Assembly: GCF_024623785.1 (NCBI RefSeq)
Contig: NZ_JANKBZ010000005.1
Location: 1-64,000, forward strand
Length of the DNA stretch: 64,000 bases
Reading direction: 5' to 3'
DNA from: Archangium lipolyticum
GTDB taxonomy: Bacteria > Myxococcota > Myxococcia > Myxococcales > Myxococcaceae
This document shows positions 1 through 64,000 of the stretch, piece after piece (position 1 is the stretch's first letter; every line of letters begins with the position of its first letter). The translations under genes were made by a program, and so were the position numbers. The notes beneath the pieces are model-generated. The model did not search any database, had not been told where the DNA came from, and saw only the letters and a program-made list of their open reading frames with translations.

Positions 1-238
1 CGACGATGACCTCTCCGGTCTGCGGTACAACCGGCTTGCCGCTGCCACCGATGCCTGGGCGGTTGTACGCGAAGACGGTCCCCAGTGCGGACAGCGGCTC
101 CAACACCCTGTGCCATCCCTCGATGGGGCCGCCGGCACCATTGACGAGAACGATGGTGGGGGAGCCCTGACCCGCGATGATGTACTCGAGGGCCTGCCCA
201 TGGATGCTGGCTTTCTGCTTCGGAGGAACAGGCTTCAT
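1..238 (-). CDS. Alpha/beta hydrolase, C-terminus cut by the window edge
   Basis: Translating the minus strand from the ATG at 238 gives about 79 residues without a stop before base 1. The reading begins with a short strand, then IVLVNGAGGP (the oxyanion-hole turn of alpha/beta hydrolases) and AYNRPGIGGSGKP, the NRxGxGxS loop typical of the fold just before the nucleophile region. The nucleophile elbow lies outside the window, so substrate cannot be inferred. The ATG overlaps the stop of the GyrI-like gene by four bases (ATGA), so the two are probably translationally coupled. Third gene of an operon led by the AidB-like dehydrogenase. Confidence 0.7.
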   Translation of the reverse strand, partial: MKPVPPKQKASIHGQALEYIIAGQGSPTIVLVNGAGGPIEGWHRVLEPLSALGTVFAYNRPGIGGSGKPVVPQTGEVIV

Positions 239-693
239 GTCACTCCGATCTGGATCTCGAACGAGGTGGATGCGGAGTCCGCCGATGTCCATTCATGCCA
301 GACTTCGCGGCTCTCTCCGCTGAACTCCCGCCGGGCCCGGGTGATTGCCTCGACGACTCCTCCGTAGCCCGCGCGAAGGCTCTCCTCGGAGAGAGGGCCT
401 GTGTGCAGGGTGAAGAAGCAGGGGAATGGGTCGAGCGTGCGGACCGCGAATGCCCCCTTGTATCGGTCTGGATTGGCAACGGGCACACAGTAGTCGTGAC
501 GGAATCTCCTGCTCGGATCTCCATCACGTCCGTATGAGATGAAAATCCAGGGGCCCGTCGTCGTGAGGCCGTAGCGCTCGAGCTCGGCCATCATGATCGG
601 CGTGAGCTTTTCGCCCCACTTCCCTATCTCTGGCACACTCAGGAATTCGCTCGCGGCGATGACTGTCATTGGGGGTACGACCTTGAAGCTCAT
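235..693 (-). CDS. GyrI-like small-molecule-binding domain protein
   Basis: A 152-residue protein. Its second half has the GyrI/AraC effector-binding pattern: FFTLHTGPLSEE followed by a helix and a C-terminal EIQIGV strand, equivalent to the 'HxGPY...EIQIPV' end of the family. No DNA-binding helix is present, so this is the stand-alone ligand-binding form (SHS2-like fold), possibly a hydrolase or binder of small hydrophobic or cationic compounds. ATG at 693 overlaps the upstream stop (ATGA), and its own stop overlaps the next start in the same way. Tight coupling suggests that the three products are made in fixed ratio. Confidence 0.65.
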   Translation of the reverse strand: MSFKVVPPMTVIAASEFLSVPEIGKWGEKLTPIMMAELERYGLTTTGPWIFISYGRDGDPSRRFRHDYCVPVANPDRYKGAFAVRTLDPFPCFFTLHTGPLSEESLRAGYGGVVEAITRARREFSGESREVWHEWTSADSASTSFEIQIGVT

Positions 694-2369
694 GGGGTTT
701 CGGCTCCTTCCTCGAAGGCGCGGTGGATGAGTGCATGCATCGGTACGTGGGCCGGCAGCGTGCCGAACGTCTGTCCGTGTGCACCGGCCAGACGCGACTC
801 GCAGAAGGTGTCCGCGACCTGGGAGTTGCCAGCGCGGATGAGGAGCGAGGCCTGTAGCGCCAACGCGAGGCGCTCGACGATGAACCGCGAGCGCGATTCG
901 AGCGTGCTCAGGTCGTCGAACTCCCTGGCCAGGCGTGCGGCTTCGGCGTCGAGCGCCGGATGCCCACCCCGGGCGGCGAGGATTTCGCCGAACAGGGCGT
1001 CGCGGCTGGCCGGCTCGCGCGTGACCGCGCGCAGCATGTCCAGACACTGGATGTTGCCGCTGCCTTCCCAGATGGAGTTGAGCGGGGCCTGCCGGTACAG
1101 CCGCGCGAGGTTCGACTCCTCGACGTAGCCGGCACCGCCGAGGCACTCCTGCGCCTCGTTGATGAAGGCGGGAGCGCGCTTGCACACCCAGTACTTGCCG
1201 ATGGCCGTCGCGATACGGCCAAAGGCTGCTTCCCCGGCATCCCGGTGGCTCGCATCGACGGCCCGGGCCACGCGCGCGGTGAGCACGGTATGCGCTTCCG
1301 ATTCGAGCGCCAGATCGGCGAGCACATTGAGCATCAGCGGTTGCTCGCTCAGCCACTTGCCGAAGGCCTTGCGGTGCCGGGCATGGTGGATGGCCTGCAC
1401 GAGCGCCTGGCGCATCTGGCCGCTCGAGCCGATCATGCAGTCCTGGCGCGTCAGGGCCACCATCTCGAGAATGGTGGAGACGCCGCGGCCTTCCTCGCCC
1501 ACCATCCAGGCGGTGGCGCCGTGGAACTCGACCTCGGAGCTGGCGTTGCTCCAGTCACCGAGCTTGTCCTTGAGGCGCTGGATGCGGATGGCATTGCGCT
1601 CGCCGTCCGGCGTGAAGCGCGGCAGCAGGAAGCACGACAACCCGCCCTCGGCCTGCGCGAGCACGAGGAACGCGTCGCTCATCGGTGCCGAGAAGAACCA
1701 CTTGTGGCCGACGAGCGCATAGGGCTGCCCGGGTCCCCGGCTCCCGAGCTGATGTGCCCGCGTGGTGTTCGTCCGCACATCCGAGCCGCCCTGCTTCTCG
1801 GTCATGCCCATGCCGAGGGTGGCGCCACGCTTCTGGGCCGCGGGGATGAACCGTGAGTCGTAGGTGGCCGAGCTCAATCGTGGCAGCCATTCCCGGGCGA
1901 GCTCGGGCTGGCGGCGCAGCGCGGGCACGCTGGCGTACGTCATCGTCAGGGGGCAGCTCGTCCCCTGATCGGCCTGGTTGTGCAGATAGAACAGTGCCAT
2001 GCGGGCCACGTGTGCACCGGGTCTGTCCTCGTGGCGCCAGGCGAAGTTCGGCACGCCATGGGCGATGGCCAGCTCCATGAGGCGGTGGTAGGCGGGATGG
2101 AACTCCACCTCGTCCAGGCGGTTGCCGTACCGGTCGAACGTCCTGAGCTTCGGCTTGTTCTCGTTGGCCACGAACCCGAGCTGCATCAGCTCTCCGCCCA
2201 CGAGGGGGCCGTACTTCGCGAGCTCGGCTTCCGCCCAGGCACCCCCTTCCCGGGTCACCGCCTCACGCAACACCGTATCGGTCGCCCAGGCGTCATAGGT
2301 GAGCGGCGGGGCCTGATTGGTGACCTGGTGCGTGACGAAGCCTTCGGCGACGGATCGATGGTCGTTCAT
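690..2369 (-). CDS. aidB: AidB-like acyl-CoA dehydrogenase
   Basis: 559 residues, close to the 541 of E. coli AidB. The AidB subgroup signature MTEKQGGSDVRTNTT is present near residue 190, followed by HKWFFSAPMSDA, and the FAD-binding C-terminal domain contains ECLGGAGYVEESN and RQAPLNSIWEGSGN. AidB belongs to the acyl-CoA dehydrogenase superfamily, is induced in E. coli during the adaptive response to alkylation, binds FAD and DNA, and is thought to destroy alkylating agents; acyl-CoA substrates are poor. Here it heads an operon with a GyrI-like protein and a hydrolase rather than with ada. Isovaleryl-CoA dehydrogenase is the alternative name often given to such proteins. Confidence 0.85.
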   Translation of the reverse strand: MNDHRSVAEGFVTHQVTNQAPPLTYDAWATDTVLREAVTREGGAWAEAELAKYGPLVGGELMQLGFVANENKPKLRTFDRYGNRLDEVEFHPAYHRLMELAIAHGVPNFAWRHEDRPGAHVARMALFYLHNQADQGTSCPLTMTYASVPALRRQPELAREWLPRLSSATYDSRFIPAAQKRGATLGMGMTEKQGGSDVRTNTTRAHQLGSRGPGQPYALVGHKWFFSAPMSDAFLVLAQAEGGLSCFLLPRFTPDGERNAIRIQRLKDKLGDWSNASSEVEFHGATAWMVGEEGRGVSTILEMVALTRQDCMIGSSGQMRQALVQAIHHARHRKAFGKWLSEQPLMLNVLADLALESEAHTVLTARVARAVDASHRDAGEAAFGRIATAIGKYWVCKRAPAFINEAQECLGGAGYVEESNLARLYRQAPLNSIWEGSGNIQCLDMLRAVTREPASRDALFGEILAARGGHPALDAEAARLAREFDDLSTLESRSRFIVERLALALQASLLIRAGNSQVADTFCESRLAGAHGQTFGTLPAHVPMHALIHRAFEEGAETP

Positions 2370-2462
2370 GGAGGGGTTCCTATCAGCTTTCCCGGCTCGC
2401 TCGTGGGGTCATGGGCGATCCTACGGATTTTTGAAATAAAGATGGAATTGCATGATTGGCGG

Positions 2463-2479
2463 CTTAAGAGGTTCTTAAG
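2463..2479. promoter_or_regulatory. Inverted repeat, possible operator, between aidB and the dioxygenase
   Basis: CTTAAGA, a three-base spacer, then TCTTAAG: a perfect 7-3-7 inverted repeat. It sits in an unusually AT-rich stretch (about 2428-2482) of the 151-base gap between the divergent aidB and dioxygenase genes, 41 bases before the dioxygenase ATG. The short loop makes a protein operator more likely than a terminator. The regulator is unknown. Confidence 0.4.
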
Positions 2480-2520
2480 AAATGCCCCCTACGCTCGTTG
2501 GCCTCTTCAAGGGAGGCGAC

Positions 2521-3339
2521 ATGAGTGGCGATAACCACAATCACGACAAGGGTCTTGAGCACGATCTGCGAATCCTGGCGCGGAGGCAGGACCGCAGACA
2601 AGTCTTGCAGTGGATGGCGGGTGCCACGCTCCTGGTGGGTTGCGGCGTTGGCACCGAGGGCATCGGCATCGAGGGCGCTGGCGCCGAGGATGTTGGCTCC
2701 GACGGCCTGGCGAACTGCTCGACGATCCCGGAGGAGACCCAGGGGCCGTACCCGGGTGATGGTTCCAACGGGCCCAACGCGCTCACGCTGTCGGGCATCG
2801 TACGCGGTGACATCCGTTCCAGCATCGGCAGTGCGACTGGCACCGCGGCGGGCATCGTGCTCACGCTCAAGCTCACCCTGGTGAGCAGCACGCGGAGCTG
2901 CACCCCCCTGTCGGGATATGCCATCTATCTCTGGCATTGCGATCGCGACGGCAAGTACTCGATGTATGACCTACCCGCTCAGAACTACCTGCGTGGCGTA
3001 CAGGCGACGGACAGCAACGGGGTGGTGACCTTCACCACGATCTTCCCCGGTTGTTACGCTGGACGAATGCCTCACATCCATTTCGAGGTCTACCCCAGCC
3101 TCGCGAAGGCCACCTCGGCTGCGAACAAGATCAAGACCTCGCAGCTCGCCTTGCCGGTGGAGGCGTGCAAGACGGTGTACGCCACCACCGGGTACACCAC
3201 GAGCGCGAGCAATCTCTCCAGGTTGAGCTACGCCCAGGACAACGTCTTCAGGGATGGGACGTCCCTCCAGATGGCGAGTGTCACGGGCAGCACCACGGCG
3301 GGATACATCGCCACCCTGCCGGTGGCCATCCCGGCGTAG
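2521..3339 (+). CDS. Intradiol ring-cleavage dioxygenase-like protein, Tat lipoprotein
   Basis: 272 residues from the ATG at 2521, chosen because GGGAGG lies just upstream; an in-frame start at 2482 lacks this. The N-terminus carries a twin-arginine motif (DRRQVLQ, residues 24-30) and a hydrophobic segment ending in LLVGC (Cys41), so a folded metalloprotein is probably exported by Tat and lipidated. The catalytic core has the non-heme Fe(III) ligands of intradiol dioxygenases: Tyr146 (KYSMYD), Tyr179 (GCYAGR), His185 and His187 (PHIHF), with LRGVQATDSNG between. Family members cleave catechols between the hydroxyls; an exported enzyme could act on aromatic compounds outside the cytoplasm. Substrate is unknown. 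Confidence 0.8.
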   Translation: MSGDNHNHDKGLEHDLRILARRQDRRQVLQWMAGATLLVGCGVGTEGIGIEGAGAEDVGSDGLANCSTIPEETQGPYPGDGSNGPNALTLSGIVRGDIRSSIGSATGTAAGIVLTLKLTLVSSTRSCTPLSGYAIYLWHCDRDGKYSMYDLPAQNYLRGVQATDSNGVVTFTTIFPGCYAGRMPHIHFEVYPSLAKATSAANKIKTSQLALPVEACKTVYATTGYTTSASNLSRLSYAQDNVFRDGTSLQMASVTGSTTAGYIATLPVAIPA

Positions 3340-3352
3340 CACGGAGGCGGTT

Positions 3353-3817
3353 CTACTGCTTCGCCTTCAGGAACGTGAGCACCTGGGTGAACGTCCTGTC
3401 TCCGTTGGGGGTGGTGGTCAGCACTCCGCTCGCCCCCACATAGGCGCCCGTGCCACCGATGATCGGAATCAAGGAGGTGCCGGTCTCTGCCTCCCGGCCC
3501 GCGACGGTGATGGTTCCGTCGGCCAGGGTGAGCGTCCACTGGCACTCACTGAACTGGCCGGGCAGCGTCCGGACGCAGTAGCCGCTGTTGGAGCCAATGT
3601 TCTCCTTTGATGCGTTCAGCAACGGCTGATCAAAAACAAACATGTCGCCTGGAGAGTCCCCCGGCGCTCCCAGGTCCACCGGCGAGGCGATCCCACTACG
3701 GGCGTCGGCGATGGTGGTCAGCGTCCAGGACTCCTCCGCATGGGCGTTATCGACACAGCCCAGCATCGGCGTGGTCAAGGTCACGACACTCACGGTCACG
3801 AACAGCATCTTGCGCAT
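3353..3817 (-). CDS. Secreted allene-oxide-cyclase/dirigent-barrel-like protein
   Basis: 154 residues from the ATG at 3817, which follows GAGGAAG. It has a cleavable N-terminal signal with a possible lipobox at Cys21 (PMLGC). The mature part is beta-rich and ends with GGTGAYVGASGVLTTT, the hallmark turn of the allene oxide cyclase/dirigent barrel ('GGTGxYxGAxG'). Bacterial members are mostly uncharacterised secreted proteins; a cyclase activity should not be assumed. It converges on the dioxygenase gene with a 13-base gap. Confidence 0.55.
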   Translation of the reverse strand: MRKMLFVTVSVVTLTTPMLGCVDNAHAEESWTLTTIADARSGIASPVDLGAPGDSPGDMFVFDQPLLNASKENIGSNSGYCVRTLPGQFSECQWTLTLADGTITVAGREAETGTSLIPIIGGTGAYVGASGVLTTTPNGDRTFTQVLTFLKAKQ

Positions 3818-4021
3818 CCGGTTCTTCCTCTGGTTTTGCCCGTCTTCGAGAGCAGCGGTCCGACGGAGGGTCCTCGCCGTATAGAGCCAGACTCGCGAGG
3901 ACGCCAGCAGGCAGTCCAGATGGGGCGGTGTGACGTCGTCCCGACATGTCGACGTCAGGTGGGTGACATGTCGGAACCCCGGCGCTGACGTGTCGGCCCC
4001 TGGCTTCATCGTGCTTCCTTG

Positions 4022-4714
4022 CTACCTCTCGCGCAGGGCCGCGAGCACCTCGCGCGCGGCGGCCGTGGACGACGCCGGGTTCTGCCCGGTGACGAGCCGC
4101 CCGTCGCGTACCGCGAAGCTGCTCCACAGCGGGCCGGACTCGTACCGGGCGCCCAACTCCCGCAGCCGGGTCTCCAAGGGGAAGGGGACGATCGCGTCGA
4201 ACTTCGCGGCCTTTTCCTCCGCGTTGGAAAAGGCCGCCACGCGCTTGCCCGCGACGAGTGGCTTGCCATCCGGACCCTTGACGCCCACCAGCGCCGCCGG
4301 CCCGTGGCAGACGGCCGAGATCACCGCGCCCCGTGCGTACGCCGCCGACAGCAACTGGTGCAGGGGCGAGTGCGTCGCCAGATCCCACATCACGCCGTGT
4401 CCGCCCACCACGAAGTAGGCGTCGTAGGTGTCCTGGACCTTCCCGAGCACGAGCGTGTTCGCGAGCTTCTTCGTCGCCTGGGGATCGGCGAGGAAGGCGC
4501 GTGTGGCCTCGGACTCCTCCTTCTGGCTGCGAGGGTCCGCCGGGGCCTTGCCCCCGAGAGGCGAGGCGATGTCCACCTGAGCGCCGGCCCGGGTGAACTC
4601 CGCGTAGGGAGCCGCCAGCTCCTCCATCCAGAATCCCGTCTGCTCTCCCGTGTTTCCGAACTGCGAGTGGCTGGTGACGATCAGGAGGATCTTCACGGCC
4701 GTCAGTGCCTTCAT
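4022..4714 (-). CDS. DJ-1/PfpI (Hsp31-like) family protein
   Basis: 230 residues from the ATG at 4714, preceded by GAAGGAG. It shows the DJ-1/PfpI glutamine-amidotransferase-like fold: an early acid (FWMEE, Glu31/Glu32), VVGGHGVMWDL, and the nucleophile elbow AVCHGPA with Cys136-His137. Length and the GFWMEELAAPY motif place it with the Hsp31/glyoxalase III-like branch used against methylglyoxal and protein glycation. It is divergent from a LysR gene 104 bases away, the usual arrangement of a LysR and its target. The leader hairpin at 4723-4764 contains its Shine-Dalgarno sequence. Confidence 0.8.
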   Translation of the reverse strand: MKALTAVKILLIVTSHSQFGNTGEQTGFWMEELAAPYAEFTRAGAQVDIASPLGGKAPADPRSQKEESEATRAFLADPQATKKLANTLVLGKVQDTYDAYFVVGGHGVMWDLATHSPLHQLLSAAYARGAVISAVCHGPAALVGVKGPDGKPLVAGKRVAAFSNAEEKAAKFDAIVPFPLETRLRELGARYESGPLWSSFAVRDGRLVTGQNPASSTAAAREVLAALRER

Positions 4715-4722
4715 GGTGTGTG

Positions 4723-4764
4723 CTCCTTCGCAAGCGCCCCGCATGGGGGCGATGGGCGAAGGAG
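4723..4764 (-). promoter_or_regulatory. Leader hairpin that buries the Shine-Dalgarno of the DJ-1 gene
   Basis: On the minus strand CTCCTTCGC (4764-4756) pairs perfectly with GCGAAGGAG (4731-4723); inside that, CGCCCC pairs with GGGGCG around a short loop. The 3' arm is the ribosome binding site of the gene starting at 4714. As RNA this would hide the AAGGAG from ribosomes; as DNA the same 9-base repeat could be a LysR binding site, since the LysR gene starts at 4819 on the other strand. Confidence 0.5.
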
Positions 4765-4818
4765 TACCGTCCCCCCGGGCTCAAGAAAACCAGGAGCGTC
4801 TTCGCATAATGTGAAGCC

Positions 4819-5724
4819 ATGCTTGGCAATCACGAAGCACTGTGGACGCTCTGGGAGGTGAGCCGCGCGGGGACCCATGCCGCCGCGGCCGCGCGGTTGG
4901 GAATCACGGCCTCCGCCGTAGGTCAGCAACTCAAGGCGTTGGAGCAGCGCCTGGGCGTGGTGCTCTTCGAGCGGGTGGGGCGCCGGGCCCGGCTCACCCC
5001 CGCGGGAGAGGCCCTCGTCGAACGCTTGAGGGAGCACCTGCCCGCCCTGGACGCGGCGCTCGAGGAGGCGTCCGAAGCCCAACGCGCGGTGCGTGGCGAG
5101 GTGTCCCTGGGAGGTCCCTGGCCCTTCTTCCGGTTCTGGCTCCGCCCGCGCATGCCCGCGTTCCTGGAGCGTCATCCGGAGCTGCGGCTGAGCGTCCGCT
5201 TCGACGTGCCGAGCCTGCTCGCGCGCCGGCTCCTGGCGGGTGAGGTGGATCTGGCCATCATGGGCCTGTTGCCAGAGGCACCGGGGTTGGAGGTGCGGCG
5301 CATCGGGCAGGAGGAGTTCGTGGCGGTGGCAGCGCCCGCCTACCTGGGGCGGTGGGGAACACCCCGGAGCGCACGCGAGTTCGCGGCCCATCGCTTCATC
5401 GCGTTCGACTCCGACCTGGCCATGCTCGCACCCTGGTGGCGGGCGGCCTTTGGTCCGAAGGAGCCGCTGCCCGAGCAGGTGGTGTGCCGCATCGCCAACC
5501 TGGACGAGATGTTGGCGCTGGTGGAGGCAGGGGCGGGCCTCGCGGTGCTGCCCGACTACCTGGTGGAGGCCGCGGTACGCGAGGGCAGGGTCGTGACGCT
5601 CGCGCCGGAGTCTGGCCGGCGCTCCCTTCGGCGCCCTCGCGGCACGCTGTGGCTCGCATGGCGCCGGGCCGCGGCTCCCACGGCCCGCTTCCTCGCCGTG
5701 CGCGACTGGCTCCTGGAGGGTTAG
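4819..5724 (+). CDS. LysR-family transcriptional regulator
   Basis: 301 residues. N-terminal winged helix-turn-helix (residues 1-60) with GTHAAAAARLGITASAVGQQLKALEQRLGVVLFER, the LysR recognition pattern, then a periplasmic-binding-like effector domain (about 90-295) with EVDLAIMG and LALVEAGAGLAVLPDYLV. Divergent from the DJ-1/PfpI gene, which is its most probable target. The effector is unknown. Confidence 0.9.
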   Translation: MLGNHEALWTLWEVSRAGTHAAAAARLGITASAVGQQLKALEQRLGVVLFERVGRRARLTPAGEALVERLREHLPALDAALEEASEAQRAVRGEVSLGGPWPFFRFWLRPRMPAFLERHPELRLSVRFDVPSLLARRLLAGEVDLAIMGLLPEAPGLEVRRIGQEEFVAVAAPAYLGRWGTPRSAREFAAHRFIAFDSDLAMLAPWWRAAFGPKEPLPEQVVCRIANLDEMLALVEAGAGLAVLPDYLVEAAVREGRVVTLAPESGRRSLRRPRGTLWLAWRRAAAPTARFLAVRDWLLEG

Positions 5725-5772
5725 TGTTGTATCCACCCGAGCCTGATTGTCTCGGTTTACGAGAATTCTTGT

Positions 5773-7206
5773 ATGCTTGAAGACTGGGAGCGTCACTTCG
5801 AGGGTTTTCGGTCCGGGATCATCGGGATTGAGCTGCGTTACGACGGACCGATGGGGACCCGGCCGCTGCTGTATGCGGACTGGATGGCCACGGGCCGCCT
5901 CTATGGTCCGATTGAACAAACATTGCTCTCGGTGGCCGCGCCGTTCTACGGCAACGTCCACTCGAAGAGCAGTTGCGTGGCGGAAGTCTCCGAGGCCTTG
6001 TACGAGGAGTCCCGCGAGCGGATCAGGTCCGCACTGAATGCCGACGAGCGTTACGCGCTGCTCCTGTGCGGTCAGGGGATGACCGCCGCCGTCAACAAGC
6101 TGGTGCGGCTCTTGCGATGGTCCGCGCGTGAGGAGCACGAGCGGCCGGTGTTCTTCACCAGTCACCTGGAACACCATTCGAACCTGCTGCCCTGGCTGGA
6201 GTGTGGCGCGGAGGTGCGGGTCGTGCCTCCGGATCGCCACGGTGACCCGGACCTGTCGGCGCTGGAAGACCTCCTCCACGCCACCCGCCACCGCCCTTGG
6301 CGGGCGGGCGCTTTCAGCGCCTGTTCCAACGTGAGTGGCAGGAAGGTCGATGTCGGGCCGCTCGCCCAACTGCTTCATGCCCATGGCTGCCCCTGCTTCG
6401 TGGATCACTCCGCCCACGCCAGTCATGCCTCGGTGAGCGTGCGGGCCGGCTCGGGGGAGTGGTTCGACGCCGTGTACTTCTCGGGCCACAAGCTTCTCGG
6501 TGGGCCGGGCAGTCCTGGAGTGTTGTGCGTGAAGAAGGAGCTGATCGCGAGCCGCGTCCCGGACGAGCCTGGCGGCGGTAGCGTCAAGTGGACCGACCCG
6601 TGGGGCGGACGCTCCTACGTCGACGACATGGAGGTGCGTGAATCGGCCGGCACGCCCGGCGTACTGCAGGCGATCCGATTGGCGATGGCCTTGCGGCTGA
6701 AGGAGAAGATGGGAGAGGCGCCCATGGCCGCGAGGAATGGCCGGCTCCGTTCACGGCTGCTCGAAGGGCTGTCCTCGGTGGAGGGCCTTCAACTCCTCGA
6801 CGCGAAGCATGGTGGTCCGGCACCCGTGGTGTCGTTCTGGTCCGAACGGGTTCATCACCACCGCTTCGCCCGCCTGTTGAGCGACCTGCACGGCGTGCAG
6901 GTGCGCAGCGGATGCTCGTGTGCGGGCACGTACGGTCACGTGTTGCTCGGCATCGATCGGCCCCGGTCGCGAGAGATCTGCGAAGCGATCGAGCGCGACG
7001 ATTTGTCGGCCAAGCCCGGCTGGGTCCGGGTGTCACTGCACCCGACCAGCTCCCTCGCCGAGGTCGATGCCATCGTCGCGGCCATTGGCGAGGTCCAGGG
7101 CGATTCGCGCCGCCATGCGAACGATGACTACGACGCCGTGTCGGACCGTCATGCCAGCCCGGCGTACGGCGACATCGGAACGCTGCTCAGGCGCTGTTTC
7201 GAGTGA
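5773..7206 (+). CDS. Class V aminotransferase, cysteine desulfurase-like
   Basis: 477-residue PLP enzyme of fold type I. Visible features: HLEHHSNLLPW (as in SufS/CsdA 'EHHSNxxPW'), Asp211 in FVDHSAH for the PLP ring nitrogen, Lys240 in SGHKLLGG forming the Schiff base, and RSGCSCAGTYGH near 380, the catalytic-cysteine loop of group II desulfurases. It is longer than SufS (about 406) with a 40-residue C-terminal tail. No suf or isc genes are near, so it may instead act in modification or degradation of a sulfur-containing amino acid. The ATG at 5773 has only a weak ribosome site and lies 48 bases after the LysR gene. Confidence 0.75.
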   Translation: MLEDWERHFEGFRSGIIGIELRYDGPMGTRPLLYADWMATGRLYGPIEQTLLSVAAPFYGNVHSKSSCVAEVSEALYEESRERIRSALNADERYALLLCGQGMTAAVNKLVRLLRWSAREEHERPVFFTSHLEHHSNLLPWLECGAEVRVVPPDRHGDPDLSALEDLLHATRHRPWRAGAFSACSNVSGRKVDVGPLAQLLHAHGCPCFVDHSAHASHASVSVRAGSGEWFDAVYFSGHKLLGGPGSPGVLCVKKELIASRVPDEPGGGSVKWTDPWGGRSYVDDMEVRESAGTPGVLQAIRLAMALRLKEKMGEAPMAARNGRLRSRLLEGLSSVEGLQLLDAKHGGPAPVVSFWSERVHHHRFARLLSDLHGVQVRSGCSCAGTYGHVLLGIDRPRSREICEAIERDDLSAKPGWVRVSLHPTSSLAEVDAIVAAIGEVQGDSRRHANDDYDAVSDRHASPAYGDIGTLLRRCFE

Positions 7207-7247
7207 GCGCTGTCGCGGTCCTCACTTGCGTTTCACCCATTCTCCGC

Positions 7248-7264
7248 GGAACGTTGGCCGTTCC
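7248..7264. promoter_or_regulatory. 17-base inverted repeat, copy 1 of a motif also at 38046
   Basis: GGAAC, seven bases (GTTGGCC), GTTCC. It lies directly before the AAGGAG ribosome site of the S37-like gene. The same arrangement with spacer GTTGGTT occurs at 38046-38062 just after the TetR gene, so 15 of 17 bases match. It is a candidate operator; binding protein unknown. Confidence 0.35.
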
Positions 7265-7279
7265 AAGGAGAGAACACAC

Positions 7280-8785
7280 GTGAGACGTTTGAGCATGGGA
7301 CCCTGGCTTCGCCCGCTCATGGGACTGCTGGGGGTAGCACTGCTGCCCGCCTGCGAGAAGACTCCTCCCCCGGGGCCGGAGATTCCCGTCTGCAGTGAAC
7401 CGGGCATTCCAGGGATGGAGCTCCAGACGCAGGTCCGCCCCGGGCCCGTGAGCACGCAGGCCACGGTGGACATCCGTACCCAGCTCGAGTCCATCCCCGG
7501 CCTCACCATCCTGGATGAAGAGCAGGTGGACGGCTTCCGGTTCTTCACGCTGGACTTCGAACAACCGGCGGATCACTCCAACCCCCAGGGGGAGCGCTTC
7601 CTTCAGCGTATGACGCTGTTCCACAGCTCGGGGGATGCCCCCATGGTGATGGACACGGAAGGGCAAGCCATCTTCGCGGAGCCCATCGCCGCCGAGCCCG
7701 TCTATCTCCTCGGCGCCAACCAGATCACCGTGGAGCACCGCTTCTACGGCACCTCGCGGCCAGCCTCGGGCGACTGGAAGCTGCTGACCATCGAGCAGGC
7801 CTCGGCGGACTTCCATCGCGTCGTCGAGACCTTCAAGCCGATCTATGGCGCCCGGTGGTTGTCCACGGGTGTGTTCAAGGGAGGCACGGCCGCCATCCTC
7901 CACCGCTTCCTCTACCCGGACGACGTGTATGCCACCGTGCCCTACGCGCTGCAGCACAGCCTGGGGCTGGAGGACGAGGCCCCTGGGCGTGCACTGGCCC
8001 AGGTGGGCGACGAGGCCTGCCGGCAACGGCTGGCGGGTCTGCAACGGGCCGCCCTGGAGCGACGCGAGGAGCTGCTGCCCTTCGTGGACGCGATGGCGGG
8101 CGAGGGCGTCCGCTTCGATGTCCTGGGCCGGGACCGGGCCTTCGAGTTCGCCGTGGTCGAGATGCCTTTCAACTTCTGGCAGCGCTACGGGCTCGCGGAG
8201 TGGAATTGCGACAGCCTCCCCGCTCCCACGGCACCCGCCAGGGAGCTCTTCGACTTCGTGAGCTACGTCGGGGACCTCGCCTACCTCTTCTCCGATGATG
8301 GATTGGAGCTCAATGCTCCGCTGCGCTACCAGTACGCCACGCAATTCGGATCGCCCCGTTACCCCGAGGAGCACCTGCGGCCGCTGCTGCGCCATCCCGG
8401 TGAGCACGAGGTCACCCGCTTCCCTCCCCAGGGGGTCGAGAAGCGTTTCGATCGTCAGCTCATGGAGCGGGTGGAGGCGTGGATGCGCAATGACGCGCAG
8501 CGAATGCTGCTCGTTCATGGCTCCCTCGACCCGTGGACCGCGAGCACCTTCGACGTGAACGTGTGCAAGGGCGCCTACCGCCTCGTCGTCCCGGACAGCA
8601 TCGGCTTCTACGGCGTGTTGGGAGAGCTGAACGAGCCCGCGCGCGGCTTCGTGTTCGGCAAGCTGTCGGAGTGGGCGGGCGTGCCGGTGCGGGAGCAGTC
8701 CTCCAATCCCTTCCAGCGCCGCCAGCTCGAGTCCCGGTGGCGTGCGAAGGCGGAGCGCTGGCCGAGGCTCCGGACCGCCCGGTAG
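7280..8785 (+). CDS. Peptidase S37-family lipoprotein without the catalytic serine
   Basis: 501 residues from the GTG at 7280, which has AAGGAGAG at ideal spacing. Signal peptide with lipobox (LLPAC, Cys25). The body matches family S37 (PS-10, Streptomyces tripeptidyl aminopeptidase type): VEHRFYGTSRP, then WLSTGVFKGGTAAILHRF. In active members this elbow reads TGxSKGGM; here the Ser position is Phe199 (codon TTC at 7874). The Asp loop is kept (HGSLDPW), but the C-terminal region where the family has P-x-x-N-H-G reads VPDSIGFYG, with no His. It looks like a folded, exported pseudo-peptidase that may bind peptides. Family assignment is from recognised motifs, inactivity is inferred. Confidence 0.75.
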   Translation: MRRLSMGPWLRPLMGLLGVALLPACEKTPPPGPEIPVCSEPGIPGMELQTQVRPGPVSTQATVDIRTQLESIPGLTILDEEQVDGFRFFTLDFEQPADHSNPQGERFLQRMTLFHSSGDAPMVMDTEGQAIFAEPIAAEPVYLLGANQITVEHRFYGTSRPASGDWKLLTIEQASADFHRVVETFKPIYGARWLSTGVFKGGTAAILHRFLYPDDVYATVPYALQHSLGLEDEAPGRALAQVGDEACRQRLAGLQRAALERREELLPFVDAMAGEGVRFDVLGRDRAFEFAVVEMPFNFWQRYGLAEWNCDSLPAPTAPARELFDFVSYVGDLAYLFSDDGLELNAPLRYQYATQFGSPRYPEEHLRPLLRHPGEHEVTRFPPQGVEKRFDRQLMERVEAWMRNDAQRMLLVHGSLDPWTASTFDVNVCKGAYRLVVPDSIGFYGVLGELNEPARGFVFGKLSEWAGVPVREQSSNPFQRRQLESRWRAKAERWPRLRTAR

Positions 8786-8815
8786 TGGCTCACGCCGCGG
8801 CGAGCCCGCTCCCTC

Positions 8816-9715
8816 TCACGTCTCGACTCCATTCCGGGCGAGCTCCTCGGCCAGGAATTCCACGAAGGCCCTCACCTTGGGCAGGGCCTGGCGGGATGGC
8901 AGCGAGAGCGCGTGGATGGGGCGTTGCTCGCACGCGGCGTCTTCGAGCACCTCCACGAGCTGCCCGGCGGCGTGCGCTCGGGCCATCATGAAGTCGCAGA
9001 CCCAGGCGAGCCCCGCACCGCTCACGGCCAGGTCGATCAACGCCTCGCTGTTGTTCACCACGATGCGCCCATGGGGCGGGAGCTCCCGGACCCGGCTCCG
9101 ATCGCGGAGCCGCCACGGCATCACCCGGCCGTGCAGCGAGAGCCCGAGGCAGTCGTGGCGCGAGAGCGCCTCCACGGTGCGTGGCGTGCCCTTGCGCTTC
9201 AAATAACCCGGTGCGCCGCAGATGCGCATCCGGGTCCGTCCCAGCTTGCGCGCGATGAGCCCCGAGTCCTCCAGCGCACCGAGGCGAAGCGCGACGTCGA
9301 TCCCCTCGGAAGTGGGATCCAGGGGATGATCCCGCAGGTGGAGCTCCACCCGGACCTCCGCATGCCGTGAGACGAATCGCGTGAGCGCTGGCACGAGGAC
9401 GTGGCGGCCGAGCACCGTGGGCACCTCCACCCGCAGCAGCCCGGCCGGGCGCTCGCGCAGGCTCGACACGGCATGCTGCGCCTCCTCGAGCTCCCGGAGC
9501 GAGTCACGACATCGTTCGAAGAAGACGCGTCCGTCCTCGGAGAGCCGCACCGCGCGCGTGGTCCGGTGGAGCAGCCGCACACCGAGCTCCTCCTCGAGCC
9601 ATGCCACGCGCCGGCTGAGGGCCGAGGGACTGAGCCGCAGCCGTCTGGCGGCGAGGGTAAAGCTGCCGAGCTCCGCGGCCTTCACGAACGCCTCGATGCT
9701 TCCGAGTCGATCCAT
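8816..9715 (-). CDS. LysR-family transcriptional regulator
   Basis: 299 residues. The N-terminal HTH (SFTLAARRLRLSPSALSRRV, residues 18-37) is typical of the LysR group that includes DsdC/CrgA-like regulators; effector domain from about 90 with GIDVALRLG and SGAGLAWVCDFMM. It is divergent from the membrane protein gene at 9867 with 151 bases between, and convergent with the S37-like gene. The target is probably the membrane protein or its own gene. Confidence 0.9.
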   Translation of the reverse strand: MDRLGSIEAFVKAAELGSFTLAARRLRLSPSALSRRVAWLEEELGVRLLHRTTRAVRLSEDGRVFFERCRDSLRELEEAQHAVSSLRERPAGLLRVEVPTVLGRHVLVPALTRFVSRHAEVRVELHLRDHPLDPTSEGIDVALRLGALEDSGLIARKLGRTRMRICGAPGYLKRKGTPRTVEALSRHDCLGLSLHGRVMPWRLRDRSRVRELPPHGRIVVNNSEALIDLAVSGAGLAWVCDFMMARAHAAGQLVEVLEDAACEQRPIHALSLPSRQALPKVRAFVEFLAEELARNGVET

Positions 9716-9743
9716 GGCGCGCAGCTTCGCACATCATTGATGC

Positions 9744-9769
9744 GTGCGACGCACAGGTGTCGTGCGTCG
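9744..9769. promoter_or_regulatory. Nested inverted repeats, candidate LysR operator
   Basis: CGACGCAC (9747-9754) is mirrored by GTGCGTCG (9762-9769); the left arm is also half of GTGCG-A-CGCAC (9744-9754). It sits 30-55 bases upstream of the LysR start and about 100 bases before the divergent membrane protein gene, where a LysR autoregulatory site is expected. Confidence 0.35.
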
Positions 9770-9866
9770 TCGTGGCTACCCCGAGGGGCTCGCGCGGATT
9801 AACCCAATCCCATGACCCTTCGCGGCGCGCATCTCGTGCGCCATGGGACGACGAGGTGACCTGATC

Positions 9867-10436
9867 ATGAAAGACGCTCCTGCTTCGAACCCGCACGCGC
9901 GGACACTGCTGCTCGGAGGACTCGCGACACTCGGCGTGTTCGCGGCGCACCATGTGTACGGCGCCGTGCGGTACGACACCCCGTGGCGACACCATGCGGC
10001 CGTCATGGCCTTCTGGGCGGCTCTCGTCCTGGTCTCCGCGTTCCTCGTATACCGTCGGCACCCGGGCACACCGGCTGGCCGGCTCGCGGGCTGGGCCCTG
10101 GCCGCGTTCTCCCTGCTGTTCCCCGTGCTGTTCATCGGCCTCTACGAGGGCCTGTACAACCACGGGATCAAGGACGTGCTGTTCCTGGCCGGCGCCCCTC
10201 GCGAGCTGCTCCTGCGTCTGTTCCCACCTCCGGCGTACGAGATGCCGAACGACGTGGGATTCGAGCTCTCGGGCGTGCTCCAGGTGCTCCCCGCCTGGTT
10301 CACGGGCCGCGTGTGGCTCCGGTTCCTCCGAGCACTGCGCACCGGCTCCAGGAGCAACGGGCGGGAGTCATCGCCCGGTTTTCGTCCCGCGCGAATGCCG
10401 GGCTCGTACGAGAACAGCGGCTCGCGGCAGGGGTGA
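9867..10436 (+). CDS. Small integral membrane protein, unknown function
   Basis: 189 residues from the ATG at 9867 (GAGGTG upstream); an ATG at 9843 would add eight residues. It has about four hydrophobic segments: roughly residues 13-33, 42-62, 72-97 and a weaker one near 140-155, with a charged, Ser/Arg-rich C-terminal tail. I do not recognise a family. The divergent LysR gene suggests regulated expression; the next gene (epoxide hydrolase) follows after 55 bases and could be co-transcribed. Confidence 0.6.
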   Translation: MKDAPASNPHARTLLLGGLATLGVFAAHHVYGAVRYDTPWRHHAAVMAFWAALVLVSAFLVYRRHPGTPAGRLAGWALAAFSLLFPVLFIGLYEGLYNHGIKDVLFLAGAPRELLLRLFPPPAYEMPNDVGFELSGVLQVLPAWFTGRVWLRFLRALRTGSRSNGRESSPGFRPARMPGSYENSGSRQG

Positions 10437-10491
10437 ACCCTTCTCTTCCTGGCGTTGACAAGGGGGGTGGACACCGCCTGCACTGCCCCGC

Positions 10492-11460
10492 ATGACCGAA
10501 CCACGCCACCGTTTCGTCGATGCGAAGGGTCTCCGGGTGCACCTCGTGGAGGCGGGACCCGAGAAGGGCCCCGTCGTGCTGCTGTGCCACGGCTTCCCCG
10601 AGAGCTGGTACTCGTGGCGCCATCAGCTTCCGGCGCTGGCCGCGGCGGGCTACCGGGTGGTGGCGCCGGACATGCGCGGCTACGGGCAGACGGACGCTCC
10701 AGCGGAGGTGCACGCCTATACGCAGTTCCACCACGTGGGCGACATGGTGGGCGTGCTCGACGCGCTCGGCGTGGACAAGGCCGTGGTGGTGGGCCATGAC
10801 TGGGGCAGCCCGGTGGCTTGGAACTCGGCGCTGTGGCGGCCCGATCGCTTCCGCGCCGTGGCCGTGCTGGGTGTGCCGTGGGCTCCTCGTGCGCCCCTGC
10901 CGACGACGAAGGTCCTCGAGCAGGCTGTCGGCGACCAGTGGTTCTACTTCCTCTACTTCCAACGGCCCGGCAAGGCCGAGGCCGAGCTGGATGCGAACGT
11001 GCGCACGTTCCTGCGCGGCTTCTTCTATTCGCTCTCGGGCGAGCCGCCGTTGCAGGTGCTGCGAGGCCTCGCGGGTGGGCCCAAGAGCGGCACCATGCTC
11101 GAGCACCTGCTTCAGCCGGACGTGCTCCCGTCCTGGCTCACCCAGGAGGACCTCGACTTCTACACGGCCGAGTACGAGCGCACGGGCTTCCGCGGCGGGT
11201 TGAATTGGTACCGCTGCGCGGATGCGACCTGGGAGCTGTCTCGGGCGTGGGATGACAGGCGCATCGAGCAGCCGGCGCTCTTCATCGCGGGAGAGCGCGA
11301 GCCGGTGCTGGCCATGCAGCCCGGCGCCCTCGAACTCCTGCGGCAGAACATTCCCGGGCTGCGCCGCACCCTGATGCTTCCGGGATGCGGCCACTGGACC
11401 CAGCAGGAGCGCCCCGTCGAGGTGAACGCGGCGCTCCTCGAGTTCCTGGCGGGGCTGTGA
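10492..11460 (+). CDS. Alpha/beta hydrolase, soluble epoxide hydrolase-like
   Basis: 322 residues, the usual length for bacterial and plant soluble epoxide hydrolases. HGFPESWYSWRHQ (oxyanion-hole HGFP, residues 33-36), DMRGYGQTD, and the nucleophile elbow VVGHDWGS with Asp103. The C-terminal His lies in GCGHWTQQERP. The cap domain contains the expected Tyr-rich stretch (QWFYFLYFQRPG) and NWYR. Family chemistry: attack of Asp on the epoxide and hydrolysis of the ester to a vicinal diol. Haloalkane dehalogenase is the main alternative; the HGFP and GHDWG motifs favour the epoxide hydrolase. Confidence 0.85.
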   Translation: MTEPRHRFVDAKGLRVHLVEAGPEKGPVVLLCHGFPESWYSWRHQLPALAAAGYRVVAPDMRGYGQTDAPAEVHAYTQFHHVGDMVGVLDALGVDKAVVVGHDWGSPVAWNSALWRPDRFRAVAVLGVPWAPRAPLPTTKVLEQAVGDQWFYFLYFQRPGKAEAELDANVRTFLRGFFYSLSGEPPLQVLRGLAGGPKSGTMLEHLLQPDVLPSWLTQEDLDFYTAEYERTGFRGGLNWYRCADATWELSRAWDDRRIEQPALFIAGEREPVLAMQPGALELLRQNIPGLRRTLMLPGCGHWTQQERPVEVNAALLEFLAGL

Positions 11461-11462
11461 GG

Positions 11463-13061
11463 CTACCCCTTCAGCCTGGCCCTGTTCTTCCGGGAGACCA
11501 TCAGCCCCAGGAGCAGCCACGGCCAGATCGCCGCGAGTGACGTCGACTGGCAACCGCAGCCGGTGTCAGGGGCCTCGGCATCAGGTCCCCGCGTGCCCGC
11601 GTCGGATCCTCCCGCTCCAGCGTCGGGCCCGCCCGAGCCCGCATCCGGCTCACCCGTTCCAGCGTCGGATCCTCCCGCTCCAGCGTCGGGCTCACCCGAG
11701 CCCGCATCCGGCTCACCCGTTCCGGCGTCGGGCCCGCCCGAGCCCGCATCCGGTCCTCCCGTTCCCGCATCGGGCGGCTCGGGTGCGAGCGAGGACAGCG
11801 CGACGTACACCCCGGTACCCCACTCCTCCTGGTCGTCATCCGGTGGTGTCAGGCCCGCGGTGAAGGTGACATCTCCGCGCTCGTTGATCATGGTCGACCC
11901 TCCGAATACGGGATTGCTGGCCGTTTCCTGATCCAGGCGCGCCTCGCCGAGATCCGACGGGACGAGGTCGTGCTCGGTCGCGACGCGCTTCATCGACTCG
12001 CCATCGCTCACCCACACCGCGCGCAGGGCCGAGTCGTCGATGGCCCGGAAGGCGGTCAATCCCCTGTCATTGAGATCCGGGGGAAAGGACTCCACGGTCC
12101 GGATGCGATCCCGTCCATCCTGCGCGAGGACCTTCAACCCGGTGCCGTCCCACAGCCAGAGCGTGGAGAGGTTCTTCCCCGCCGGGTCCTTCGCCGTTCC
12201 CAGGAAGGCCACCTGTCCCTTGTTGTTGAGGGACGGCGCCACCGAGGCGAACCGGTAGATGGGCGATGACGGTTCCAACCCTCGTGTCGCCGCGATGCGC
12301 CGCGAGGTCCCGTCCGCGTTCCAGACTCGCAGCTCCTGGAAGTACTCGGACGAGATCGGGGCGAGATCCGCCACTCCGATCATCTGGCCCAGATCGTTGA
12401 GGTTGGGAGAGTAGAGGAACAGGTAGGGGCTCTTGGCATCGACCGATTGCTCCCGGGCCACGATGCGCGTCTCGAACCCGTCATTCCCAGGCGACACCAG
12501 GGCATGGATCCGGCCCAGGCCGGAGAACGTGGCCCGGAATCCGATCTGCCCCGCCTCGTTGAGCGTCACGCTCGACCAGCCCGAGACGCCCAGGGGCTCG
12601 CGGATGATCTGGACCTTGTCCGGTGCCGACACGTTCAACAGGTAGATGCCGCTCTGGGTGACATCATTCGTGCCCGTGACACTGAAGGCGAGCCCTCCCG
12701 CCGAATTGATGCTCGGGTCCCCCGTGCTCACTTCGGTTCCGAAGTCTGGCATCTGGTAGATGCGCTCGCCCCGGCCATCTCCGCCCCACCAGACGCTGGA
12801 ACGCTTCTCGGGAGTGATCGCCAGCCGGAAGGCCACCTTCCGATCGGACGTGATGGGAACCTGCAGGCTCCCCGCCAGGAGGTTTCCTGGCTCCATGTTG
12901 TAGGCGCCACCCTTGTTCCCCGGCAGGTTGGTCCGTGCCTGGAGTTGCAGGGTGTAATCCGGCAGCTCGGCCCGAGCGGGCTCCGCCAGCAGGAGACACC
13001 CCAACACCACTCCCTGGAGCCCGGCCAGCTCCCTGCGCTTCTTCCTCGTCTCTTCTCTCAT
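11463..13061 (-). CDS. MYXO-CTERM surface protein, repetitive beta-propeller-like
   Basis: 532 residues from the ATG at 13061, chosen because a signal peptide follows (GVVLGCLLLAEPARA, cleavage near residue 32); open frame continues upstream to 13220. The body holds repeated units such as 'SVTLNEAGQIGF', 'SPNLNDLGQMIG', 'APSLNNKGQVAF', 'PPDLNDRGLTAF', 'STMINERGDVTF', each about 60 residues apart, typical of secreted propeller-like choice-of-anchor proteins. A Pro-Asp-Ala-Gly heptad linker precedes the tail DTGCGCQS, a hydrophobic helix and an Arg/Lys end: the MYXO-CTERM sorting signal that is processed by myxosortase and directs proteins to the cell surface. The gene ends two bases from the hydrolase stop on the other strand. 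Confidence 0.75.
   Translation of the reverse strand: MREETRKKRRELAGLQGVVLGCLLLAEPARAELPDYTLQLQARTNLPGNKGGAYNMEPGNLLAGSLQVPITSDRKVAFRLAITPEKRSSVWWGGDGRGERIYQMPDFGTEVSTGDPSINSAGGLAFSVTGTNDVTQSGIYLLNVSAPDKVQIIREPLGVSGWSSVTLNEAGQIGFRATFSGLGRIHALVSPGNDGFETRIVAREQSVDAKSPYLFLYSPNLNDLGQMIGVADLAPISSEYFQELRVWNADGTSRRIAATRGLEPSSPIYRFASVAPSLNNKGQVAFLGTAKDPAGKNLSTLWLWDGTGLKVLAQDGRDRIRTVESFPPDLNDRGLTAFRAIDDSALRAVWVSDGESMKRVATEHDLVPSDLGEARLDQETASNPVFGGSTMINERGDVTFTAGLTPPDDDQEEWGTGVYVALSSLAPEPPDAGTGGPDAGSGGPDAGTGEPDAGSGEPDAGAGGSDAGTGEPDAGSGGPDAGAGGSDAGTRGPDAEAPDTGCGCQSTSLAAIWPWLLLGLMVSRKNRARLKG
11571..11774. repeat. In-frame 21-base tandem repeat encoding PDAGxGx heptads
   Basis: About ten units of 21 bases in the MYXO-CTERM gene encode PDAGTGG, PDAGSGG, PDAGTGE, SDAGTGE and similar heptads. 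The units differ mainly at the fifth and seventh residues. It forms an extended wall-spanning-like linker between the propeller and the anchor. Copy number is likely to vary between strains by slippage. Confidence 0.85.
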
Positions 13062-13218
13062 GGTGGAGTCGTGGTACCCCACGAGGATCCCCGTCACAAC
13101 CGTTTGCTGCTGAATCAAGGTAAACCATGTCTTAGCTGTAAAAATGGACAGGCCGGTTGCTTCATGGTTCAAGCCCGTTGCTCCCATTCGAGACCTTGGG
13201 AACTGGAGGCTGTTCTTC

Positions 13219-14658
13219 ATGAAGAATCATCAACGCATCGCGGCCCTGCTGCTCTCGGGCGCCGCTACGGTGTGGGGTGCTGGCTGCGGCGTCGAGCCCG
13301 GTGATGTGGAGGGCTTCACCAGCGAGCCCACGGGTTTCACGAGCGCGGAGCTCGCGTGCTCCACCCGGATCATGTACGGCAACACGTGGATCCACCCCGG
13401 GCACCCGGAGATGTTCGACGTCGCGGATGGCCTGGTGACGTGGGACGGCACCTGCATCAACGAGGGCACCAACTCCTACGCCGTGCTCTCCAACGGGTGG
13501 AAGCCGTACTTCACCGGGCACAACGCGTGCGTGATGTCCTTCGACACCAACTGCGCGGGCGCGACCGCGTGCAAGACGCGCGTCACCTATGCCTCGTCAT
13601 GGATCCGTGCGCACACGGGGACGTATGACGATGCGGCCGGGCGCGTGTTCTGGAACCGCGCGTGCACCAACGAGGGCACCAACTCCTACGCCGTGCTCTC
13701 CAACGGATGGAAGCCGTACTTCACCGGGTCGAACGCGTGCGGCATGTCGTTCATGTACTCGGGCTGCGGGGGCCTCTACCAGAATCCGGTGTTCCCCAAT
13801 GACTGCGCGGACCCTGGCGTCATCCATGATGGGACCCAGTACGTCGCGACCTGTACGTCCGGCGGGGCCGCCGACGCGTTTCCGATCCGGACCTCGCCGG
13901 ACCTGGTCCACTGGACGTACGCGGGCTCCATCTTCCCCGCGGCGAGGCGGCCGTCGTGGGCCTCCACCGATTTCTGGGCCCCGGAGATCCACCGCGTCGG
14001 CACCCGCTACATCGCGTACTACACCGCGCGTCACGTGAACGGCGCGCTGTCGATTGGCGCCGCGACCGCGCCGAGCGCGCTCGGGCCCTTCACCGACCTG
14101 GGCCGTCCCCTGGTGCACGACACGACGATGGGGATGATCGACGCCACGGTCTTCACCGACACCGCGGGCAAGCGCTACCTGGTGTGGAAGGCGGATGGCA
14201 ACGCGGTCGGCAAGCCGACGCCCATCTACGGCCAGGAGCTCTCGGCGGATGGCCTGTCACTCGTCGGAACCCGCCGGACGTTGATCACCAACGACCGCGC
14301 CTGGGAGGGTGGAGTCGTCGAGGCCCCGTGGGTCGTCGCGAGGGACGGCTACTACTATCTGTTCTACAGCGGGAACGCCTTCTACAACGGCACCTATGCC
14401 GTCGGAGTCGCCCGCGCGACCAGCCCGCTGGGTCCGTTCACCAAGGCCAGCGCGCCGATCCTCAAGACCGTGCCCGGCTGGGAGGGCCCCGGACACTGCT
14501 CGGTCATCAATACGCCGGCGGGCAACACGGTCATGGTCTACCACGCGTGGAATCAGGCCCACACCGCGCGCGTCATGCTCGCGGACACCGTCTTCTGGCG
14601 CGACGGCTGGCCGGTGGTGCCCCAGGCGCCGTCGGTGGGCTCTCGTCCCATGCCGTGA
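13219..14658 (+). CDS. GH43-family glycosidase lipoprotein with duplicated N-terminal module
   Basis: 479 residues from the ATG at 13219. Signal with lipobox-like VWGAGC near residue 18. Residues about 45-185 are two copies of a roughly 70-residue Cys-containing module, both with NEGTNSYAVLSNGWKPYFTG; the DNA of the copies (13459-13518 and 13669-13728) differs at one base in 60. From about 190 the five-bladed GH43 fold: ADPGVI (base Asp), MIDATVF (pKa-modulating Asp), VEAPWV (acid Glu). GH43 enzymes attack arabinan, xylan or galactan side chains. An anchored enzyme of this kind could feed on plant polymers. The N-terminal module may bind carbohydrate, but I do not recognise it. Confidence 0.85.
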   Translation: MKNHQRIAALLLSGAATVWGAGCGVEPGDVEGFTSEPTGFTSAELACSTRIMYGNTWIHPGHPEMFDVADGLVTWDGTCINEGTNSYAVLSNGWKPYFTGHNACVMSFDTNCAGATACKTRVTYASSWIRAHTGTYDDAAGRVFWNRACTNEGTNSYAVLSNGWKPYFTGSNACGMSFMYSGCGGLYQNPVFPNDCADPGVIHDGTQYVATCTSGGAADAFPIRTSPDLVHWTYAGSIFPAARRPSWASTDFWAPEIHRVGTRYIAYYTARHVNGALSIGAATAPSALGPFTDLGRPLVHDTTMGMIDATVFTDTAGKRYLVWKADGNAVGKPTPIYGQELSADGLSLVGTRRTLITNDRAWEGGVVEAPWVVARDGYYYLFYSGNAFYNGTYAVGVARATSPLGPFTKASAPILKTVPGWEGPGHCSVINTPAGNTVMVYHAWNQAHTARVMLADTVFWRDGWPVVPQAPSVGSRPMP

Positions 14659-14676
14659 GCGCCAGCGGGTGAGGGT

Positions 14677-14703
14677 CCCCGCCTTCTTCTAGAGAAGGCG
14701 GGG
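14677..14703. terminator. Bidirectional terminator hairpin
   Basis: CCCCGCCTTCT and AGAAGGCGGGG form a perfect 11-base stem with a five-base loop, between the convergent GH43 and lipoprotein genes. No T-run follows on either strand, as is common in GC-rich genomes. Confidence 0.8.
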
Positions 14704-14721
14704 CCGTCCCCACGAAACGGC

Positions 14722-15657
14722 TCAGGGCAGGCCGTTCACGTTGGCCGGGCCGCGCACCCCGTCATAGCCGTCATTGCCGTAGATGCCCCGGAGCATGCCG
14801 GTGGTCTCGAACTGGAAGGCGCGCGCGGCGGGGTAGCCGTCGCGGTCCACCGCCCCCTGGAAGGGCATGCTCGGGGTCAGCTCGAGCTCGAAGGAGCTCG
14901 TGTAGTCCCTGAGGCGGAGGCCATCGAACCGGATGGCGCCACTCGACTCCACCCGCAGGCCGAAGAAGAGCGTCGCGCCCGTCATGGCGTGAGCGACACG
15001 CTCCAACTGCTCGGAAGGCTCCCCCCCGAACTGGACGGTGACGGAGTTGGACTGCACGAACAGGAGCTTCCCCGCGCCCGAGAAGTCCTCCCTGGAGAGC
15101 GAAGAGGACTCGAAGCTGATGAGGAAGGGCACGCTCCTGCCCACCAGCTCATCGAAGGGGCTCGGTCCCATTGCCGGGCGCTCGCGCTCGGTGAACTGGA
15201 TGGTGCCGGCGACCCAGCCGCCGTTGTCCACCTTGATGCCCACGTCCGCATCGCCACTGCCGGGAAGCTTGAACTGGAAGCGCACCTGGGAGAGCTGTCC
15301 CCTGGTCACGGAGAAGGGCAGGGGGTTGGGTGACAGCAACTGGGCCTGCACGGCCGTCCCGGGCGCATCCATGGCCTCCAGGTGCCAGTCGCCACCCAGC
15401 TGGACGGTGTAGAGCCCGGCCATGAGCGTCGTGTGCACGATGTCCGCCGACGTGTCCGTGAGGGTGACCGTCTGCGGCCCGGTGATGGTGAACGTCGCCC
15501 CCATCAGCCGGTAGTACCTGCCGTCCGGAGACGACGACGTCAGCGGGAGTTGCAGCGTGCCCGCCTCCTGCTCCACCGGTCCAACTCCTCCGACTTCCCC
15601 ACCACAGGACACCACCAGGAGCGCGAGGACACACGCACCGAGATTCCAAAGTCGCAC
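14722..15657 (-). CDS. Secreted lipoprotein, unknown function
   Basis: 311 residues from a GTG at 15657 with AAAGGA upstream; an ATG further upstream at 15714 would put non-signal sequence in front. Signal peptide ends in LLVVSC, giving lipid-modified Cys20. The mature protein is beta-rich with no motif I recognise (TVTLTDTSADIVHTTLMAGLYTV near 90 resembles a carboxypeptidase-regulatory or DUF4382-like beta-sandwich repeat). Separated from the divergent STAS-like gene by 177 bases. Confidence 0.6.
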   Translation of the reverse strand: MRLWNLGACVLALLVVSCGGEVGGVGPVEQEAGTLQLPLTSSSPDGRYYRLMGATFTITGPQTVTLTDTSADIVHTTLMAGLYTVQLGGDWHLEAMDAPGTAVQAQLLSPNPLPFSVTRGQLSQVRFQFKLPGSGDADVGIKVDNGGWVAGTIQFTERERPAMGPSPFDELVGRSVPFLISFESSSLSREDFSGAGKLLFVQSNSVTVQFGGEPSEQLERVAHAMTGATLFFGLRVESSGAIRFDGLRLRDYTSSFELELTPSMPFQGAVDRDGYPAARAFQFETTGMLRGIYGNDGYDGVRGPANVNGLP

Positions 15658-15834
15658 GAAAATTCCTTTCGGGAAGGATTCGCGAACCCTAAGAGTCCGA
15701 GAGAAGCTTGTCAAATGACGGGGGTTTGCTCACCCGGTGTGTATTCCGATCACATCTGGCGGGGCGCCTCGTCCGGAGCCCGTGCCACGGGCTCGTGGCG
15801 GGCTCGCGTAGGCTGGGTGTCACAGGGAGGCCGC

Positions 15835-16248
15835 ATGACGCCCAGCCATCGCGAGTGGACGATCGATAGCAATACGCTCCACTTCGAGCCGCCTGATGTC
15901 CTCTGGGTGGAGTTCCGGGGGGTGCTCACCCTGCAAGGCGCCACCCGCATCGTGGACATCTACCGGGAGCTGGGCGAGTCACGACCCTTCTTCATGATGG
16001 CGGACATGACGGAGGCCGAACCGCTCGATCCGGAGACGGGGCGCTACATCAGCGAGCACGTCCGATCCCAGTGGCTTCAGGGCATCGTCTACATCGGGGC
16101 GCGACTGGTGCACAAAGCGTTGGCCCGGGGCATCGTCCTCGCGGCCCACCTGACCGAGCTGACGGACGAGAGTGCCCTGGCGAAGATCCACTTCGTCTCC
16201 ACGAAGGACCAGGCCCAGGAGCTCCTCTTCCAACTGCGTGCGCGGTAG
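15835..16248 (+). CDS. STAS/SpoIIAA-like domain protein
   Basis: 137 residues from the ATG at 15835 just after GGGAGG. Predicted alternating strands and helices: VLWVEFRGVLTLQGATRIVDIYRE, then FFMMADMTEAEPLD and IVLAAHLTEL, which resembles the SpoIIAA-like STAS fold seen in many myxobacterial single-domain proteins. The conserved phosphorylatable Ser of true anti-anti-sigma factors is not obvious, so a partner-switch role is not supported. Function unknown. Confidence 0.6.
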   Translation: MTPSHREWTIDSNTLHFEPPDVLWVEFRGVLTLQGATRIVDIYRELGESRPFFMMADMTEAEPLDPETGRYISEHVRSQWLQGIVYIGARLVHKALARGIVLAAHLTELTDESALAKIHFVSTKDQAQELLFQLRAR

Positions 16249-16322
16249 CACGTGCCGTGGCTCCCGGAATGAACGCTCCCTCCCGGAGTTGGGGGGCGCT
16301 GCCCTCGTTCCGCGAGTCGTCC

Positions 16323-17921
16323 ATGTCCCGTCCTGCCTCACTTCTCGCAGTGCTCTCCCTCCTCTCCGTTCCCGCCGCCCACGCCGCCGATGCTCCCGTC
16401 TCGGAGGGTGCTCGCTGGTGGAAGCACGTGGAGTTCCTCGCCAGTGACGCGCTGGAGGGGCGGAACACGGGCAGCGAGGGCTACCGCAGGGCCGCGGCCT
16501 ATGTCGCCGAACAGCTCGCCGCCGCCGGGGTGAAGCCGGGGGCCGGCGAGAGCTACCTCCAGGAGTTGGACCTGGTGTCGCGCCGGTTGGTGGAGGAGCG
16601 CTCGCGTCTGGTGCTGGTGCGCGGGGGCAAGGAGCTGCCGCTGACACCAGGCCAGGACGTCGTCATCTCCTCGCGCATGGGTGAGTCGGGCAAGGTCGAT
16701 GCCCCCATGGTGTTCGTGGGCTACGGCCTCTCCATCCCCGAGGCGGGGCACGATGAGCTCGCCGGGGTGGACCTGCGAGGAAAGATCGCGGTCATCCTCC
16801 AGGGAGGCCCCGAGAAGATTCCGGGCGCGCTGCGGGCCCACCATGGCTCCATGAGCGAGCGGGTGACGGCATTGAAGAAGGCGGGGGCGGTGGGGCTCGT
16901 CGTCCTGCAGAATCCCAAGCTCATGGAGGTGCCCTGGGAGCGCGTCGCGGGGGCTCGCAAGATGGCCTCGATGATGTTCGCCGACCCGGCCCTCAACGAT
17001 GACCAGGGATTGAAGGTGAGCGTCACCGTCAACGCGGCGCGCGCGGGGAAGCTGTTCGCGGGGGCCCCGCACTCCTACGAGGCACTGGTCGCGCTGGCCA
17101 ACGCGGACAAGCCGCTGCCGGGGTTCGAGCTGCCCTCGCGCCTGAAGGCCGAGCTCGTCTTCGAGACCGAGCCGGTGAAGTCCGCCAACGTGGTGGGCGT
17201 GCTGCCCGGGAGCGATCCCTCGCTCGCCAGGGAGTACGTGGTCGTCTCCGCGCACCTGGACCACGTGGGCGTGGGCGAGCCGGTGAAGGGGGACCGCATC
17301 TACAACGGCGCCATGGACAACGCCTCGGGCGTGGCGGCGGTGATCGAGCTGGCGCGGGCGCTCCAGGCCTCGGAGACGAAGCCGAAGCGCTCGGTGCTCT
17401 TCGCCCTGGTGACGGGCGAGGAGAAGGGCCTGCTGGGCTCGAAGTACTTCGCGGCCCGCCCCTCCGTGCCGCGCGAGAGCCTGGTGGCGGACCTCAACCT
17501 GGACATGTTCCTGCCCCTCTTTCCCTTCACCCACGTGGTGGCCTTCGGCATGGAGGAGTCCACCCTCGCCGCGCCGCTGCGGCAGGTGGCCGAGGCCCAG
17601 GGCGTGAAGGTGCAGGCGGACCCGCAGCCCAATCGCATGGGCTTCATCCGCAGCGACCAGTACTCCTTCATCCGCGAGGGCGTGCCCTCCCTGGCCTTCA
17701 AGTTCGGCTTCGAGCCGGGCTCCAAGCAGGAGAAGCTCCAGAAGCAGTGGTACAGCGAGCGCTACCACGGACCCGCGGATGACTTGTCGCAGCCCGTGGA
17801 CAAGGAGGGCGCGGTGAAGTTCGTCCGGATGCTCACCGCGCTCACCCGCTCCGTGGCGGATGCGCCCGAGCGCCCGCGCTGGAACGAGCAGAGCTTCTTC
17901 CGCCGCTTCGCCAGACCATAG
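16323..17921 (+). CDS. M28-family aminopeptidase with PA domain, exported
   Basis: 532 residues from the ATG at 16323, which starts a Sec signal ending AAHAADA (cleavage near 21). An in-frame ATG at 16269 lacks this organisation. A protease-associated domain is inserted at about 100-240. The M28 zinc ligands are all visible: HLDHVG (His, Asp general base region), GAMDNASG (bridging Asp), TGEEKGLLGS (Glu-Glu), NLDMF (Asp) and ERYHGPADD (His). It removes N-terminal residues from peptides outside the cytoplasm, in keeping with a predatory or scavenging life. Confidence 0.88.
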   Translation: MSRPASLLAVLSLLSVPAAHAADAPVSEGARWWKHVEFLASDALEGRNTGSEGYRRAAAYVAEQLAAAGVKPGAGESYLQELDLVSRRLVEERSRLVLVRGGKELPLTPGQDVVISSRMGESGKVDAPMVFVGYGLSIPEAGHDELAGVDLRGKIAVILQGGPEKIPGALRAHHGSMSERVTALKKAGAVGLVVLQNPKLMEVPWERVAGARKMASMMFADPALNDDQGLKVSVTVNAARAGKLFAGAPHSYEALVALANADKPLPGFELPSRLKAELVFETEPVKSANVVGVLPGSDPSLAREYVVVSAHLDHVGVGEPVKGDRIYNGAMDNASGVAAVIELARALQASETKPKRSVLFALVTGEEKGLLGSKYFAARPSVPRESLVADLNLDMFLPLFPFTHVVAFGMEESTLAAPLRQVAEAQGVKVQADPQPNRMGFIRSDQYSFIREGVPSLAFKFGFEPGSKQEKLQKQWYSERYHGPADDLSQPVDKEGAVKFVRMLTALTRSVADAPERPRWNEQSFFRRFARP

Positions 17922-18006
17922 TTTTTCAGGCACACCCCACCGTTCAAAATCCCATCGAGCGTGGAGCGACGGGGCCGAATCCTGTCATTCCGGTCCCCCC
18001 CGCGTG

Positions 18007-18049
18007 GCATGAATGCCTCGACGTCGAGCACATGCGGAGGCATTCATGC
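18007..18049 (+). promoter_or_regulatory. Perfect 13-base stem enclosing the Shine-Dalgarno and start codon of the VOC gene
   Basis: GCATGAATGCCTC (18007-18019) and GAGGCATTCATGC (18037-18049) are exact reverse complements with a 17-base loop. The 3' arm holds GAGG of the ribosome site and the ATG at 18046. A second palindrome, CTCGACGTCGAG (18017-18028), overlaps the 5' arm and loop and offers a competing fold. This looks like a two-state leader or an operator overlying the start. Confidence 0.55.
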
Positions 18050-18453
18050 AGCTACACAGGGGCCGATTGTTCGACCATGTCCACCTGCGCGTCCGGGATG
18101 TCGAGGCGAGCAAGCGCTTCTACCGAGGTGTCCTGGAGGTCTTCGGGATTCCGCTGGGCGCCGAGGGCGCCGACTGGTTCTGGGCCGACGAGCTCTACGT
18201 GAGCCATGGCGACGCTCCGACGCAGCGCGTGCACCTCGCCTTCCAGGCGCCGGACCGGGAGACGGTGCACCGCTTCCACGCCGCGGCCCTCTCCGCTGGT
18301 GGCCGTGACAACGGGGCTCCCGGCGAGCGCCCCTACCATCCCGGCTACTACGCGGCCTTCGCCCTGGATCCCGATGGCAACAACATCGAGGCCGTGTTCC
18401 ACGGGCCCACGAAGCGCACTGCGGGGTCGGTCATCATCACCGCTGGCGGGTAG
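18046..18453 (+). CDS. VOC-superfamily (glyoxalase/dioxygenase-like) protein
   Basis: 135 residues: two beta-alpha-beta-beta-beta units. FDHVHLRVRDVEASKRFYRGVLE starts the first, and LDPDGNNIEAVFHG ends the second; the His in DHVHL, the His in RVHLAF and the Glu in NIEAV are in the places of metal ligands. Single-copy VOC proteins work as dimers, as glyoxalases, fosfomycin- or bleomycin-resistance proteins, or lyases; nothing here tells which. GCGGAGG precedes the ATG at 18046. An in-frame ATG at 18013 would add eleven Arg/His-rich residues. Both starts lie in the arms of the hairpin. Confidence 0.8.
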   Translation: MQLHRGRLFDHVHLRVRDVEASKRFYRGVLEVFGIPLGAEGADWFWADELYVSHGDAPTQRVHLAFQAPDRETVHRFHAAALSAGGRDNGAPGERPYHPGYYAAFALDPDGNNIEAVFHGPTKRTAGSVIITAGG

Positions 18454-18462
18454 AACGACCTG

Positions 18463-19146
18463 ATGGCACAGCTCAAGCGTCTCGCCGCCGAGCGCGCGGC
18501 GGAGTTCATCCAACCGGGCATGGTGGTGGGGCTCGGCTCGGGTAGCACCGCGGCCTTCGTGGTGCACCGGCTGGCCGCCTTGCGCGCGGAGGGCAAGCTG
18601 ACCGACGTGGTGGGGGTGCCCACCTCGGTGGAGACGGAAGCGCTGGCGCGCTCGTTGGGGATTCCCCTCACCACCCTGGAGGAGCATCCGGTGGTGGATC
18701 TCACCATCGACGGGGCGGACGAGGTGGATCCCCAGCTCCGCCTCATCAAGGGTGGGGGAGGGGCGCTGCTGCGGGAGAAGATCGTCGCCCAGGCCAGCCG
18801 GCGGGAGATCATCGTGGTGGACGCGGGCAAGCTGTCACCCCGGCTGGGAACGCGCTGGCCCGTGCCCGTGGAGGTGCTGCCCTTTGGCTGGTGCTCGCAG
18901 GCGCTCTACCTGGAGGGACTGGGCGCGCGCGTCACCCGGCGCGAGGGCCGTGACGGGACGCCCGCTCGGACGGATCAGGGCAACCTCATCCTCGACTGCG
19001 CCTTCGGCCCCATCGAGGACCCGGAGGCGCTGGCCGCGAGGCTGGAGGCGCGGGCCGGAATCATGGCGCATGGGCTGTTCATCGGCCTGACCTCGGAGCT
19101 GGTGGTGGCCAGCCCGGAGGGCGTGGAGCACCGCCTGCCGGAGTGA
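18463..19146 (+). CDS. rpiA: Ribose-5-phosphate isomerase A
   Basis: 227 residues, the standard RpiA length. [15 protein letters not shown] binds the sugar phosphate, [14 protein letters not shown] carries the catalytic acids, and [14 protein letters not shown] has the catalytic Glu and phosphate-binding Lys. It interconverts ribose 5-phosphate and ribulose 5-phosphate in the non-oxidative pentose phosphate pathway. It starts nine bases after the VOC gene and is likely in the same transcript. Confidence 0.95.
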
Positions 19147-19251
19147 GTCCAACCAGGCGGACGATGCGGCGCTCTCCTGCCTGCCTGTTCCCTCGGCCCC
19201 GCATACCCGGGTGCTTACTTGTTGGGGGACTCCTTCCTGGGGGTAACACAC

Positions 19252-19521
19252 ATGTCATTGGAAACACTCGTCATCTGGCTTTTCGTCGGACTCATCGCGG
19301 GGTGGCTCGCCTCGGCGGTGGTGGGGGGCGGCTACGGAATCGTCGGAGACATCGTCGTCGGTATCGTCGGCGCGTTCCTGGGTGGCTGGCTCTTCCGGGC
19401 ACTTGGAGTCGGCGCTCCCGGAAGTGGCATCGTGTCCACCATCATCGTCGCCTTCGTGGGAGCGTGCGTCTTGCTCCTCATCTTGAGAGCGCTCCACCGC
19501 ACGAGATACCGCTCTACATGA
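19252..19521 (+). CDS. GlsB/YeaQ/YmgE-family stress-associated membrane protein
   Basis: 89 residues from the ATG at 19252. Three hydrophobic helices with the glycine-rich family pattern: GLIAGWLASAVVGGGYGIVGDIVVGIVGAFLGGWLF. The family of small transglycosylase-associated-like proteins is often induced by stress; biochemical role unknown. It is followed by a strong terminator hairpin. Confidence 0.85.
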   Translation: MSLETLVIWLFVGLIAGWLASAVVGGGYGIVGDIVVGIVGAFLGGWLFRALGVGAPGSGIVSTIIVAFVGACVLLLILRALHRTRYRST

Positions 19522-19527
19522 TGTAGC

Positions 19528-19563
19528 GGGCCGGGCGGGCGTGTGTCACGGCCCGCCCGGTCC
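19528..19563. terminator. Terminator hairpin after the GlsB-like gene
   Basis: CCGGGCGGGC (19531-19540) pairs with GCCCGCCCGG (19551-19560) over a ten-base loop; the stem extends outwards with GGG/TCC including one G-U pair. Seven bases after the stop. Confidence 0.75.
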
Positions 19564-19647
19564 GAGGTTGGCGCCGTCGAAGCAGGCATTCGTCAGGTTC
19601 GCCCGGTCGAACTGAACCCTCTCGCAGTCCCGGGTGTTGGATTCGCG
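19546..19647 (-). pseudogene. Remnant of a pentapeptide-repeat protein
   Basis: A 33-codon open stretch on the minus strand, bounded by in-frame stops, reads RDCERVQFDRANLTNACFDG then ANLGPGGP. QFDRANLTNACFDGANL is three consecutive A(D/N)LxX pentapeptide units. There is no start codon, and upstream of the in-frame stop at 19648-19650 the pattern is lost. It is probably the degraded 3' end of a gene truncated when the pilY1 region was joined on, and overlaps the terminator. Alternatively chance, but the pattern is specific. Confidence 0.5.
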
Positions 19648-19698
19648 TCACGGCTTCCGCCCTCACAGCACATTTGCCATCAGGCCGTGCCCCCTGTG

Positions 19699-19710
19699 TC
19701 AGACGTCTGA
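19699..19710. promoter_or_regulatory. 12-base palindrome upstream of pilY1
   Basis: TCAGACGTCTGA, a perfect palindrome followed by TTTTTG, 56 bases before the pilY1 ATG. Could be an operator or a small terminator. Confidence 0.35.
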
Positions 19711-19766
19711 TTTTTGCTCGGGGCGGGAAGCCCGTGGTGCGATCCTGCTTCCGAGGAGCCTGCGAT

Positions 19767-22700
19767 ATGGGCATCGATTTCAAGGCCGTGAAACAGTGGC
19801 GGCGGTCGTTCGATCGTCGCGTGGGACTCGTGGCGGGACTGGCGCTGGTGGGGGCCGCGGGGCTGCTGGCCCTGCCGGGCCTCTCGGGCACGGTGCCGGT
19901 ACCGGAGATGGCCGCGTGCTGCACGGGCGCCACCGCGCTGGGTGACACGATGATCAACGCCTCGGGAGGAGGCGACAAGGACTTCTTCGAGGCTCCGTCC
20001 AGCCCGCCCGGCGCCATCTTCCTGCTGGGCAACAACGAGTCCATGTTGGACTACGTCGAGTTCCTGCCCGAGGTGGGCGACACCTCGAAGATGGGGTGCT
20101 CGGATCCGGCCCTGGTCGACGCGATGAAGTGGTTCGACCGGAACAGCCCGGACCCGAAGCTCAACGGCTCCGTGCCCATCGATCCGGACCCGGAGTTCTC
20201 CTCCACGGAGAAGCACTTCTTCGATCCGGACAAGTTCTATCACTCGCGCGGCCGGCGACTGTCGTGGCGCAGGGATGATGATCCGTTCTCGCTCGACATC
20301 GACATGCGGAGCACGTTCGGGTTCACCGACACGATGCAGGTCTGTGGCAACGCGGTGGGTTGGAGCGAGCCGTGGGGCTCGCCCGTCTACGCCGAGTGCC
20401 AGAAGTGTCTGGCGGACAAGGGCTGGTGGCGCGGGCCCATGGCCACCCTGCCCGCGGATCCCAGCACCGGCCCGCTGCCCGTCGAGGCGCGGCGCAGGTG
20501 GATCCTCAGCGGCCGCGTGCTCAACGTGAACCCGCCCAAGTTCGTGGCGGCGCGCAAGGTGCTCAAGGACGTCATCGCCACCGTGAGCGGCATGCGTGTG
20601 GGCGTGGCCACGTTCGGCCCCGACCATGGCTGGTTCGATCCGCCGGTGCTGCTGCGGCCCCTGAAGCCGGGCTGCGACAAGGTCTTCCCGCTCATGGACG
20701 AGTCGGCGCTCGCCAAGCCCGAGCTGTACAAGGCCATCAACTCCATCGCCTTCCGCAATGACGAGCGCTCCATCGGCGAGGCGCTCTTCGGCCTGGGTGG
20801 GTACTTCTCCTCGCAGAAGGTGGATGGCCGATGGGCGAGCTGGTTCTCCAATCCCATCAATCCGGGCTGGGGCTGGCCGGGGTGCTGCAATGGTGGCACC
20901 TACGACAACCCCGTGAATGGCCAGGACGGCGCACCCTGGGGCGCTCAATCCCCCGATGAGTGGCTCAAGGACACCCAGCCGTGGGAGCTGGGGGGCCAGG
21001 ACCGCTCCGTCTGCGTCGCCTGTCAGGCCAGCTCCGTCATCGTGCTGACGGACGGCTCGCCCCGGTACGACAACTCAGTGCCCATCACGAAGATGATGGA
21101 GTTGCTGAAGGCGCGGGGCGCGCGGCACCCGGACGGAACGCCGCTCACGTTCGACTCGAGCAATCCCGAGACGAACACGAACCCGGGCGGCGTGAACTAC
21201 TGTGACAAGTTCGGCGCCACGAAGGAGGACTGCGACTACGCCAACTGGCCCACGGGCCTGGCGAAGACGAACAAGAACTTCATGGACGACGTGGCCTTCT
21301 TCCTCGCCAACGCGGACCTGCGCGGTGACCTGGAGGGAGACCAGTCGGTGACCACGTACACCATCGGCTATGGCGACAACAGCCCGATGCTCCAGAGCAT
21401 CGCGGCGGCCGGCAAGGGCAGGTTCTTCCGCGCGAACAACGCGGACGAGCTGCGCGACGCCATCCTGGCCGCGATCGGTGAGGTGAAGGAGATCTCCACC
21501 TCGTTCTCCGCCGCCAACCTCTCGGCGGTGCAGGCCGGCGGGATGCAGTCCTCCACCTACGTGCCACGCTTCATCCCGCGCCGCGACCGGCCGTACGAGG
21601 GGCACCTGTACCGCTTCTTCCTCTACAGCGAGTTCACCCAGGGCTGTGAGCCGTCCCGGGCGAAGAGCCCGGCGGGAGATGCACACGACCTCAATGGCGA
21701 CAAGGACTGTGACGACTCGTTCTTCATGGACAGGCCGGCCGGCTTCACGACCGTGCCGGGCGCGCTGCCGGACATCGCCAGCTTCACCAGCGCCAACATC
21801 GTGCAGGAGAACGTGGATGGGGCCTGGGTGAAGGTGAAGACGGCCACCGTCAATAGCGAGGGCCGGCTGGTGGGCGGCACCGCGGCACAGCCCTTCTGGG
21901 ATCTGTCCGAGACGCTCGGCAAGCGCAGCGCGAGCGCTCCGTGTGACCCCAATGACCCGCTCAACCCCACCGGTGGCCGCTGCATCTTCACGCTCATCGA
22001 CCGCGACAAGGATGGCCGGTTCACCGCGGCGGACAACCCGCCCGTGCCCTTCGACCTGGCCCACCGCGCCGAGCTGAAGCAATACCTGCTGGCGGCGGGT
22101 GATGGTTTCTGCGCCGGGGCCTTCTCGAAGCTGCCAAAGGCCTGGACGGGCACGGCCGCGCAGCAGGAGGAGTGCGTCGACCTGCTCATCGGCTTCGTGC
22201 GCGGCGCGGACGTCTTCGACTACGACGGCGACCTGAACACCAGCGAGGACCGGCCGTGCTCGGACGATGTGTCGCGCTCCTGCAAGCTCGCGGACATCTT
22301 CCACTCCTCGCCGGTGACGGTGGACCCGCCCGTCGAGCCCCTGCTGTGCTCGCTGGGGCTGAGCGGCCAGTGTCTGTCCACCCTCTACGAGGACTTCACC
22401 GCGTCGGTGTCGTCCGAGACGCCGTGCACCACGCCGGCCGCGGGCAAGCCCTGCTACGCGGCCACGCCCATGAACCCGCCTCGTGGCTCCATCCCCAACC
22501 GGTACGGGGCCTATGATGTGTTCCGCCAGGCATACGCCGGGCGCGAGCGCATCGTGCTGGTGGGCTCCAATGGCGGCATGCTCCACGCCGTGCACGCGGG
22601 CGCGTCCATCTCTTCCCGGCAGAAGAAGAACGCCTTCGACGACGCGCACGACCTGGGCACCGGCCAGGAGCTGTGGGCCTTCATCCCGCCAGACCTGCTG

Positions 22701-24605
22701 CCCAAGCTGGGCCTGATGATGAACGGCCACGAGTTCTACGTGGATGGCACGGCCATGGTGCGCGACCTCTGGGCGGACGGCTCCGCGGGGAGCGCCGCCA
22801 ACGATGTGAAGGAGGCGGACGAGTTCCACTCCGTCGCCATCCTCACCGAGCGCTCCGGTGGCCAGCGCTTCGTCGCGCTGGATGTGACGAACCCGCGCGA
22901 GATGTTGAAGCCGGATGGCAAGCCCTTCCGCTGGATGTTCCCCAACGCGTGTGATCCGGAGTCGAGCGCCATGGGCCAGTCCTGGGCGAACTTCGCGCCC
23001 AAGCCTCCGCCGATGGGTCCGGTGCGGCTCGCGAAGAACAACTCGCGCGGCTGGGAGGAGCGGTGGATCGCCATGCTCAACGGCGGTTACAGCGCCGACC
23101 TCGCGAGGGGCCGTGGCGTGTACATGCTGGATGCCTGGACGGGACGGAAGCTGTGGTCGTTCACGGACGAGGTCCAGCATCGGATGATGCCCATCGCGGC
23201 CGCGCCGGCCCTGGTGGACATCGGCCGGGCGGAGGATCTGCGGATGGACCTGGATGGTTTCTTCGACACGATGGTCGTCGGAGACCTGGGCGGCCAGGTG
23301 TGGACGTTCCGCTTCCACGAGCCGGGCGTGTTGGGGAGCGACGGGCTGGTGCAGAACTGGTTCGGCGCGCGCTCGCTGGAGATGGCGCGTGATGGCAAGG
23401 CCCACCAGAAGCAGCCCTTCTTCCACCTGGCCTCCACCGTGCGTCAGCCGGAGACGGGTTGGCTGCGCGCCTTCCTGGGCACCGGCGAGCGTCAGCACCT
23501 GCGCTCCAAGGAGGGTACGAACTGCGGTCCGGACGACCTGCTGGCCTGCGTGCGGATGAAGTGTGACGTGGAGGCCGAGCTCACCGCCGACCTCAATGGC
23601 CAGCTGCGCAAGTACGCGATCGAGTACGACGATGGGGTGCTGGTGAAGAACACCGGGTCCCTCTCGGGGACGGTGGGCGCCACGTGCTCGTCCTCGCGGA
23701 TGGAGCTGACCCACCTGCGCATCCAGTGCGACAAGAGCACGGCGCTGGGCAATGGCTCCTATCGCTTCCCCGCCTCGGGGCCGGCGGCCAGCACCGACGC
23801 CGAGTGCTCCAAGGCGGGCGGCGAGTGGTCGTGCGCGCTGACCCAGCTGCCCACGGACTCGCACGGTGACCTGGAGCTGGGCGCGGATGTCAGCAAGGTG
23901 CCGCACAACCGCTACTTCGGCTTCCACGCGTATGGCGGTTCGCAGCGCCGCTTCCGCGATGCGGCCGAGGCCCTCGCGTTCGACGACATGCGCGTGACGG
24001 AAGGCAGCTCGCTGGTGGATGTCACCATCCCCGACAACGCCTATCAGACCTACGTGCACCCGACGCAGGGTCCCGTGCGCTACGTGCCCACGAGCGCGCT
24101 GGCGTCGCTCCCGCGGGGGACCGCGGAAGGGGCTGGCTGGTTCATGCGGTACGGGGGACCGCAGGAGAAGACGGCCGCGGGCTCGGCCGTGCTGGGCGGC
24201 ATCGTGTTCTGGCCCAGCTTCTCGCCGCCCACGAGCACCCTCGTGTCCGCCTGCAGGCTGGTGGGCTCGGGTGACCTCAGCCGCTCGTGGCAGGCGGACG
24301 TCATCACCGGACTGCCGGACCAGTCGGCGGGCTTCCAGTTGGTGGACGCGGACGGCAATCCGCTCGGGTTCATGCCCTCCAAGACACGTGACGCGTGGGC
24401 TCCGCCTCCAGAGCCCGCGGCGGTCGTCTCGGTCTCCCCCTCGGGCGGCGTGCGCTACGAGGTGGTGATGCCAGGCGTGGGCGCGTCGCCCGTGACGGAG
24501 ACGCTGCGCGAGCGCCAGAACACCACTCCGGACATCTCCTGGCTGGAGGTGCCTCGCAACCTGCACGTCTGTCGCCACGAGAACGCACAGGCCTGTCTGG
24601 AGTGA
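19767..24605 (+). CDS. pilY1: PilY1-like type IV pilus tip adhesin/assembly protein
   Basis: 1612 residues from the ATG at 19767 (GAGGAGCC upstream). An N-terminal hydrophobic segment (about 18-42) is a signal. The first half has a von Willebrand A-like region starting GAIFLLGNNESMLDYVEF and including SSVIVLTDGSP and TYTIGYGDNSPML; the MIDAS first position DxSxS reads NNESM, so the metal site is degenerate. EF-hand-like loops occur at DLNGDKDCDD and DRDKDGRFTAAD. The C-terminal half is the PilY1 beta-propeller with FVALDVTNPREM and GGQVWTFRF. PilY1 promotes pilus extension and surface sensing at the pilus tip. No minor pilin genes are next to it, which is unusual. Confidence 0.85.
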   Translation: MGIDFKAVKQWRRSFDRRVGLVAGLALVGAAGLLALPGLSGTVPVPEMAACCTGATALGDTMINASGGGDKDFFEAPSSPPGAIFLLGNNESMLDYVEFLPEVGDTSKMGCSDPALVDAMKWFDRNSPDPKLNGSVPIDPDPEFSSTEKHFFDPDKFYHSRGRRLSWRRDDDPFSLDIDMRSTFGFTDTMQVCGNAVGWSEPWGSPVYAECQKCLADKGWWRGPMATLPADPSTGPLPVEARRRWILSGRVLNVNPPKFVAARKVLKDVIATVSGMRVGVATFGPDHGWFDPPVLLRPLKPGCDKVFPLMDESALAKPELYKAINSIAFRNDERSIGEALFGLGGYFSSQKVDGRWASWFSNPINPGWGWPGCCNGGTYDNPVNGQDGAPWGAQSPDEWLKDTQPWELGGQDRSVCVACQASSVIVLTDGSPRYDNSVPITKMMELLKARGARHPDGTPLTFDSSNPETNTNPGGVNYCDKFGATKEDCDYANWPTGLAKTNKNFMDDVAFFLANADLRGDLEGDQSVTTYTIGYGDNSPMLQSIAAAGKGRFFRANNADELRDAILAAIGEVKEISTSFSAANLSAVQAGGMQSSTYVPRFIPRRDRPYEGHLYRFFLYSEFTQGCEPSRAKSPAGDAHDLNGDKDCDDSFFMDRPAGFTTVPGALPDIASFTSANIVQENVDGAWVKVKTATVNSEGRLVGGTAAQPFWDLSETLGKRSASAPCDPNDPLNPTGGRCIFTLIDRDKDGRFTAADNPPVPFDLAHRAELKQYLLAAGDGFCAGAFSKLPKAWTGTAAQQEECVDLLIGFVRGADVFDYDGDLNTSEDRPCSDDVSRSCKLADIFHSSPVTVDPPVEPLLCSLGLSGQCLSTLYEDFTASVSSETPCTTPAAGKPCYAATPMNPPRGSIPNRYGAYDVFRQAYAGRERIVLVGSNGGMLHAVHAGASISSRQKKNAFDDAHDLGTGQELWAFIPPDLLPKLGLMMNGHEFYVDGTAMVRDLWADGSAGSAANDVKEADEFHSVAILTERSGGQRFVALDVTNPREMLKPDGKPFRWMFPNACDPESSAMGQSWANFAPKPPPMGPVRLAKNNSRGWEERWIAMLNGGYSADLARGRGVYMLDAWTGRKLWSFTDEVQHRMMPIAAAPALVDIGRAEDLRMDLDGFFDTMVVGDLGGQVWTFRFHEPGVLGSDGLVQNWFGARSLEMARDGKAHQKQPFFHLASTVRQPETGWLRAFLGTGERQHLRSKEGTNCGPDDLLACVRMKCDVEAELTADLNGQLRKYAIEYDDGVLVKNTGSLSGTVGATCSSSRMELTHLRIQCDKSTALGNGSYRFPASGPAASTDAECSKAGGEWSCALTQLPTDSHGDLELGADVSKVPHNRYFGFHAYGGSQRRFRDAAEALAFDDMRVTEGSSLVDVTIPDNAYQTYVHPTQGPVRYVPTSALASLPRGTAEGAGWFMRYGGPQEKTAAGSAVLGGIVFWPSFSPPTSTLVSACRLVGSGDLSRSWQADVITGLPDQSAGFQLVDADGNPLGFMPSKTRDAWAPPPEPAAVVSVSPSGGVRYEVVMPGVGASPVTETLRERQNTTPDISWLEVPRNLHVCRHENAQACLE

Positions 24606-24617
24606 CCCGGCCGCTCC

Positions 24618-24640
24618 CGCTGTAGAGAAGCTCTACAGCG
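24618..24640 (+). terminator. Hairpin after pilY1
   Basis: CGCTGTAGAG and CTCTACAGCG form a perfect ten-base stem with an AAG loop, 13 bases after the pilY1 stop. No T-run. The remaining 217 bases to hpf hold no gene that I can see; they must contain the hpf promoter. Confidence 0.7.
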
Positions 24641-24857
24641 CGGCTCGCGATTCCATTCCCCGTCGCTCCGCCGCTCGCACTGTCCGTCGCAGCAATCCAG
24701 CCGCGCTGGAAAGTCAAGGCGACACTGCCTGTTGAGTGGAGTGCGAACAGCCATCCTTTTGAGTGGGTGGGTTGCTTTCGGCCCTTCAGAGCGTTTCTGA
24801 TCTGTAACGGAGCTCCGGTCGTCGTCACACCCCAGCCCAAATGGGAGGCAGTCACGC

Positions 24858-25514
24858 ATGCAGCTCAACATCACCTTCCGCCAGTTCGGCTCGTCCGATT
24901 CCCTCAAGGAGTACGCGAAGGAGAAGGTCGAGCGGGTGAACAAGTACCTGGACCGAGCCGGTGAGGCCCATGTGGTGCTGTCGCTCGAGCGGCACCTGCA
25001 TCACGCGGAGATCACCATCCACTCCGGTTCCTGGGTGCTGCGCGGCAGGGACAAGAGCGAGGACATGTACGCGTCCATCGACATGGCGATGGACAAGATC
25101 GAAGCCCAACTCCGCAAGTACAAGGAGAAGATCAAGAACCACCACGGACGCGAGCGGGTGCACCACCGGCAGGAGCTGGTGAACCACCTGAAGGTGCGCC
25201 ACAAGGTCTTCGAGCTGCCCGAGGAGTTCATTCAGGAGGAGTCCTCCGCCGAGGCCCCCGTCGCCCAGGCGCCCGCGGCCCAGCCCGCGCAGAGCGCTCC
25301 GGCGGCCCAGTCCGCCACGCGCATCGTGCGCACCTCCGAAATCACCGTGAAGCCCATGCCGGTGGATGAGGCGGTGATGCAGATGAACCTGATGAACCAG
25401 GACTTCTACGTCTTCCAGCACGCCACCACGCACGAGGTCTGCGTGGTGTACCGGCGCAAGGAGGATGGGCAGTACGGCCTGATCGCCACGCACGCTCCGC
25501 CCACCGCGGGCTGA
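24858..25514 (+). CDS. hpf: Ribosome hibernation promoting factor, long form
   Basis: 218 residues. The N-terminal domain (1-100) matches HPF/YfiA: MQLNITFRQFGSSDSLKEYAKEKVERVNKYL and EDMYASIDMAMDKIEAQLRKYKEKIKNH. An Ala/Gln/Pro linker (about 130-155) leads to the C-terminal dimerisation domain with VDEAVMQMNLMNQDFYVFQ and GLIATH. The long form alone makes 100S ribosome dimers in stationary phase and starvation. GGGAGG precedes the start. ptsN lies further along, as often in proteobacteria where hpf and ptsN follow rpoN; here rpoN is absent and a GH3 gene is inserted on the opposite strand. Confidence 0.93.
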   Translation: MQLNITFRQFGSSDSLKEYAKEKVERVNKYLDRAGEAHVVLSLERHLHHAEITIHSGSWVLRGRDKSEDMYASIDMAMDKIEAQLRKYKEKIKNHHGRERVHHRQELVNHLKVRHKVFELPEEFIQEESSAEAPVAQAPAAQPAQSAPAAQSATRIVRTSEITVKPMPVDEAVMQMNLMNQDFYVFQHATTHEVCVVYRRKEDGQYGLIATHAPPTAG

Positions 25515-25515
25515 G

Positions 25516-27369
25516 TCAGCGCGCGCTGCGCTCCGTGTGGAGGGCCCCGCTTCCGCCCTTCCTCGGAGCGTCCAACCCGTGGCCGAAGGCGAGCCTGTTG
25601 AGCCCCACGGGGAGCCGGCCCGGCGTGCCGATCTCCCCGAAGAGGGCGGCGGCGGCGGCCTCGGTGGCCACGGGCTGGTACGAGTAGATGGCCAGCACGG
25701 CCCGCGCCTCGTCGGCGAGCTCGGCGAGGTAGGGCAGCCCCATGGACACCACCAGCACCGGGCGGCCGGTGGCGGCGGCCATGGTGACGAGCTCGAGCTG
25801 GCGCGAGTTGATGACGCCCACCACCACCACGTCCGCGGAGAGCGCCAGCCGGCGCGCCTGCTGCCGGAGCACGGAGCGACGGGCCCTGGAAGGGTAGGCG
25901 GGCACGTTGAGCACCTGGGCGTGGGGCGCCCGGGCCTGGATGGCCTCGCCCAGTGAGTCCTCGGCCGTGATGACGGCCAGGCGCATGTCCGGCGCCAGGG
26001 GGAAGTGCCTGCCGTCCGTGCGCAGCAGGGTGACGGCGGCACGGGCGATGCGGTGAGCCACCTCGGCGTGCTCCGGAGAGGGCGGGGTGGCCAGGCGCTC
26101 CGCCAGCTGGAGAGGGGGCTCGAAGAGGCCGCGGCGCACCTTGGCGGTGAGGATGTGGCGCACCGCCTCGTCCAGCCGCCCCCGGGGAATGGCTCCGTCA
26201 TGGGCGGCGGCCAGCAGGGCCTCGTACACCTCCGTCTTCTTCTCCGCCCTCCAGGGGATGAGCACCATGTCCGCGCCGGCGTTCACCGCCATCACCGCCG
26301 CCCGGCCCACGCCGTAGCGCTGGGCGATGGCGTCCATTTCCAGCTCGTCGGTGAGTACCAGCCCCTCGAAGCCGAGCCGCTGGCGCAGCAGCCCGCCCAG
26401 CACCTGGGGGTGGAGGGTGGCCGGCACGTCGTCCCCGGTGAGGCCGGGCACGGCCACGTGCGCCGTCATCAGCCCGTCCAGCCCCTCGCGCATGACGGCA
26501 TGGAAGGGCTCCATCTGGGCGAGCACCTCCTCGCGGGACTCGCGCATGACGGGCAGGGCCGTGTGGCTGTCGGCGTCCGTGGCGCCATGGCCGGGGAAGT
26601 GCTTGGCCACCGTGACGAGCCCCGCGTCCTGCTGGCCGCGCACGAAGGCCCGCCCCAGCTCGGACACGAGCGGCACCGAGTCCCCATAGGAGCGGATGCC
26701 GATGACGGGGTTGCGCGGGTTGAGGTTGACGTCCAGCACCGGCGCCAGGTTCATGTTGAAGCCCAGGCGCGCCAGGTCCTCCCCCTGGGCGTGGCCCGCG
26801 GCGTACGCCAGCTCGGGCGAGCGCGTGGCCCCCAGCGCCATGTTGCCCGGCAGCACCACCACGCCGTCGTTCACCCGCACCACGTTGCCCCCTTCCTGAT
26901 CCAACGCCAGGAAGGGGGGGATGGTATCCGCCAGCAGCCGGCGCAGGCCGTCGTTGAGGCGGGCGACCTGCTCGCCGGTGACGATGTTGCGCTTGAAGAG
27001 ACACACCCCGCCCACCCGGCGGCCCCGCACCAGCGCCTCCACGGACGCGTCCACCTCGGTGCCGGCGAAGCCCACCATCATCAACTGGCCCACCTTGTCC
27101 TCGAGGGAGAGGCGGGCGAGGAGGTCCTCCACCCGGGCCCGGAGGACGGCGTCCCCGGAAACCGGGGGCGCGGTAGGGGCGGGGTCGGCCTGGACCTGGG
27201 CGGGGGCGGGCGTCTCCAGGGGGGCGCGGGGTGCCTGGGGTCCGCCGGGGGCGGTGGCACACGCCCCGGAGCAAAGGACGAGCAGGACGGTGAGTGCGCG
27301 AAGGGACCAGGGGGGCACGTTGGGGTGGAGCCTAGACGAGCCCTCCAGCCCCCTCCATCTTCTGGCCAT
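25516..27369 (-). CDS. GH3 beta-N-acetylhexosaminidase-like lipoprotein
   Basis: 617 residues from the ATG at 27369; a GTG at 27318 would start directly at a better lipoprotein signal (ALTVLLVLCSGAC), and no ribosome site decides. The NagZ signature KHFPGHGATDADSHT is present, with the His/Asp acid-base loop, and LTDELEMDAI carries the nucleophile Asp. Unlike 340-residue cytoplasmic NagZ, it has the GH3 C-terminal domain (about 400-600) and is lipidated, so it likely trims GlcNAc from peptidoglycan or prey cell walls outside the cytoplasm. It ends one base after the hpf stop on the other strand. Confidence 0.85.
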   Translation of the reverse strand: MARRWRGLEGSSRLHPNVPPWSLRALTVLLVLCSGACATAPGGPQAPRAPLETPAPAQVQADPAPTAPPVSGDAVLRARVEDLLARLSLEDKVGQLMMVGFAGTEVDASVEALVRGRRVGGVCLFKRNIVTGEQVARLNDGLRRLLADTIPPFLALDQEGGNVVRVNDGVVVLPGNMALGATRSPELAYAAGHAQGEDLARLGFNMNLAPVLDVNLNPRNPVIGIRSYGDSVPLVSELGRAFVRGQQDAGLVTVAKHFPGHGATDADSHTALPVMRESREEVLAQMEPFHAVMREGLDGLMTAHVAVPGLTGDDVPATLHPQVLGGLLRQRLGFEGLVLTDELEMDAIAQRYGVGRAAVMAVNAGADMVLIPWRAEKKTEVYEALLAAAHDGAIPRGRLDEAVRHILTAKVRRGLFEPPLQLAERLATPPSPEHAEVAHRIARAAVTLLRTDGRHFPLAPDMRLAVITAEDSLGEAIQARAPHAQVLNVPAYPSRARRSVLRQQARRLALSADVVVVGVINSRQLELVTMAAATGRPVLVVSMGLPYLAELADEARAVLAIYSYQPVATEAAAAALFGEIGTPGRLPVGLNRLAFGHGLDAPRKGGSGALHTERSAR

Positions 27370-27475
27370 GAGGGGCAAGACGCCTGGAGACGGACAGGGA
27401 GGGCAGGCGACCCTTGCGCGAAAGAAGGGCCAGGAGTAATTGCCCGCCAGGGAGCGCCACCGCAGGGAGCGCAGC

Positions 27476-27937
27476 TTGCGAATCTCCGAGTTCCTCAGCC
27501 CAGAAGCCGTCATCGCGGACCTCCACGCTCGAGACAAGCAGGAGGTGTTGCGCGAGCTGAGTGCCGCGCTGGCCCGGGCCCATCCCCATTTGAAGGAGGA
27601 GCGCCTGGTGGAGGTGCTGCGCGAGCGCGAGAAGCTGGGCTCCACCGGCATCGGCGAGGGCGTGGCCATCCCCCACGGGAAGCTGCCCGGGCTCTCTCAG
27701 CTGGTGGCCGCCTTCGGCGTGTCGCGCCAGGGCGTGGACTTCGAGGCCATCGACGGCAAGCCCACGCACCTCTTCTTCTCCCTGGTGGCTCCGGAGAACA
27801 GCGCGGGCGTGCACCTCAAGGCCCTGGCACGCATCTCGCGACTGTTCAAGAATCCGCGTTTCCGCGCCGCCATCCTCGAGGCCCCCACCGCGGCGGACAT
27901 CCACGCACTCATCGTGCAGGAAGACGCCCGGCCCTGA
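27476..27937 (+). CDS. ptsN: PTS IIA-Ntr domain regulatory protein
   Basis: 153 residues from the TTG at 27476, chosen because AGGGAG lies six bases upstream and MRISEFLSPEAVIADL fits the family start; another TTG at 27440 is possible. The phosphorylated His67 is in GEGVAIPHGKLPGL. EIIANtr receives phosphate from NPr/EINtr and signals nitrogen and potassium status rather than transporting sugar. Proximity to hpf (with the GH3 gene between) preserves part of the usual rpoN-hpf-ptsN neighbourhood. Confidence 0.9.
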   Translation: MRISEFLSPEAVIADLHARDKQEVLRELSAALARAHPHLKEERLVEVLREREKLGSTGIGEGVAIPHGKLPGLSQLVAAFGVSRQGVDFEAIDGKPTHLFFSLVAPENSAGVHLKALARISRLFKNPRFRAAILEAPTAADIHALIVQEDARP

Positions 27938-27960
27938 CAGGTCGTGATAGGGTGGGTCGG

Positions 27961-28809
27961 ATGGAACTGGTCCTTCGGCCGGTCAACGACCGTTTCTTCC
28001 ATGAACAGGTAATGCCCTTCCTGTCGCTCGCCATGAGCGACTCGGCGAGGGCGCTGCAGGCGCTCCACGAGCAGCTGGTGGACGAGCGTGCCCTCCAGCT
28101 GTGCGCGCGGTTGATCACCTCGCACATCGGTGGGGGTCTGGGCGGCGTGGAGCAGGCGCCCTGGGTGGAGCTGGTGGATCGGCTCACCTTCCTGCAGTGG
28201 GGTCCGTGCTCGTCCGGTGGGTGGGAGGTGGTGGGGCCACGGGCGGGCTACGCGGGCAACTGGGACGAGGCGCTGCACCTGGCGCTGATGGTGGAGGACC
28301 CCACCTACCCGTACTGGGACGCGCGGGCCTCGTATGGGCGGCGCGAGAGCTTCCGCCTGCATCCCGTGCCGGGGCTGGGACTGGCCTCGTTGGTCGGCGG
28401 GCACTGGGAGCCGTTCCCCGACTTCCCGCCGGACCGGGTCTTCTCCACCCAGGGGCGGGGTGAGTATGTGACGCGCGATCAGTACGCCTTCGCGGACTGG
28501 GCGTGGCGGCCGGCGCGGGTGGTGGAGCAGTGGTACGCCGACCTGGGGCGCAAGCTGGAGCGGCTGCTGGCGCGCGAGCGGGAGCGGCTCGCGCCGGTGG
28601 AGCCGCCGGAGTCGGACGAGGTGCTGGCGTACTGGCTGGGCCAGGTGCCCCAGCCGCCGCCGCTCACGGTGGCCTTCACCGGGTTGGGCCAGCGCTCGTC
28701 CTCGTGGATTCAAGAGCTTGGCGTGCTGACGTCGCACCTGCGCGAGGCGGCCCGGGAGCAGGCCGGCCTGGTGACGCTGGTGACCCGGTCCGTCAACGTC
28801 CAGCCGTAG
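27961..28809 (+). CDS. Conserved hypothetical protein, likely myxobacterial
   Basis: 282 residues starting at the ATG at 27961, 23 bases after ptsN and likely co-transcribed. No signal peptide or membrane segment. Aromatic and charged, with [36 protein letters not shown] and an Arg/Glu-rich helix ([15 protein letters not shown] near 200). I do not recognise the family. Its last 17 bases overlap the dtd gene on the other strand. Confidence 0.65.
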
Positions 28810-29269
28810 GCGGTGCGGCCGAGGCGGCCCCCGGGCTCTCCAGCAGGAGGGTGACGGGGCCGTCGTTGACGAGCGCCACCTTCATGTCGGCGGCGAAGAT
28901 GCCGGTGCCCACGGTGAGGCCGCGGGCGCGCAGGGTGTCGCAGACGCGCTCGTAGAGGGCCTTGGCGCCGGCCGGCTCCATGGCGTCGGTGAAGCTGGGG
29001 CGCCGGCCCCGGCGCGCGTCTCCATAGAGGGTGAACTGGCTCACCACGATGAGCTGCCGGGAGGTGTCCTCCAGCGAGAGGTTCATCTTGCCCGCGGCAT
29101 CCTCGAAGATGCGCAGGGTGGCGAGCTTCTCCGCCATCCACGTCACGTCTGCCTCGGTGTCGCCCTTGCCCACGCCGAGCAGCACCAGCAGGCCCGGCCC
29201 TATCTGGCTGACGCGCTCGCCGTTGACGGTGACGGAGGCCTCGAGGACCCGCTGGACCACTGCCTTCAT
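28793..29269 (-). CDS. dtd: D-aminoacyl-tRNA deacylase
   Basis: 158 residues. The two DTD signatures are seen: [17 protein letters not shown] (the SQFTLY nucleophile loop) and [12 protein letters not shown] (NxPxT cross-subunit motif). It removes D-amino acids and glycine mischarged on tRNA, a homodimeric proofreading enzyme. Five bases separate it from the DUF2378 gene upstream, so the two probably form an operon. Confidence 0.95.
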
Positions 29270-29274
29270 CGTGC

Positions 29275-29898
29275 TCACTCCCAGGAGAATTCGAAGGTGC
29301 TGTCGAGCGGCGCCATCCTCTGGCCGCGCACCCTCACGGCCTTGGCGCCGAGGTATTCCATGCTCTCCTGTAGCACGCCCTCGTGGTACGCGACGGGCAT
29401 GTAGCAGTGGCGCATGATGACGCGGCCCCGGGTGGGCCCCACCCACTCCACCCGGCGCTCTCCGTAGCTGGCCGTCATCCGGTAGAGCGTCTGCATGCTG
29501 ACCAGCATCTGCTTGATGTCCCCGCCGGCCAGCAGGCGCACGGCGTTGCCCATCGCGGATGACATGAAGTCCCTCGTGGCCTTGCGTCCCATGGCCCGGA
29601 GCGCCTCCTCGGGGCCGCCGTACTGGACGCTCAGCTCCTCCGCCGCCGTCACGGTCAGCCGCAGCAGCAGGGGGATGGGGTAGTTGAAGAAGGGCACCAA
29701 CTGCTGCCCCTCGAGCACCTCCAGACAGCGTGCCAGCGCGGTCTCGTTCCCCAGGGTCCGCACCGACTCCAGCATGCTGGTGAAGAACAGCCCGCGCGCG
29801 GTGTCCCGGGGGGTGGCCAGTTCCGCCCGCTGCTTCAGCTCCCACGCCCAGTCGGATGGCGCGCCACCCTGCCTGCTGGCTTCGCTGCTCGTGCTCAT
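29275..29898 (-). CDS. DUF2378 (TIGR02265) family protein, Myxococcales-restricted
   Basis: 207 residues from the ATG at 29898; an ATG at 29922 (adding eight residues) is equally possible as neither has a clear ribosome site. The family pattern [28 protein letters not shown] and [24 protein letters not shown] is seen, ending with the aromatic beta-strand region [24 protein letters not shown]. The family is expanded in myxobacteria and its role is unknown; the topology resembles heme-NO-binding or V4R-like sensor folds. Divergent from the Ser/Thr kinase gene. Confidence 0.75.
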
Positions 29899-30068
29899 GG
29901 ATGCAGCCAGGGTCGCCGGCATGGCTGTCGAGGGGGGGAGTGCCGGTCGGGAGGGCCAACGTACCCGTGCGCACCCCTCCCATGCAAATTCGCACCCATC
30001 CGCTTGCCCCCCCATGCCGGAGGGGTGGGTGACCTGTTGCCGACTGTCACATAAAATGAGAAACCGGG

Positions 30069-32006
30069 ATGACTGTTCAGCGACGTTGTCGCATTTGCGG
30101 GGGGACTGTACCGGAGGGAGCCAAGGCATGCCCTCGGGACGGATCGCCCGTCGACCTGGAGCGCCTGGTGGAAGAGAAGACGGTGGTTCACGACCCATCT
30201 CCAGTGGAATCCGCGGCACGGGTGGTGCCCGCCTCGGGCCCGGAGGAAGACGAGGCGTGGGCGCCCACGGCCCTCAAGGACGGGCTGGTGGGGCAGCGCA
30301 TCGGTGAGTACGTGGTGCGCCGGCGCATCGGCAGTGGCGGCATGGGCGTCGTCTACGAGGGCGAGCACCCGGTCATCGGCCGCAAGGTCGCGATCAAGAT
30401 CATCCGCCCGGACTCCTCGGAGGGCGTGCGCTCGCGCGAGCTGGTGGGCGAGGCCCGCGCGGCGAGCGCCATCCGTCACCGGGGCATCATCGACATCTTC
30501 GGCTTCGGAACCCTGCCGGGCATCGGCCAGTACCTGGTGATGGAGTACCTCAACGGCCGGCCACTCGACGAGGTCATCCTGGACCGGGCGCCGATGCCGC
30601 CCGCCGAGGTCATCCGGCTCATGATCGAGGTGCTGGGCGCGCTGTCGGCCGCGCACGCCGAGGGCGTCATCCACCGCGACCTCAAGCCGGGCAACATCTT
30701 CGTCGTGCTGGAGTCGAACGGCTCCGAGTACGTGAAGGTGCTCGACTTCGGGCTCGCCAAGCAGGGGGCGGCGCCCAACAGCGCCACGCCGCAGACGCGC
30801 GCGAGCATGATCGTCGGTACCCCCGAGTACATGGCCCCGGAGCAGGCCTGTGGCCAGCCGGTGAGCCCGCGCACCGACCTGTACGCGGTGGGCATCATCA
30901 TGTTCGAGATGCTCACCGGGCGGCTGCCCTTCCGGGGGGACTCGCCCATGCAGGTGGCCATCATGCAGGTGCAGGCGCAGCCGCCCGCGCCGTCGTCCTT
31001 CGTGGACGGGCTGCCGGCGGAGCTCGATGCCCTCATCCTCCGGATGCTGGCGAAGGATGCCGACCAGCGGCCCCTCTCGGCCGATGCGGTAGCGCGCGAG
31101 CTGAAGGGCATCGCCAGGATGCTGGCCGTGGACATGACCCAGCTGTCCGGGTTCGCCCGGACCGTGCCGGAGTCCGCGCCCACTCCTCAGCCCAACCCCA
31201 CCGCGCGTCCGCAGGTCCGGCCACCGGTGGTCGGGGCGGCTCCCCAGCGGGCCGGGGCAGGAGCACGTCCGGCGGCCACGGTGGCCGCTCCGGAGACGGC
31301 CGCGCGTCCGGTGCTCTCGGCTCCCTCGTCCGAGGTGGTGGCCCGGATCAGTGCCCGGCCACAAGCCGCGCGCCCGCAGGCATCCCGCCCACAGGCCGCG
31401 CGCCCGGCTCCTCGTCCTCCTCCCACCACCGAGACGATCGTGAGGGAGACGCGTCCCGAGGTGCAGGCTCCCGATACCCATGCGCTCGCGCTCCCGCGGC
31501 GCTCGTTGGGCACGAAGGTGGTGGCGGGCCTGGGCGTGGCGGCGGTTCTCATCGGCGCGGGTGTGGGAGTGGTGTACCACCGTGAGGGTGGCGCGACCGT
31601 TCCATCCGCGACTCCCGCGCCGGTCATCGACCCACCCCGGGCCATGGCCAGGCCGCCTGAAGCCAGGATGCAGCCCGCTCCCCCGGCTCAGGTCGAGGCG
31701 CCGACGCCGCAAAGGACAGGTCCGGAAGAATCAGAAGAGAAGAATGTGACTTCCGACGGGGCGCGACGTTCCGCCGTCGTGGCGAAGACCGGGGGCCTGC
31801 AGATCGTGTCGGAATGCTGGGCCAAGGTGTTCGTGAACGGCGAGTTCAAGGGGGAAGTGCCCAGGTCGACCCCCATCATCCTGTCCGTCGGCGATCACAA
31901 GCTCGAGCTACGTGAGAGCCCCGCGATCGAGAATCCCCGGGCGGAGATCTCCATCAATCCGGGGAAGAACAAGTACGTGGCCCGCTGTCGTCCATCCGAA
32001 GGCTGA
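30069..32006 (+). CDS. Membrane Ser/Thr protein kinase with zinc ribbon and PEGA domain
   Basis: 645 residues. N-terminal zinc-ribbon-like knuckle (CRICGG, CPRDG; Cys7, Cys10, Cys21). Kinase domain 80-345: glycine loop GSGGMG (90-94), Lys111 in VAIKII, catalytic HRDLKPGN (Asp205), DFG (Asp227), GTPEYMAPEQ activation segment. A Pro/Ala/Arg-rich linker leads to one membrane helix (about 482-503) and a C-terminal PEGA-like domain (about 570-640, AKVFVNGEFKGEVP). The kinase is thus cytoplasmic and the sensor outside the inner membrane. All catalytic residues are intact. It starts a same-strand cluster of envelope proteins. Confidence 0.92.
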   Translation: MTVQRRCRICGGTVPEGAKACPRDGSPVDLERLVEEKTVVHDPSPVESAARVVPASGPEEDEAWAPTALKDGLVGQRIGEYVVRRRIGSGGMGVVYEGEHPVIGRKVAIKIIRPDSSEGVRSRELVGEARAASAIRHRGIIDIFGFGTLPGIGQYLVMEYLNGRPLDEVILDRAPMPPAEVIRLMIEVLGALSAAHAEGVIHRDLKPGNIFVVLESNGSEYVKVLDFGLAKQGAAPNSATPQTRASMIVGTPEYMAPEQACGQPVSPRTDLYAVGIIMFEMLTGRLPFRGDSPMQVAIMQVQAQPPAPSSFVDGLPAELDALILRMLAKDADQRPLSADAVARELKGIARMLAVDMTQLSGFARTVPESAPTPQPNPTARPQVRPPVVGAAPQRAGAGARPAATVAAPETAARPVLSAPSSEVVARISARPQAARPQASRPQAARPAPRPPPTTETIVRETRPEVQAPDTHALALPRRSLGTKVVAGLGVAAVLIGAGVGVVYHREGGATVPSATPAPVIDPPRAMARPPEARMQPAPPAQVEAPTPQRTGPEESEEKNVTSDGARRSAVVAKTGGLQIVSECWAKVFVNGEFKGEVPRSTPIILSVGDHKLELRESPAIENPRAEISINPGKNKYVARCRPSEG

Positions 32007-32037
32007 GCCGCTCTTCATCGCAGGAACCGCCTTGTCC

Positions 32038-32910
32038 ATGTCCTTCCGTTCCTTCGTCCTTCTGCTCCTGCTCGTTCCCATGGCCGCATGGGCGGACATC
32101 CGGGGGCTCGATCTCTACGCACGGGGTGAGTTCGAAAAGGCGCTCCCCGTGTTCCGGGAGGAGATGGCGAACTCCCGCCGCACCGAGAAGGAGCGGGCGC
32201 GGGCGCGCATCTATCTCGCCGCTTCGATGTTCGCGCTCGGGATGCAGGTCGATGCCACCTCGCAGCTCGAGGAGCTCGTGCGACTTCACCCCGAGCAGCG
32301 GGTGGATCCGAACCGCTTCCCGCCGGCTTTCGTGAAGCTGGCGGCCAAGGCGCGGAAGACGGTGGAGGCCGAGCAACTGGCCCAGGCCCAGGCGAAGGAG
32401 GCCGAGGAGAAGCGGCTCGCCGAGGAGGCCGAGCGGCGCGGGCGTGTGGCCGAGGTGCCGCGCTCCCAGCAGGAGCCGGCGGGGGAGGTGCAAGCGCCCG
32501 TGGAGCCGATGGCCACCTCGTCATTCCGGTTGCGTCCGGAGGTCACCGGCTACGTCGACATGTTGGGCCAGGGCTCCCGGGGCTTCGCCGTGGGAGCCAC
32601 CGCGGGCTACGGGGCACTGGAGGCCAGTGTGCGGCTGCTGCCCGGTCCCGAGAGTCACTGGGGCGTGGGCGTGGAGGTGGGTGTCCTCTTCGGAAAGGGC
32701 ATGCTCCAGCCGCGCCTGGCCCTGAGGGGGACGGGCGTCATGGGTGTTGGCGTCGGTGGCGGAGGCGCGGTGGGCGTGCGGCTGACGCCCGTGCCCCTGT
32801 TCACCTTGATGGCCGACGTGGGAGTGGAGGGCTTCAAGGTGAGCGACGCGTCGCTCTACCGGGGGGTCGTGCTGGTGGCCTCGGCCGGCGTGGGCTTCAA
32901 CCTGTTCTGA
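32038..32910 (+). CDS. Exported TPR-like/outer-membrane beta-barrel protein
   Basis: 290 residues from the ATG at 32038. Signal peptide cleaved near residue 20 (MAAWA-DI). Residues 25-110 form helical pairs with GLDLYARGEFEKALPVFREEM, a TPR-type start; a Glu/Ala/Lys coiled coil follows (about 110-150). The last 110 residues alternate hydrophobic strands (VTGYVDMLGQGSRGFAVGATAG, then repeated V/G/A strands) and end in Phe, as outer-membrane barrels do. It lies 31 bases after the kinase and may be its signalling partner in the envelope; this is inference. Confidence 0.65.
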   Translation: MSFRSFVLLLLLVPMAAWADIRGLDLYARGEFEKALPVFREEMANSRRTEKERARARIYLAASMFALGMQVDATSQLEELVRLHPEQRVDPNRFPPAFVKLAAKARKTVEAEQLAQAQAKEAEEKRLAEEAERRGRVAEVPRSQQEPAGEVQAPVEPMATSSFRLRPEVTGYVDMLGQGSRGFAVGATAGYGALEASVRLLPGPESHWGVGVEVGVLFGKGMLQPRLALRGTGVMGVGVGGGGAVGVRLTPVPLFTLMADVGVEGFKVSDASLYRGVVLVASAGVGFNLF

Positions 32911-32939
32911 TCCGCTCGCCCGTGAAGGGGAGAACCGTC

Positions 32940-34916
32940 GTGTCCGCTCTCATGTCTCGTGGCGCCCTCGTGGCCGCCGCTCTCGTTGCGCTCGCGCTCG
33001 CCGCGCTGCCGGCCCCGGCTCTCGGGCAGTGCCCGTCCTGGAAGCCCGTCGTCACCTGGAACACCTACCTGGGTGGCGGAACCCTGCCTGGCGGCGGCAC
33101 CAGCACGACCCGCACCACCGACAAGCTGCAAGGCCTCGCGGTGAACGACAAGGGCGAGGTCTTCGTGACGGGCCAGACGAACTCCGTCGGCTTTCCCTCC
33201 GGCACGGAGCTGCCCGCGACCAGCTCGGCCCAGGACGCCTTCGTCGCCAGGTTCAGCGCGGACGGCACGCGCCTGGAGTGGGTGCGGGTGTTCGGCGGCG
33301 TCAAGGACGAGGCGGGAATGAGGGTGGCGCTCGGCAACTCCGGCGAGGTGTATGTCGTGGGGACGACCCGATCGTCCGAGCTCCTGACCGCCTCGGGTGC
33401 CGCGAAGACCGTGCTGACGCATCAGGGCGATGCGGATGGCAAGGACGCCTTCCTCGCGCAGCTGTCCGCGACCGGCGAGCTGAACTGGTTCATGTTCCTG
33501 GGGGGCAGCGGGGAGGACGAGGGCCTGGGGCTCGCCGTGAGCCCGGACAACAAGGTGTACGTCATCGGGCGCACCACGTCGGACCTGACGGGCCTGGGGA
33601 CGCGATATGGCGTGCGCGGAGACGGCTTCGATGCGTTCGTCATCCAGGTGGACGTCTCCAATTCCACTTCGCCGAGGCCCGTGTGGACCCGGCTCCTGGG
33701 CTCGCAGGACGATTTCTTCGGCTTCGAGGCGGATGACGCGGCCTATTCCGTGGTGGCCACGGCGGACGCGATCCTCGTGGGAGGAATCGCCGGGTCCATC
33801 ATGCTGGGCGTGTCCGATACGGTGGTCCGTGAGAAGTTCCACAGGGGGGACGACGACGGCTTCGTCGCGAAGCTGAACCCCACCGACTCCTCCGTCGTGT
33901 GGCTCACCAACGTGGGATACGGCAACGGATCGACCGAGGTTCACGACGTCCTGGTGCGATCCGATGGAGGGCTCGTCACGGTGGGCGCCACGACATCCAC
34001 CGGGTTCATCACGCCGACTTCGGAGGACGACAGTGACCTCTTCGTGTTGCGTCTGGACTCGGAGGGCAGGGACGCTGGCGTGAAGCGGCGGTTCATCGGA
34101 CGCGGCGACGATGGGGTGGGCCACGCCACGCTCGACATGCGAGACAACCTCTTCATTGTCGGGCTGGTGGGCTCGGCGGGGCTCGCCCTCAACGGCTTCG
34201 ACAACGCCTTCGAGCCCTCCACCGATGGCTTCGTGATGATGCTGGATGGAGCGTTGAACACCCGTTGGGCCTCCTATGTGGGAGGGAGCGCCTCCAGTCC
34301 CGAATGGGTCACGGCACTGGCCATCGATTCGCGGGGGCAGCTCACCCTGGGAGGGTTCTCCTCCGCGTCCACGAGCTTCTTCTCCACGAACGCCGGTTAC
34401 GAGCGTTCACCCCGTGGAGGGGATGACGCGTTCGTCCTGCGCGTGGTGATGGACACCACCGAGCCGGTGACGGGCTCCGTGGAGGCCGGAGTCACTCCGC
34501 GAGGCCGCATCACCGCGACGTGGAATGGCTTCTCGGATCCGGAGACCTCCATCGCCCGTTACGAGTGGGCCATCCGCACCGCGGGCGGCGTGGTGCGCGA
34601 CTTCCAGCCCGTGGACGGCACGACCGCGACCGCCAGTGAGCTCCTGCCCCAGGTGGGGACGCCCTACTTCGTCACGGTGCGCGCGACCAATGGCGCGGGT
34701 TGCAGCGCGGAGAAGAGCTCGCCGGAGGTCGTCCTGACGTCGCCACCCGACTCCGAGCCGGACGAGGGGCCGGATGGGACTCCCTCCGGCTCGCCGCTCC
34801 AGTCTCCGCTGGGGTGGGGTTGTGGCAGTACGGGGACGGGTGGCGGGGCCGAGGGGGCGTTGGCGCTGATGGCCCTGACGCTGCTGGTGGTGCGCCGCGC
34901 ACGTCTTCTGGCTTGA
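32940..34916 (+). CDS. SBBP beta-propeller MYXO-CTERM surface protein
   Basis: 658 residues from the GTG at 32940, with AAGGGGAG at good spacing; ATG at 32952 is an alternative. Signal peptide cleaved after PALGQ. Repeats such as 'GEVFVTGQTNSVGFP', 'DAFVARFSADGTRLEWVRVFGG' and 'DAFLAQLSATGELNWFMFLGG', about 55-60 residues each, are SBBP propeller blades. A fibronectin-III-like domain (about 500-590) follows, then PLGWGCGS, a hydrophobic helix and RRARLLA: a MYXO-CTERM sorting tail. Only 29 bases after the barrel gene and 12 before the next propeller gene. Confidence 0.8.
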   Translation: MSALMSRGALVAAALVALALAALPAPALGQCPSWKPVVTWNTYLGGGTLPGGGTSTTRTTDKLQGLAVNDKGEVFVTGQTNSVGFPSGTELPATSSAQDAFVARFSADGTRLEWVRVFGGVKDEAGMRVALGNSGEVYVVGTTRSSELLTASGAAKTVLTHQGDADGKDAFLAQLSATGELNWFMFLGGSGEDEGLGLAVSPDNKVYVIGRTTSDLTGLGTRYGVRGDGFDAFVIQVDVSNSTSPRPVWTRLLGSQDDFFGFEADDAAYSVVATADAILVGGIAGSIMLGVSDTVVREKFHRGDDDGFVAKLNPTDSSVVWLTNVGYGNGSTEVHDVLVRSDGGLVTVGATTSTGFITPTSEDDSDLFVLRLDSEGRDAGVKRRFIGRGDDGVGHATLDMRDNLFIVGLVGSAGLALNGFDNAFEPSTDGFVMMLDGALNTRWASYVGGSASSPEWVTALAIDSRGQLTLGGFSSASTSFFSTNAGYERSPRGGDDAFVLRVVMDTTEPVTGSVEAGVTPRGRITATWNGFSDPETSIARYEWAIRTAGGVVRDFQPVDGTTATASELLPQVGTPYFVTVRATNGAGCSAEKSSPEVVLTSPPDSEPDEGPDGTPSGSPLQSPLGWGCGSTGTGGGAEGALALMALTLLVVRRARLLA

Positions 34917-34928
34917 AGGGAGTGTCTC

Positions 34929-37280
34929 ATGTTCCGTCGCGTGCTTGGGGTGCTGGCGGCCGCTGGTGCCTGTCTCGTGTCATGGGGAGCGGTGAGCAAG
35001 ACCCGGCCTTCCACCGAGTCCCAGGCTCCCTCCAGACCGGCCTCCCTCCCGGTGCCCGTCTTCCGGCCGGGCATCGCTCCCGCGCCAGCGGGCTCCGCGG
35101 GGCACTTCGTGCTTCAGCGCCGCGAGGCCCGTGCCCTCTTCACCGACAAGGGCCTGTCGCTGAGCCTGCCCTCGCGCACCCTGCGGGCACGCGAGCTGGG
35201 CTGGAGTGTGGCCGGTGGCCGCGCGGTGAAGCCCCGGGCGGAGAAGCCGCGAGAGGCGAAGCTCCACCGGCTGGTGGGGCCGAGCGAGGCCTGGGAGCGG
35301 GAGGTGCCCACCTATGGAGGGCTGCGCTACCCGGGCGTGTTGCCTGGGGTGGACCTGTGGCTCGAGGAGCGCGCCGAGGGCGTGGAGTATGGCTTCCGGG
35401 CCGAGCGCGGCGCGGACCTGCGCCGGGTGAAGCTGGAGTACGACGGCGCGCGGGAGGTGCGCGTCGTGGAGGCGGGGCGCGCGCTGGAGGTGGACCTGGG
35501 CGAGGGCGTGCTGAGAGAGGAGGGCCTGCGGTGTCTACAGGAAGCGGCGGATGGCCGTCCTCGCGAGGTGGGTTGCCGCTTCGCGGACGCACGCCCGGTG
35601 GGACAGGATCGATGGGAGTACGCCATCCAGGTGGACGTGGAGGATCCGGAGCGCCCGGTGGTGGTGGACCCGCTCGTCCTCTGGGACACCTATCTCTGGG
35701 GCACGGGTCTCACCAATTCGCTCTCGGATATCGAGCAGAACGCGGCGGGAGACATCTTCATCGTCGGCACGTACGGCGGCTCCCTGGGGGCTCCACCGGA
35801 TGCGGGGGTCATCGGTGCGCCCGGCGGCGGGACCGATGTGCTCGTCGCCAGGTTTAGCAACGACGGAGGGCTCGTCTGGGCGACGCAGCTCGGTGGCAGT
35901 GGAATCGACGAGGGCAGGGCGCTCGCGGTCAATGAGTCCGGCGAGGTGTTCGTCGCGGGCAGCACGACCACCGAGCTGGTCCAGTGGAACCTGCCCGATG
36001 GAGGGATCGGCACCAGTGGATCGCTGGGAGGAACGGGCCTCGATGCCAAGGATGGCTTCCTGGCCAGGCTCGCTCCCTCCGGGCAGCGGCTCGACGGGTT
36101 CGTCCGCTTCGGCGGGAGCGCCAGGGATGAGGTCCACAACCTGCGCCGGGTCTCGGAGACCCGGGCGTTCGTCGTCGGGCAGACCTGGTCGCGCGACATC
36201 CCGAACATCAAGTCTCCCTCGGATGCCGGCTATCAGGGGGCCGAGGGGTTCGTGTCCCGGATCGATCTCGGTGCGCCCCAGGTGGATTGGACCGTGCTCA
36301 TCCAGGGCGCGGGGGATGACGCGGCGTACGACGCCATCCATCAGGACACCGTGCTCTACGTCGTGGGGAGCGGGGAGTCTGCCTCAGCGGGCGGTGCCAC
36401 GGCTGGCACGACGGACGCCTTCGTCGTGCCCATCTTCTCCATCGGTGCCGACAGTCCCAGCCGCAAGGAGATCATCCGTCTGGGCGGCGGTGATGGGAAC
36501 GACGAGGCGCGTGCGGTGAGCCTCACTCCCTTGGAGGATGTGGTGATGTGGGGAACCACGGCGGCCACCCGGTTCCCGAATGCCGGCCAGGTCAAGGGTT
36601 CCTCCGACCTCTTCGCGGCGGTCTTCGGGAGTGCCCTGTCCGCTTCCAGCGGTATGTCCTTGAAGAAGACCCTCCTCATCGGAGGGAGTGGGAGTGATCA
36701 ATTCTCCGCCCTGGCGACGGATGTGTCCGGACAGACCTACGTGGGAGGCCAGACGCGATCGCCTGACTTTCCTGTGACAGGGGGATTCGATACCTCCATG
36801 GAGCAGGGCGGGGTGGAAGGCTTCGTGGCGAGGGTGGAGCTGGATTCGCAGCCTCCAATAGCCTGGGGCTCATTCGTCGGTGGGAACGGAGTGGACAACG
36901 TCCTCGCGCTGCGGAGTGACAATCGGAACGAGTCACGTCTGTTCATCGGCGGCACCACCACCTCGAAGGATTTGAGCTATTCCAGTGGTGGCTACGCCCC
37001 GAGCACGAGTGGCGAGAACATGTTCCTGCTGTCGGTGGACCTGAATGCCTCTCCAGACGGTGGGACGGATGGCGGAACCGGCGGCGGAGAGGATGGGGGG
37101 ACGGACGCGGGAACGGGCGGCGGAGAGGATGGGGGTGGACCCGATGCGGGGACAGGAACGCAGCGCTCTCCGCTCGGCTGGTCCTGTGGTTCCACCGAGG
37201 GGAGGCCGGGAGCCCTCGCGCTCGGTACTCTCGTGGGGTTCGCGCTGCTGGCCTCGCGCCGGAGGAAGTCGCGCGTTTGA
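34929..37280 (+). CDS. SBBP beta-propeller MYXO-CTERM surface protein with DUF7948-like N-domain
   Basis: 783 residues; AAGGGAG precedes the ATG. After the signal, residues 55-235 form a beta-rich N-domain (FVLQRREARALFTDKGLSLSL, RYPGVLPGVDLWLEERAEGVEYGF) of the kind that precedes SBBP repeats in many secreted bacterial proteins. The propeller covers about 240-700 (DVLVARFSNDGGLVWATQLGG, FVAGSTTTE). A DGGTGGGEDGG linker leads to PLGWSCGS, helix, RRRKSRV: MYXO-CTERM. Probably a paralogue of the preceding gene. Confidence 0.8.
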   Translation: MFRRVLGVLAAAGACLVSWGAVSKTRPSTESQAPSRPASLPVPVFRPGIAPAPAGSAGHFVLQRREARALFTDKGLSLSLPSRTLRARELGWSVAGGRAVKPRAEKPREAKLHRLVGPSEAWEREVPTYGGLRYPGVLPGVDLWLEERAEGVEYGFRAERGADLRRVKLEYDGAREVRVVEAGRALEVDLGEGVLREEGLRCLQEAADGRPREVGCRFADARPVGQDRWEYAIQVDVEDPERPVVVDPLVLWDTYLWGTGLTNSLSDIEQNAAGDIFIVGTYGGSLGAPPDAGVIGAPGGGTDVLVARFSNDGGLVWATQLGGSGIDEGRALAVNESGEVFVAGSTTTELVQWNLPDGGIGTSGSLGGTGLDAKDGFLARLAPSGQRLDGFVRFGGSARDEVHNLRRVSETRAFVVGQTWSRDIPNIKSPSDAGYQGAEGFVSRIDLGAPQVDWTVLIQGAGDDAAYDAIHQDTVLYVVGSGESASAGGATAGTTDAFVVPIFSIGADSPSRKEIIRLGGGDGNDEARAVSLTPLEDVVMWGTTAATRFPNAGQVKGSSDLFAAVFGSALSASSGMSLKKTLLIGGSGSDQFSALATDVSGQTYVGGQTRSPDFPVTGGFDTSMEQGGVEGFVARVELDSQPPIAWGSFVGGNGVDNVLALRSDNRNESRLFIGGTTTSKDLSYSSGGYAPSTSGENMFLLSVDLNASPDGGTDGGTGGGEDGGTDAGTGGGEDGGGPDAGTGTQRSPLGWSCGSTEGRPGALALGTLVGFALLASRRRKSRV

Positions 37281-37326
37281 TGAGGGTGGAATGGAAGGGG
37301 GGTCCTGCTGTTCACTCCCTTGTCCC

Positions 37327-37950
37327 ATGTCCAAGCCACCGAACAAACAGGCGCGCCCCGTGGATCCGCGTGTCCAACGCAGCCGCGCCATGCTCCGCGA
37401 TGCGCTCCTCGGGTTGATTCGTGAGCGGGGCTTCGACGCCATCAGCGTGCAGGACATCACCGAGCGCGCCCAGCTCAACCGCAGCACCTTCTACCTGCAC
37501 TACCGCGACAAGGACGAGCTGCTCACCCAGGTCATGCGGGACATGATCCTCGAGCTCTCGCGGAGGAGTCATGCGCTGGGGGACTCACCGGATCGCCTCC
37601 ATCGAACCCTGCTGGAGTGGTTCCAGCACGCGGCCGAGTACCCCGAGCTGTATCACCTCATGCTCGGCCGGAGCGGCATGCGCCCCTTCGCGGTCCAGCT
37701 GCGCAACATCCTCGAGCAGCTCATGAATCTCGACCTGGAGAGAGCTGACATCCCTCTCCGGATGTCGGGGGTGCCCGTCTCCGTCCTGAACCGCTTCTTG
37801 ACCTCGGCCTACATGGGGGTGCTCGAGTGGTGGTTGGATCGCCGCTCGCTCCATTCTCCGGAGGACATGGCACGGTGGCTGGGGACCCTCACCTCCATGC
37901 TGGGGAACCCCCCACCGGTCACTCCGTCCCACGCGCCCCGGCGCGGGTAG
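37327..37950 (+). CDS. TetR-family transcriptional regulator
   Basis: 207 residues. N-terminal HTH at 20-65: LLGLIRERGFDAISVQDITERAQLNRSTFYLHYRDKDELL in pieces typical of TetR, with the C-terminal TetR domain of the DUF/TetR_C_33-like type containing WFQHAAEYPELYHLMLGRSG. It follows the second propeller gene by 46 bases on the same strand. A 17-base inverted repeat at 38046, 95 bases after its stop, is a candidate operator. Confidence 0.88.
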   Translation: MSKPPNKQARPVDPRVQRSRAMLRDALLGLIRERGFDAISVQDITERAQLNRSTFYLHYRDKDELLTQVMRDMILELSRRSHALGDSPDRLHRTLLEWFQHAAEYPELYHLMLGRSGMRPFAVQLRNILEQLMNLDLERADIPLRMSGVPVSVLNRFLTSAYMGVLEWWLDRRSLHSPEDMARWLGTLTSMLGNPPPVTPSHAPRRG

Positions 37951-38045
37951 TCCTCCCTCCACTCAACAGGCCACGGCTCCCGGTCTGGACCGGCGGACTT
38001 CTTCGACAATCGCGAGCGCGTGTCGATTAAGCGGCGCCCCGCCGG

Positions 38046-38062
38046 GGAACGTTGGTTGTTCC
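38046..38062. promoter_or_regulatory. 17-base inverted repeat, copy 2 of the motif at 7248
   Basis: GGAAC, GTTGGTT, GTTCC in the 284-base gap (37951-38234) between the TetR gene and cassette 1. Matches the copy at 7248-7264 at 15 of 17 positions. The gap also contains an A-rich stretch (38130-38190) unlike coding sequence around it, which may be the leader or promoter of cassette 1. Confidence 0.4.
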
Positions 38063-38234
38063 GGTCTTTCCTCGATGACAAACCATCCGGGTCGCCGACG
38101 AGGCGGCCTGGGCCGGGGAAATGGATCCGATGAAGAGTGAAGGAACGGATACACCAAGAAACGGAACGACACGGACCGAAGCACGGAAAGACAACCTGAT
38201 ACGGCTCCTCCACCCGGTGGCTCCGGGGGTCCTC

Positions 38235-39653
38235 GTGCTCCGGGGACTCATTCTGGGGGCCGCCGTATTCCTGTCGGGGGTGGCGTTGGCCAAACCTCCC
38301 GCGGGTGGGGTGTTCTGCTCCACCTATCCCTCGGCGCCCGCGTGCACGGGGCAACAGCCGTCTTGCACGTACTGTCACGTCGCGCCGCCACAGCGCAACG
38401 CCTTCGGTTCCAGGCTGGAACGCCACCTGGCTCCCGGCGCGACGCGCCCCCTGTCCGATGGGGAATTCGCGTCCGCGCTTCCCTGGGCGCTGAAGGCCGT
38501 CGAGGGGGAGGACGCCGATGGTGACGGCGTGTCCAACCTCGTGGAGATCCAGCGCGGGACCTTCCCGGCGGATGCCAACAGCGTGCCCGTGGACACCGGC
38601 CGCTGCCAGGCGGGAGAGAATCCCCAGTACGACGTGTGCCGGTACGACGCGCGCTTCGCGTACAAGCGCCTGCTGCTCGACTTCTGTGGCGTGCCGCCCA
38701 CCTATGCGCAGATGAAGGAGTTCATCGCGCTGAGCGCCGACGCGCAGCGCGCCCGGATGGATGCCGAGCTGGACCGGTGCACCCAGAGCGAGTTCTGGCG
38801 CGGCAAGAACGGGCAGCTGTGGAAGCTCGCGCACCCGAAGATCCGCCCGGTGGGCTCGCTCAAGGAGGGTGAGGACCCCGGGACCATTGCCCTCGCCGAC
38901 TACTACGACGACTACGCGCTCTACGCCTACGCGCAAATCGACGACCACGACGCGCGTGAGGTGATCACGGCGAAGCACTATGTGCGCCGGGAGACCAACC
39001 CCACCCGCTACACGGCGGTGCCGTCATTGCCGACGCAGTCCATGGATGAGTTGCACCGCGCGGGCAACATCACCTCCCGATGGAGCCTCCTCTACTTCGT
39101 GATGTTCAGCGCGATGCCGCGCAACGCCGCGTCGCAGGCCTACCGGGCGTACCTGGGACTCGACATCGCCAAGCAGGAGGGCCTCTTCAGCATTCCCGGC
39201 GAGCCCCGCGACTACGACGCCAAGGGAGTGACCGCGCCCGCCTGCGCGGCCTGTCACGCCACGCTCGATCCGCTGAGCTACCCCTTCCGCAACTACGAGG
39301 GCCTCTCCTTCCCCATCAACCCCGATGCGCCCTGGGGCACCTACGTGCCCAACCGCATCGAGAAGCGCTTCCCCAACGCCTCGCCGATCATCACCCAGAT
39401 GCCGGAGACCGGTTACCTCTTCGGCCAGCCGGTGAACAGCCTCGTCGAGTGGGCGGAGGTCGGGGCCAACAGCGATGCCTTCGCCATCGCCGCCGTCACC
39501 GACTACTGGAAGCTGCTCGTGGGCCATCCCCCCACCGCGGAGGAGAACGCCGAGTTCGTCGCCACCTGGAAGCGCTTCAAGGGCACGCACCAGTACCGCG
39601 TGCAGCGCATGCTTCACGACCTGATCCGCACGGAGGCCTACGGTGCGCCCTGA
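38235..39653 (+). CDS. Cassette 1, gene A: exported CxxCH (cytochrome-c-type) protein
   Basis: 472 residues from the GTG at 38235. This start is chosen because the paralogue at 44623 begins at the same place (VLRxLILxA) and is 471 residues; an ATG at 38121 would add 38 residues encoded by atypical A-rich DNA. Signal ends VALA. Two heme-attachment motifs: CTYCH near residue 50 and CAACH near 338, the latter in CAACHATLDPLSYPFRNYEG, which resembles the DUF1588/DUF1592 c-type domains of planctomycete and myxobacterial proteins. A calcium-type loop DADGDGVSNLVEI lies near 95. Probably a periplasmic redox protein. Its stop overlaps gene B by 11 bases. Confidence 0.7.
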   Translation: MLRGLILGAAVFLSGVALAKPPAGGVFCSTYPSAPACTGQQPSCTYCHVAPPQRNAFGSRLERHLAPGATRPLSDGEFASALPWALKAVEGEDADGDGVSNLVEIQRGTFPADANSVPVDTGRCQAGENPQYDVCRYDARFAYKRLLLDFCGVPPTYAQMKEFIALSADAQRARMDAELDRCTQSEFWRGKNGQLWKLAHPKIRPVGSLKEGEDPGTIALADYYDDYALYAYAQIDDHDAREVITAKHYVRRETNPTRYTAVPSLPTQSMDELHRAGNITSRWSLLYFVMFSAMPRNAASQAYRAYLGLDIAKQEGLFSIPGEPRDYDAKGVTAPACAACHATLDPLSYPFRNYEGLSFPINPDAPWGTYVPNRIEKRFPNASPIITQMPETGYLFGQPVNSLVEWAEVGANSDAFAIAAVTDYWKLLVGHPPTAEENAEFVATWKRFKGTHQYRVQRMLHDLIRTEAYGAP

Positions 39654-40317
39654 TTTCCTTCGCGTGTTGCTGCTGTCCTCCGCCTGTGTCCTCGCCGCGT
39701 GCTCGTCTTCCTCGCCCTCGGGGCCGGATGCCGGCACACCCCCACCCGAGGATGCCGGGACGGGCTCTTCCGGTGAGGTGGCGCCCTCTTCGCGCGACAA
39801 CCTGCGCTTCAAGAATCCGGAGCAGCTGACGGCCCATTTCGCCTCGGCGCTGTCCCTGCCGCCGGAGCAGGTGTGCAACGAGCTGGGTCAGTACCCCTGC
39901 ACCACGTACGTGCACAACGTGGCCCTGGGGGGGGTCGAGCCCTATGGGGTCGGTCTCTACGAGCCCCTGACGTCCACGGGCGTGACGACCCCTGTCGCCA
40001 TCGACCGCCTGGCGCTGACGGCTTGCGCCCGGCGCGTCTCGCTCGACGCCACCAGCCCTGGGGAGGCGGTCCTCTTCAAGGGCCTCGAGCTCGACGCGCA
40101 GGGGCGTCTGGTGAACCGGGAGGGTGCGCCGGTCCGCGACGCCATCACCGCGCTCTACCAGCGCACCCTGTTGCGAGAGCCCACGGAAACAGAGGTGGGC
40201 ACGTTGTCGCAACTGGCCACGCAGCTCGAGTCCAAGGGCAGTCAGACGCCGGGCCGCGACTGGATGATCGCGGCCTGTTTCGCCGTCCTCTCTTCCGCCG
40301 AATCCGTCTTCTTCTAA
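39643..40317 (+). CDS. Cassette 1, gene B: lipoprotein
   Basis: 224 residues from a GTG at 39643, which overlaps gene A by 11 bases; GGAG upstream is within gene A. Lipobox VLAAC (Cys20), then a Ser/Pro/Asp-Ala-Gly linker and a conserved domain from about 48 with RDNLRFKNPEQLTAHFASALSLPPEQVCNELGQYPC. Two Cys (about 80 and 88) plus one near 130 may form a disulfide. The C-terminal part, ITALYQRTLLREPTETEVGTLSQL, resembles the 'LYRxxLGRxPxxxE' helix of DUF1592-type proteins. Unknown function, probably a partner of A and C. Confidence 0.65.
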   Translation: MRPDFLRVLLLSSACVLAACSSSSPSGPDAGTPPPEDAGTGSSGEVAPSSRDNLRFKNPEQLTAHFASALSLPPEQVCNELGQYPCTTYVHNVALGGVEPYGVGLYEPLTSTGVTTPVAIDRLALTACARRVSLDATSPGEAVLFKGLELDAQGRLVNREGAPVRDAITALYQRTLLREPTETEVGTLSQLATQLESKGSQTPGRDWMIAACFAVLSSAESVFF

Positions 40318-40326
40318 GGGAACGTC

Positions 40327-41871
40327 ATGTCACTGCGTAACAATGGACGGCTCTCGCGCCGGGAAATCCTGAAGGCCTTGTCGATGTGCGCGGCGGGCTC
40401 CGCGACCCTGGGGCCGCTGCTGACGGGCTGCCGGGATGTGCTCAATACGCCAGCGGCACTCGAGCAACTCGGGGGTGTGCGCCAGGCGCGCCTGGATGGC
40501 AAACCCCGTTTCCTCATCGTGGTGGGCGCCGTGGGAGGCGCTTCCATCATCGACAGCATGCTGGCGGTACGGGCCGCGGAGGCGGGCGCCAACGCGGCGA
40601 AGCTCAACACCTTCGCCGACTCGCAGGTGCAACTGGTGGAGGGCTCTCCGTTCCGTGCCGTGAAGGTGGACAGCCCCCAGCTGGGCAACATTCCCGTGCC
40701 GGTGAAGACGGACCAGCTGCCCTTCGTGAAGAAGTACAAGGACTCCATGCTGGTGGCCACCTCGGTGGGCACGTCGGTCAACCATGTCATCGCGCAGAAG
40801 CGGAGCCTGACCGGAAACAACGCCTGGCGTGGCCGCACGTTGCAGGAGTGTGTGGCCCTCCAGTACGGCGCGGGCTTCCCCATTCCCAACGTGAACATGG
40901 GCAACTCGGGCTTCTCCGAGCGCGGCACCGACAACACCCTGCCCGCGCACTGCTACGGGGAGGTGGTGGCCAACCCCTCGCTCTGGCCCCTGGGTCTCGA
41001 TGGGGTGAAGGGCATCAAGGACCTGCCTTCCCGCGAGGTGGTGGCCCTGACGCGGAGCGTGCGCAACTCACTCGATGCCCAGTCGGTCTTCGGGAAGACC
41101 TTCGACGACGCGGCGGCACTCAAGCTGTGGAATGAGCAGCGCACCACGGGACAGTCCGCGCTGGAGGTCCAGGATCTGATCAACCGCCTCAACGTGCTGC
41201 CTGACGATCCGAAGACGCCGCTCTCGGAGTACGGCCTGTCGAGCTCCCCCGATGCGGAGAAGCTGCGGGCGGTCTTCCCGAACTACATGAGCGACCCCGT
41301 GGAGGGGCAGGCGGCGCTGGCGTTCCTGCTGCTCAAGAACCGGGTGTCGGTGACGGTGACGCTGGGGCCGTCGTTCAACATGGCGGTGACTCCCTCGTAT
41401 CAGGTCACCAACCCGCCGCTGGCCTTCGACTTCAGCCACAATGATCATCGCTCCATCCAGGCGTTCATGTGGTCGCGCCTGATGGACACGATCGACAAGC
41501 TCATCGGGTTGCTCAAGTCGGAGCCCTTCGACTCGAGCGGCGAGAGCCTGTGGGACCGGTCGTTGATCTACATGGCGACCGAGTTCGGACGCACGCGCAC
41601 GCGGGAGGGTGCCACGGAGAACTTCGGTACCGGACATGACCTCAACAACGGTTTCATGATCCTCTCGCCGATGGTCCGGGGCAACACGGTGCTGGGAGGG
41701 GTGGATCCGAGCACCACGCTGACCTACGGCTTCGACCCGCGCACCGGCGCACCCGAGCGCGGCAAGACGGAGTCGAACGAGCCGGACATCTTCTCGGGCA
41801 TCCTCACGGCGATGGGGGTCGACACCTCTGGCAGCGGACTGCCCGACGCGAGCGCCTTCGCGCGCACCTGA
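40327..41871 (+). CDS. Cassette 1, gene C: Tat-exported DUF1501-like protein
   Basis: 514 residues. Twin-arginine signal NGRLSRREILKAL followed by a hydrophobic stretch and a possible lipobox (LLTGC, Cys37). The C-terminal half has MATEFGRTRT and GTGHDLNNGFMILSPMVRGNT, corresponding to the DUF1501 (alkaline-phosphatase/sulfatase-like fold) 'SEFGRTPxxNGGRDH' and following strand. DUF1501 proteins are typically encoded with c-type cytochrome proteins, as here. Enzyme activity is not known. AAGGGA precedes the ATG, nine bases after gene B. Confidence 0.7.
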   Translation: MSLRNNGRLSRREILKALSMCAAGSATLGPLLTGCRDVLNTPAALEQLGGVRQARLDGKPRFLIVVGAVGGASIIDSMLAVRAAEAGANAAKLNTFADSQVQLVEGSPFRAVKVDSPQLGNIPVPVKTDQLPFVKKYKDSMLVATSVGTSVNHVIAQKRSLTGNNAWRGRTLQECVALQYGAGFPIPNVNMGNSGFSERGTDNTLPAHCYGEVVANPSLWPLGLDGVKGIKDLPSREVVALTRSVRNSLDAQSVFGKTFDDAAALKLWNEQRTTGQSALEVQDLINRLNVLPDDPKTPLSEYGLSSSPDAEKLRAVFPNYMSDPVEGQAALAFLLLKNRVSVTVTLGPSFNMAVTPSYQVTNPPLAFDFSHNDHRSIQAFMWSRLMDTIDKLIGLLKSEPFDSSGESLWDRSLIYMATEFGRTRTREGATENFGTGHDLNNGFMILSPMVRGNTVLGGVDPSTTLTYGFDPRTGAPERGKTESNEPDIFSGILTAMGVDTSGSGLPDASAFART

Positions 41872-41886
41872 GCCACCGGGGACCTT

Positions 41887-41922
41887 CCCCTCTCCCTCCG
41901 GGAGAGGGACGGGGTGAGGGTA
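41887..41922 (+). repeat. REP-like palindrome, copy 1
   Basis: CCCTCTCCC (41888-41896), TCC loop, GGGAGAGGG (41900-41908), followed by ACGGGGTGAGGGT. Same element as at 48470 and, inverted, at 48558. It lies 15 bases after cassette 1 and between convergent genes, so it may also end transcription. Confidence 0.8.
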
Positions 41923-41985
41923 CCTGGAGCAACCAGGTTGCCCTCACGTTTCGGCCTGGTTGCTGTCACGGGCCCTTGCGGGGTT

Positions 41986-43587
41986 TCAAAGGCGGTGCTT
42001 CACGAGCAGGAGGAACTCCCAGTACCCGAGGGAGCGCTGATAATCGACGTTGTAGAAGAAGTAGTGAATGCGGGGGCTCGCGGTGAGCTCGAAGCCGCCC
42101 CAGAGCCGCCACCGTATGCCGGCCACGAGACCTGGGGTGAGCATCCCATACTGTTGATCCGGGAGGCTCGGGTCCTTGAAGTCGCTGCGCATGCCGAGGA
42201 AGGCGAGCCGTGGTCCGATGAAGAGGGACGCGCGGCCCAGGGGCCACTCGGCCACCAGCGAGGTGCCCGCGGTCAGCAGCATGTACTGGTAGCGTGCTCC
42301 CGAGAGGAGGGGGTGCTCCAGCGTGACCTCGCGCGTGCCCAGGACCAGGTCGAAGGTCCAGCTCCAACCCTCGCGCAAGTAGTCGTGCAGGCCCAGCTCC
42401 AGGCCCAGCATGGGCGTGTAGGGGAAGAGGCTCTCGTGGGCGGGGGCATTGAAGAAGGCGTGATGTCCGCCGGTGAGGCCCAGCGTCCAATACGAGCGGG
42501 ACTCCTGCTCCCGGGAAGGCACGCCCTTCACCGGATCATCCGAGAAGGGCGTGTCCCGCAGCCGCGACTCGTCGAGCACCGTGGTGAGCCCGCGCCGGAC
42601 CTCGGTCTCGCCCACGCGCAGCCGGTCCGTCAGCCGCCGCTTCACCGTATACGTGCCCGGGGCCAGGGCCAGCCTCCGCTCGGAGTCCGTGGCCTTGTGC
42701 AACTCCGCCACCACGAGGCCTCGAGGGTTCACGAAGTAGTAGGCCCCCGCGGGCGCGGTGCGAGGCACCAGCAGTCCCTCGCCGCTCCCGCGCACATCCG
42801 TCAACACCAGGTCGCCCTGGCCGGCCAGGTCGTAGCTGAAGGTGGGGTGCTGGGGCCCGGTGCTGCTGTCCGCGGTGTCCGCCACGGTGCGGGCGTAGGC
42901 ATGGGCGTAGGCCTCGAAGAGCGTCACCTGCCCGTCGCCCGAGCGGTCCGCGTCCCCCAGCAGCCCGCTGGCCAGGTGGTGGGAGAAATAGCTGCCGCCC
43001 AGCAGATCCGACTCCTGCGAGTCCTCGTCCGCCGCGCTGGAGGTGAGGATGACGAGCCCCTTGCTCTCGTGCGTGGCGTCCGTGTCGATGGCGAAGGCCG
43101 GAGCGCGCCGGGCTCCCTTCCTGCGTGTGAGCGCCCCGGAGCGGCACGAGTCCAGGATGGTGATGCGGATGTCCACGGGCGCTGTCGCCAGCCGGCGCTT
43201 CAGCGCCTCCAGGTCCAGCGTGCTGTCTCCCATCCGCAGCGAGCCGTCCTTCGCATGGCCCGAGTAGTAGACGATGAGCGAGGTGCGTTCTCCCCGGGCC
43301 CGTGCCTCCCGTGCGCGCGCTTCCAACCTGGCGAGCGCCTGGAGGAAGTCCTCCGCGTTCTCGTCCAGCAGCAGCCGCGCATCACCGGGCTCCACTCCGC
43401 CCAGCCGCACCAGGAGCTCGTGCATCTTGCGCGCATCGTCCTTCGCGAAACGCAGGGGCCGGGTGTGCGCGCCGCCCTTGTCGTTGCCCGCCACCAGCGC
43501 GAAGCGGCGCAGCGGCTGTGCCTGCACGGCCGTTGCCAGCAACAACCCCAGGACGAGCACCCGGGCAGGACCCGCGAGGCATCTCAT
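41986..43587 (-). CDS. Exported caspase-like (C14) protease fused to an outer-membrane beta-barrel
   Basis: 533 residues. Sec signal cleaved after VQA (about 23). Caspase-like domain 27-240: VAGNDKG, the catalytic His111 in YYSGHAKDG, Cys148 in ILDSCRSGA, and an EF-hand-like loop DADRSGDGQVTLFEAY (212-227) common in orthocaspases, which often need calcium. A PEGA-like middle part (about 270-330, YFVNPRGLVVAEL) leads to roughly 180 residues of alternating strands ending in HRL, which look like an eight-strand outer-membrane barrel. Topology suggests a protease in the periplasm or on the surface. Third gene of the sigma operon, 14 bases after the anti-sigma gene. Confidence 0.78.
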   Translation of the reverse strand: MRCLAGPARVLVLGLLLATAVQAQPLRRFALVAGNDKGGAHTRPLRFAKDDARKMHELLVRLGGVEPGDARLLLDENAEDFLQALARLEARAREARARGERTSLIVYYSGHAKDGSLRMGDSTLDLEALKRRLATAPVDIRITILDSCRSGALTRRKGARRAPAFAIDTDATHESKGLVILTSSAADEDSQESDLLGGSYFSHHLASGLLGDADRSGDGQVTLFEAYAHAYARTVADTADSSTGPQHPTFSYDLAGQGDLVLTDVRGSGEGLLVPRTAPAGAYYFVNPRGLVVAELHKATDSERRLALAPGTYTVKRRLTDRLRVGETEVRRGLTTVLDESRLRDTPFSDDPVKGVPSREQESRSYWTLGLTGGHHAFFNAPAHESLFPYTPMLGLELGLHDYLREGWSWTFDLVLGTREVTLEHPLLSGARYQYMLLTAGTSLVAEWPLGRASLFIGPRLAFLGMRSDFKDPSLPDQQYGMLTPGLVAGIRWRLWGGFELTASPRIHYFFYNVDYQRSLGYWEFLLLVKHRL

Positions 43588-43601
43588 GGCTTGCGCGGGA
43601 G

Positions 43602-43841
43602 TCAGTGGACCTCCTCGCCTTCCACGCCTGCCTCCCAGGCCCGCCGTGCCCCCACGCCTGCCGCGAATCGCTCGAAGGGAACCTCCTCCTCGAAGCGGAC
43701 CTGGTTGGCCTCGAGGCCCTTCATGATTTCGTCACACTCCGCGCACGAGGACACATGCGCCCGGACCCGTTGGATTTCCGGGCCGGGAAGCTCTCCGGCG
43801 TGCAGCCGCCGCAGCGTCCATTCCGACGGGTGAGCGCTCAT
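43602..43841 (-). CDS. Zinc-finger anti-sigma factor (zf-HC2 type), small
   Basis: 79 residues. HVSSCAECDE gives the His-x3-Cys-x2-Cys zinc motif of ZAS anti-sigma factors. There is no membrane helix, so it is a soluble regulator. Its ATG overlaps the sigma stop by four bases (ATGA), as is normal for sigma/anti-sigma pairs. Cys oxidation could release the sigma factor; this is inference. Confidence 0.75.
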   Translation of the reverse strand: MSAHPSEWTLRRLHAGELPGPEIQRVRAHVSSCAECDEIMKGLEANQVRFEEEVPFERFAAGVGARRAWEAGVEGEEVH

Positions 43842-44359
43842 GGAACCATCAGCTCCTCGTTCGTCAGGGCGGCGAATCGTTCCAGCCGCTTGCGCACCGT
43901 GGGCACCGAGCGCTCCAGAATCGAGGCCACCTCTTCCAGCGTCATTCCATCCACCCAGTAGTGTACCACCGCCGCCTGTGTCTCCAGGTCCACCCGGGAG
44001 AGCAGCGACCGCAGCAGCGCCCGCGTCTCCATCTTCTGCTCTCCCCCATCTCCCTCCGGACGGGCCAGCGCGTCCCGTTCGAACCAGCGCCGCCAGGGGG
44101 CCCGCTCCGAGCGCAGCTGGTTGAGGCAGAGGTGGGTGGCGCTCTTCATCAACCACGCCAGCGGCGAGGCACCGGCGCGGAGCTCGTCCGCGTGGGAGAG
44201 GGCGCGGGCGAATACCTCCTGCATCGCGTCCTCGGCCTTCGTGGCGTCCTTCAACAGATAGCGGCAACGCTCGTACACGCTGCCTCCATACGCCGTGTAC
44301 AGCCCGCGCAGGAACTCGCTCCGGTCCTTGTCCTTCTGCCCTCCAGTGATGGCCTTCAA
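43838..44359 (-). CDS. ECF-type RNA polymerase sigma factor
   Basis: 173 residues from a TTG at 44359, the only usable start before an in-frame stop upstream. Region 2: GLYTAYGGSVYERCRYLLKDATKAEDAMQEVFARAL; region 4: VDGMTLEEVASILERSVPTVRKRLERF. Its operon continues with the anti-sigma and caspase-barrel genes. The 263-base gap to cassette 2, which is divergent, probably holds promoters for both, so cassette 2 is a good candidate regulon member. Confidence 0.88.
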   Translation of the reverse strand: MKAITGGQKDKDRSEFLRGLYTAYGGSVYERCRYLLKDATKAEDAMQEVFARALSHADELRAGASPLAWLMKSATHLCLNQLRSERAPWRRWFERDALARPEGDGGEQKMETRALLRSLLSRVDLETQAAVVHYWVDGMTLEEVASILERSVPTVRKRLERFAALTNEELMVP

Positions 44360-44622
44360 GGCTGGATGGGGTAGGTCCTGCCACGGCCTGGTGAAGCCGC
44401 GTCGGTTGGCGAGCTGGCGTCCCAGCCCTCGTGTTGTCTCTGCCTGTTACGGCCCATGGACATCGTCCTCGGGCGTGAGCGCCAGGCCGCTCTTCCCGGT
44501 GCGGGTTGTTCGTTCTCCCGTAGGGACACAGCAGGGGCCCGGAAACAGAAAAGCCGATTTTCATTTAAATGCCGCTGCTGTGTCTCTCCACCAGGACCCT
44601 CTTCCATCCATGAGGAGCACTG
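44360..44622. promoter_or_regulatory. Divergent promoter region of the sigma operon and cassette 2
   Basis: 263 bases without a gene. It has the only strongly AT-rich tract of the locus (44551-44570, ending in ATTTAAAT) and, towards the sigma gene, GTAAC on the minus strand near 44450, which resembles an ECF -35 element; I could not fix a matching -10. Confidence 0.35.
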
Positions 44623-46038
44623 GTGCTTCGACGACTCATTCTGGCAGCCACCCTCTGCCTCGCGGGGGGCGCGTTGGCCAAGCCTCCTGCGGGAGGTGTG
44701 TTCTGCTCCACCTATCCTTCGGCACCCGCGTGCACGGGACAGCAGCCGTCCTGCAACTTCTGTCACGTCGCGCCACCCCAGCGAAACGTCTTCGGCGCCG
44801 GGCTGGAGCCCCATCTGGCCCCCAGCGCACCACGCCCGTTGTCCGACACGGACTTCGCGTACGCGCTCCCCACGGCGTTGAAGGCCGTCGAGACGGAGGA
44901 TGCCGACGGTGACGGCGTGTCCAACCTCGTGGAGATCCAGCGAGGCACCTTCCCGGGCGATCCCAACAGCGTGCCCGCGGACACCGGCCACTGCCAGGCG
45001 GGTGAGAATCCCCAGTACGACGTGTGCCGGTACGACGCGCGCTTCGCGTACAAGCGCCTGCTGCTCGACTTCTGCGGCGTGCCGCCCACCTACGCGCAGA
45101 TGAAGGAGCTCAGCGCGCTGAGCGCCAGCGACCAGCTCACCCGGATGGATGCCGAGCTGGACCGGTGCACCCAGAGCGAGTTCTGGCGCGGCAAGAACGG
45201 GCAGCTGTGGAAGCTGGCGCACCCGAAGATCCGCCCGGTGGCCACGTTCAAGGCGGGCCCGGAGGACACAGGGACCAATCCCCTCGGCGACTATTATGAC
45301 GATTACGCGCTCTACGCCTACGCGCAGATCGACGACCACGACGCGCGCGAGGTGATGACGGCGAAGTACTACGTGCGCCGGGAGACCCACCCCACCCGCT
45401 ACACGGCGGTGCCGTCTCTGCCGACGCAAGTCATGGAGGAGCCGCACCGCGCGGGCAACCTCACCTCCAAGTGGAGCATCCTCTACTTCGTGATGTTCAG
45501 CGCGATGCCGCGCAACGCCGCGTCGCAGGCCTACCGGGCGTACCTGGGTCTCGATATCGCCAAGCAGGAGGGCCTCTTCAGCATTCCCGGCGAGCCTCGC
45601 GACTACGACCACGCGGGCGTGACCTCACCCGGCTGCGCAGCCTGCCACGCCACGCTCGACCCACTGACCTACCCCTTCCGCAACTACCAGGGGATCTACA
45701 TCAATGATTACCCCACCTCGGCGCACTACGTACCCGACCGCCTCGAGAAGTACTTCTCCGATGTCTCTCCGATCATCACCCAGACACCGGAGGCCGGCTA
45801 CCTCTTCGGCCAGAAGGTGAACAACCTCATCGAGTGGGCGGAGGTCGGGGCCAACAGCGATGCCTTCGCCATCTCCGCCGTCACCGACTACTGGAAGCTG
45901 CTCGTGGGCCATCCCCCCACCCCCGAGGAGAACGCCGAGTTCGTCGCCACCTGGAAGCGCTTCAAGGGCACGCACCAGTACCGCGTGCAGCGCATGCTTC
46001 ACGACCTGATCCGCACGGAGGCCTACGGTGCGCCCTGA
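44623..46038 (+). CDS. Cassette 2, gene A: exported CxxCH (cytochrome-c-type) protein
   Basis: 471 residues from a GTG at 44623 with GAGGAG at good distance. Paralogue of the gene at 38235 over the whole length; signal ends GALA. Heme motifs CNFCH and CAACH, and the DADGDGVSNLVEI loop, are conserved. It differs most at residues 350-375, where copy 1 has LSFPINPDAPWGTYVP and this copy has a shorter IYINDYPTSAHYVP. Such divergence inside a conserved frame suggests specialisation of the second heme domain. Confidence 0.75.
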   Translation: MLRRLILAATLCLAGGALAKPPAGGVFCSTYPSAPACTGQQPSCNFCHVAPPQRNVFGAGLEPHLAPSAPRPLSDTDFAYALPTALKAVETEDADGDGVSNLVEIQRGTFPGDPNSVPADTGHCQAGENPQYDVCRYDARFAYKRLLLDFCGVPPTYAQMKELSALSASDQLTRMDAELDRCTQSEFWRGKNGQLWKLAHPKIRPVATFKAGPEDTGTNPLGDYYDDYALYAYAQIDDHDAREVMTAKYYVRRETHPTRYTAVPSLPTQVMEEPHRAGNLTSKWSILYFVMFSAMPRNAASQAYRAYLGLDIAKQEGLFSIPGEPRDYDHAGVTSPGCAACHATLDPLTYPFRNYQGIYINDYPTSAHYVPDRLEKYFSDVSPIITQTPEAGYLFGQKVNNLIEWAEVGANSDAFAISAVTDYWKLLVGHPPTPEENAEFVATWKRFKGTHQYRVQRMLHDLIRTEAYGAP

Positions 46039-46705
46039 TTTCCTTCGCGTGTTGCTGCTGTCCTCCGCCTGCGTCCTCTCCGCGTGCCCGTCGTCGCCTT
46101 CGCCCTCGGGGCCGGATACCGGCACGCCGCCGCCTGTCGATGCCGGCACGGGTTCCTCCGGTGAGGTGGCGCCCTCCTCGCGCGACAACCTGCGCTTCAT
46201 GAATCCGGAGCAACTGACGGCCCACTTCGCCTCGGCGCTGTCCCTGCCGCCGGAGCAGGTGTGCAACGAGCTGGGCCAGTATCCTTGCGCCACCTACGCG
46301 CACACCGTGGTCCTGGGCGGCGTCGAGCCCTATCGCGTGGGTCTCTACGAGCCCCTGAAGGTCACGGGCGCGACGACTCCCAACGTCATCGACCGCATGG
46401 CGCTGGCGGCTTGCGCCCGGCGCGTCTCGCTCGACGTCACCCACCCCGAGGAGGCGGTCCTCTTCAAGGGCCTCGAGCTCGATGCGCAGGGGCGCCTGGC
46501 GAACCGGGATGGTGCCCCGGTCCGCGACGTCATCACCTCGCTCTACCAGCGTGTCCTGTTGCGAGACCCCACGGAAACGGAGGTGGGCGCGTTGTCGCAA
46601 CTGGCCACCCGGATCGAGTCCACGGGTAGCCAGACACCGGGCCGCGACTGGATGACCGCGGCCTGCTTCTCCGTCCTCTCCTCCGCCGAATCCGTCTTCT
46701 TCTAA
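46028..46705 (+). CDS. Cassette 2, gene B: lipoprotein
   Basis: 225 residues from a GTG overlapping gene A by 11 bases, as in copy 1. Lipobox VLSAC (Cys20), then a Ser/Pro linker. NLRFMNPEQLTAHFASALSLPPEQVCNELGQYPC is nearly identical to copy 1; ITSLYQRVLLRDPTETEVGAL is the conserved C-terminal helix. Function unknown; probably anchored next to proteins A and C. Confidence 0.65.
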   Translation: MRPDFLRVLLLSSACVLSACPSSPSPSGPDTGTPPPVDAGTGSSGEVAPSSRDNLRFMNPEQLTAHFASALSLPPEQVCNELGQYPCATYAHTVVLGGVEPYRVGLYEPLKVTGATTPNVIDRMALAACARRVSLDVTHPEEAVLFKGLELDAQGRLANRDGAPVRDVITSLYQRVLLRDPTETEVGALSQLATRIESTGSQTPGRDWMTAACFSVLSSAESVFF

Positions 46706-46714
46706 GGGAACGTC

Positions 46715-48271
46715 ATGTCACTGCGTAACAATGGACGGCTCTCGCGCCGGGAAATCCTGAAGGCCTTGTCGATGTGCGCGGCGGGCTCCGCGACCCTGGG
46801 ACCCTTGCTGGCGGGCTGCCGGGACGCGCTCAACACTCCGGCGGCACTCGAGCAACTCGGGGGCGTGCGCCGGGCGCGCCTGGATGGCAAGCCCCGCTTC
46901 CTCATCGTGGTGGGCGCCATGGGAGGCGCCTCCATCGTCGACAGCATGCTGGCGGTGCGGGCCTCGGAGACCTCGGCGGCGGGCGGCAACCCCGCGAAGC
47001 TCAACACCTTCGCCGATGCACAGGTGCAGAACGTGGAGGGTTCTCCGTTCCGCGCCGTGAAGGTGGAGACGAACTATCTGGGCACCATCCCCACGCTGGT
47101 GAAGACGGACCAGCTGCCCTTCGTGCGCAAGTACAAGGACAGCATGCTGGTGGCCACCTCGGTGGGCACGTCGGTCAACCACGCCGTCGCGCAGAAGCGG
47201 AGCCTGACCGGCAACAACGCCTGGCGTGGCCGCACGTTGCAGGAGTGTGTGGCCCTCCAGTACGGCGCCGGCCTCCCTCTTCCCAATGTGAACATGGGCA
47301 ACGGGGGCTTCACCGAGCGCGGCACCGATGACTCCCTGCCCGCGTACTGCTACGGGGAGGTGGTGGCCAACCCCGCTCTCTGGCCCCTGGGCCTCGATGG
47401 GATGAAGGGCCTCAAGGACGTGCCTTCCCGCGAGGTGGTGGCTCTGGCCCGGAGCACGCGCGACACGCTCGATGCCCAGTCGGTCTTCGGGCGGACCTTC
47501 GACGACGCGGCGGCGCTCGAGCGGTGGAACGAGCAGCGCACCTCGGGGCAGGCCGCGCTGGAGGTCCAGGAGCTGATCAACCGCCTCAACGTGATGCCCG
47601 ATCAGCCGCCGACGATGCCGCTCTCGGAATACGGCCTGTCGAGCTCCCCCGATGCGGAGCGGCTGCGCGCGGCCTTCCCGAACTACATGACGGATCCCGT
47701 GGAGGGGCAGGCGGCGCTGGCGTTCCTGCTGATCAAGAACCGGGTATCGGTATCGGTGACACTGGGCCCGTCGTTCAACCTCGCGATAAGTCCACCGAAG
47801 CAGTTCACCAACCCACCGCTGGCCTACGACTTCAGCCACAATGAGCACCGCTCGGTCCAGGCCTTCATGTGGTCGCGCATGATGGACACGATCGACAAGC
47901 TGATCGAGTTGCTCAAGTCGGAGCCCTTCGACTCGAGCGGCGAGAGCCTGTGGGACCGCTCGTTGATCTACATGGCCACCGAGTTCGGGCGCACGCGCAC
48001 TCGGCGGGAGGGGGCCAGTCAGTTCGGCACCGGGCATGACCTCAACAACGGTTTCATGATCCTCTCGCCGATGGTCCGGGGCAACACGTTGCTGGGAGGC
48101 GTCGACCCGAGCACCACGCTGACCTACGGTTTCGACCCGCGCACCGGCGCGCCCGAACCCGGCAAGATGACAGCGAACGAAGCGGACATCTTCTCGGGCA
48201 TCCTCACCGCGATGGGCGTCGACACCTCCGGCAGCGGACTGCCCGACGCGAGCGCCTTCGTGCGCACCTGA
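46715..48271 (+). CDS. Cassette 2, gene C: Tat-exported DUF1501-like protein
   Basis: 518 residues. The signal region (NGRLSRREILKAL, LLAGC) is encoded by DNA identical to copy 1. Main differences are a four-residue insertion near 90 (SETSAAGGN) and changes near 350. The DUF1501-type motifs ATEFGRTRT and GTGHDLNNGF are kept. Followed by a hairpin at 48283. Confidence 0.7.
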   Translation: MSLRNNGRLSRREILKALSMCAAGSATLGPLLAGCRDALNTPAALEQLGGVRRARLDGKPRFLIVVGAMGGASIVDSMLAVRASETSAAGGNPAKLNTFADAQVQNVEGSPFRAVKVETNYLGTIPTLVKTDQLPFVRKYKDSMLVATSVGTSVNHAVAQKRSLTGNNAWRGRTLQECVALQYGAGLPLPNVNMGNGGFTERGTDDSLPAYCYGEVVANPALWPLGLDGMKGLKDVPSREVVALARSTRDTLDAQSVFGRTFDDAAALERWNEQRTSGQAALEVQELINRLNVMPDQPPTMPLSEYGLSSSPDAERLRAAFPNYMTDPVEGQAALAFLLIKNRVSVSVTLGPSFNLAISPPKQFTNPPLAYDFSHNEHRSVQAFMWSRMMDTIDKLIELLKSEPFDSSGESLWDRSLIYMATEFGRTRTRREGASQFGTGHDLNNGFMILSPMVRGNTLLGGVDPSTTLTYGFDPRTGAPEPGKMTANEADIFSGILTAMGVDTSGSGLPDASAFVRT

Positions 48272-48282
48272 ATCGCCCGGGA

Positions 48283-48306
48283 CCGGGGGAGCCTTCTTCC
48301 CCCCGG
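48283..48306 (+). terminator. Hairpin after cassette 2
   Basis: CCGGGGG (48283-48289) pairs with CCCCCGG (48300-48306), 12 bases after the stop. It opens a 337-base gap (48272-48608) with no gene; the rest of the gap holds a pair of REP-like elements. Confidence 0.55.
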
Positions 48307-48469
48307 CCCGTGTGCGCTGGATGAAGTCGCCTGAACAAGGGGTATAGATGTCCCGCACTGTCCAGTCTCTGTACGCACTCGGCATGCCCGCTGGGCTTCG
48401 AGGGCGGCGAGGCCATCTGCCCGTGCCACCTCTGTCACGGGAGTCACCGTGGTCATCGTGTAGTCATTT

Positions 48470-48504
48470 CCCCTCTCCCTTTGGGAGAGGGTCAGGGTGA
48501 GGGT
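48470..48504 (+). repeat. REP-like palindrome, copy 2 (forward)
   Basis: CCCTCTCCC, TTT loop, GGGAGAGGG, then TCAGGGTGAGGGT. With the inverted copy at 48558 it forms a larger structure, because GGTGAGGGTCTT (48496-48507) pairs with AAGACCCTCACC (48556-48567). Confidence 0.85.
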
Positions 48505-48557
48505 CTTTCGCCTGGAGTGCGTGGCCTCATGTTGGAGCGAGGAACACGCGGGTGAAG

Positions 48558-48593
48558 ACCCTCACCCCCCGCCCTCTCCCAGGGGGAGAGGGA
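48558..48593 (-). repeat. REP-like palindrome, copy 3 (inverted)
   Basis: GACCCTCACC followed by CCCTCTCCC, AGG and a G-rich arm: the reverse complement of copy 2. The two make a REPIN-like doublet, mobile in other genomes through a RAYT transposase, which is not in this window. Confidence 0.8.
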
Positions 48594-48608
48594 GCATGCG
48601 AAACACGA

Positions 48609-49061
48609 TCAACGGTACATGTCCACGTGGGGGATTCCGTCCTCGTCGTACACGTCCCCCACCACGCGGAAGCCGAAGCTCTCGTAGAAGCGCCGCAGGT
48701 AGTTCTGCGCTCCGATCCGGATGGTCGTCCCGGGATGGTGCTCCTCGATGAAGGCGATCCCCTTCTCCAGCAGCACCTTGCCGTAGCCGAAGCGGCGCGC
48801 GCTCGGGGCGATGACCACCCGGCCGAGGCTCGACTCCGGGAACTTCAGCCCCGGCGGTAGCACGCGCAGGTAGGCCACGAGCTGGGTTCCGTCCGGGCCC
48901 TCCTCGGTTCCGAACAGGTGGTGGGAGCCCTGGTCGTAGCCATCGATGTCCTTGTAGAAGGAGCGCTGCTCCAACACGAACACATCCTGGCGCAGCGCCA
49001 GCAGTCTGTAGAGCTCGTTGAGCGTCAGCTCGGGGAACGTCTTCCACTTCCAGTGTGGCAT
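48609..49061 (-). CDS. elaA: ElaA-family GNAT N-acetyltransferase
   Basis: 150 residues, the usual ElaA length. MPHWKWKTFPELTLNELYRLLALRQDVFVLEQ is the ElaA start, and the acetyl-CoA loop is VVIAPSARRFGYGKVLLEKGI (RxxGxGxxL). AGGAGA precedes the ATG. It lies 25 bases after the ABC permease and is probably the last gene of that operon. Acceptor substrate unknown. Confidence 0.88.
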   Translation of the reverse strand: MPHWKWKTFPELTLNELYRLLALRQDVFVLEQRSFYKDIDGYDQGSHHLFGTEEGPDGTQLVAYLRVLPPGLKFPESSLGRVVIAPSARRFGYGKVLLEKGIAFIEEHHPGTTIRIGAQNYLRRFYESFGFRVVGDVYDEDGIPHVDMYR

Positions 49062-49086
49062 GGCTCTCCTATCCGGCGGCGGCCAC

Positions 49087-49917
49087 TCAGGGCCGGTGCT
49101 CCGGGTGCTTCGGGTCCAGCGTATCGCGCACGGCGTCTCCGAGCAGGTGGAAGCCCAGCACCGTGAGGGCCAGCGCCAGCCCGGGAAAGAGGGCCACATG
49201 GGGCGCGACGAGCAGGTACTGCGTCCCCTGGTCCACCAGTGCCCCCCACGAGGGTGTCCCCGGAGGCGCGCCGAGCCCGAGGAAGCTGAGCGAGGCCTCG
49301 GCCAGGATGGCGCCGGGCAGGGCGGAGGTTGCCTGGATGACGAGCGGCCCCGCTGCATTGGGCAGCAGATGGCGGAAGAGGATGCGCGTGTTGCCGGCAC
49401 CCAGGGCCCGCGCGGCCTGGACGTAATCGCGCTCGCGCAGGGTGAGCACCTGGGCCCGCGCCAGCCGGGCATAGCCCGTCCATCCGGTGAAGCTCAGGGC
49501 GAAGACGACGTGCGTCAGCGAGGGCCCCAGCACGGCGGTGATGAAGATGGCCAGGAGGATGCCGGGGAAGGCGAGCAGCACGTCGGTGAGGCGCATGAGG
49601 GCCTCGTCCACGAGCCCGCCCACGTAGCCCGCCAGCCCTCCGAGCACGGTGCCCACCAGCGCCGAGAGGGCCACGGCGAATACCGCCACGACGAGCGAGA
49701 GGCGCGCCCCGTGGAGGACGTGGGTGAGCAGATCGATGCCGTTCTCCCCCGCGCCGAGCAGGTGGCCGGGGCCGGGAGGAGTGAGCTCGGCGGCGAGGTC
49801 GAGGGTCTCCGGCGCATGGGGGCTGAGCACCGGGGCCAGCAGCGCGGTGAGGACGAGCAGCCCCGCCACGGCGAGGCCGAAGCGTCCGCCCACGGAGCGC
49901 AAGCGGAGCCTCCTCAT
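49087..49917 (-). CDS. Peptide/nickel-type ABC transporter permease (DppC-like)
   Basis: 276 residues with an N-terminal helix and five more segments; the EAA loop reads DYVQAARALGAGNTRILFRHLLPNAAGP, typical of DppC/OppC. ATG overlaps the DppB-like stop (ATGA). Together with the upstream permease and binding protein it forms an importer for peptides or similar, but no ATPase gene follows. Confidence 0.9.
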   Translation of the reverse strand: MRRLRLRSVGGRFGLAVAGLLVLTALLAPVLSPHAPETLDLAAELTPPGPGHLLGAGENGIDLLTHVLHGARLSLVVAVFAVALSALVGTVLGGLAGYVGGLVDEALMRLTDVLLAFPGILLAIFITAVLGPSLTHVVFALSFTGWTGYARLARAQVLTLRERDYVQAARALGAGNTRILFRHLLPNAAGPLVIQATSALPGAILAEASLSFLGLGAPPGTPSWGALVDQGTQYLLVAPHVALFPGLALALTVLGFHLLGDAVRDTLDPKHPEHRP

Positions 49918-50825
49918 GCGCGCCTCCGCACGCGCGGGTCCACGAGTGAGTAGGCCACGTCGGTGAGCGCGTTGACGAGCACGTAGCAGCAGGTGAAGAC
50001 GAGCACGGTGGCGCGCACGGTGTTGTAGTCGCGCTTCTCGATGGCGGAGAGGAGCAGGGTGCCCATGCCGGGCCAGGCGAAGACCTTCTCGGTGACGATG
50101 GCGCCGCCGAGCAGGGCGCCGAACTCGAGCCCGAGCACGGTGAGGATGGGCAGCAGGGCGTTGCGGAAGGCATGCCGCCACAGCACGGCGCGCGGGTGGA
50201 GCCCCTTGGCGCGGGCCACGGTGACGTAGTCCTCGCGCAGCGCCTCCAGCATGGAGGCCCGCGTCATCCGCGCGAGGAACGCCGCGAGCGCGGTGCCCAG
50301 CGTGAATGCGGGCAGCACGAGGTGGCGCCAGGAGTCGGCGCCGGACACGGGCAGCCAGTCCAGCTTCAGGGCGAAGAGGATGATGAGCACCGGTCCCAGC
50401 CAGAAGCGGGGCAGGGCCACTCCGGCCGCGGCCGCGCTCATGGCCGCCGCGTCCACCGCCGTGCCCCGGCGCGAGGCCGCGAACACGCCGAGCGGAATGG
50501 CCAGCACCACGGCGATGACCATGGACGCGAGGGCGAGCAGCAGCGTGTGGGGCAGGGCCGTGCCGATGGCGGGCAGCACCTTCCTCTGGAAGGGCGGCAG
50601 CGAGGTGCGCAGCTCGCCGGTGAGGAAGTCCCGGGTGAAGTTCCACAGCTGGAGGTGCACGGGCTGATCGAGCCCCACCGCGCGGCGCAGTGCCTCGCGG
50701 TCCACCTGCGTGGCCTGCTCGCCGAGCATCACGTCGATGGGGTCTCCCGGCACGAGGTGCAGGAAGAGCGACACCAGCAGCAGCGCGCCCACCAGCGCCA
50801 CCGCCGCGGAGACGAGCCGCCTCAT
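49914..50825 (-). CDS. Peptide/nickel-type ABC transporter permease (DppB-like)
   Basis: 303 residues. N-terminal helix then FLHLVPGDPIDVMLGEQAT, a DppB/OppB signature, and the EAA loop DYVTVARAKGLHPRAVLWRHAFRNALLP. C-terminal LVDPRVRRR is the usual DppB end. Overlaps the binding-protein gene by four bases. Confidence 0.92.
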   Translation of the reverse strand: MRRLVSAAVALVGALLLVSLFLHLVPGDPIDVMLGEQATQVDREALRRAVGLDQPVHLQLWNFTRDFLTGELRTSLPPFQRKVLPAIGTALPHTLLLALASMVIAVVLAIPLGVFAASRRGTAVDAAAMSAAAAGVALPRFWLGPVLIILFALKLDWLPVSGADSWRHLVLPAFTLGTALAAFLARMTRASMLEALREDYVTVARAKGLHPRAVLWRHAFRNALLPILTVLGLEFGALLGGAIVTEKVFAWPGMGTLLLSAIEKRDYNTVRATVLVFTCCYVLVNALTDVAYSLVDPRVRRRA

Positions 50826-52369
50826 GGCTCCACCATCCTCGCCCGCGCCAGCGGCGTGAACATGCCATGGGCGCTCGGCTCGAAGCCCTGGAGCCGCTGG
50901 GAGGCGACCGCCACGGAGCTCTCGTGCCACAGGGGCACCACGGGCATCAGCGCGTCCACCTGTTCCTGCGCCCGCGCGTAGAGCGCCTTGCGCTCGGGCG
51001 TGGACACACGGCTGGCCTCGTCGAGCAGGGCATCGAGCGCCTCGTCCTTCAGCGCGCCCCGGTTGAAGCCGCCCCAGTGGTTGGCCTCCGTGGGCACGTT
51101 GCCCGAGTGGTACGCGCCGCGCAGCAGATCCGGCTCGATGACGGAGGCCCACTTGAGGGTGAAGAGCTCGAAGTTGCCCCGGCGGATGTCGTTGAAGAAG
51201 GTGCCGAACTCGAGCGAGCGCACCTCCACGGCCACGCCACCGCGCGCGAGCTGCTCCTGGAGCACGAGCGCCACGGAGCGGCGGAAGCGGTCGGTGCTCG
51301 TCTTGAGCTGGAGCCGGAGGCGGGGTGCGCCCCCGGGCCCATCCGGATCCGGGTAGCCCGCCTCGTCCAACAGGCGCGCGGCCTCCTTCGGGTCGTACCG
51401 GCAGCCGGTAACGGGAGCCCAGGCCCAGTGCGTGCGCGGCAGCATGGATTGGGCGGGCTCGGCCAGGCCGTGGAACTTGTACGTGACGAGCGGCCCCACG
51501 TCGACGAGGTGGCACAGGGCCCGGCGCACCCGCACGTCCGTGAGCGGCCCTCCGCGCAGGTTGAGGCCGAGGTAGGCGAAGCCGGTGCCCGGTTTGGTGA
51601 GGATGCGCAGCGACGGCTCGCGCTCCAGCGCGGGCAGCACGGCGGGGGAGAGCGCGTTGAGCACCAGGTCCGCGCGCCCCTTGAGCAGCTCCAGCACGCG
51701 CGTCGTCTCATCCCGCACCACGCGGAAGTGCAGCCGGGGGATGGCGGGCGCGCCGTGGTGGTGGCCCGCGAAGGGCACCAGCGTGAGGTGCTCCTCGTCC
51801 GGCTGGGACTCGAAGCGGAAGGGGCCCGCGCCGATGGGGGCCCGGCCCTGGAGCTCCTTGCCCGCGGCCGAGGCCCGCTCGGCGGGGAGGATGCCCAGCG
51901 ACAGCTCGGAGAGCAGCGGCGCGTAGGGCTGGCGCAGGTGGAAGCGCACCGTGCGCGCGTCCACCACCGTGACGCGCTCGACGGCCGCGTACCGCTCCGC
52001 CCTGGGGCTGGCGATGGCCGCGTCCCTCATGCTGTCGTAGGTGGCCTTCACGTCCTCGGCGGTGAGGGCACTGCCGTCGTGAAAGGTGAGCCCCGGGCGC
52101 AGGGTGAGCTCCACGAGCGTGGGCGACAGCTCGCGGAAGGACTCCGCGAGGTCCGGCACGGGTGTGCTGCTGTCGTCGAAGGTGATGAGCCCGGGGGTGA
52201 TGAGCTGGGCGATGCGCTGGCCCGTGGCCGTCAGCGTGAGCCGGCTGTCCAGCGTCTCGGCAGGGGCCTCGATGAGCACGGTGATGCCCGGCGGCGGGCG
52301 CTCGGCGCGGCAGCCGGGCACGAGCGCCACGAGGAGCGCCAGGACTGCATGGCGGAGCGGCGGGGGCAT
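50822..52369 (-). CDS. Peptide-type ABC transporter substrate-binding lipoprotein (SBP family 5)
   Basis: 515 residues from the ATG at 52369, with GAAGGA upstream. Lipobox LVPGC (Cys18). Family 5 signatures: ETLDSRLTLTATGQRIAQLI, LTFHDGSALTAEDVKATYDSM, APIGAGPF and LGLNLRGGPLTDVRVRRAL. First gene of a coupled SBP-DppB-DppC set. A dedicated ATPase is not present, so it may share one encoded elsewhere. Confidence 0.92.
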   Translation of the reverse strand: MPPPLRHAVLALLVALVPGCRAERPPPGITVLIEAPAETLDSRLTLTATGQRIAQLITPGLITFDDSSTPVPDLAESFRELSPTLVELTLRPGLTFHDGSALTAEDVKATYDSMRDAAIASPRAERYAAVERVTVVDARTVRFHLRQPYAPLLSELSLGILPAERASAAGKELQGRAPIGAGPFRFESQPDEEHLTLVPFAGHHHGAPAIPRLHFRVVRDETTRVLELLKGRADLVLNALSPAVLPALEREPSLRILTKPGTGFAYLGLNLRGGPLTDVRVRRALCHLVDVGPLVTYKFHGLAEPAQSMLPRTHWAWAPVTGCRYDPKEAARLLDEAGYPDPDGPGGAPRLRLQLKTSTDRFRRSVALVLQEQLARGGVAVEVRSLEFGTFFNDIRRGNFELFTLKWASVIEPDLLRGAYHSGNVPTEANHWGGFNRGALKDEALDALLDEASRVSTPERKALYARAQEQVDALMPVVPLWHESSVAVASQRLQGFEPSAHGMFTPLARARMVEP

Positions 52370-52496
52370 CGGGTCCTTCGTTGTGGCACAGCGCCCTCCT
52401 GTTCGGAACTCAATCAGGAGCACTTCCAAGCCTTTCCTGATTGCCAGGCCGTCATTACTCCAGGGGCCGCGGGGGGCTCGATCGCACGGATGCACC

Positions 52497-53321
52497 ATGG
52501 ACTACCGCAGACCCGAGGATCCCCGTAGCACCGAAGAACTCATCGCCCTCTCCCTGAGAGGTGAGGAAGAAGACGAGCAGGCCTGGGATGCCATCGCCCT
52601 GCTCCACTGGAGGGGGACCCGCGAGGTCTTCGAGGCGGCCAGGCGTCTGGTGCAGTCGCCGCTGGCCAGGGAGCGCGGCCGGGGCGCGGACATCCTGGGG
52701 CAGCTGGGCATTCCCAAGCGGACCTTCCCCGAGGAGTCTCTCCAGCTCCTGCTGGACCTGCTCCGCCGGGAGACCGAGCCCGCCGTGCTCAGCTCCGCCT
52801 CGGCCGCGCTCGGCCACCTTCGGGATCCGCGCGCGGTGCCGGAGCTCGTGAAGCTCAAGAGCCATCCGTGCGCGGAGGTGCGGAGCGGCGTGGTTCACGG
52901 GTTGATGTGCCAGCAGGACCCGGAGGCCATCGCCGCGCTCATCGCGCTGTCGGGCGACCCCGACGAGGACATCCGCAACTGGTCCACCTTCAATCTGGGC
53001 ACCCAGCTCGACATCGACACGCCCGAGCTGCGGGAGGCCCTGCTGCGCCGGCTCACGGACCCCAACGAGGAGATCCGGGGCGAGGCGCTCGTGGGGCTCG
53101 CCCGGAGGAAGGACCCCCGGGTGCTGGAGCCCCTCCTGGCGGCGCTCTCCGCCGACAACGTCATGGTCCTGGTGGTCGAGGCGGCGATGGAGCTCCAGGA
53201 TCCGCGCGTGTATCCCCTCCTGGTAGCGCTCCGCGACGACCCTGGCGAGGCGGACCCCTACTTCCGCAGTGTCCTCCACGAGGCCATCCGCAGCTACGAG
53301 TCCTCGCTGTCCGCCGATTGA
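52497..53321 (+). CDS. HEAT-repeat protein
   Basis: 274 residues from the ATG at 52497. Helical repeats of about 31 residues: SSASAALGHLRDPRAVPELVKLKSHPCAEVRSGVVHGL, NWSTFNLGTQ, EALVGLARRKDPRVLEPLLAALS, EAAMELQDPRVYPLLVALRD. Resembles PBS-lyase/HEAT_2 adaptor proteins that act as scaffolds. No signal peptide. Divergent from the ABC operon (127 bases between). Confidence 0.8.
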   Translation: MDYRRPEDPRSTEELIALSLRGEEEDEQAWDAIALLHWRGTREVFEAARRLVQSPLARERGRGADILGQLGIPKRTFPEESLQLLLDLLRRETEPAVLSSASAALGHLRDPRAVPELVKLKSHPCAEVRSGVVHGLMCQQDPEAIAALIALSGDPDEDIRNWSTFNLGTQLDIDTPELREALLRRLTDPNEEIRGEALVGLARRKDPRVLEPLLAALSADNVMVLVVEAAMELQDPRVYPLLVALRDDPGEADPYFRSVLHEAIRSYESSLSAD

Positions 53322-53375
53322 CCGCTGCGGGTGGCGGGGCCCGTCATTACCCTTGCCGGCCGGAGGTGACGGCAC

Positions 53376-54167
53376 ATGGCGAAGGTGACGGGAACGGCCC
53401 TCGTGACGGGGGGCAATCGCGGTCTGGGGCTCGAGGTCTGCCGGCAACTCGGCCGGCTCGGCATGCGGGTGTTGCTCTCGGCCCGGGACATCGCCGCGGG
53501 CGCCGAGGCCACCGCCGCGCTGCGCTCCGAGGGCCTCGAGGTCACCTTCGAGCCCCTCGACGTCACCTCCCAGGAGAGCATCGACAAGCTGGCGGACCGG
53601 CTCGAGCGCCAGGGCCTCCGGCTGGCGTCGCTCGTCAACAACGCGGCCATCGCCCTGCAGGGGTTCGACGCCAGCGTGGCCGAGCGGACCGTCGCCGCCA
53701 ACTTCCTCGGGCCCCTGCACGTCACCGAGCGTCTGCTGCCCCTCATGGAGGAGCACGGCCGCATCGTCATGGTGTCGAGCGGGGCCGGCGAGCTCGAGGG
53801 GCTCTCCCCGGCCATCCGCCAGCGCGTCGACCCACCTCCTTCGAAGGAGGAGCTGGTCGCGCTCATGCATGAGTTCGTCGACGACGTCCGCGGCGGCGGG
53901 TACGCGGCGAAGGGCTGGCCGGGCTCGGCCTACCGCGTCTCGAAGCTAGGACTCAACGCGCTGACCCGCCTGCTCGCCGCGGAGCTGAAGCCGCGCCACC
54001 TGCTCGTGAACGCCGTCTGCCCCGGCTGGGTGAGGACCCGGATGGGAGGGGAGGGGGCTTCACGGAGCGTGGAGGAGGGGGCCGACACCCTGGTCTGGGC
54101 GGCCACACTCCCCCCGGAGGGTCCCTCGGGGGGCTTCTTCCGAGAGCGCCGCGCCATCCCCTGGTAG
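53376..54167 (+). CDS. Short-chain dehydrogenase/reductase, carbonyl-reductase-like
   Basis: 263 residues with a strong ribosome site (GGAGGTGA). NADP(H)-binding TGGNRGLGLE (11-20), NNAAIALQ, catalytic Ser in MVSSGAGEL, and YRVSK (Tyr and Lys). The long loop between Ser and Tyr (about 45 residues, SPAIRQRVDPPPSKEELVAL) is typical of carbonyl reductases/menthol dehydrogenase-like SDRs. Substrate unknown. Confidence 0.88.
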   Translation: MAKVTGTALVTGGNRGLGLEVCRQLGRLGMRVLLSARDIAAGAEATAALRSEGLEVTFEPLDVTSQESIDKLADRLERQGLRLASLVNNAAIALQGFDASVAERTVAANFLGPLHVTERLLPLMEEHGRIVMVSSGAGELEGLSPAIRQRVDPPPSKEELVALMHEFVDDVRGGGYAAKGWPGSAYRVSKLGLNALTRLLAAELKPRHLLVNAVCPGWVRTRMGGEGASRSVEEGADTLVWAATLPPEGPSGGFFRERRAIPW

Positions 54168-54422
54168 CACCTGTCGGAGTGCCTCTTACCCATGCGGGGA
54201 CGGCTCCTCCATGTCGGCCCGGGTGGGTAGAATTCACAGCGGTATCACACGCATGCCCGCCCCGCCGTCTTTCTCGTAAATCGAGCACTAGTCCACACGA
54301 GCGGCGACGCTTTGCCGCCTGGTGGAAGGCCGGGCACCCGGGACGCACTCTCCGATCGAGTGTCTCCCTTGCCGCTCCTGACTCCCCCTCCCATAATGGC
54401 CGTCACCTTCCCCGGAGAGCAC

Positions 54423-56666
54423 GTGCAGGTTCACCGAGCCAGATCCCTCTTGGCCGTGACGTTTGCCATTTTCGTCACGTTTCCGCGCGCCGGCGCCGCC
54501 GCCGCGGACGACAAGAAGCGCGCCGAGCGCGAGGCACTCAAGGCTTCGTTGATGCAGGTCCTCCAACGCGAGCCCCTCAACGCCAGCCGTGTGGGCGTCC
54601 ACATGATGAGCCTCGACGACGGCACGGTGGTGTTCAGCCAGAACGCCGACGAGCTGCTCAACCCCGCCTCCAACGTGAAGCTCGTCACCTCGGCGGCGGC
54701 GCTCGTCACGCTCGGGCCCGAGTACCGCTTCGAGACCGAGTTCCTCGTGGAGCCCGAGTCCGACGGTCTCAAGGCCAAGACGCTCTATGTGCGCGGCAAG
54801 GGCGACCCGTCCATCAACACCGAGCGGCTGTACGGCATGGTGGCGGACCTCTTCCACACCGGCCTGCGCGAGGTGCAGGACATCGTCGTGGACGAGGCGT
54901 GGTTCGATCCCGAGCGCACCCCTCCCGGTTATGACCAGGAGGACTCGGACCGGGCCTACATGGCCCCCACGGGCGCTTTGAGCCTCAACTGGAACGCGGT
55001 GGGCGTGTACCTGCGTCCGGGTGACACCGTGGGCGCCAAGGGCGTGGTGGAGCTCGAGCCGCCCAGCGACTACTTCGCGGTGGACAACCAGCTGACCACC
55101 GGCAACCACCGGGCCCGCCGTTTCTCGGTGGCGTCGGATGCGGCCGGCGCCCAGCAGAAGATCGTCGTGCGCGGTCAGGTGGCCCAGGGTGGCGGCTACA
55201 TGAGCGTGTACAAGAAGATCGACAACCCGCCCATGTACTTCGGCCAGACGCTCAAGCAGATGCTCAATGCGCGCGGCGTGAAGGTGAAGGGCAAGGTGAA
55301 GCCGGGTGTCACGCCCCAGAAGGCGAAGCTGGTGTACGTGGCCCACTCGGAGACCTTCGACGTCATCCTCAAGCGCCTCAACAAGGTGTCGAGCAACTTC
55401 ATCGCCGAGATGCTCCTCAAGACGATGGGCGCCGAGGCGCGCGGGGTGCCGGGCTCCTTCGCCAAGGGCATCGACGTGGTGGAGGACTTCCTCTCGCGCG
55501 AGGTGGGCATCCCCCGCGGCACCTACGTGATGAAGAACGGCAGCGGCCTCAATGACGCCAACCGCTTCTCCGCCGCGCAGATGGACCGCATCCTCCGCTA
55601 CATGTACCAGCGCTTCCCGCTGGCGCCCGAGTACCTGTCCTCGCTGGGCATCGCCGGCAAGGACGGCACGCTGCGCTACCGCTTCGACGGCACCGAGGCC
55701 GTGGGCCGGCTGCGCGCCAAGACGGGCACGCTGGAGAACGTGTCGGCCCTCAGCGGCTACGTGCAGGCGGCCGGTGGGGAGAAGTTCATCTTCTCCATGA
55801 TGGTGAACGACTACCCGGGCCGCTCCGGGCCGGTGGTGCGCGGGCTGGACGCGCTGGGCGCGGCGGTGGCCTCGGTGGGCTCCACCCTGGGCCCCGGGCG
55901 CGCGGTGGCGGAGCTCGCCAGCGAGGAGAAGTCGAGCAGCCCCCTGGCCGAGGTGACCAGCCGGGTGAAGACGTACCTGGCGCTGGGCAGCCAGAGGGAT
56001 CCGCGCAACATCGGCTTCCTGCGCACGGCGTGGCGCAGCGAGAGGGATCCCGCGGTGCGCGCGGTGCTGGCCGAGAGCCTCTACCAGTCCAACCCGCAGG
56101 ACTACCTCGGGGTGCGCACGCTGCTGGACAGCTACTCGGCGGGCTCGGAGGTGTATGGCCGGCTGCGCACGGTGGCGCGTGAGCTGTCGATGGAGGTCCC
56201 CGGGCTGGGCAGCATGGTGGAGCTGGCCGCCAGCGGCAACGCCGAGGCGCTCTCGCGCATCGTCGAGCTGTCCGGGGCTTCCCTGGGTGATGCCGGCTCC
56301 GAGTCGGAGATGGTCGAGGGCCTGGGCGCCGTGGCGCGCACGGCGCCGGAGGAGCTGGTGCAGGCGCTGCGGAGTGCCTCGGCGAAGGACCGCGAGGTGG
56401 CCACCTCGCTGCTGGCGCGCGGGCTGGTGCAGGCCGGTGAGGCGGAGCACCCCTTCTGGAAGGCGTTGAAGAAGAGCCTGGGCTCCACCGACACGAAGGC
56501 AGCCGAGTTCGCTCGCTCGCTGGAGGGCTCGCTGTCGCGCAAGGTGGCCGAGGAGAAGGCGCCCAAGCCGCAGCAGCTGGTGCCCACGCAGGTGGTGGCC
56601 CCGGCGGCCGTGGTGCCCATGGGCCCTGCCGCCGAGCGCACCGCCGAGACCCGTCCCGGCGGGTAG
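54423..56666 (+). CDS. dacB: D-alanyl-D-alanine carboxypeptidase/endopeptidase (PBP4/DacB) with C-terminal extension
   Basis: 747 residues from the GTG at 54423 (GGAGA upstream), which opens a clean signal MQVHRARSLLAVTFAIFVTF cleaved near AGAAAA; an ATG at 54396 is possible. PBP4 motifs: PASNVK (Ser83, Lys86), SSN (SxN) in KVSSNFIAEML, and KTG in RAKTGTLENVSAL. It trims and opens peptidoglycan cross-links in the periplasm. DacB is normally 430-480 residues; this one has about 270 more after residue 470, with helical Ala/Leu/Glu-rich repeats of HEAT type, perhaps for binding partners. The preceding 255-base gap has no gene. Confidence 0.9.
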   Translation: MQVHRARSLLAVTFAIFVTFPRAGAAAADDKKRAEREALKASLMQVLQREPLNASRVGVHMMSLDDGTVVFSQNADELLNPASNVKLVTSAAALVTLGPEYRFETEFLVEPESDGLKAKTLYVRGKGDPSINTERLYGMVADLFHTGLREVQDIVVDEAWFDPERTPPGYDQEDSDRAYMAPTGALSLNWNAVGVYLRPGDTVGAKGVVELEPPSDYFAVDNQLTTGNHRARRFSVASDAAGAQQKIVVRGQVAQGGGYMSVYKKIDNPPMYFGQTLKQMLNARGVKVKGKVKPGVTPQKAKLVYVAHSETFDVILKRLNKVSSNFIAEMLLKTMGAEARGVPGSFAKGIDVVEDFLSREVGIPRGTYVMKNGSGLNDANRFSAAQMDRILRYMYQRFPLAPEYLSSLGIAGKDGTLRYRFDGTEAVGRLRAKTGTLENVSALSGYVQAAGGEKFIFSMMVNDYPGRSGPVVRGLDALGAAVASVGSTLGPGRAVAELASEEKSSSPLAEVTSRVKTYLALGSQRDPRNIGFLRTAWRSERDPAVRAVLAESLYQSNPQDYLGVRTLLDSYSAGSEVYGRLRTVARELSMEVPGLGSMVELAASGNAEALSRIVELSGASLGDAGSESEMVEGLGAVARTAPEELVQALRSASAKDREVATSLLARGLVQAGEAEHPFWKALKKSLGSTDTKAAEFARSLEGSLSRKVAEEKAPKPQQLVPTQVVAPAAVVPMGPAAERTAETRPGG

Positions 56667-56846
56667 ACGCTCGGTCCGCTATTTCCTCGCCTGCCAGACA
56701 GACAACGGATGACCGGGTGAATCCCTGTTCAGGTGGGGACTCACCCGGTATGCTATAGGGCGAGCTCGAGTGCGGGTTCTGTTCCCGCACCGGAAGCATG
56801 TGACCGGCCCGTGGTGGGTCGGTCCTCGAAGAGAAAGGACGCAGTC

Positions 56847-57362
56847 ATGGCTGGAGGAGTCAACAAGGTCATCCTCATCGGCAACCTCGGCGCGGACCCG
56901 GAGGTGCGTTTCACCCCCGGCGGCCAGGCGGTCGCCAACTTCCGCATCGCGACCAGCGACACCTGGACGGACAAGAACGGCCAGAAGCAGGAGCGCACGG
57001 AGTGGCACCGCATCGTGGTGTGGGGGAAGCTCGCGGAGCTCTGCGGCGAGTACCTGAAGAAGGGCCGCCAGTGCTACGTCGAGGGGCGCCTGCAGACGCG
57101 CGAGTGGACGGACAAGGAAGGCCGCAAGAACTACACCACGGAGGTGGTGGCCAACGGAGTGACCTTCCTCGGCGGCCGTGACGGCGCCGGCGCGGGTGGC
57201 GGTGGTGGCGGTGGCGGCCGCGGTGGTGGCTACTCGCAGCGCGGGGGTGGCCAGCAGCAGGGCGGCGGCTACGACGACTACGGCCCGCCTCCGATGGACG
57301 ACGGTGGTGGCATGGGCGGCGGTGGCGGCAACGGCGGCGGGGACGACGACATCCCGTTCTAG
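56847..57362 (+). CDS. ssb: Single-stranded DNA-binding protein
   Basis: 171 residues. OB fold 1-110: [66 protein letters not shown] Gly-rich linker (about 115-160) leads to the acidic tip DDDIPF that recruits replication and repair proteins. Its leader has TATAGG with a preceding TG (56751-56759), a possible extended -10. Followed by a terminator. Confidence 0.95.
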
Positions 57363-57381
57363 GCCGGCAGTACGGAAGTGA

Positions 57382-57414
57382 AACGGCCGCTCCCGGAACC
57401 CCGGGGCGGCCGTT
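57382..57414. terminator. Bidirectional terminator between ssb and sdhC
   Basis: AACGGCCGC (57382-57390) and GCGGCCGTT (57406-57414) form a perfect nine-base stem, followed by GTCGTTG. Lies between convergent genes. Confidence 0.8.
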
Positions 57415-57444
57415 GTCGTTGCGGGGTTGCTCCGGGGAAGCCCC

Positions 57445-58110
57445 TCACCCGTAGGCGGCGCCGGCCTTGTACAACGCGAAGATGGCGCCCCAACCCATGG
57501 CCAGCAGCACCAGGAAGATGGCGATGGACCACGGCTCGAAGCGGCGCATGGAGCGCTCGGAGGCCAGCAGACCCCAGCCCATGGCGAAGCCCTGCAGGCC
57601 GTTGGCGATGTGGTACGCCGTGCCCAGCACGCCCAGCAGGTAGACGACGATCGTCGGCGTGTGGAAGTGCATCTCCCGCGCGATGTCCGAGAACGGCTCC
57701 GGGTGACCCTGCACCAGCCGCGGGTGCAGGAAGGCCAGCCACATGTGCGCGCCCAGGAAGAAGAGCACGCCGAGGCCGGCCACGCGCTGAACGATGTACT
57801 TGAGGTTGCCGTAGTACGGGTAGGCCGCGTTGTTCGGCTTGAAGCTCAGCATCCGCACGATGCCCCACCCGGTGTGGAGGAGCAGCGGGAGGAGGACGAT
57901 CAGGAACGTGGCGGCCTGGGCGTAGGGGTGCTTGTACTGCGTCACCGCCGACTGCCAGGCCTCGGCGCCCTGCCAGGCGGCGAGGTTGTCCCACAGGTGG
58001 TTCACCACCCAGATGCTCAGCGGCACCACGGCGAGGAACGAGCCCAGGCGGGACTGGAGGAGCGGCGTCTTCTGCGAATTGGCGGGGGCGGCTGCGGCGT
58101 GGGTGCTCAT
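57445..58110 (-). CDS. sdhC: Succinate dehydrogenase/fumarate reductase cytochrome b subunit
   Basis: 221 residues from the ATG at 58110 (GGAG upstream). Five hydrophobic helices with histidines for two b hemes: VVNHLWDN, LLLHTGWG, FFLGAHMWLAF, YHIANGLQG. This is the Bacillus/Wolinella-type di-heme single anchor subunit, which links succinate oxidation to menaquinone. The flavoprotein and iron-sulfur subunits usually follow; here the next gene downstream is the convergent ssb, so sdhC stands alone. Confidence 0.85.
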   Translation of the reverse strand: MSTHAAAAPANSQKTPLLQSRLGSFLAVVPLSIWVVNHLWDNLAAWQGAEAWQSAVTQYKHPYAQAATFLIVLLPLLLHTGWGIVRMLSFKPNNAAYPYYGNLKYIVQRVAGLGVLFFLGAHMWLAFLHPRLVQGHPEPFSDIAREMHFHTPTIVVYLLGVLGTAYHIANGLQGFAMGWGLLASERSMRRFEPWSIAIFLVLLAMGWGAIFALYKAGAAYG

Positions 58111-58275
58111 CGGTACTCCGGAAGACGGACGGACAGACGGACAGTGGGTTATAGCCCGGTCCCGTCCGGGGGGAGCACTTTCCTCCATCAGCCGGCGGCA
58201 GCCGGGGCACACGGAGGTATTAGGTGGGACGATGCTTCCAAGGAGGCCCCTCCGCCCGGACCCCGGACGGGGGAG

Positions 58276-58312
58276 CCCGCGCGCTCATTGTCATTGGCGA
58301 GCGGCGCGCGGG
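58276..58312 (+). promoter_or_regulatory. Stable hairpin in the hslO leader
   Basis: CCCGCGCGC (58276-58284) pairs with GCGCGCGGG (58304-58312) over a 19-base loop, 23 bases before the hslO ATG. No Shine-Dalgarno is seen at the ATG. Might act in stress control of translation or be the end of another transcript. Confidence 0.35.
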
Positions 58313-58335
58313 TGGGCACGCTACTTCCACGACCT

Positions 58336-59235
58336 ATGGCCGATGAACTCGTCAGTGGATTGTTGAAGGAAACCGACCTGCGCGTGGTGCTCGTCACCGC
58401 CAGCGAGCTCGCTCGCCGGGCGCGCGAGCTGCACCGCTCGGCGACGGCCTCGGCCTCGTTGATGGCGCAGGGACTCACCGCCGGTGCCCTGCTCGCCGCG
58501 CTGCAGAAGAGCGACTCGCGCATCAACCTGCAGCTCGAGTGCGACGGGCCCCTCCGGGGCCTCTTCGTGGATGGGGACACCTCGGGTGTGCTGCGCGGCT
58601 ACGTGAAGAACCCCCTCGTGTCCCACCTGGGCGCCGAGGGCCAGTATCACTGGCGTCCGGCGCTGGGGAACAAGGGCTACCTCTCCGTGCTGCGCGACCT
58701 GGGTGGGGGCGAGTACTACCGCTCCTCGGTGGAGTTGGAGAGCTTCGACCTGGCCAGGGACCTGGAGCGCTACTTCACCATCTCCGACCAGCTGCCCTCG
58801 CGCGTCTACCTCACCGTGCTGCCGGAGAAGTCGGATGGGACCGGCGAGCCGCTGGGGCTGGTGGTGGGTCTGCTCCTCCAGCCGCTGCCCGATGGGGACC
58901 GGGGCGCCTTCCAGGCACTCGGCGACAGGCTCGTCAAGGACTTCGAGCCCGCCGTGCGGGCCCATGCGGCCCAGGGCGCCACGGCGCTCCTCAAAGCGTT
59001 GGTGCCCCAAGCGGATCTGGAGGTGATGTCGCGCTACCCCATCTCCTTCACCTGCAGTTGCAGCAAGGACCGGGTGAAGCGGGCCCTGATGTCCATGGGC
59101 CGCGAGGAGCTGGAGGACATCCTCGCCAAGGAGGGCAAGGCCGAGGCGGACTGCCATTTCTGCACCACGCACTACGTGGTCACCGGGGATGAAATCCGCG
59201 CGCTCCTGGCGGAGATGACCCAGTCCATGAGTTGA
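58336..59235 (+). CDS. hslO: Redox-regulated chaperone Hsp33
   Basis: 299 residues. The C-terminal zinc switch CSC (Cys240, Cys242) and CHFC (Cys273, Cys276) is complete; oxidation forms disulfides, releases zinc and activates the holdase. N-terminal domain has ASASLMAQGLTAGALLAALQK and VFVD/GxxxGY-like strands. Protects proteins during oxidative and heat stress. Confidence 0.94.
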   Translation: MADELVSGLLKETDLRVVLVTASELARRARELHRSATASASLMAQGLTAGALLAALQKSDSRINLQLECDGPLRGLFVDGDTSGVLRGYVKNPLVSHLGAEGQYHWRPALGNKGYLSVLRDLGGGEYYRSSVELESFDLARDLERYFTISDQLPSRVYLTVLPEKSDGTGEPLGLVVGLLLQPLPDGDRGAFQALGDRLVKDFEPAVRAHAAQGATALLKALVPQADLEVMSRYPISFTCSCSKDRVKRALMSMGREELEDILAKEGKAEADCHFCTTHYVVTGDEIRALLAEMTQSMS

Positions 59236-59322
59236 GGAGGGGGCAGGCAGGCTCCGGCGGGAGTGGCGGTACCGCGTTGCCCAGGGTATGACGGCACCGC
59301 ACCCCACACTGGAGTCCTCGCC

Positions 59323-59979
59323 GTGGCCACCAAGCGGGCAACGCCGAAGGCAACGCCCAAGGGCACGAAGGGCAAGCCTTCCCAGAAGCACCAGGTGGAG
59401 ACGCTCGTCTCCATCCCGTCGGACCTGATCCTCGCGCCTCAGGTGGAGGCGCCGCGCCAGCTCACCGGACGCGACCAGTCCCACAAGAAGACCCGGGTCC
59501 AGGAGTTGTCCTGGGCGCAGTTCGACCGATCGGTTCAGGGGCTCGCGCGGGAGATAGGCAAGAGCTACAAGCCCCAGGTGGTGGTGGGCGTGGCGCACGG
59601 AGGAGTCTTCGTGGGCGGAGCGCTCTCCAGCGCGCTCGGCTGCGAGTTCTTCCCGGTGCGCATCAGCCGCCGCAGCCGGGACAAGGGCGGGGCCAAGCCG
59701 AAGCTGAGCGGAGAGATGCCGCGGGAGCTCAAGGGCAAGCGCGTGCTCATCGTGGACGATGTGGCCTCCAGCGGGGACACCCTGGAGCTGGCCACGGCGC
59801 TGGCGCAGAAGGTGGGGGCCAAGGAAGTGAACACCGCGACGCTGGTGGCCCGTACCGGTGGCTTCGCCCCGGGCTTCAGCGCGCTGACCACCGAGGCGCT
59901 CGTCGTCTTCCCGTGGGACTACGAGGCCGTCACCGAGGACGGGCGCTTCGACGTGGACCCGGACAAGGCGGGGGCCTGA
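59323..59979 (+). CDS. Phosphoribosyltransferase-domain protein with basic N-terminus
   Basis: 218 residues from a GTG at 59323 (GGAG upstream); an in-frame GTG at 59263 would add 20 residues. The first 25 residues are Lys/Thr/Pro-rich. Type I PRTase fold from about 70: VVVGVAHGGVFVGGALSSALGC and the PRPP-binding VLIVDDVASSGDTLELA. Related to xanthine-guanine/hypoxanthine PRTase-like proteins; specificity cannot be read. It precedes selB by 24 bases. Confidence 0.8.
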   Translation: MATKRATPKATPKGTKGKPSQKHQVETLVSIPSDLILAPQVEAPRQLTGRDQSHKKTRVQELSWAQFDRSVQGLAREIGKSYKPQVVVGVAHGGVFVGGALSSALGCEFFPVRISRRSRDKGGAKPKLSGEMPRELKGKRVLIVDDVASSGDTLELATALAQKVGAKEVNTATLVARTGGFAPGFSALTTEALVVFPWDYEAVTEDGRFDVDPDKAGA

Positions 59980-60003
59980 ACCGAGGGAGAGCCGGGGGGT
60001 GAG

Positions 60004-61920
60004 ATGATCATCGGCACCGCGGGGCACATCGATCACGGCAAGACGTCACTGGTCAAGGCGCTCACCGGTATCGACACGGATCGGCTCAAGGAGGAGAAGC
60101 GCCGGGGGATTACCCTGGAGCTGGGCTTCGCGCACTTGAAGCTCGACGATGGCACCGTGGCGGGTGTGGTGGACGTGCCCGGCCACGAGCGCTTCGTGAA
60201 GGCGATGGCCGCGGGCGCCGGCGGGGTGGACGTGGCGGTGCTGGTGGTGGCCGCGGACGAGGGCGTGATGCCCCAGACGCGCGAGCACCTGGACATCTGC
60301 CGGTTGCTGGGGGTGAAGGCCGGTGTCATCGCCCTCACCAAGTCGGACCTGCTGGCGGAGCTGGGCGCCGAGTGGCGCGCGCTGGTGGAGGCGGACCTGG
60401 CCACGCTGGTGGCGGGCACCTTCCTGGAGGGCGCGCCGGTGGTGCCCGTCTCCTCGAAGACGGGGGAGGGGCTGGAGGGGCTGCGCGCCGCGCTCACGCG
60501 GGTGGCCCAGGGGCTGCCCTCGCGTCCGTCCGAGGGTCCCGCCTTCCTGCCGGTGGACCGGGCCTTCACCATCAAGGGGTTCGGCACGGTGGTGACGGGC
60601 ACGTTGCTGTCCGGAATCCTGGCGGTGGAGGACCCCGTGTCGCTGCTGCCGGGCCTGCCCGGTCCGCTGCGCGTGCGTGGGTTGCAGATGCATGGCGAGG
60701 CGGCGCCGAAGGTGGCGGCGGGCCAGCGCACCGCGGTGAACCTGACGGGCGTGGAGCCCGAGGCGATTTCCCGCGGCATGGTGCTGGTGAAGGCCGGCGA
60801 GGTGCCCGACACGCGCATGCTGGACGTGGAGCTGAGCCTGCTGCCCGCGGCGGAGGAGGCCCTGCCCCGGCGCCGCAAGCTGCTCCTGCACCTGGGCACC
60901 GCGCAGGTGGAGGCCACGGTGGCGCTGTTGGACCTGGAGAAGCTGGAGCCGGGGGAGACGGCGCTCGCGCAGCTGCGCCTGTCCGAGCCCATGGCCGCGC
61001 TGCCGGGCCAGCGCTTCATCCTCCGGGGCTCGCGTGCGCTGCCGGGGCGGGGCGCTACGCTGGCCGGTGGGCGCGTGCTGTCCATCACCCCGCCACGACG
61101 CCGCAAGGGCGGCTCCGAGGTGGTGGCCCCGCTGCTGGAGGCGGACGCGGGGGGCCAGGTGGCGTGGTTGCTGCGCCAGTCGGGCTACCGGGGCCTCACG
61201 CAGCAGGAGCTCTTCGCGCGCTCGGCGCTCGCGCCCAAGGTGTTGGGGCGGGCCCTGGAGCTGCTCGGCTCGCGCGGCACGGCGCTGCTGGTGGACCGGG
61301 AGCGGCGCCTGTACGTCTCCGGCGAGGTGTTCGAGGGCCTGCGGGCGCGGGCGCTGGCGCTGCTCGCCGCCTTCCACGAGCGCGAGCCCCTGCGCGAGGG
61401 CCTCTCGCGGGAGGAGCTGCGCCAGCGTCTGTCGGGCGAGCTGGACGCGCGCCTCTTCGCCCGGGTGGTGCAGGCGTTGATGGACGCGGGGAAGGTGGAG
61501 GCGGAGAAGGAAGTGGTGCGCCTCAAGGGACGCGGCCGGACGCTCACGCTGGACGAGGACGCGGCGCGCACGCGGTTGGTGGCCGACCTGTCGGCGGCGG
61601 GACTCGCGCCGCCCACGCTCAACGAGCTGGCGCAGCGGCTGCGCCTGCCGGCGGCCCGGGTGCAGGAGTTGCTCAAGGTGGCGGTGGCGGAGGGCAGGGT
61701 GGCGCGGGTGAGCGAGGAGCTGTTCTTCGACGCGGGAGCGCTGGCCGGGCTGAAGGAGCGGCTGGTTGCCCACCTGCGCGAGAAGAAGGAGATTTCCACC
61801 CAGGCCTTCAAGGAGCTGGTGGGGCAGAGCCGGAAGTTCGTCATTCCCCTCTCGGAGTACTTCGACCGCGAGAAGGTAACGCTCCGGGTCGGAGAGAAAC
61901 GGGTCCTGCGGCGCGCATGA
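60004..61920 (+). CDS. selB: Selenocysteine-specific translation elongation factor SelB
   Basis: 638 residues. GTPase motifs: [10 protein letters not shown] (G1), RGITLELGF (G2), DVPGHERF (G3), TKSD (G4). EF-Tu-like domains II and III follow ([17 protein letters not shown]), then four winged helices (about 380-638) that bind the SECIS hairpin. The pattern '[21 protein letters not shown]' is specific to SelB rather than EF-Tu. It delivers Sec-tRNA to UGA codons. No selA, selD or tRNA-Sec is in the window. Its stop overlaps the histidine kinase start (ATGA). Confidence 0.95.
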
Positions 61921-64000
61921 CGACGAAGCGTTTCAACGAGACGGCCCTGCGGGCCCTGATCGAATCCTTTGGCAACCCCATGTATGTCGCCAGGGGAGGC
62001 CGGGTGTGGGCGGCGAACGAGGCCTACCTGGAGATGCTGGGCCAGGGCCGGGCGCAGGTGGAGGGCCGCCTGTTCCTGGACTTCGTCCGTCCGGAAGACC
62101 GGGCGCGTCTGGAGGCGCGCTACCGCAAGCGCGAGGAAGGGGTGCTGAAGGAGTCGGGCCCCCAGCGCTACCTGTTGCCCCGGGCGGGCGGGGGGTCGCT
62201 CGAGGTGGCGACCTACGTGCAGGAGGTGGAGCTGGAGGAGAGCGGCCGCGCGATGCTCATCAACCTCCTGGTGCTGGGCGAGCGGCCGGCGGAGCTGGTG
62301 GTGGCCGAGCGCCTGGTGGAGACGTCCGCGGAGCTGGTCGCGGCGCGCTCGGAGGAGGCGGTGCGGAGGGTGGCGCTGGCGGGCCTCACGGGCGCGGGGT
62401 TCTCCGCGCACTTCCTGGTGCGCGAAGGCGAGCGCTTCGTCATCCGGGACGGAGATGGGGCACTGCCTCCGGAGGACATGGCGCTGGGGCTGCGGGCACT
62501 CGCCGAGGGGCGGCCCACTTTCGGGCACCAGCCCGAGTGGGAGTCCAGCCACGTCTACCTCCCCCTGGGCACCACGCTGTCGGAGGTGCTGTGGGTGTCG
62601 GGGCAAGGGCTGTCGTCCTCGTACGGCTCGGTGCTGGCGCTCTTCGCCAAGGTGGTGGGCGCCGCGCTCACCGACGCGCGGCTGCTGGCGGAAGTGGAGC
62701 GGGGCCGGTTGGAGCTGGGGGCCGTGGCCGAGCTGGCGCGCTTCGTCGCCCAGCCGGAGCCGCCCTCGCCCGAGGCCTTCCTCTCGCGCCTGGCCACGCT
62801 GCTCAGCGCGGACGCCGCCCTGCTGTATGCCCCCGAGTCTCCAGAGGGGGAGCTGGTCCTCACGGCGCAGGTGGGACTGGATGGACAGCTGAGCGCCGTG
62901 CTCGCCGCGCCGCTCGGAGGCATGTCGCCGTCCCTGGCGGCGGCCCGGGGCGCGGTGCTCTCCAGCGAGGCCGAGGAGGGGGTGTTGATGGAGGCCACCG
63001 GCGGGCGCCTGGGCTGTGGCGCGGCGGTCCGCCTGGCCCATGGTGGCCACCCGCGGGGGTTGCTCCAGGTACTGCGTGCCCCGGGACGCCCCTTCGCCGG
63101 GGGAGATCTGCGGCTGCTGTTCCCACTGTCCGAGCTGATGATGACGCTGCTCGACCAGCGCCGCCTGCGCAGCGAGTCCGCCCGGCAGCTCGCCGATACG
63201 CGCCTGCTGCTGGACCTGGCCCGCACCACCACCGCCACGCTGGAGGTGGCCAGCATCCTGGACGTGGCCTCGGACTTCCTCGTCAAGCTGCTGGACGTCT
63301 CCAACTGCTTCATCCTGCTGCATGACGAGCAGTCGGGAGTCCTGCGCGGCGCCGCCGCCTCCGCCACCCACCGCGACTTCTTCCGCGGCGTGGTGATTCC
63401 GGTGGAGGAGCCCGTGAGCATCGCGGCGCGCGTGGCCCGCGAGCGCCGGCCGTTCGCAGTGCCGGACCTGTCGAAGGTCGCGGAGCTGGCGCAGCGCGAG
63501 CTCGTCCGCCGTTTCGATGAGAAGGCCGTGCTGGCCCTGCCACTCACCTCGCGCGAGGAGCTCATCGGCGTGGTGCTGCTGGACGACACCCGCCGCCCGC
63601 GCACCTTCCCGCCCGCCTTCATCGAGCTGGCCGAGGCCACGTGCGGGCAGATCGCCCTGGCCATCGCCAACGCCCGCCTCTACGAGTCCCTCTGGGCCTC
63701 CTACGCGGAGCTGGCCGCGGCGCGCGCGGAGATGGTCAAGCGCGAGCGCCTGGCCGCGCTCGGCGAGCTGTCCGCCATCGTGGCCCACGAGGTGCGCAAC
63801 CCCCTGGGCGTCATCTTCAACGCCGTGGCCTCGCTGCGCCGCATGATCAAGGCCGAGGGCGACGCGGGCATGCTGCTGGACATCCTCGCGGAGGAGAGCG
63901 ACCGGCTCAACCGCATGGTGGGGGACCTGCTGGACTACACCCGCCCGCGCGAGCCCATGCTGCACCCGGAGGAAGTCCCGCGCGTGCTGCAGGAATCGGC
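61917..64000 (+). CDS. PAS/GAF sensor histidine kinase, truncated by the window edge
   Basis: At least 694 residues, open at the window end. PAS domain 1-110 (FGNPMYVARGGRVWAANEAYLEMLG), a middle region with degenerate GAF-like sequence (about 270-420), a clear GAF domain (about 435-590, VASDFLVKLLDVSNCFILLHDEQSG) and the phosphoacceptor helix AIVAHEVRNPLG with His624. No membrane helix, so a cytoplasmic sensor. The ATPase domain is outside the window. ATG overlaps the selB stop by four bases, so translation is coupled to selB. Confidence 0.88.
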   Translation, partial: MTTKRFNETALRALIESFGNPMYVARGGRVWAANEAYLEMLGQGRAQVEGRLFLDFVRPEDRARLEARYRKREEGVLKESGPQRYLLPRAGGGSLEVATYVQEVELEESGRAMLINLLVLGERPAELVVAERLVETSAELVAARSEEAVRRVALAGLTGAGFSAHFLVREGERFVIRDGDGALPPEDMALGLRALAEGRPTFGHQPEWESSHVYLPLGTTLSEVLWVSGQGLSSSYGSVLALFAKVVGAALTDARLLAEVERGRLELGAVAELARFVAQPEPPSPEAFLSRLATLLSADAALLYAPESPEGELVLTAQVGLDGQLSAVLAAPLGGMSPSLAAARGAVLSSEAEEGVLMEATGGRLGCGAAVRLAHGGHPRGLLQVLRAPGRPFAGGDLRLLFPLSELMMTLLDQRRLRSESARQLADTRLLLDLARTTTATLEVASILDVASDFLVKLLDVSNCFILLHDEQSGVLRGAAASATHRDFFRGVVIPVEEPVSIAARVARERRPFAVPDLSKVAELAQRELVRRFDEKAVLALPLTSREELIGVVLLDDTRRPRTFPPAFIELAEATCGQIALAIANARLYESLWASYAELAAARAEMVKRERLAALGELSAIVAHEVRNPLGVIFNAVASLRRMIKAEGDAGMLLDILAEESDRLNRMVGDLLDYTRPREPMLHPEEVPRVLQES

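Follow-up and report, generated by a model that had tools for sequence, protein, structure and literature searches.

The locus at positions 38235-48271 of Archangium lipolyticum contig NZ_JANKBZ010000005.1 (assembly GCF_024623785.1; the window is the whole 64,000-nt stretch analysed) places an operon for an ECF sigma factor, an anti-sigma factor and a secreted caspase homologue between two cassettes that each encode a cytochrome-like protein (A), a lipoprotein (B) and a DUF1501-like protein (C). The question is whether these parts belong to one regulatory system and, if so, which genes the sigma factor serves and what a caspase might do in it.

Gene layout and origin of the locus

The coordinates bear out the arrangement described in the initial annotation, i.e. 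both cassettes lie on the plus strand with the same 11-base A/B overlap and 9-base B/C gap, and the sigma, zf-HC2 and caspase genes lie between them on the minus strand (44359-41986). The features are as follows.

37390-37950, + strand: TetR-family regulator upstream of cassette 1
38235-39653, + strand: A1, exported diheme c-type cytochrome-like protein, partial DUF1549 (PSCyt2) and DUF1588 (PSCyt3), GTG start
39643-40317, + strand: B1, lipoprotein, weakly DUF1595 (PSD5)-like
40327-41871, + strand: C1, DUF1501-like protein, Tat signal and lipobox-like Cys
41986-43587, - strand: secreted caspase, Peptidase C14, predicted C-terminal 8-strand outer-membrane-type barrel
43602-43841, - strand: zf-HC2 anti-sigma factor, internally deleted, HxxxCxxC kept
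43838-44359, - strand: ECF sigma factor with regions 2 and 4, read here from a TTG start
44522-44552, - strand: predicted autoregulatory promoter of the sigma operon, TTTTCTGTTTCCGGGCCCCTGCTGTGTCCCT, motif score 34.4, covariance-model E 3.8e-4
44558-44587, + strand: predicted sigma-dependent promoter of cassette 2, TTTTCATTTAAATGCCGCTGCTGTGTCTCT, motif score 20.9
44623-46038, + strand: A2, homologue of A1, member of the sigma-linked cassette clade
46028-46705, + strand: B2, lipoprotein
46715-48271, + strand: C2, DUF1501-like protein, Tat signal and lipobox-like Cys

All nine genes of the sigma operon and the two cassettes are open. The identical cassette spacing reflects homology rather than coincidence, because protein identity between the two copies is 84.0% (A), 85.7% (B) and 85.8% (C), and DNA identity about 89%. 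Local tandem duplication as the source of the twin cassettes is ruled out by the tree of A proteins, where A2 groups with sigma-linked cassettes and A1 with unlinked ones. We regard cassette 1 as a second, independently placed cassette that lacks the sigma promoter motif; a TetR gene also adjoins the A1-type cassette in genomes G003 and G032 (L070). A third A-B-C copy is found elsewhere in the same genome, and no sigma operon adjoins it.

Visual inspection shows the export signals reported earlier for all six cassette products. The A proteins have a signal of the Sec type, and the B proteins carry a lipobox (AAC or SAC). In C, a twin-arginine motif (SRREILK) precedes a lipobox-like L-x-G-C that is conserved; Cys35 of this protein does not vary in nine relatives, and C is therefore probably a Tat lipoprotein. 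Both CxxCH motifs of A are likewise present, and invariant in the nine members aligned. The family labels need more care. A scores 23 bits against both PSCyt2 (DUF1549) and PSCyt3 (DUF1588), below the Pfam gathering scores of 29.8 and 27, though all nine A members match both models. The DUF1501 label given earlier to C is right in kind, but it applies below the Pfam cut-off (16 and 13.8 bits for the window copies, gathering score 27); all nine relatives of C match DUF1501, with a best E of 3.5e-6. A and C are thus described here as distant relatives of PSCyt2/PSCyt3 and of DUF1501, respectively, and not filed as members. The AlphaFold model of C (pLDDT 46) is too poor for a fold search, and a profile search found no PDB relatives of C or A.

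The canonical operon of the Myxococcaceae has five genes (lipoprotein, sigma factor, membrane anti-sigma factor, caspase, lipoprotein), and such a copy is present elsewhere in the same A. lipolyticum genome. The window operon lacks both lipoprotein genes and is a rearranged paralog; the "three-gene operon" of the initial annotation is correct as a count of genes, but it is the residue of the five-gene operon found in relatives. Its sigma factor (173 aa) matches Pfam r2 (7.7e-14) and r4_2 (8e-7), both above cut-off, and contains regions 2 and 4 only. A dN/dS of 0.14 against G003 indicates purifying selection, and the promoter-recognition segment RSVPTVRKRLE is identical in the two sigma paralogs of the genome.

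Promoters and the reach of the sigma factor

A two-block motif was trained on 18 canonical sigma-operon promoters only. The scores of the window sigma operon (34.4) and of A2 (20.9) compare with a best score of 13.9 and a 99% quantile of 4.4 in 329 background upstream regions. The two predicted promoters stand back to back, with -35 elements 5 bp apart. Upstream of A1 the motif is absent (score -11.2; -13.9 for the G003 counterpart), and the third A-B-C copy scores -3.6. The earlier suggestion that the sigma factor controls the cassettes can thus be kept for cassette 2 (44623), which has the motif, but not for cassette 1 (38235), which does not. This also bears on the idea of a single local unit, in which the sigma factor would control both flanking cassettes as a functional whole. 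The divergent sigma and A2 promoters, and the same twin arrangement in G003, would suit such a unit; however, A1 has no motif and clusters with the unlinked cassettes next to a TetR gene, and twin linkage occurs in only two of the genomes examined (the window genome and G003). We consider this reading very improbable.

In a second, partly independent set, 22 of 32 Myxococcaceae cassettes reached a motif score of at least 10. None of 330 other genes and none of 9 distant cassettes did so, and matrices with shuffled columns gave 0.9 on average. About a third of the family cassettes fall below the strong range (A. lansinium 7.0, A. violaceum 3.6). A stricter pattern gave 32 matches in 16 Corallococcus genomes and none in reversed controls; 16 of them are found upstream of the sigma operon, and another 15 are placed 63-78 bp ahead of where the cassette match begins, even though the cassette does not adjoin the sigma operon there. 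These two loci are nearly the only genomic matches, i.e. the motif is rare, with about two sites per Corallococcus genome. Almost every relative examined has it ahead of the sigma operon, and in G030 it is found upstream of several other genes too.

In the window genome itself, a sequence-only covariance-model scan, in which 150 of 8952 candidates were scored, singled out only the two sigma promoters. A looser pattern matched 6 times, as compared to 4 in the reversed control, and we therefore claim no wider regulon for this genome. Besides A2, the only match of this pattern with a high matrix score (20.9) lies before a gene for an FG-GAP protein (C2:297756); in G003 this pattern yielded no clear equivalent.

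The distribution of the genes was also compared. The barrel-caspase is present in 48 of 48 family genomes that have the cassette, and the cassette in 0 of the 14 family genomes that lack a strong match and count as module-less. In 34 of 82 family genomes the sigma module is present but the cassette is not, so the module has other uses. The initial annotation would have counted it against control of the cassettes if operon and cassettes stood apart in most relatives. Formally one half of this is the case, as a sigma operon without an adjoining cassette is the rule and the two are adjacent in few genomes only, but the motif still precedes most unlinked cassettes. The proposed control of the cassette is thus well supported by promoters and not by neighbourhood. 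One might argue that the motif is a general element, recognised by another factor, that the sigma operon and the cassette happen to share, since it was assigned to this sigma factor from sequence alone and some cassettes lack it. Against this, the motif is rare, genomes without the module also lack the cassette, and the position before the sigma operon in nearly all relatives is that expected of autoregulated ECF operons; we find this alternative improbable. On balance we think it likely that this is an ECF sigma module with a small dedicated regulon that includes itself and the A-B-C cassette.

Anti-sigma factor, caspase and a possible mechanism

The window anti-sigma factor matches zf-HC2 above the Pfam cut-off (motif HVSSCAEC), but it has 79 aa instead of about 250, because an internal deletion took out the transmembrane segment along with the C-terminal domain. 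That of G003 is likewise shortened (99 aa). Among the genomes aligned the shortening is confined to these two; relatives and the canonical copy keep the hydrophobic segment and the C-terminal domain, the latter presumed to be periplasmic. The window protein is small and presumably soluble, and control from the membrane would therefore no longer be possible.

The caspase has a His111/Cys148 dyad that is invariant in 19 sequences, matches Peptidase C14 (E 1.3e-11), and its predicted structure resembles caspase-7 (Z 19.6); the NCBIfam model of EACC1-associated caspases is matched below cut-off only. The C-terminus (about 366-532) contains eight predicted strands, mostly confident. This part resembles NspA in predicted structure (TM 0.80 by target), matches OmpA with an E of about 1e-8, and reaches NspA by sequence profile as well (E 0.0012), so an OmpA/NspA-like outer-membrane barrel is predicted. 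Because of this barrel, the earlier proposal that the protease is a sensor or an executor of an envelope response becomes more plausible. The linked caspases group together in the phylogenetic tree and the window copy evolves under weaker constraint (dN/dS 0.55; the canonical copy in the same pair of genomes gives 0.18); a similar value (0.56) was obtained for the linked caspase in G004 versus G032, despite a full-length anti-sigma factor there, and the weaker constraint thus provides no direct tie between caspase and anti-sigma factor.

The sigma switch with its predicted outer-membrane-anchored caspase appears, judging by its promoter sequences, to be dedicated to its own operon and one cassette. 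We infer transcription by the sigma factor, action of the caspase on the anti-sigma factor, and an enzymatic role of the cassette, in the following way. In most Myxococcaceae the membrane-bound zinc-type anti-sigma factor would hold the sigma factor, and the operon would also yield two lipoproteins and the secreted caspase, anchored by its OmpA-like barrel. Upon envelope disturbance the barrel caspase and the lipoproteins might act as sensor and trigger; loss of the anti-sigma factor would free the sigma factor, which would then transcribe its own operon and the cassette, usually distant on the chromosome. The cassette would export three proteins, namely a cytochrome with two hemes, a lipoprotein and a Tat lipoprotein of the DUF1501 type, together probably a redox or hydrolytic set acting on a carbohydrate of the envelope or outside the cell. 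In the window, a paralogous module now stands divergently beside the A2 cassette, with both lipoprotein genes lost. The most specific form of this scheme, namely that the outer-membrane caspase gates the sigma factor by cutting the periplasmic domain of the anti-sigma factor, with one cytochrome/DUF1501 set as main output, and that the window lineage was rewired to a soluble anti-sigma factor, is tentative and in our opinion doubtful.

A reading to which we give somewhat less than an even chance keeps the control of the cassette but makes the caspase and the lipoproteins outputs of the response, which process or clear envelope or extracellular proteins, the sigma factor being freed by another protease or by the anti-sigma factor's own sensing. 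As the caspase lies within an operon predicted to be autoregulated, its product would rise with sigma activity, and regulated intramembrane proteolysis of anti-sigma factors is usually the work of proteases other than caspases. The caspase shares an operon with the sigma and anti-sigma genes across the family and in distant Myxococcota; this fits a signalling part as well and does not discriminate between the two. The window copy itself could be a decaying by-product of a rearrangement that fused two loci, with little function, so that only the canonical copy matters. The shortened anti-sigma factor, the lost lipoprotein genes and the raised dN/dS of the caspase (0.55) and of A2-B2-C2 (0.34-0.42, as opposed to 0.12-0.17 for A1-B1-C1) point this way, and the linked copy may be in decay and not a specialised version. 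However, none of the nine reading frames is interrupted, the caspase retains its dyad, the sigma factor is under purifying selection, neither predicted promoter has been lost, and the divergent placement of sigma and A2 was read directly in four genomes and is implied by coordinates in two more. We think that a locus of little function is rather unlikely.

Comparison with known systems

If the dedicated sigma module is correct, a regulon with some two sites, conserved throughout one genus, links a caspase homologue to a PSCyt/DUF1501 set, both of which are poorly understood. Each would gain a testable partner, as the cytochrome cassette should act under the conditions that induce the sigma operon, and the predicted outer-membrane anchor suggests where the caspase may act. 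The combination had been thought undescribed. The literature searched held no description of the sigma-caspase operon together with the cassette, and a search with planctomycete-specific cytochrome terms and myxobacteria found no joint paper (few subscription papers were covered, so this absence is weak); its parts, however, have precedents in sigma-metacaspase operons (PMC3501461) and in an ECF-PSCyt2 proposal (PMC2754498).

Operons of Sigma-70 factors and metacaspases were noted in 2012 in Myxococcus xanthus, where they contain four of the five metacaspases, and in other Deltaproteobacteria (PMC3501461). There, as here, a sigma factor and a caspase homologue share an operon. The available text of that survey contains no account of a barrel anchor, of a promoter or of target genes, whereas here a regulon and a PSCyt/DUF1501 cassette are tied to one operon type. 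In Rhodopirellula baltica the ECF sigma factor RB10049 was suggested, in earlier work cited in PMC2754498, to regulate the PSCyt2/PSD1 protein RB10051, likewise a DUF1549 cytochrome-type protein; this concerns another phylum and one suggested gene pair, without a caspase. The PSCyt/PSD clusters of Planctomycetes and Verrucomicrobia, for which a role in carbohydrate use was suggested, also combine cytochrome c domains and DUF1549/DUF1588 with conserved partner families, but the A protein described here is much diverged (below Pfam cut-offs), is split from B, and has a diverged DUF1501 partner (PMC5615132).

Soluble zinc-type anti-sigma factors are known to derive from membrane-anchored ones by truncation (PMC8103513). 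The window protein is similar in that its HxxxCxxC domain is encoded beside the sigma factor and the membrane part was removed. The difference is that among the genomes aligned the truncation is limited to the window genome and G003, the other copy and relatives being full-length. The window lineage offers a traceable step from a membrane anti-sigma factor to a small, presumably soluble one. Finally, in EACC2-type bacterial caspase systems a caspase domain also occurs with an ECF sigma gene nearby (PMC8195603), while for the caspase described here both secretion and an outer-membrane anchor are predicted, and it is accompanied by an anti-sigma factor and lipoproteins.

The caspase operon and its flanking cassettes

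The nine genes lie where the initial annotation placed them, and the overlaps and gaps that it described are borne out by the sequence.

38235-41871, + strand: cassette 1 (genes A1, B1 and C1)
41986-43587, - strand: caspase (Peptidase C14) protein
43602-43841, - strand: zf-HC2 anti-sigma factor
43838-44359, - strand: ECF sigma factor
44623-48271, + strand: cassette 2 (genes A2, B2 and C2)

The proteins of the two cassettes are 84-86% identical. A matches DUF1549 and DUF1588 and C matches DUF1501, all below threshold, and B has a weak match to DUF1595. The two CxxCH motifs previously claimed for A are present, both of them also in 9 of 9 relatives, and the cysteine at a lipobox-like site of C is kept in 9 of 9 C relatives. 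The 12.6 Mb genome contains a third, solitary cassette and, on another contig, a second sigma–caspase operon without a cassette. The intergenic DNA 3' of each cassette contains GC-rich inverted repeats that resemble one another (CTCTCCC...GGGAGAGG...GGGTGAGGGT; 41893-41920, 48461-48505 and 48555-48595) and look like a dispersed genomic repeat. Two neighbouring exported proteins of the SBBP-repeat beta-propeller type (32922-34916 and 34929-37280) share a myxosortase-like C-terminus, i.e. SPLGW-CGS, a hydrophobic stretch and an Arg-rich end.

In most relatives examined the operon (here called canonical) consists of a lipoprotein, the sigma factor, an anti-sigma factor of ~250 residues, the caspase and another, related lipoprotein; both lipoprotein genes are absent from the window operon. 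Alignment with relatives indicates that the window anti-sigma factor kept its first ~63 residues, including HVSSCAEC, and lost the hydrophobic segment and C-terminal domain through an internal deletion of ~450 bp, shared with the relative G003, where the last residues are still kept. Soluble anti-sigma factors arise by truncation, according to a review (PMC8103513).

The His/Cys dyad of the caspase is invariant in 19 of 19 sequences. In the structural model (mean pLDDT 79) the caspase domain resembles caspase-7 (Z 19.6), and a small beta domain followed by an eight-strand barrel like NspA and OmpA is predicted C-terminal to it; an independent profile search of PDB sequences found metacaspase-1 and NspA. 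One Myxococcus-group genome with a cassette has a single in-frame TAG in its canonical caspase reading frame (G153:C1:6175826-6176623).

The promoter motif

In the canonical operon the motif TTTTCTGTTTT-N8/9-GCnGTGTCCAT precedes the first gene. A two-block matrix, trained on 18 canonical-operon promoters and no cassette sequences, scored 20.9 upstream of A2 and 16-38 for several unlinked cassettes, i.e. those not adjoining a sigma operon, against a 99% quantile of 4.4 and a maximum of 13.9 in 329 background upstreams. The maximum lies 199 bp upstream of a gene for a PKD-domain exported protein (L161 3720-5805) that adjoins the linked locus of the relative G004, and may itself be a target. In a later set of 41 named loci, only partly independent as some genomes recur, 22 of 32 Myxococcaceae cassettes reached a score of at least 10; none of 330 other genes did so, nor did any of 9 distant cassettes. 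The Fisher figure for this result overstates it because related cassettes are not independent; column-shuffled matrices (mean 0.9, maximum 10 of 32) are a fairer guide. A stricter pattern gave 32 matches in 16 Corallococcus genomes (reversed control 0), of which 16 precede the sigma operon, 15 lie immediately ahead of the cassette and 1 is elsewhere.

The two promoters predicted in the window are divergent, and 5 bp separate their -35 elements. The matrix found no motif upstream of A1 or its G003 counterpart. The earlier proposal that the sigma factor controls both cassettes is therefore retained, as a prediction, for cassette 2 but not for cassette 1. In the metagenome-derived genome G030 the pattern occurs 12 times (reversed control 0), with sites (L144, L145, L146, L148, L151, L152) that include upstreams of CotH-like, glycosidase-like and fatty-acid-hydroxylase genes, and the predicted regulon is wider there.

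Distribution and history

Among 195 genomes of the phylum, the cassette occurs in 48 Myxococcaceae genomes, and 48 of 48 have a strong barrel-caspase match; the 14 family genomes without such a match have no cassette (0/14; chance figure 2e-5, relatedness ignored). The module is present without a cassette in 34 family genomes. Distant cassettes (A 42-48% identical) are found elsewhere in Myxococcota; in at least 3 genomes there, related genes for sigma and caspase are near each other on one contig, but the motif was not found upstream of these cassettes. Two records titled Comamonas and Klebsiella pneumoniae (L169, L199) carry myxobacterial-type cassettes, and these titles look wrong.

In the tree, the linked caspases (window, G003, G004, G032) are a single clade, separate from the canonical copies in three of these genomes, and a corresponding clade contains their A2-type cassettes. 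A1 clusters with cassettes of the unlinked kind, and the TetR gene next to it is also found beside an A1-type cassette elsewhere in G032; the twins were therefore joined from two loci. The C gene of that G032 cassette (L070, L006) has a large internal deletion and is probably a pseudogene. By coordinates, G123 and G124 have the same sigma-side arrangement as the linked loci.

When the window genome is compared with G003, the sigma gene has a dN/dS of 0.14, the genes of cassette 1 have values of 0.12-0.17 and those of cassette 2 0.34-0.42 (rough ratios, with small distances). The linked caspase gives 0.55, versus 0.18 for the canonical caspase; for the barrel the ratios are 0.76 linked versus 0.08 canonical. 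Constraint on the linked caspase is likewise relaxed in the comparison of G004 with G032, two genomes whose anti-sigma factor is whole, so the deletion alone is not to blame.

Comparison with known systems

That sigma drives the cassette is the best-supported step; around it, the signal, how sigma is set free, what the caspase and lipoproteins do and which chemistry A-B-C carry out are inferred. The link of PSCyt genes to carbohydrate use comes only from their domain content and neighbouring genes (PMC5615132). Sigma–metacaspase operons were already known in Myxococcus (PMC3501461), and Rhodopirellula has an ECF–PSCyt2 pair that had been described (PMC2754498). Judged against the open-access literature, three elements are new: the predicted barrel-anchored caspase, the rearranged copy, and the putative shared promoter with a regulon that is almost its own.
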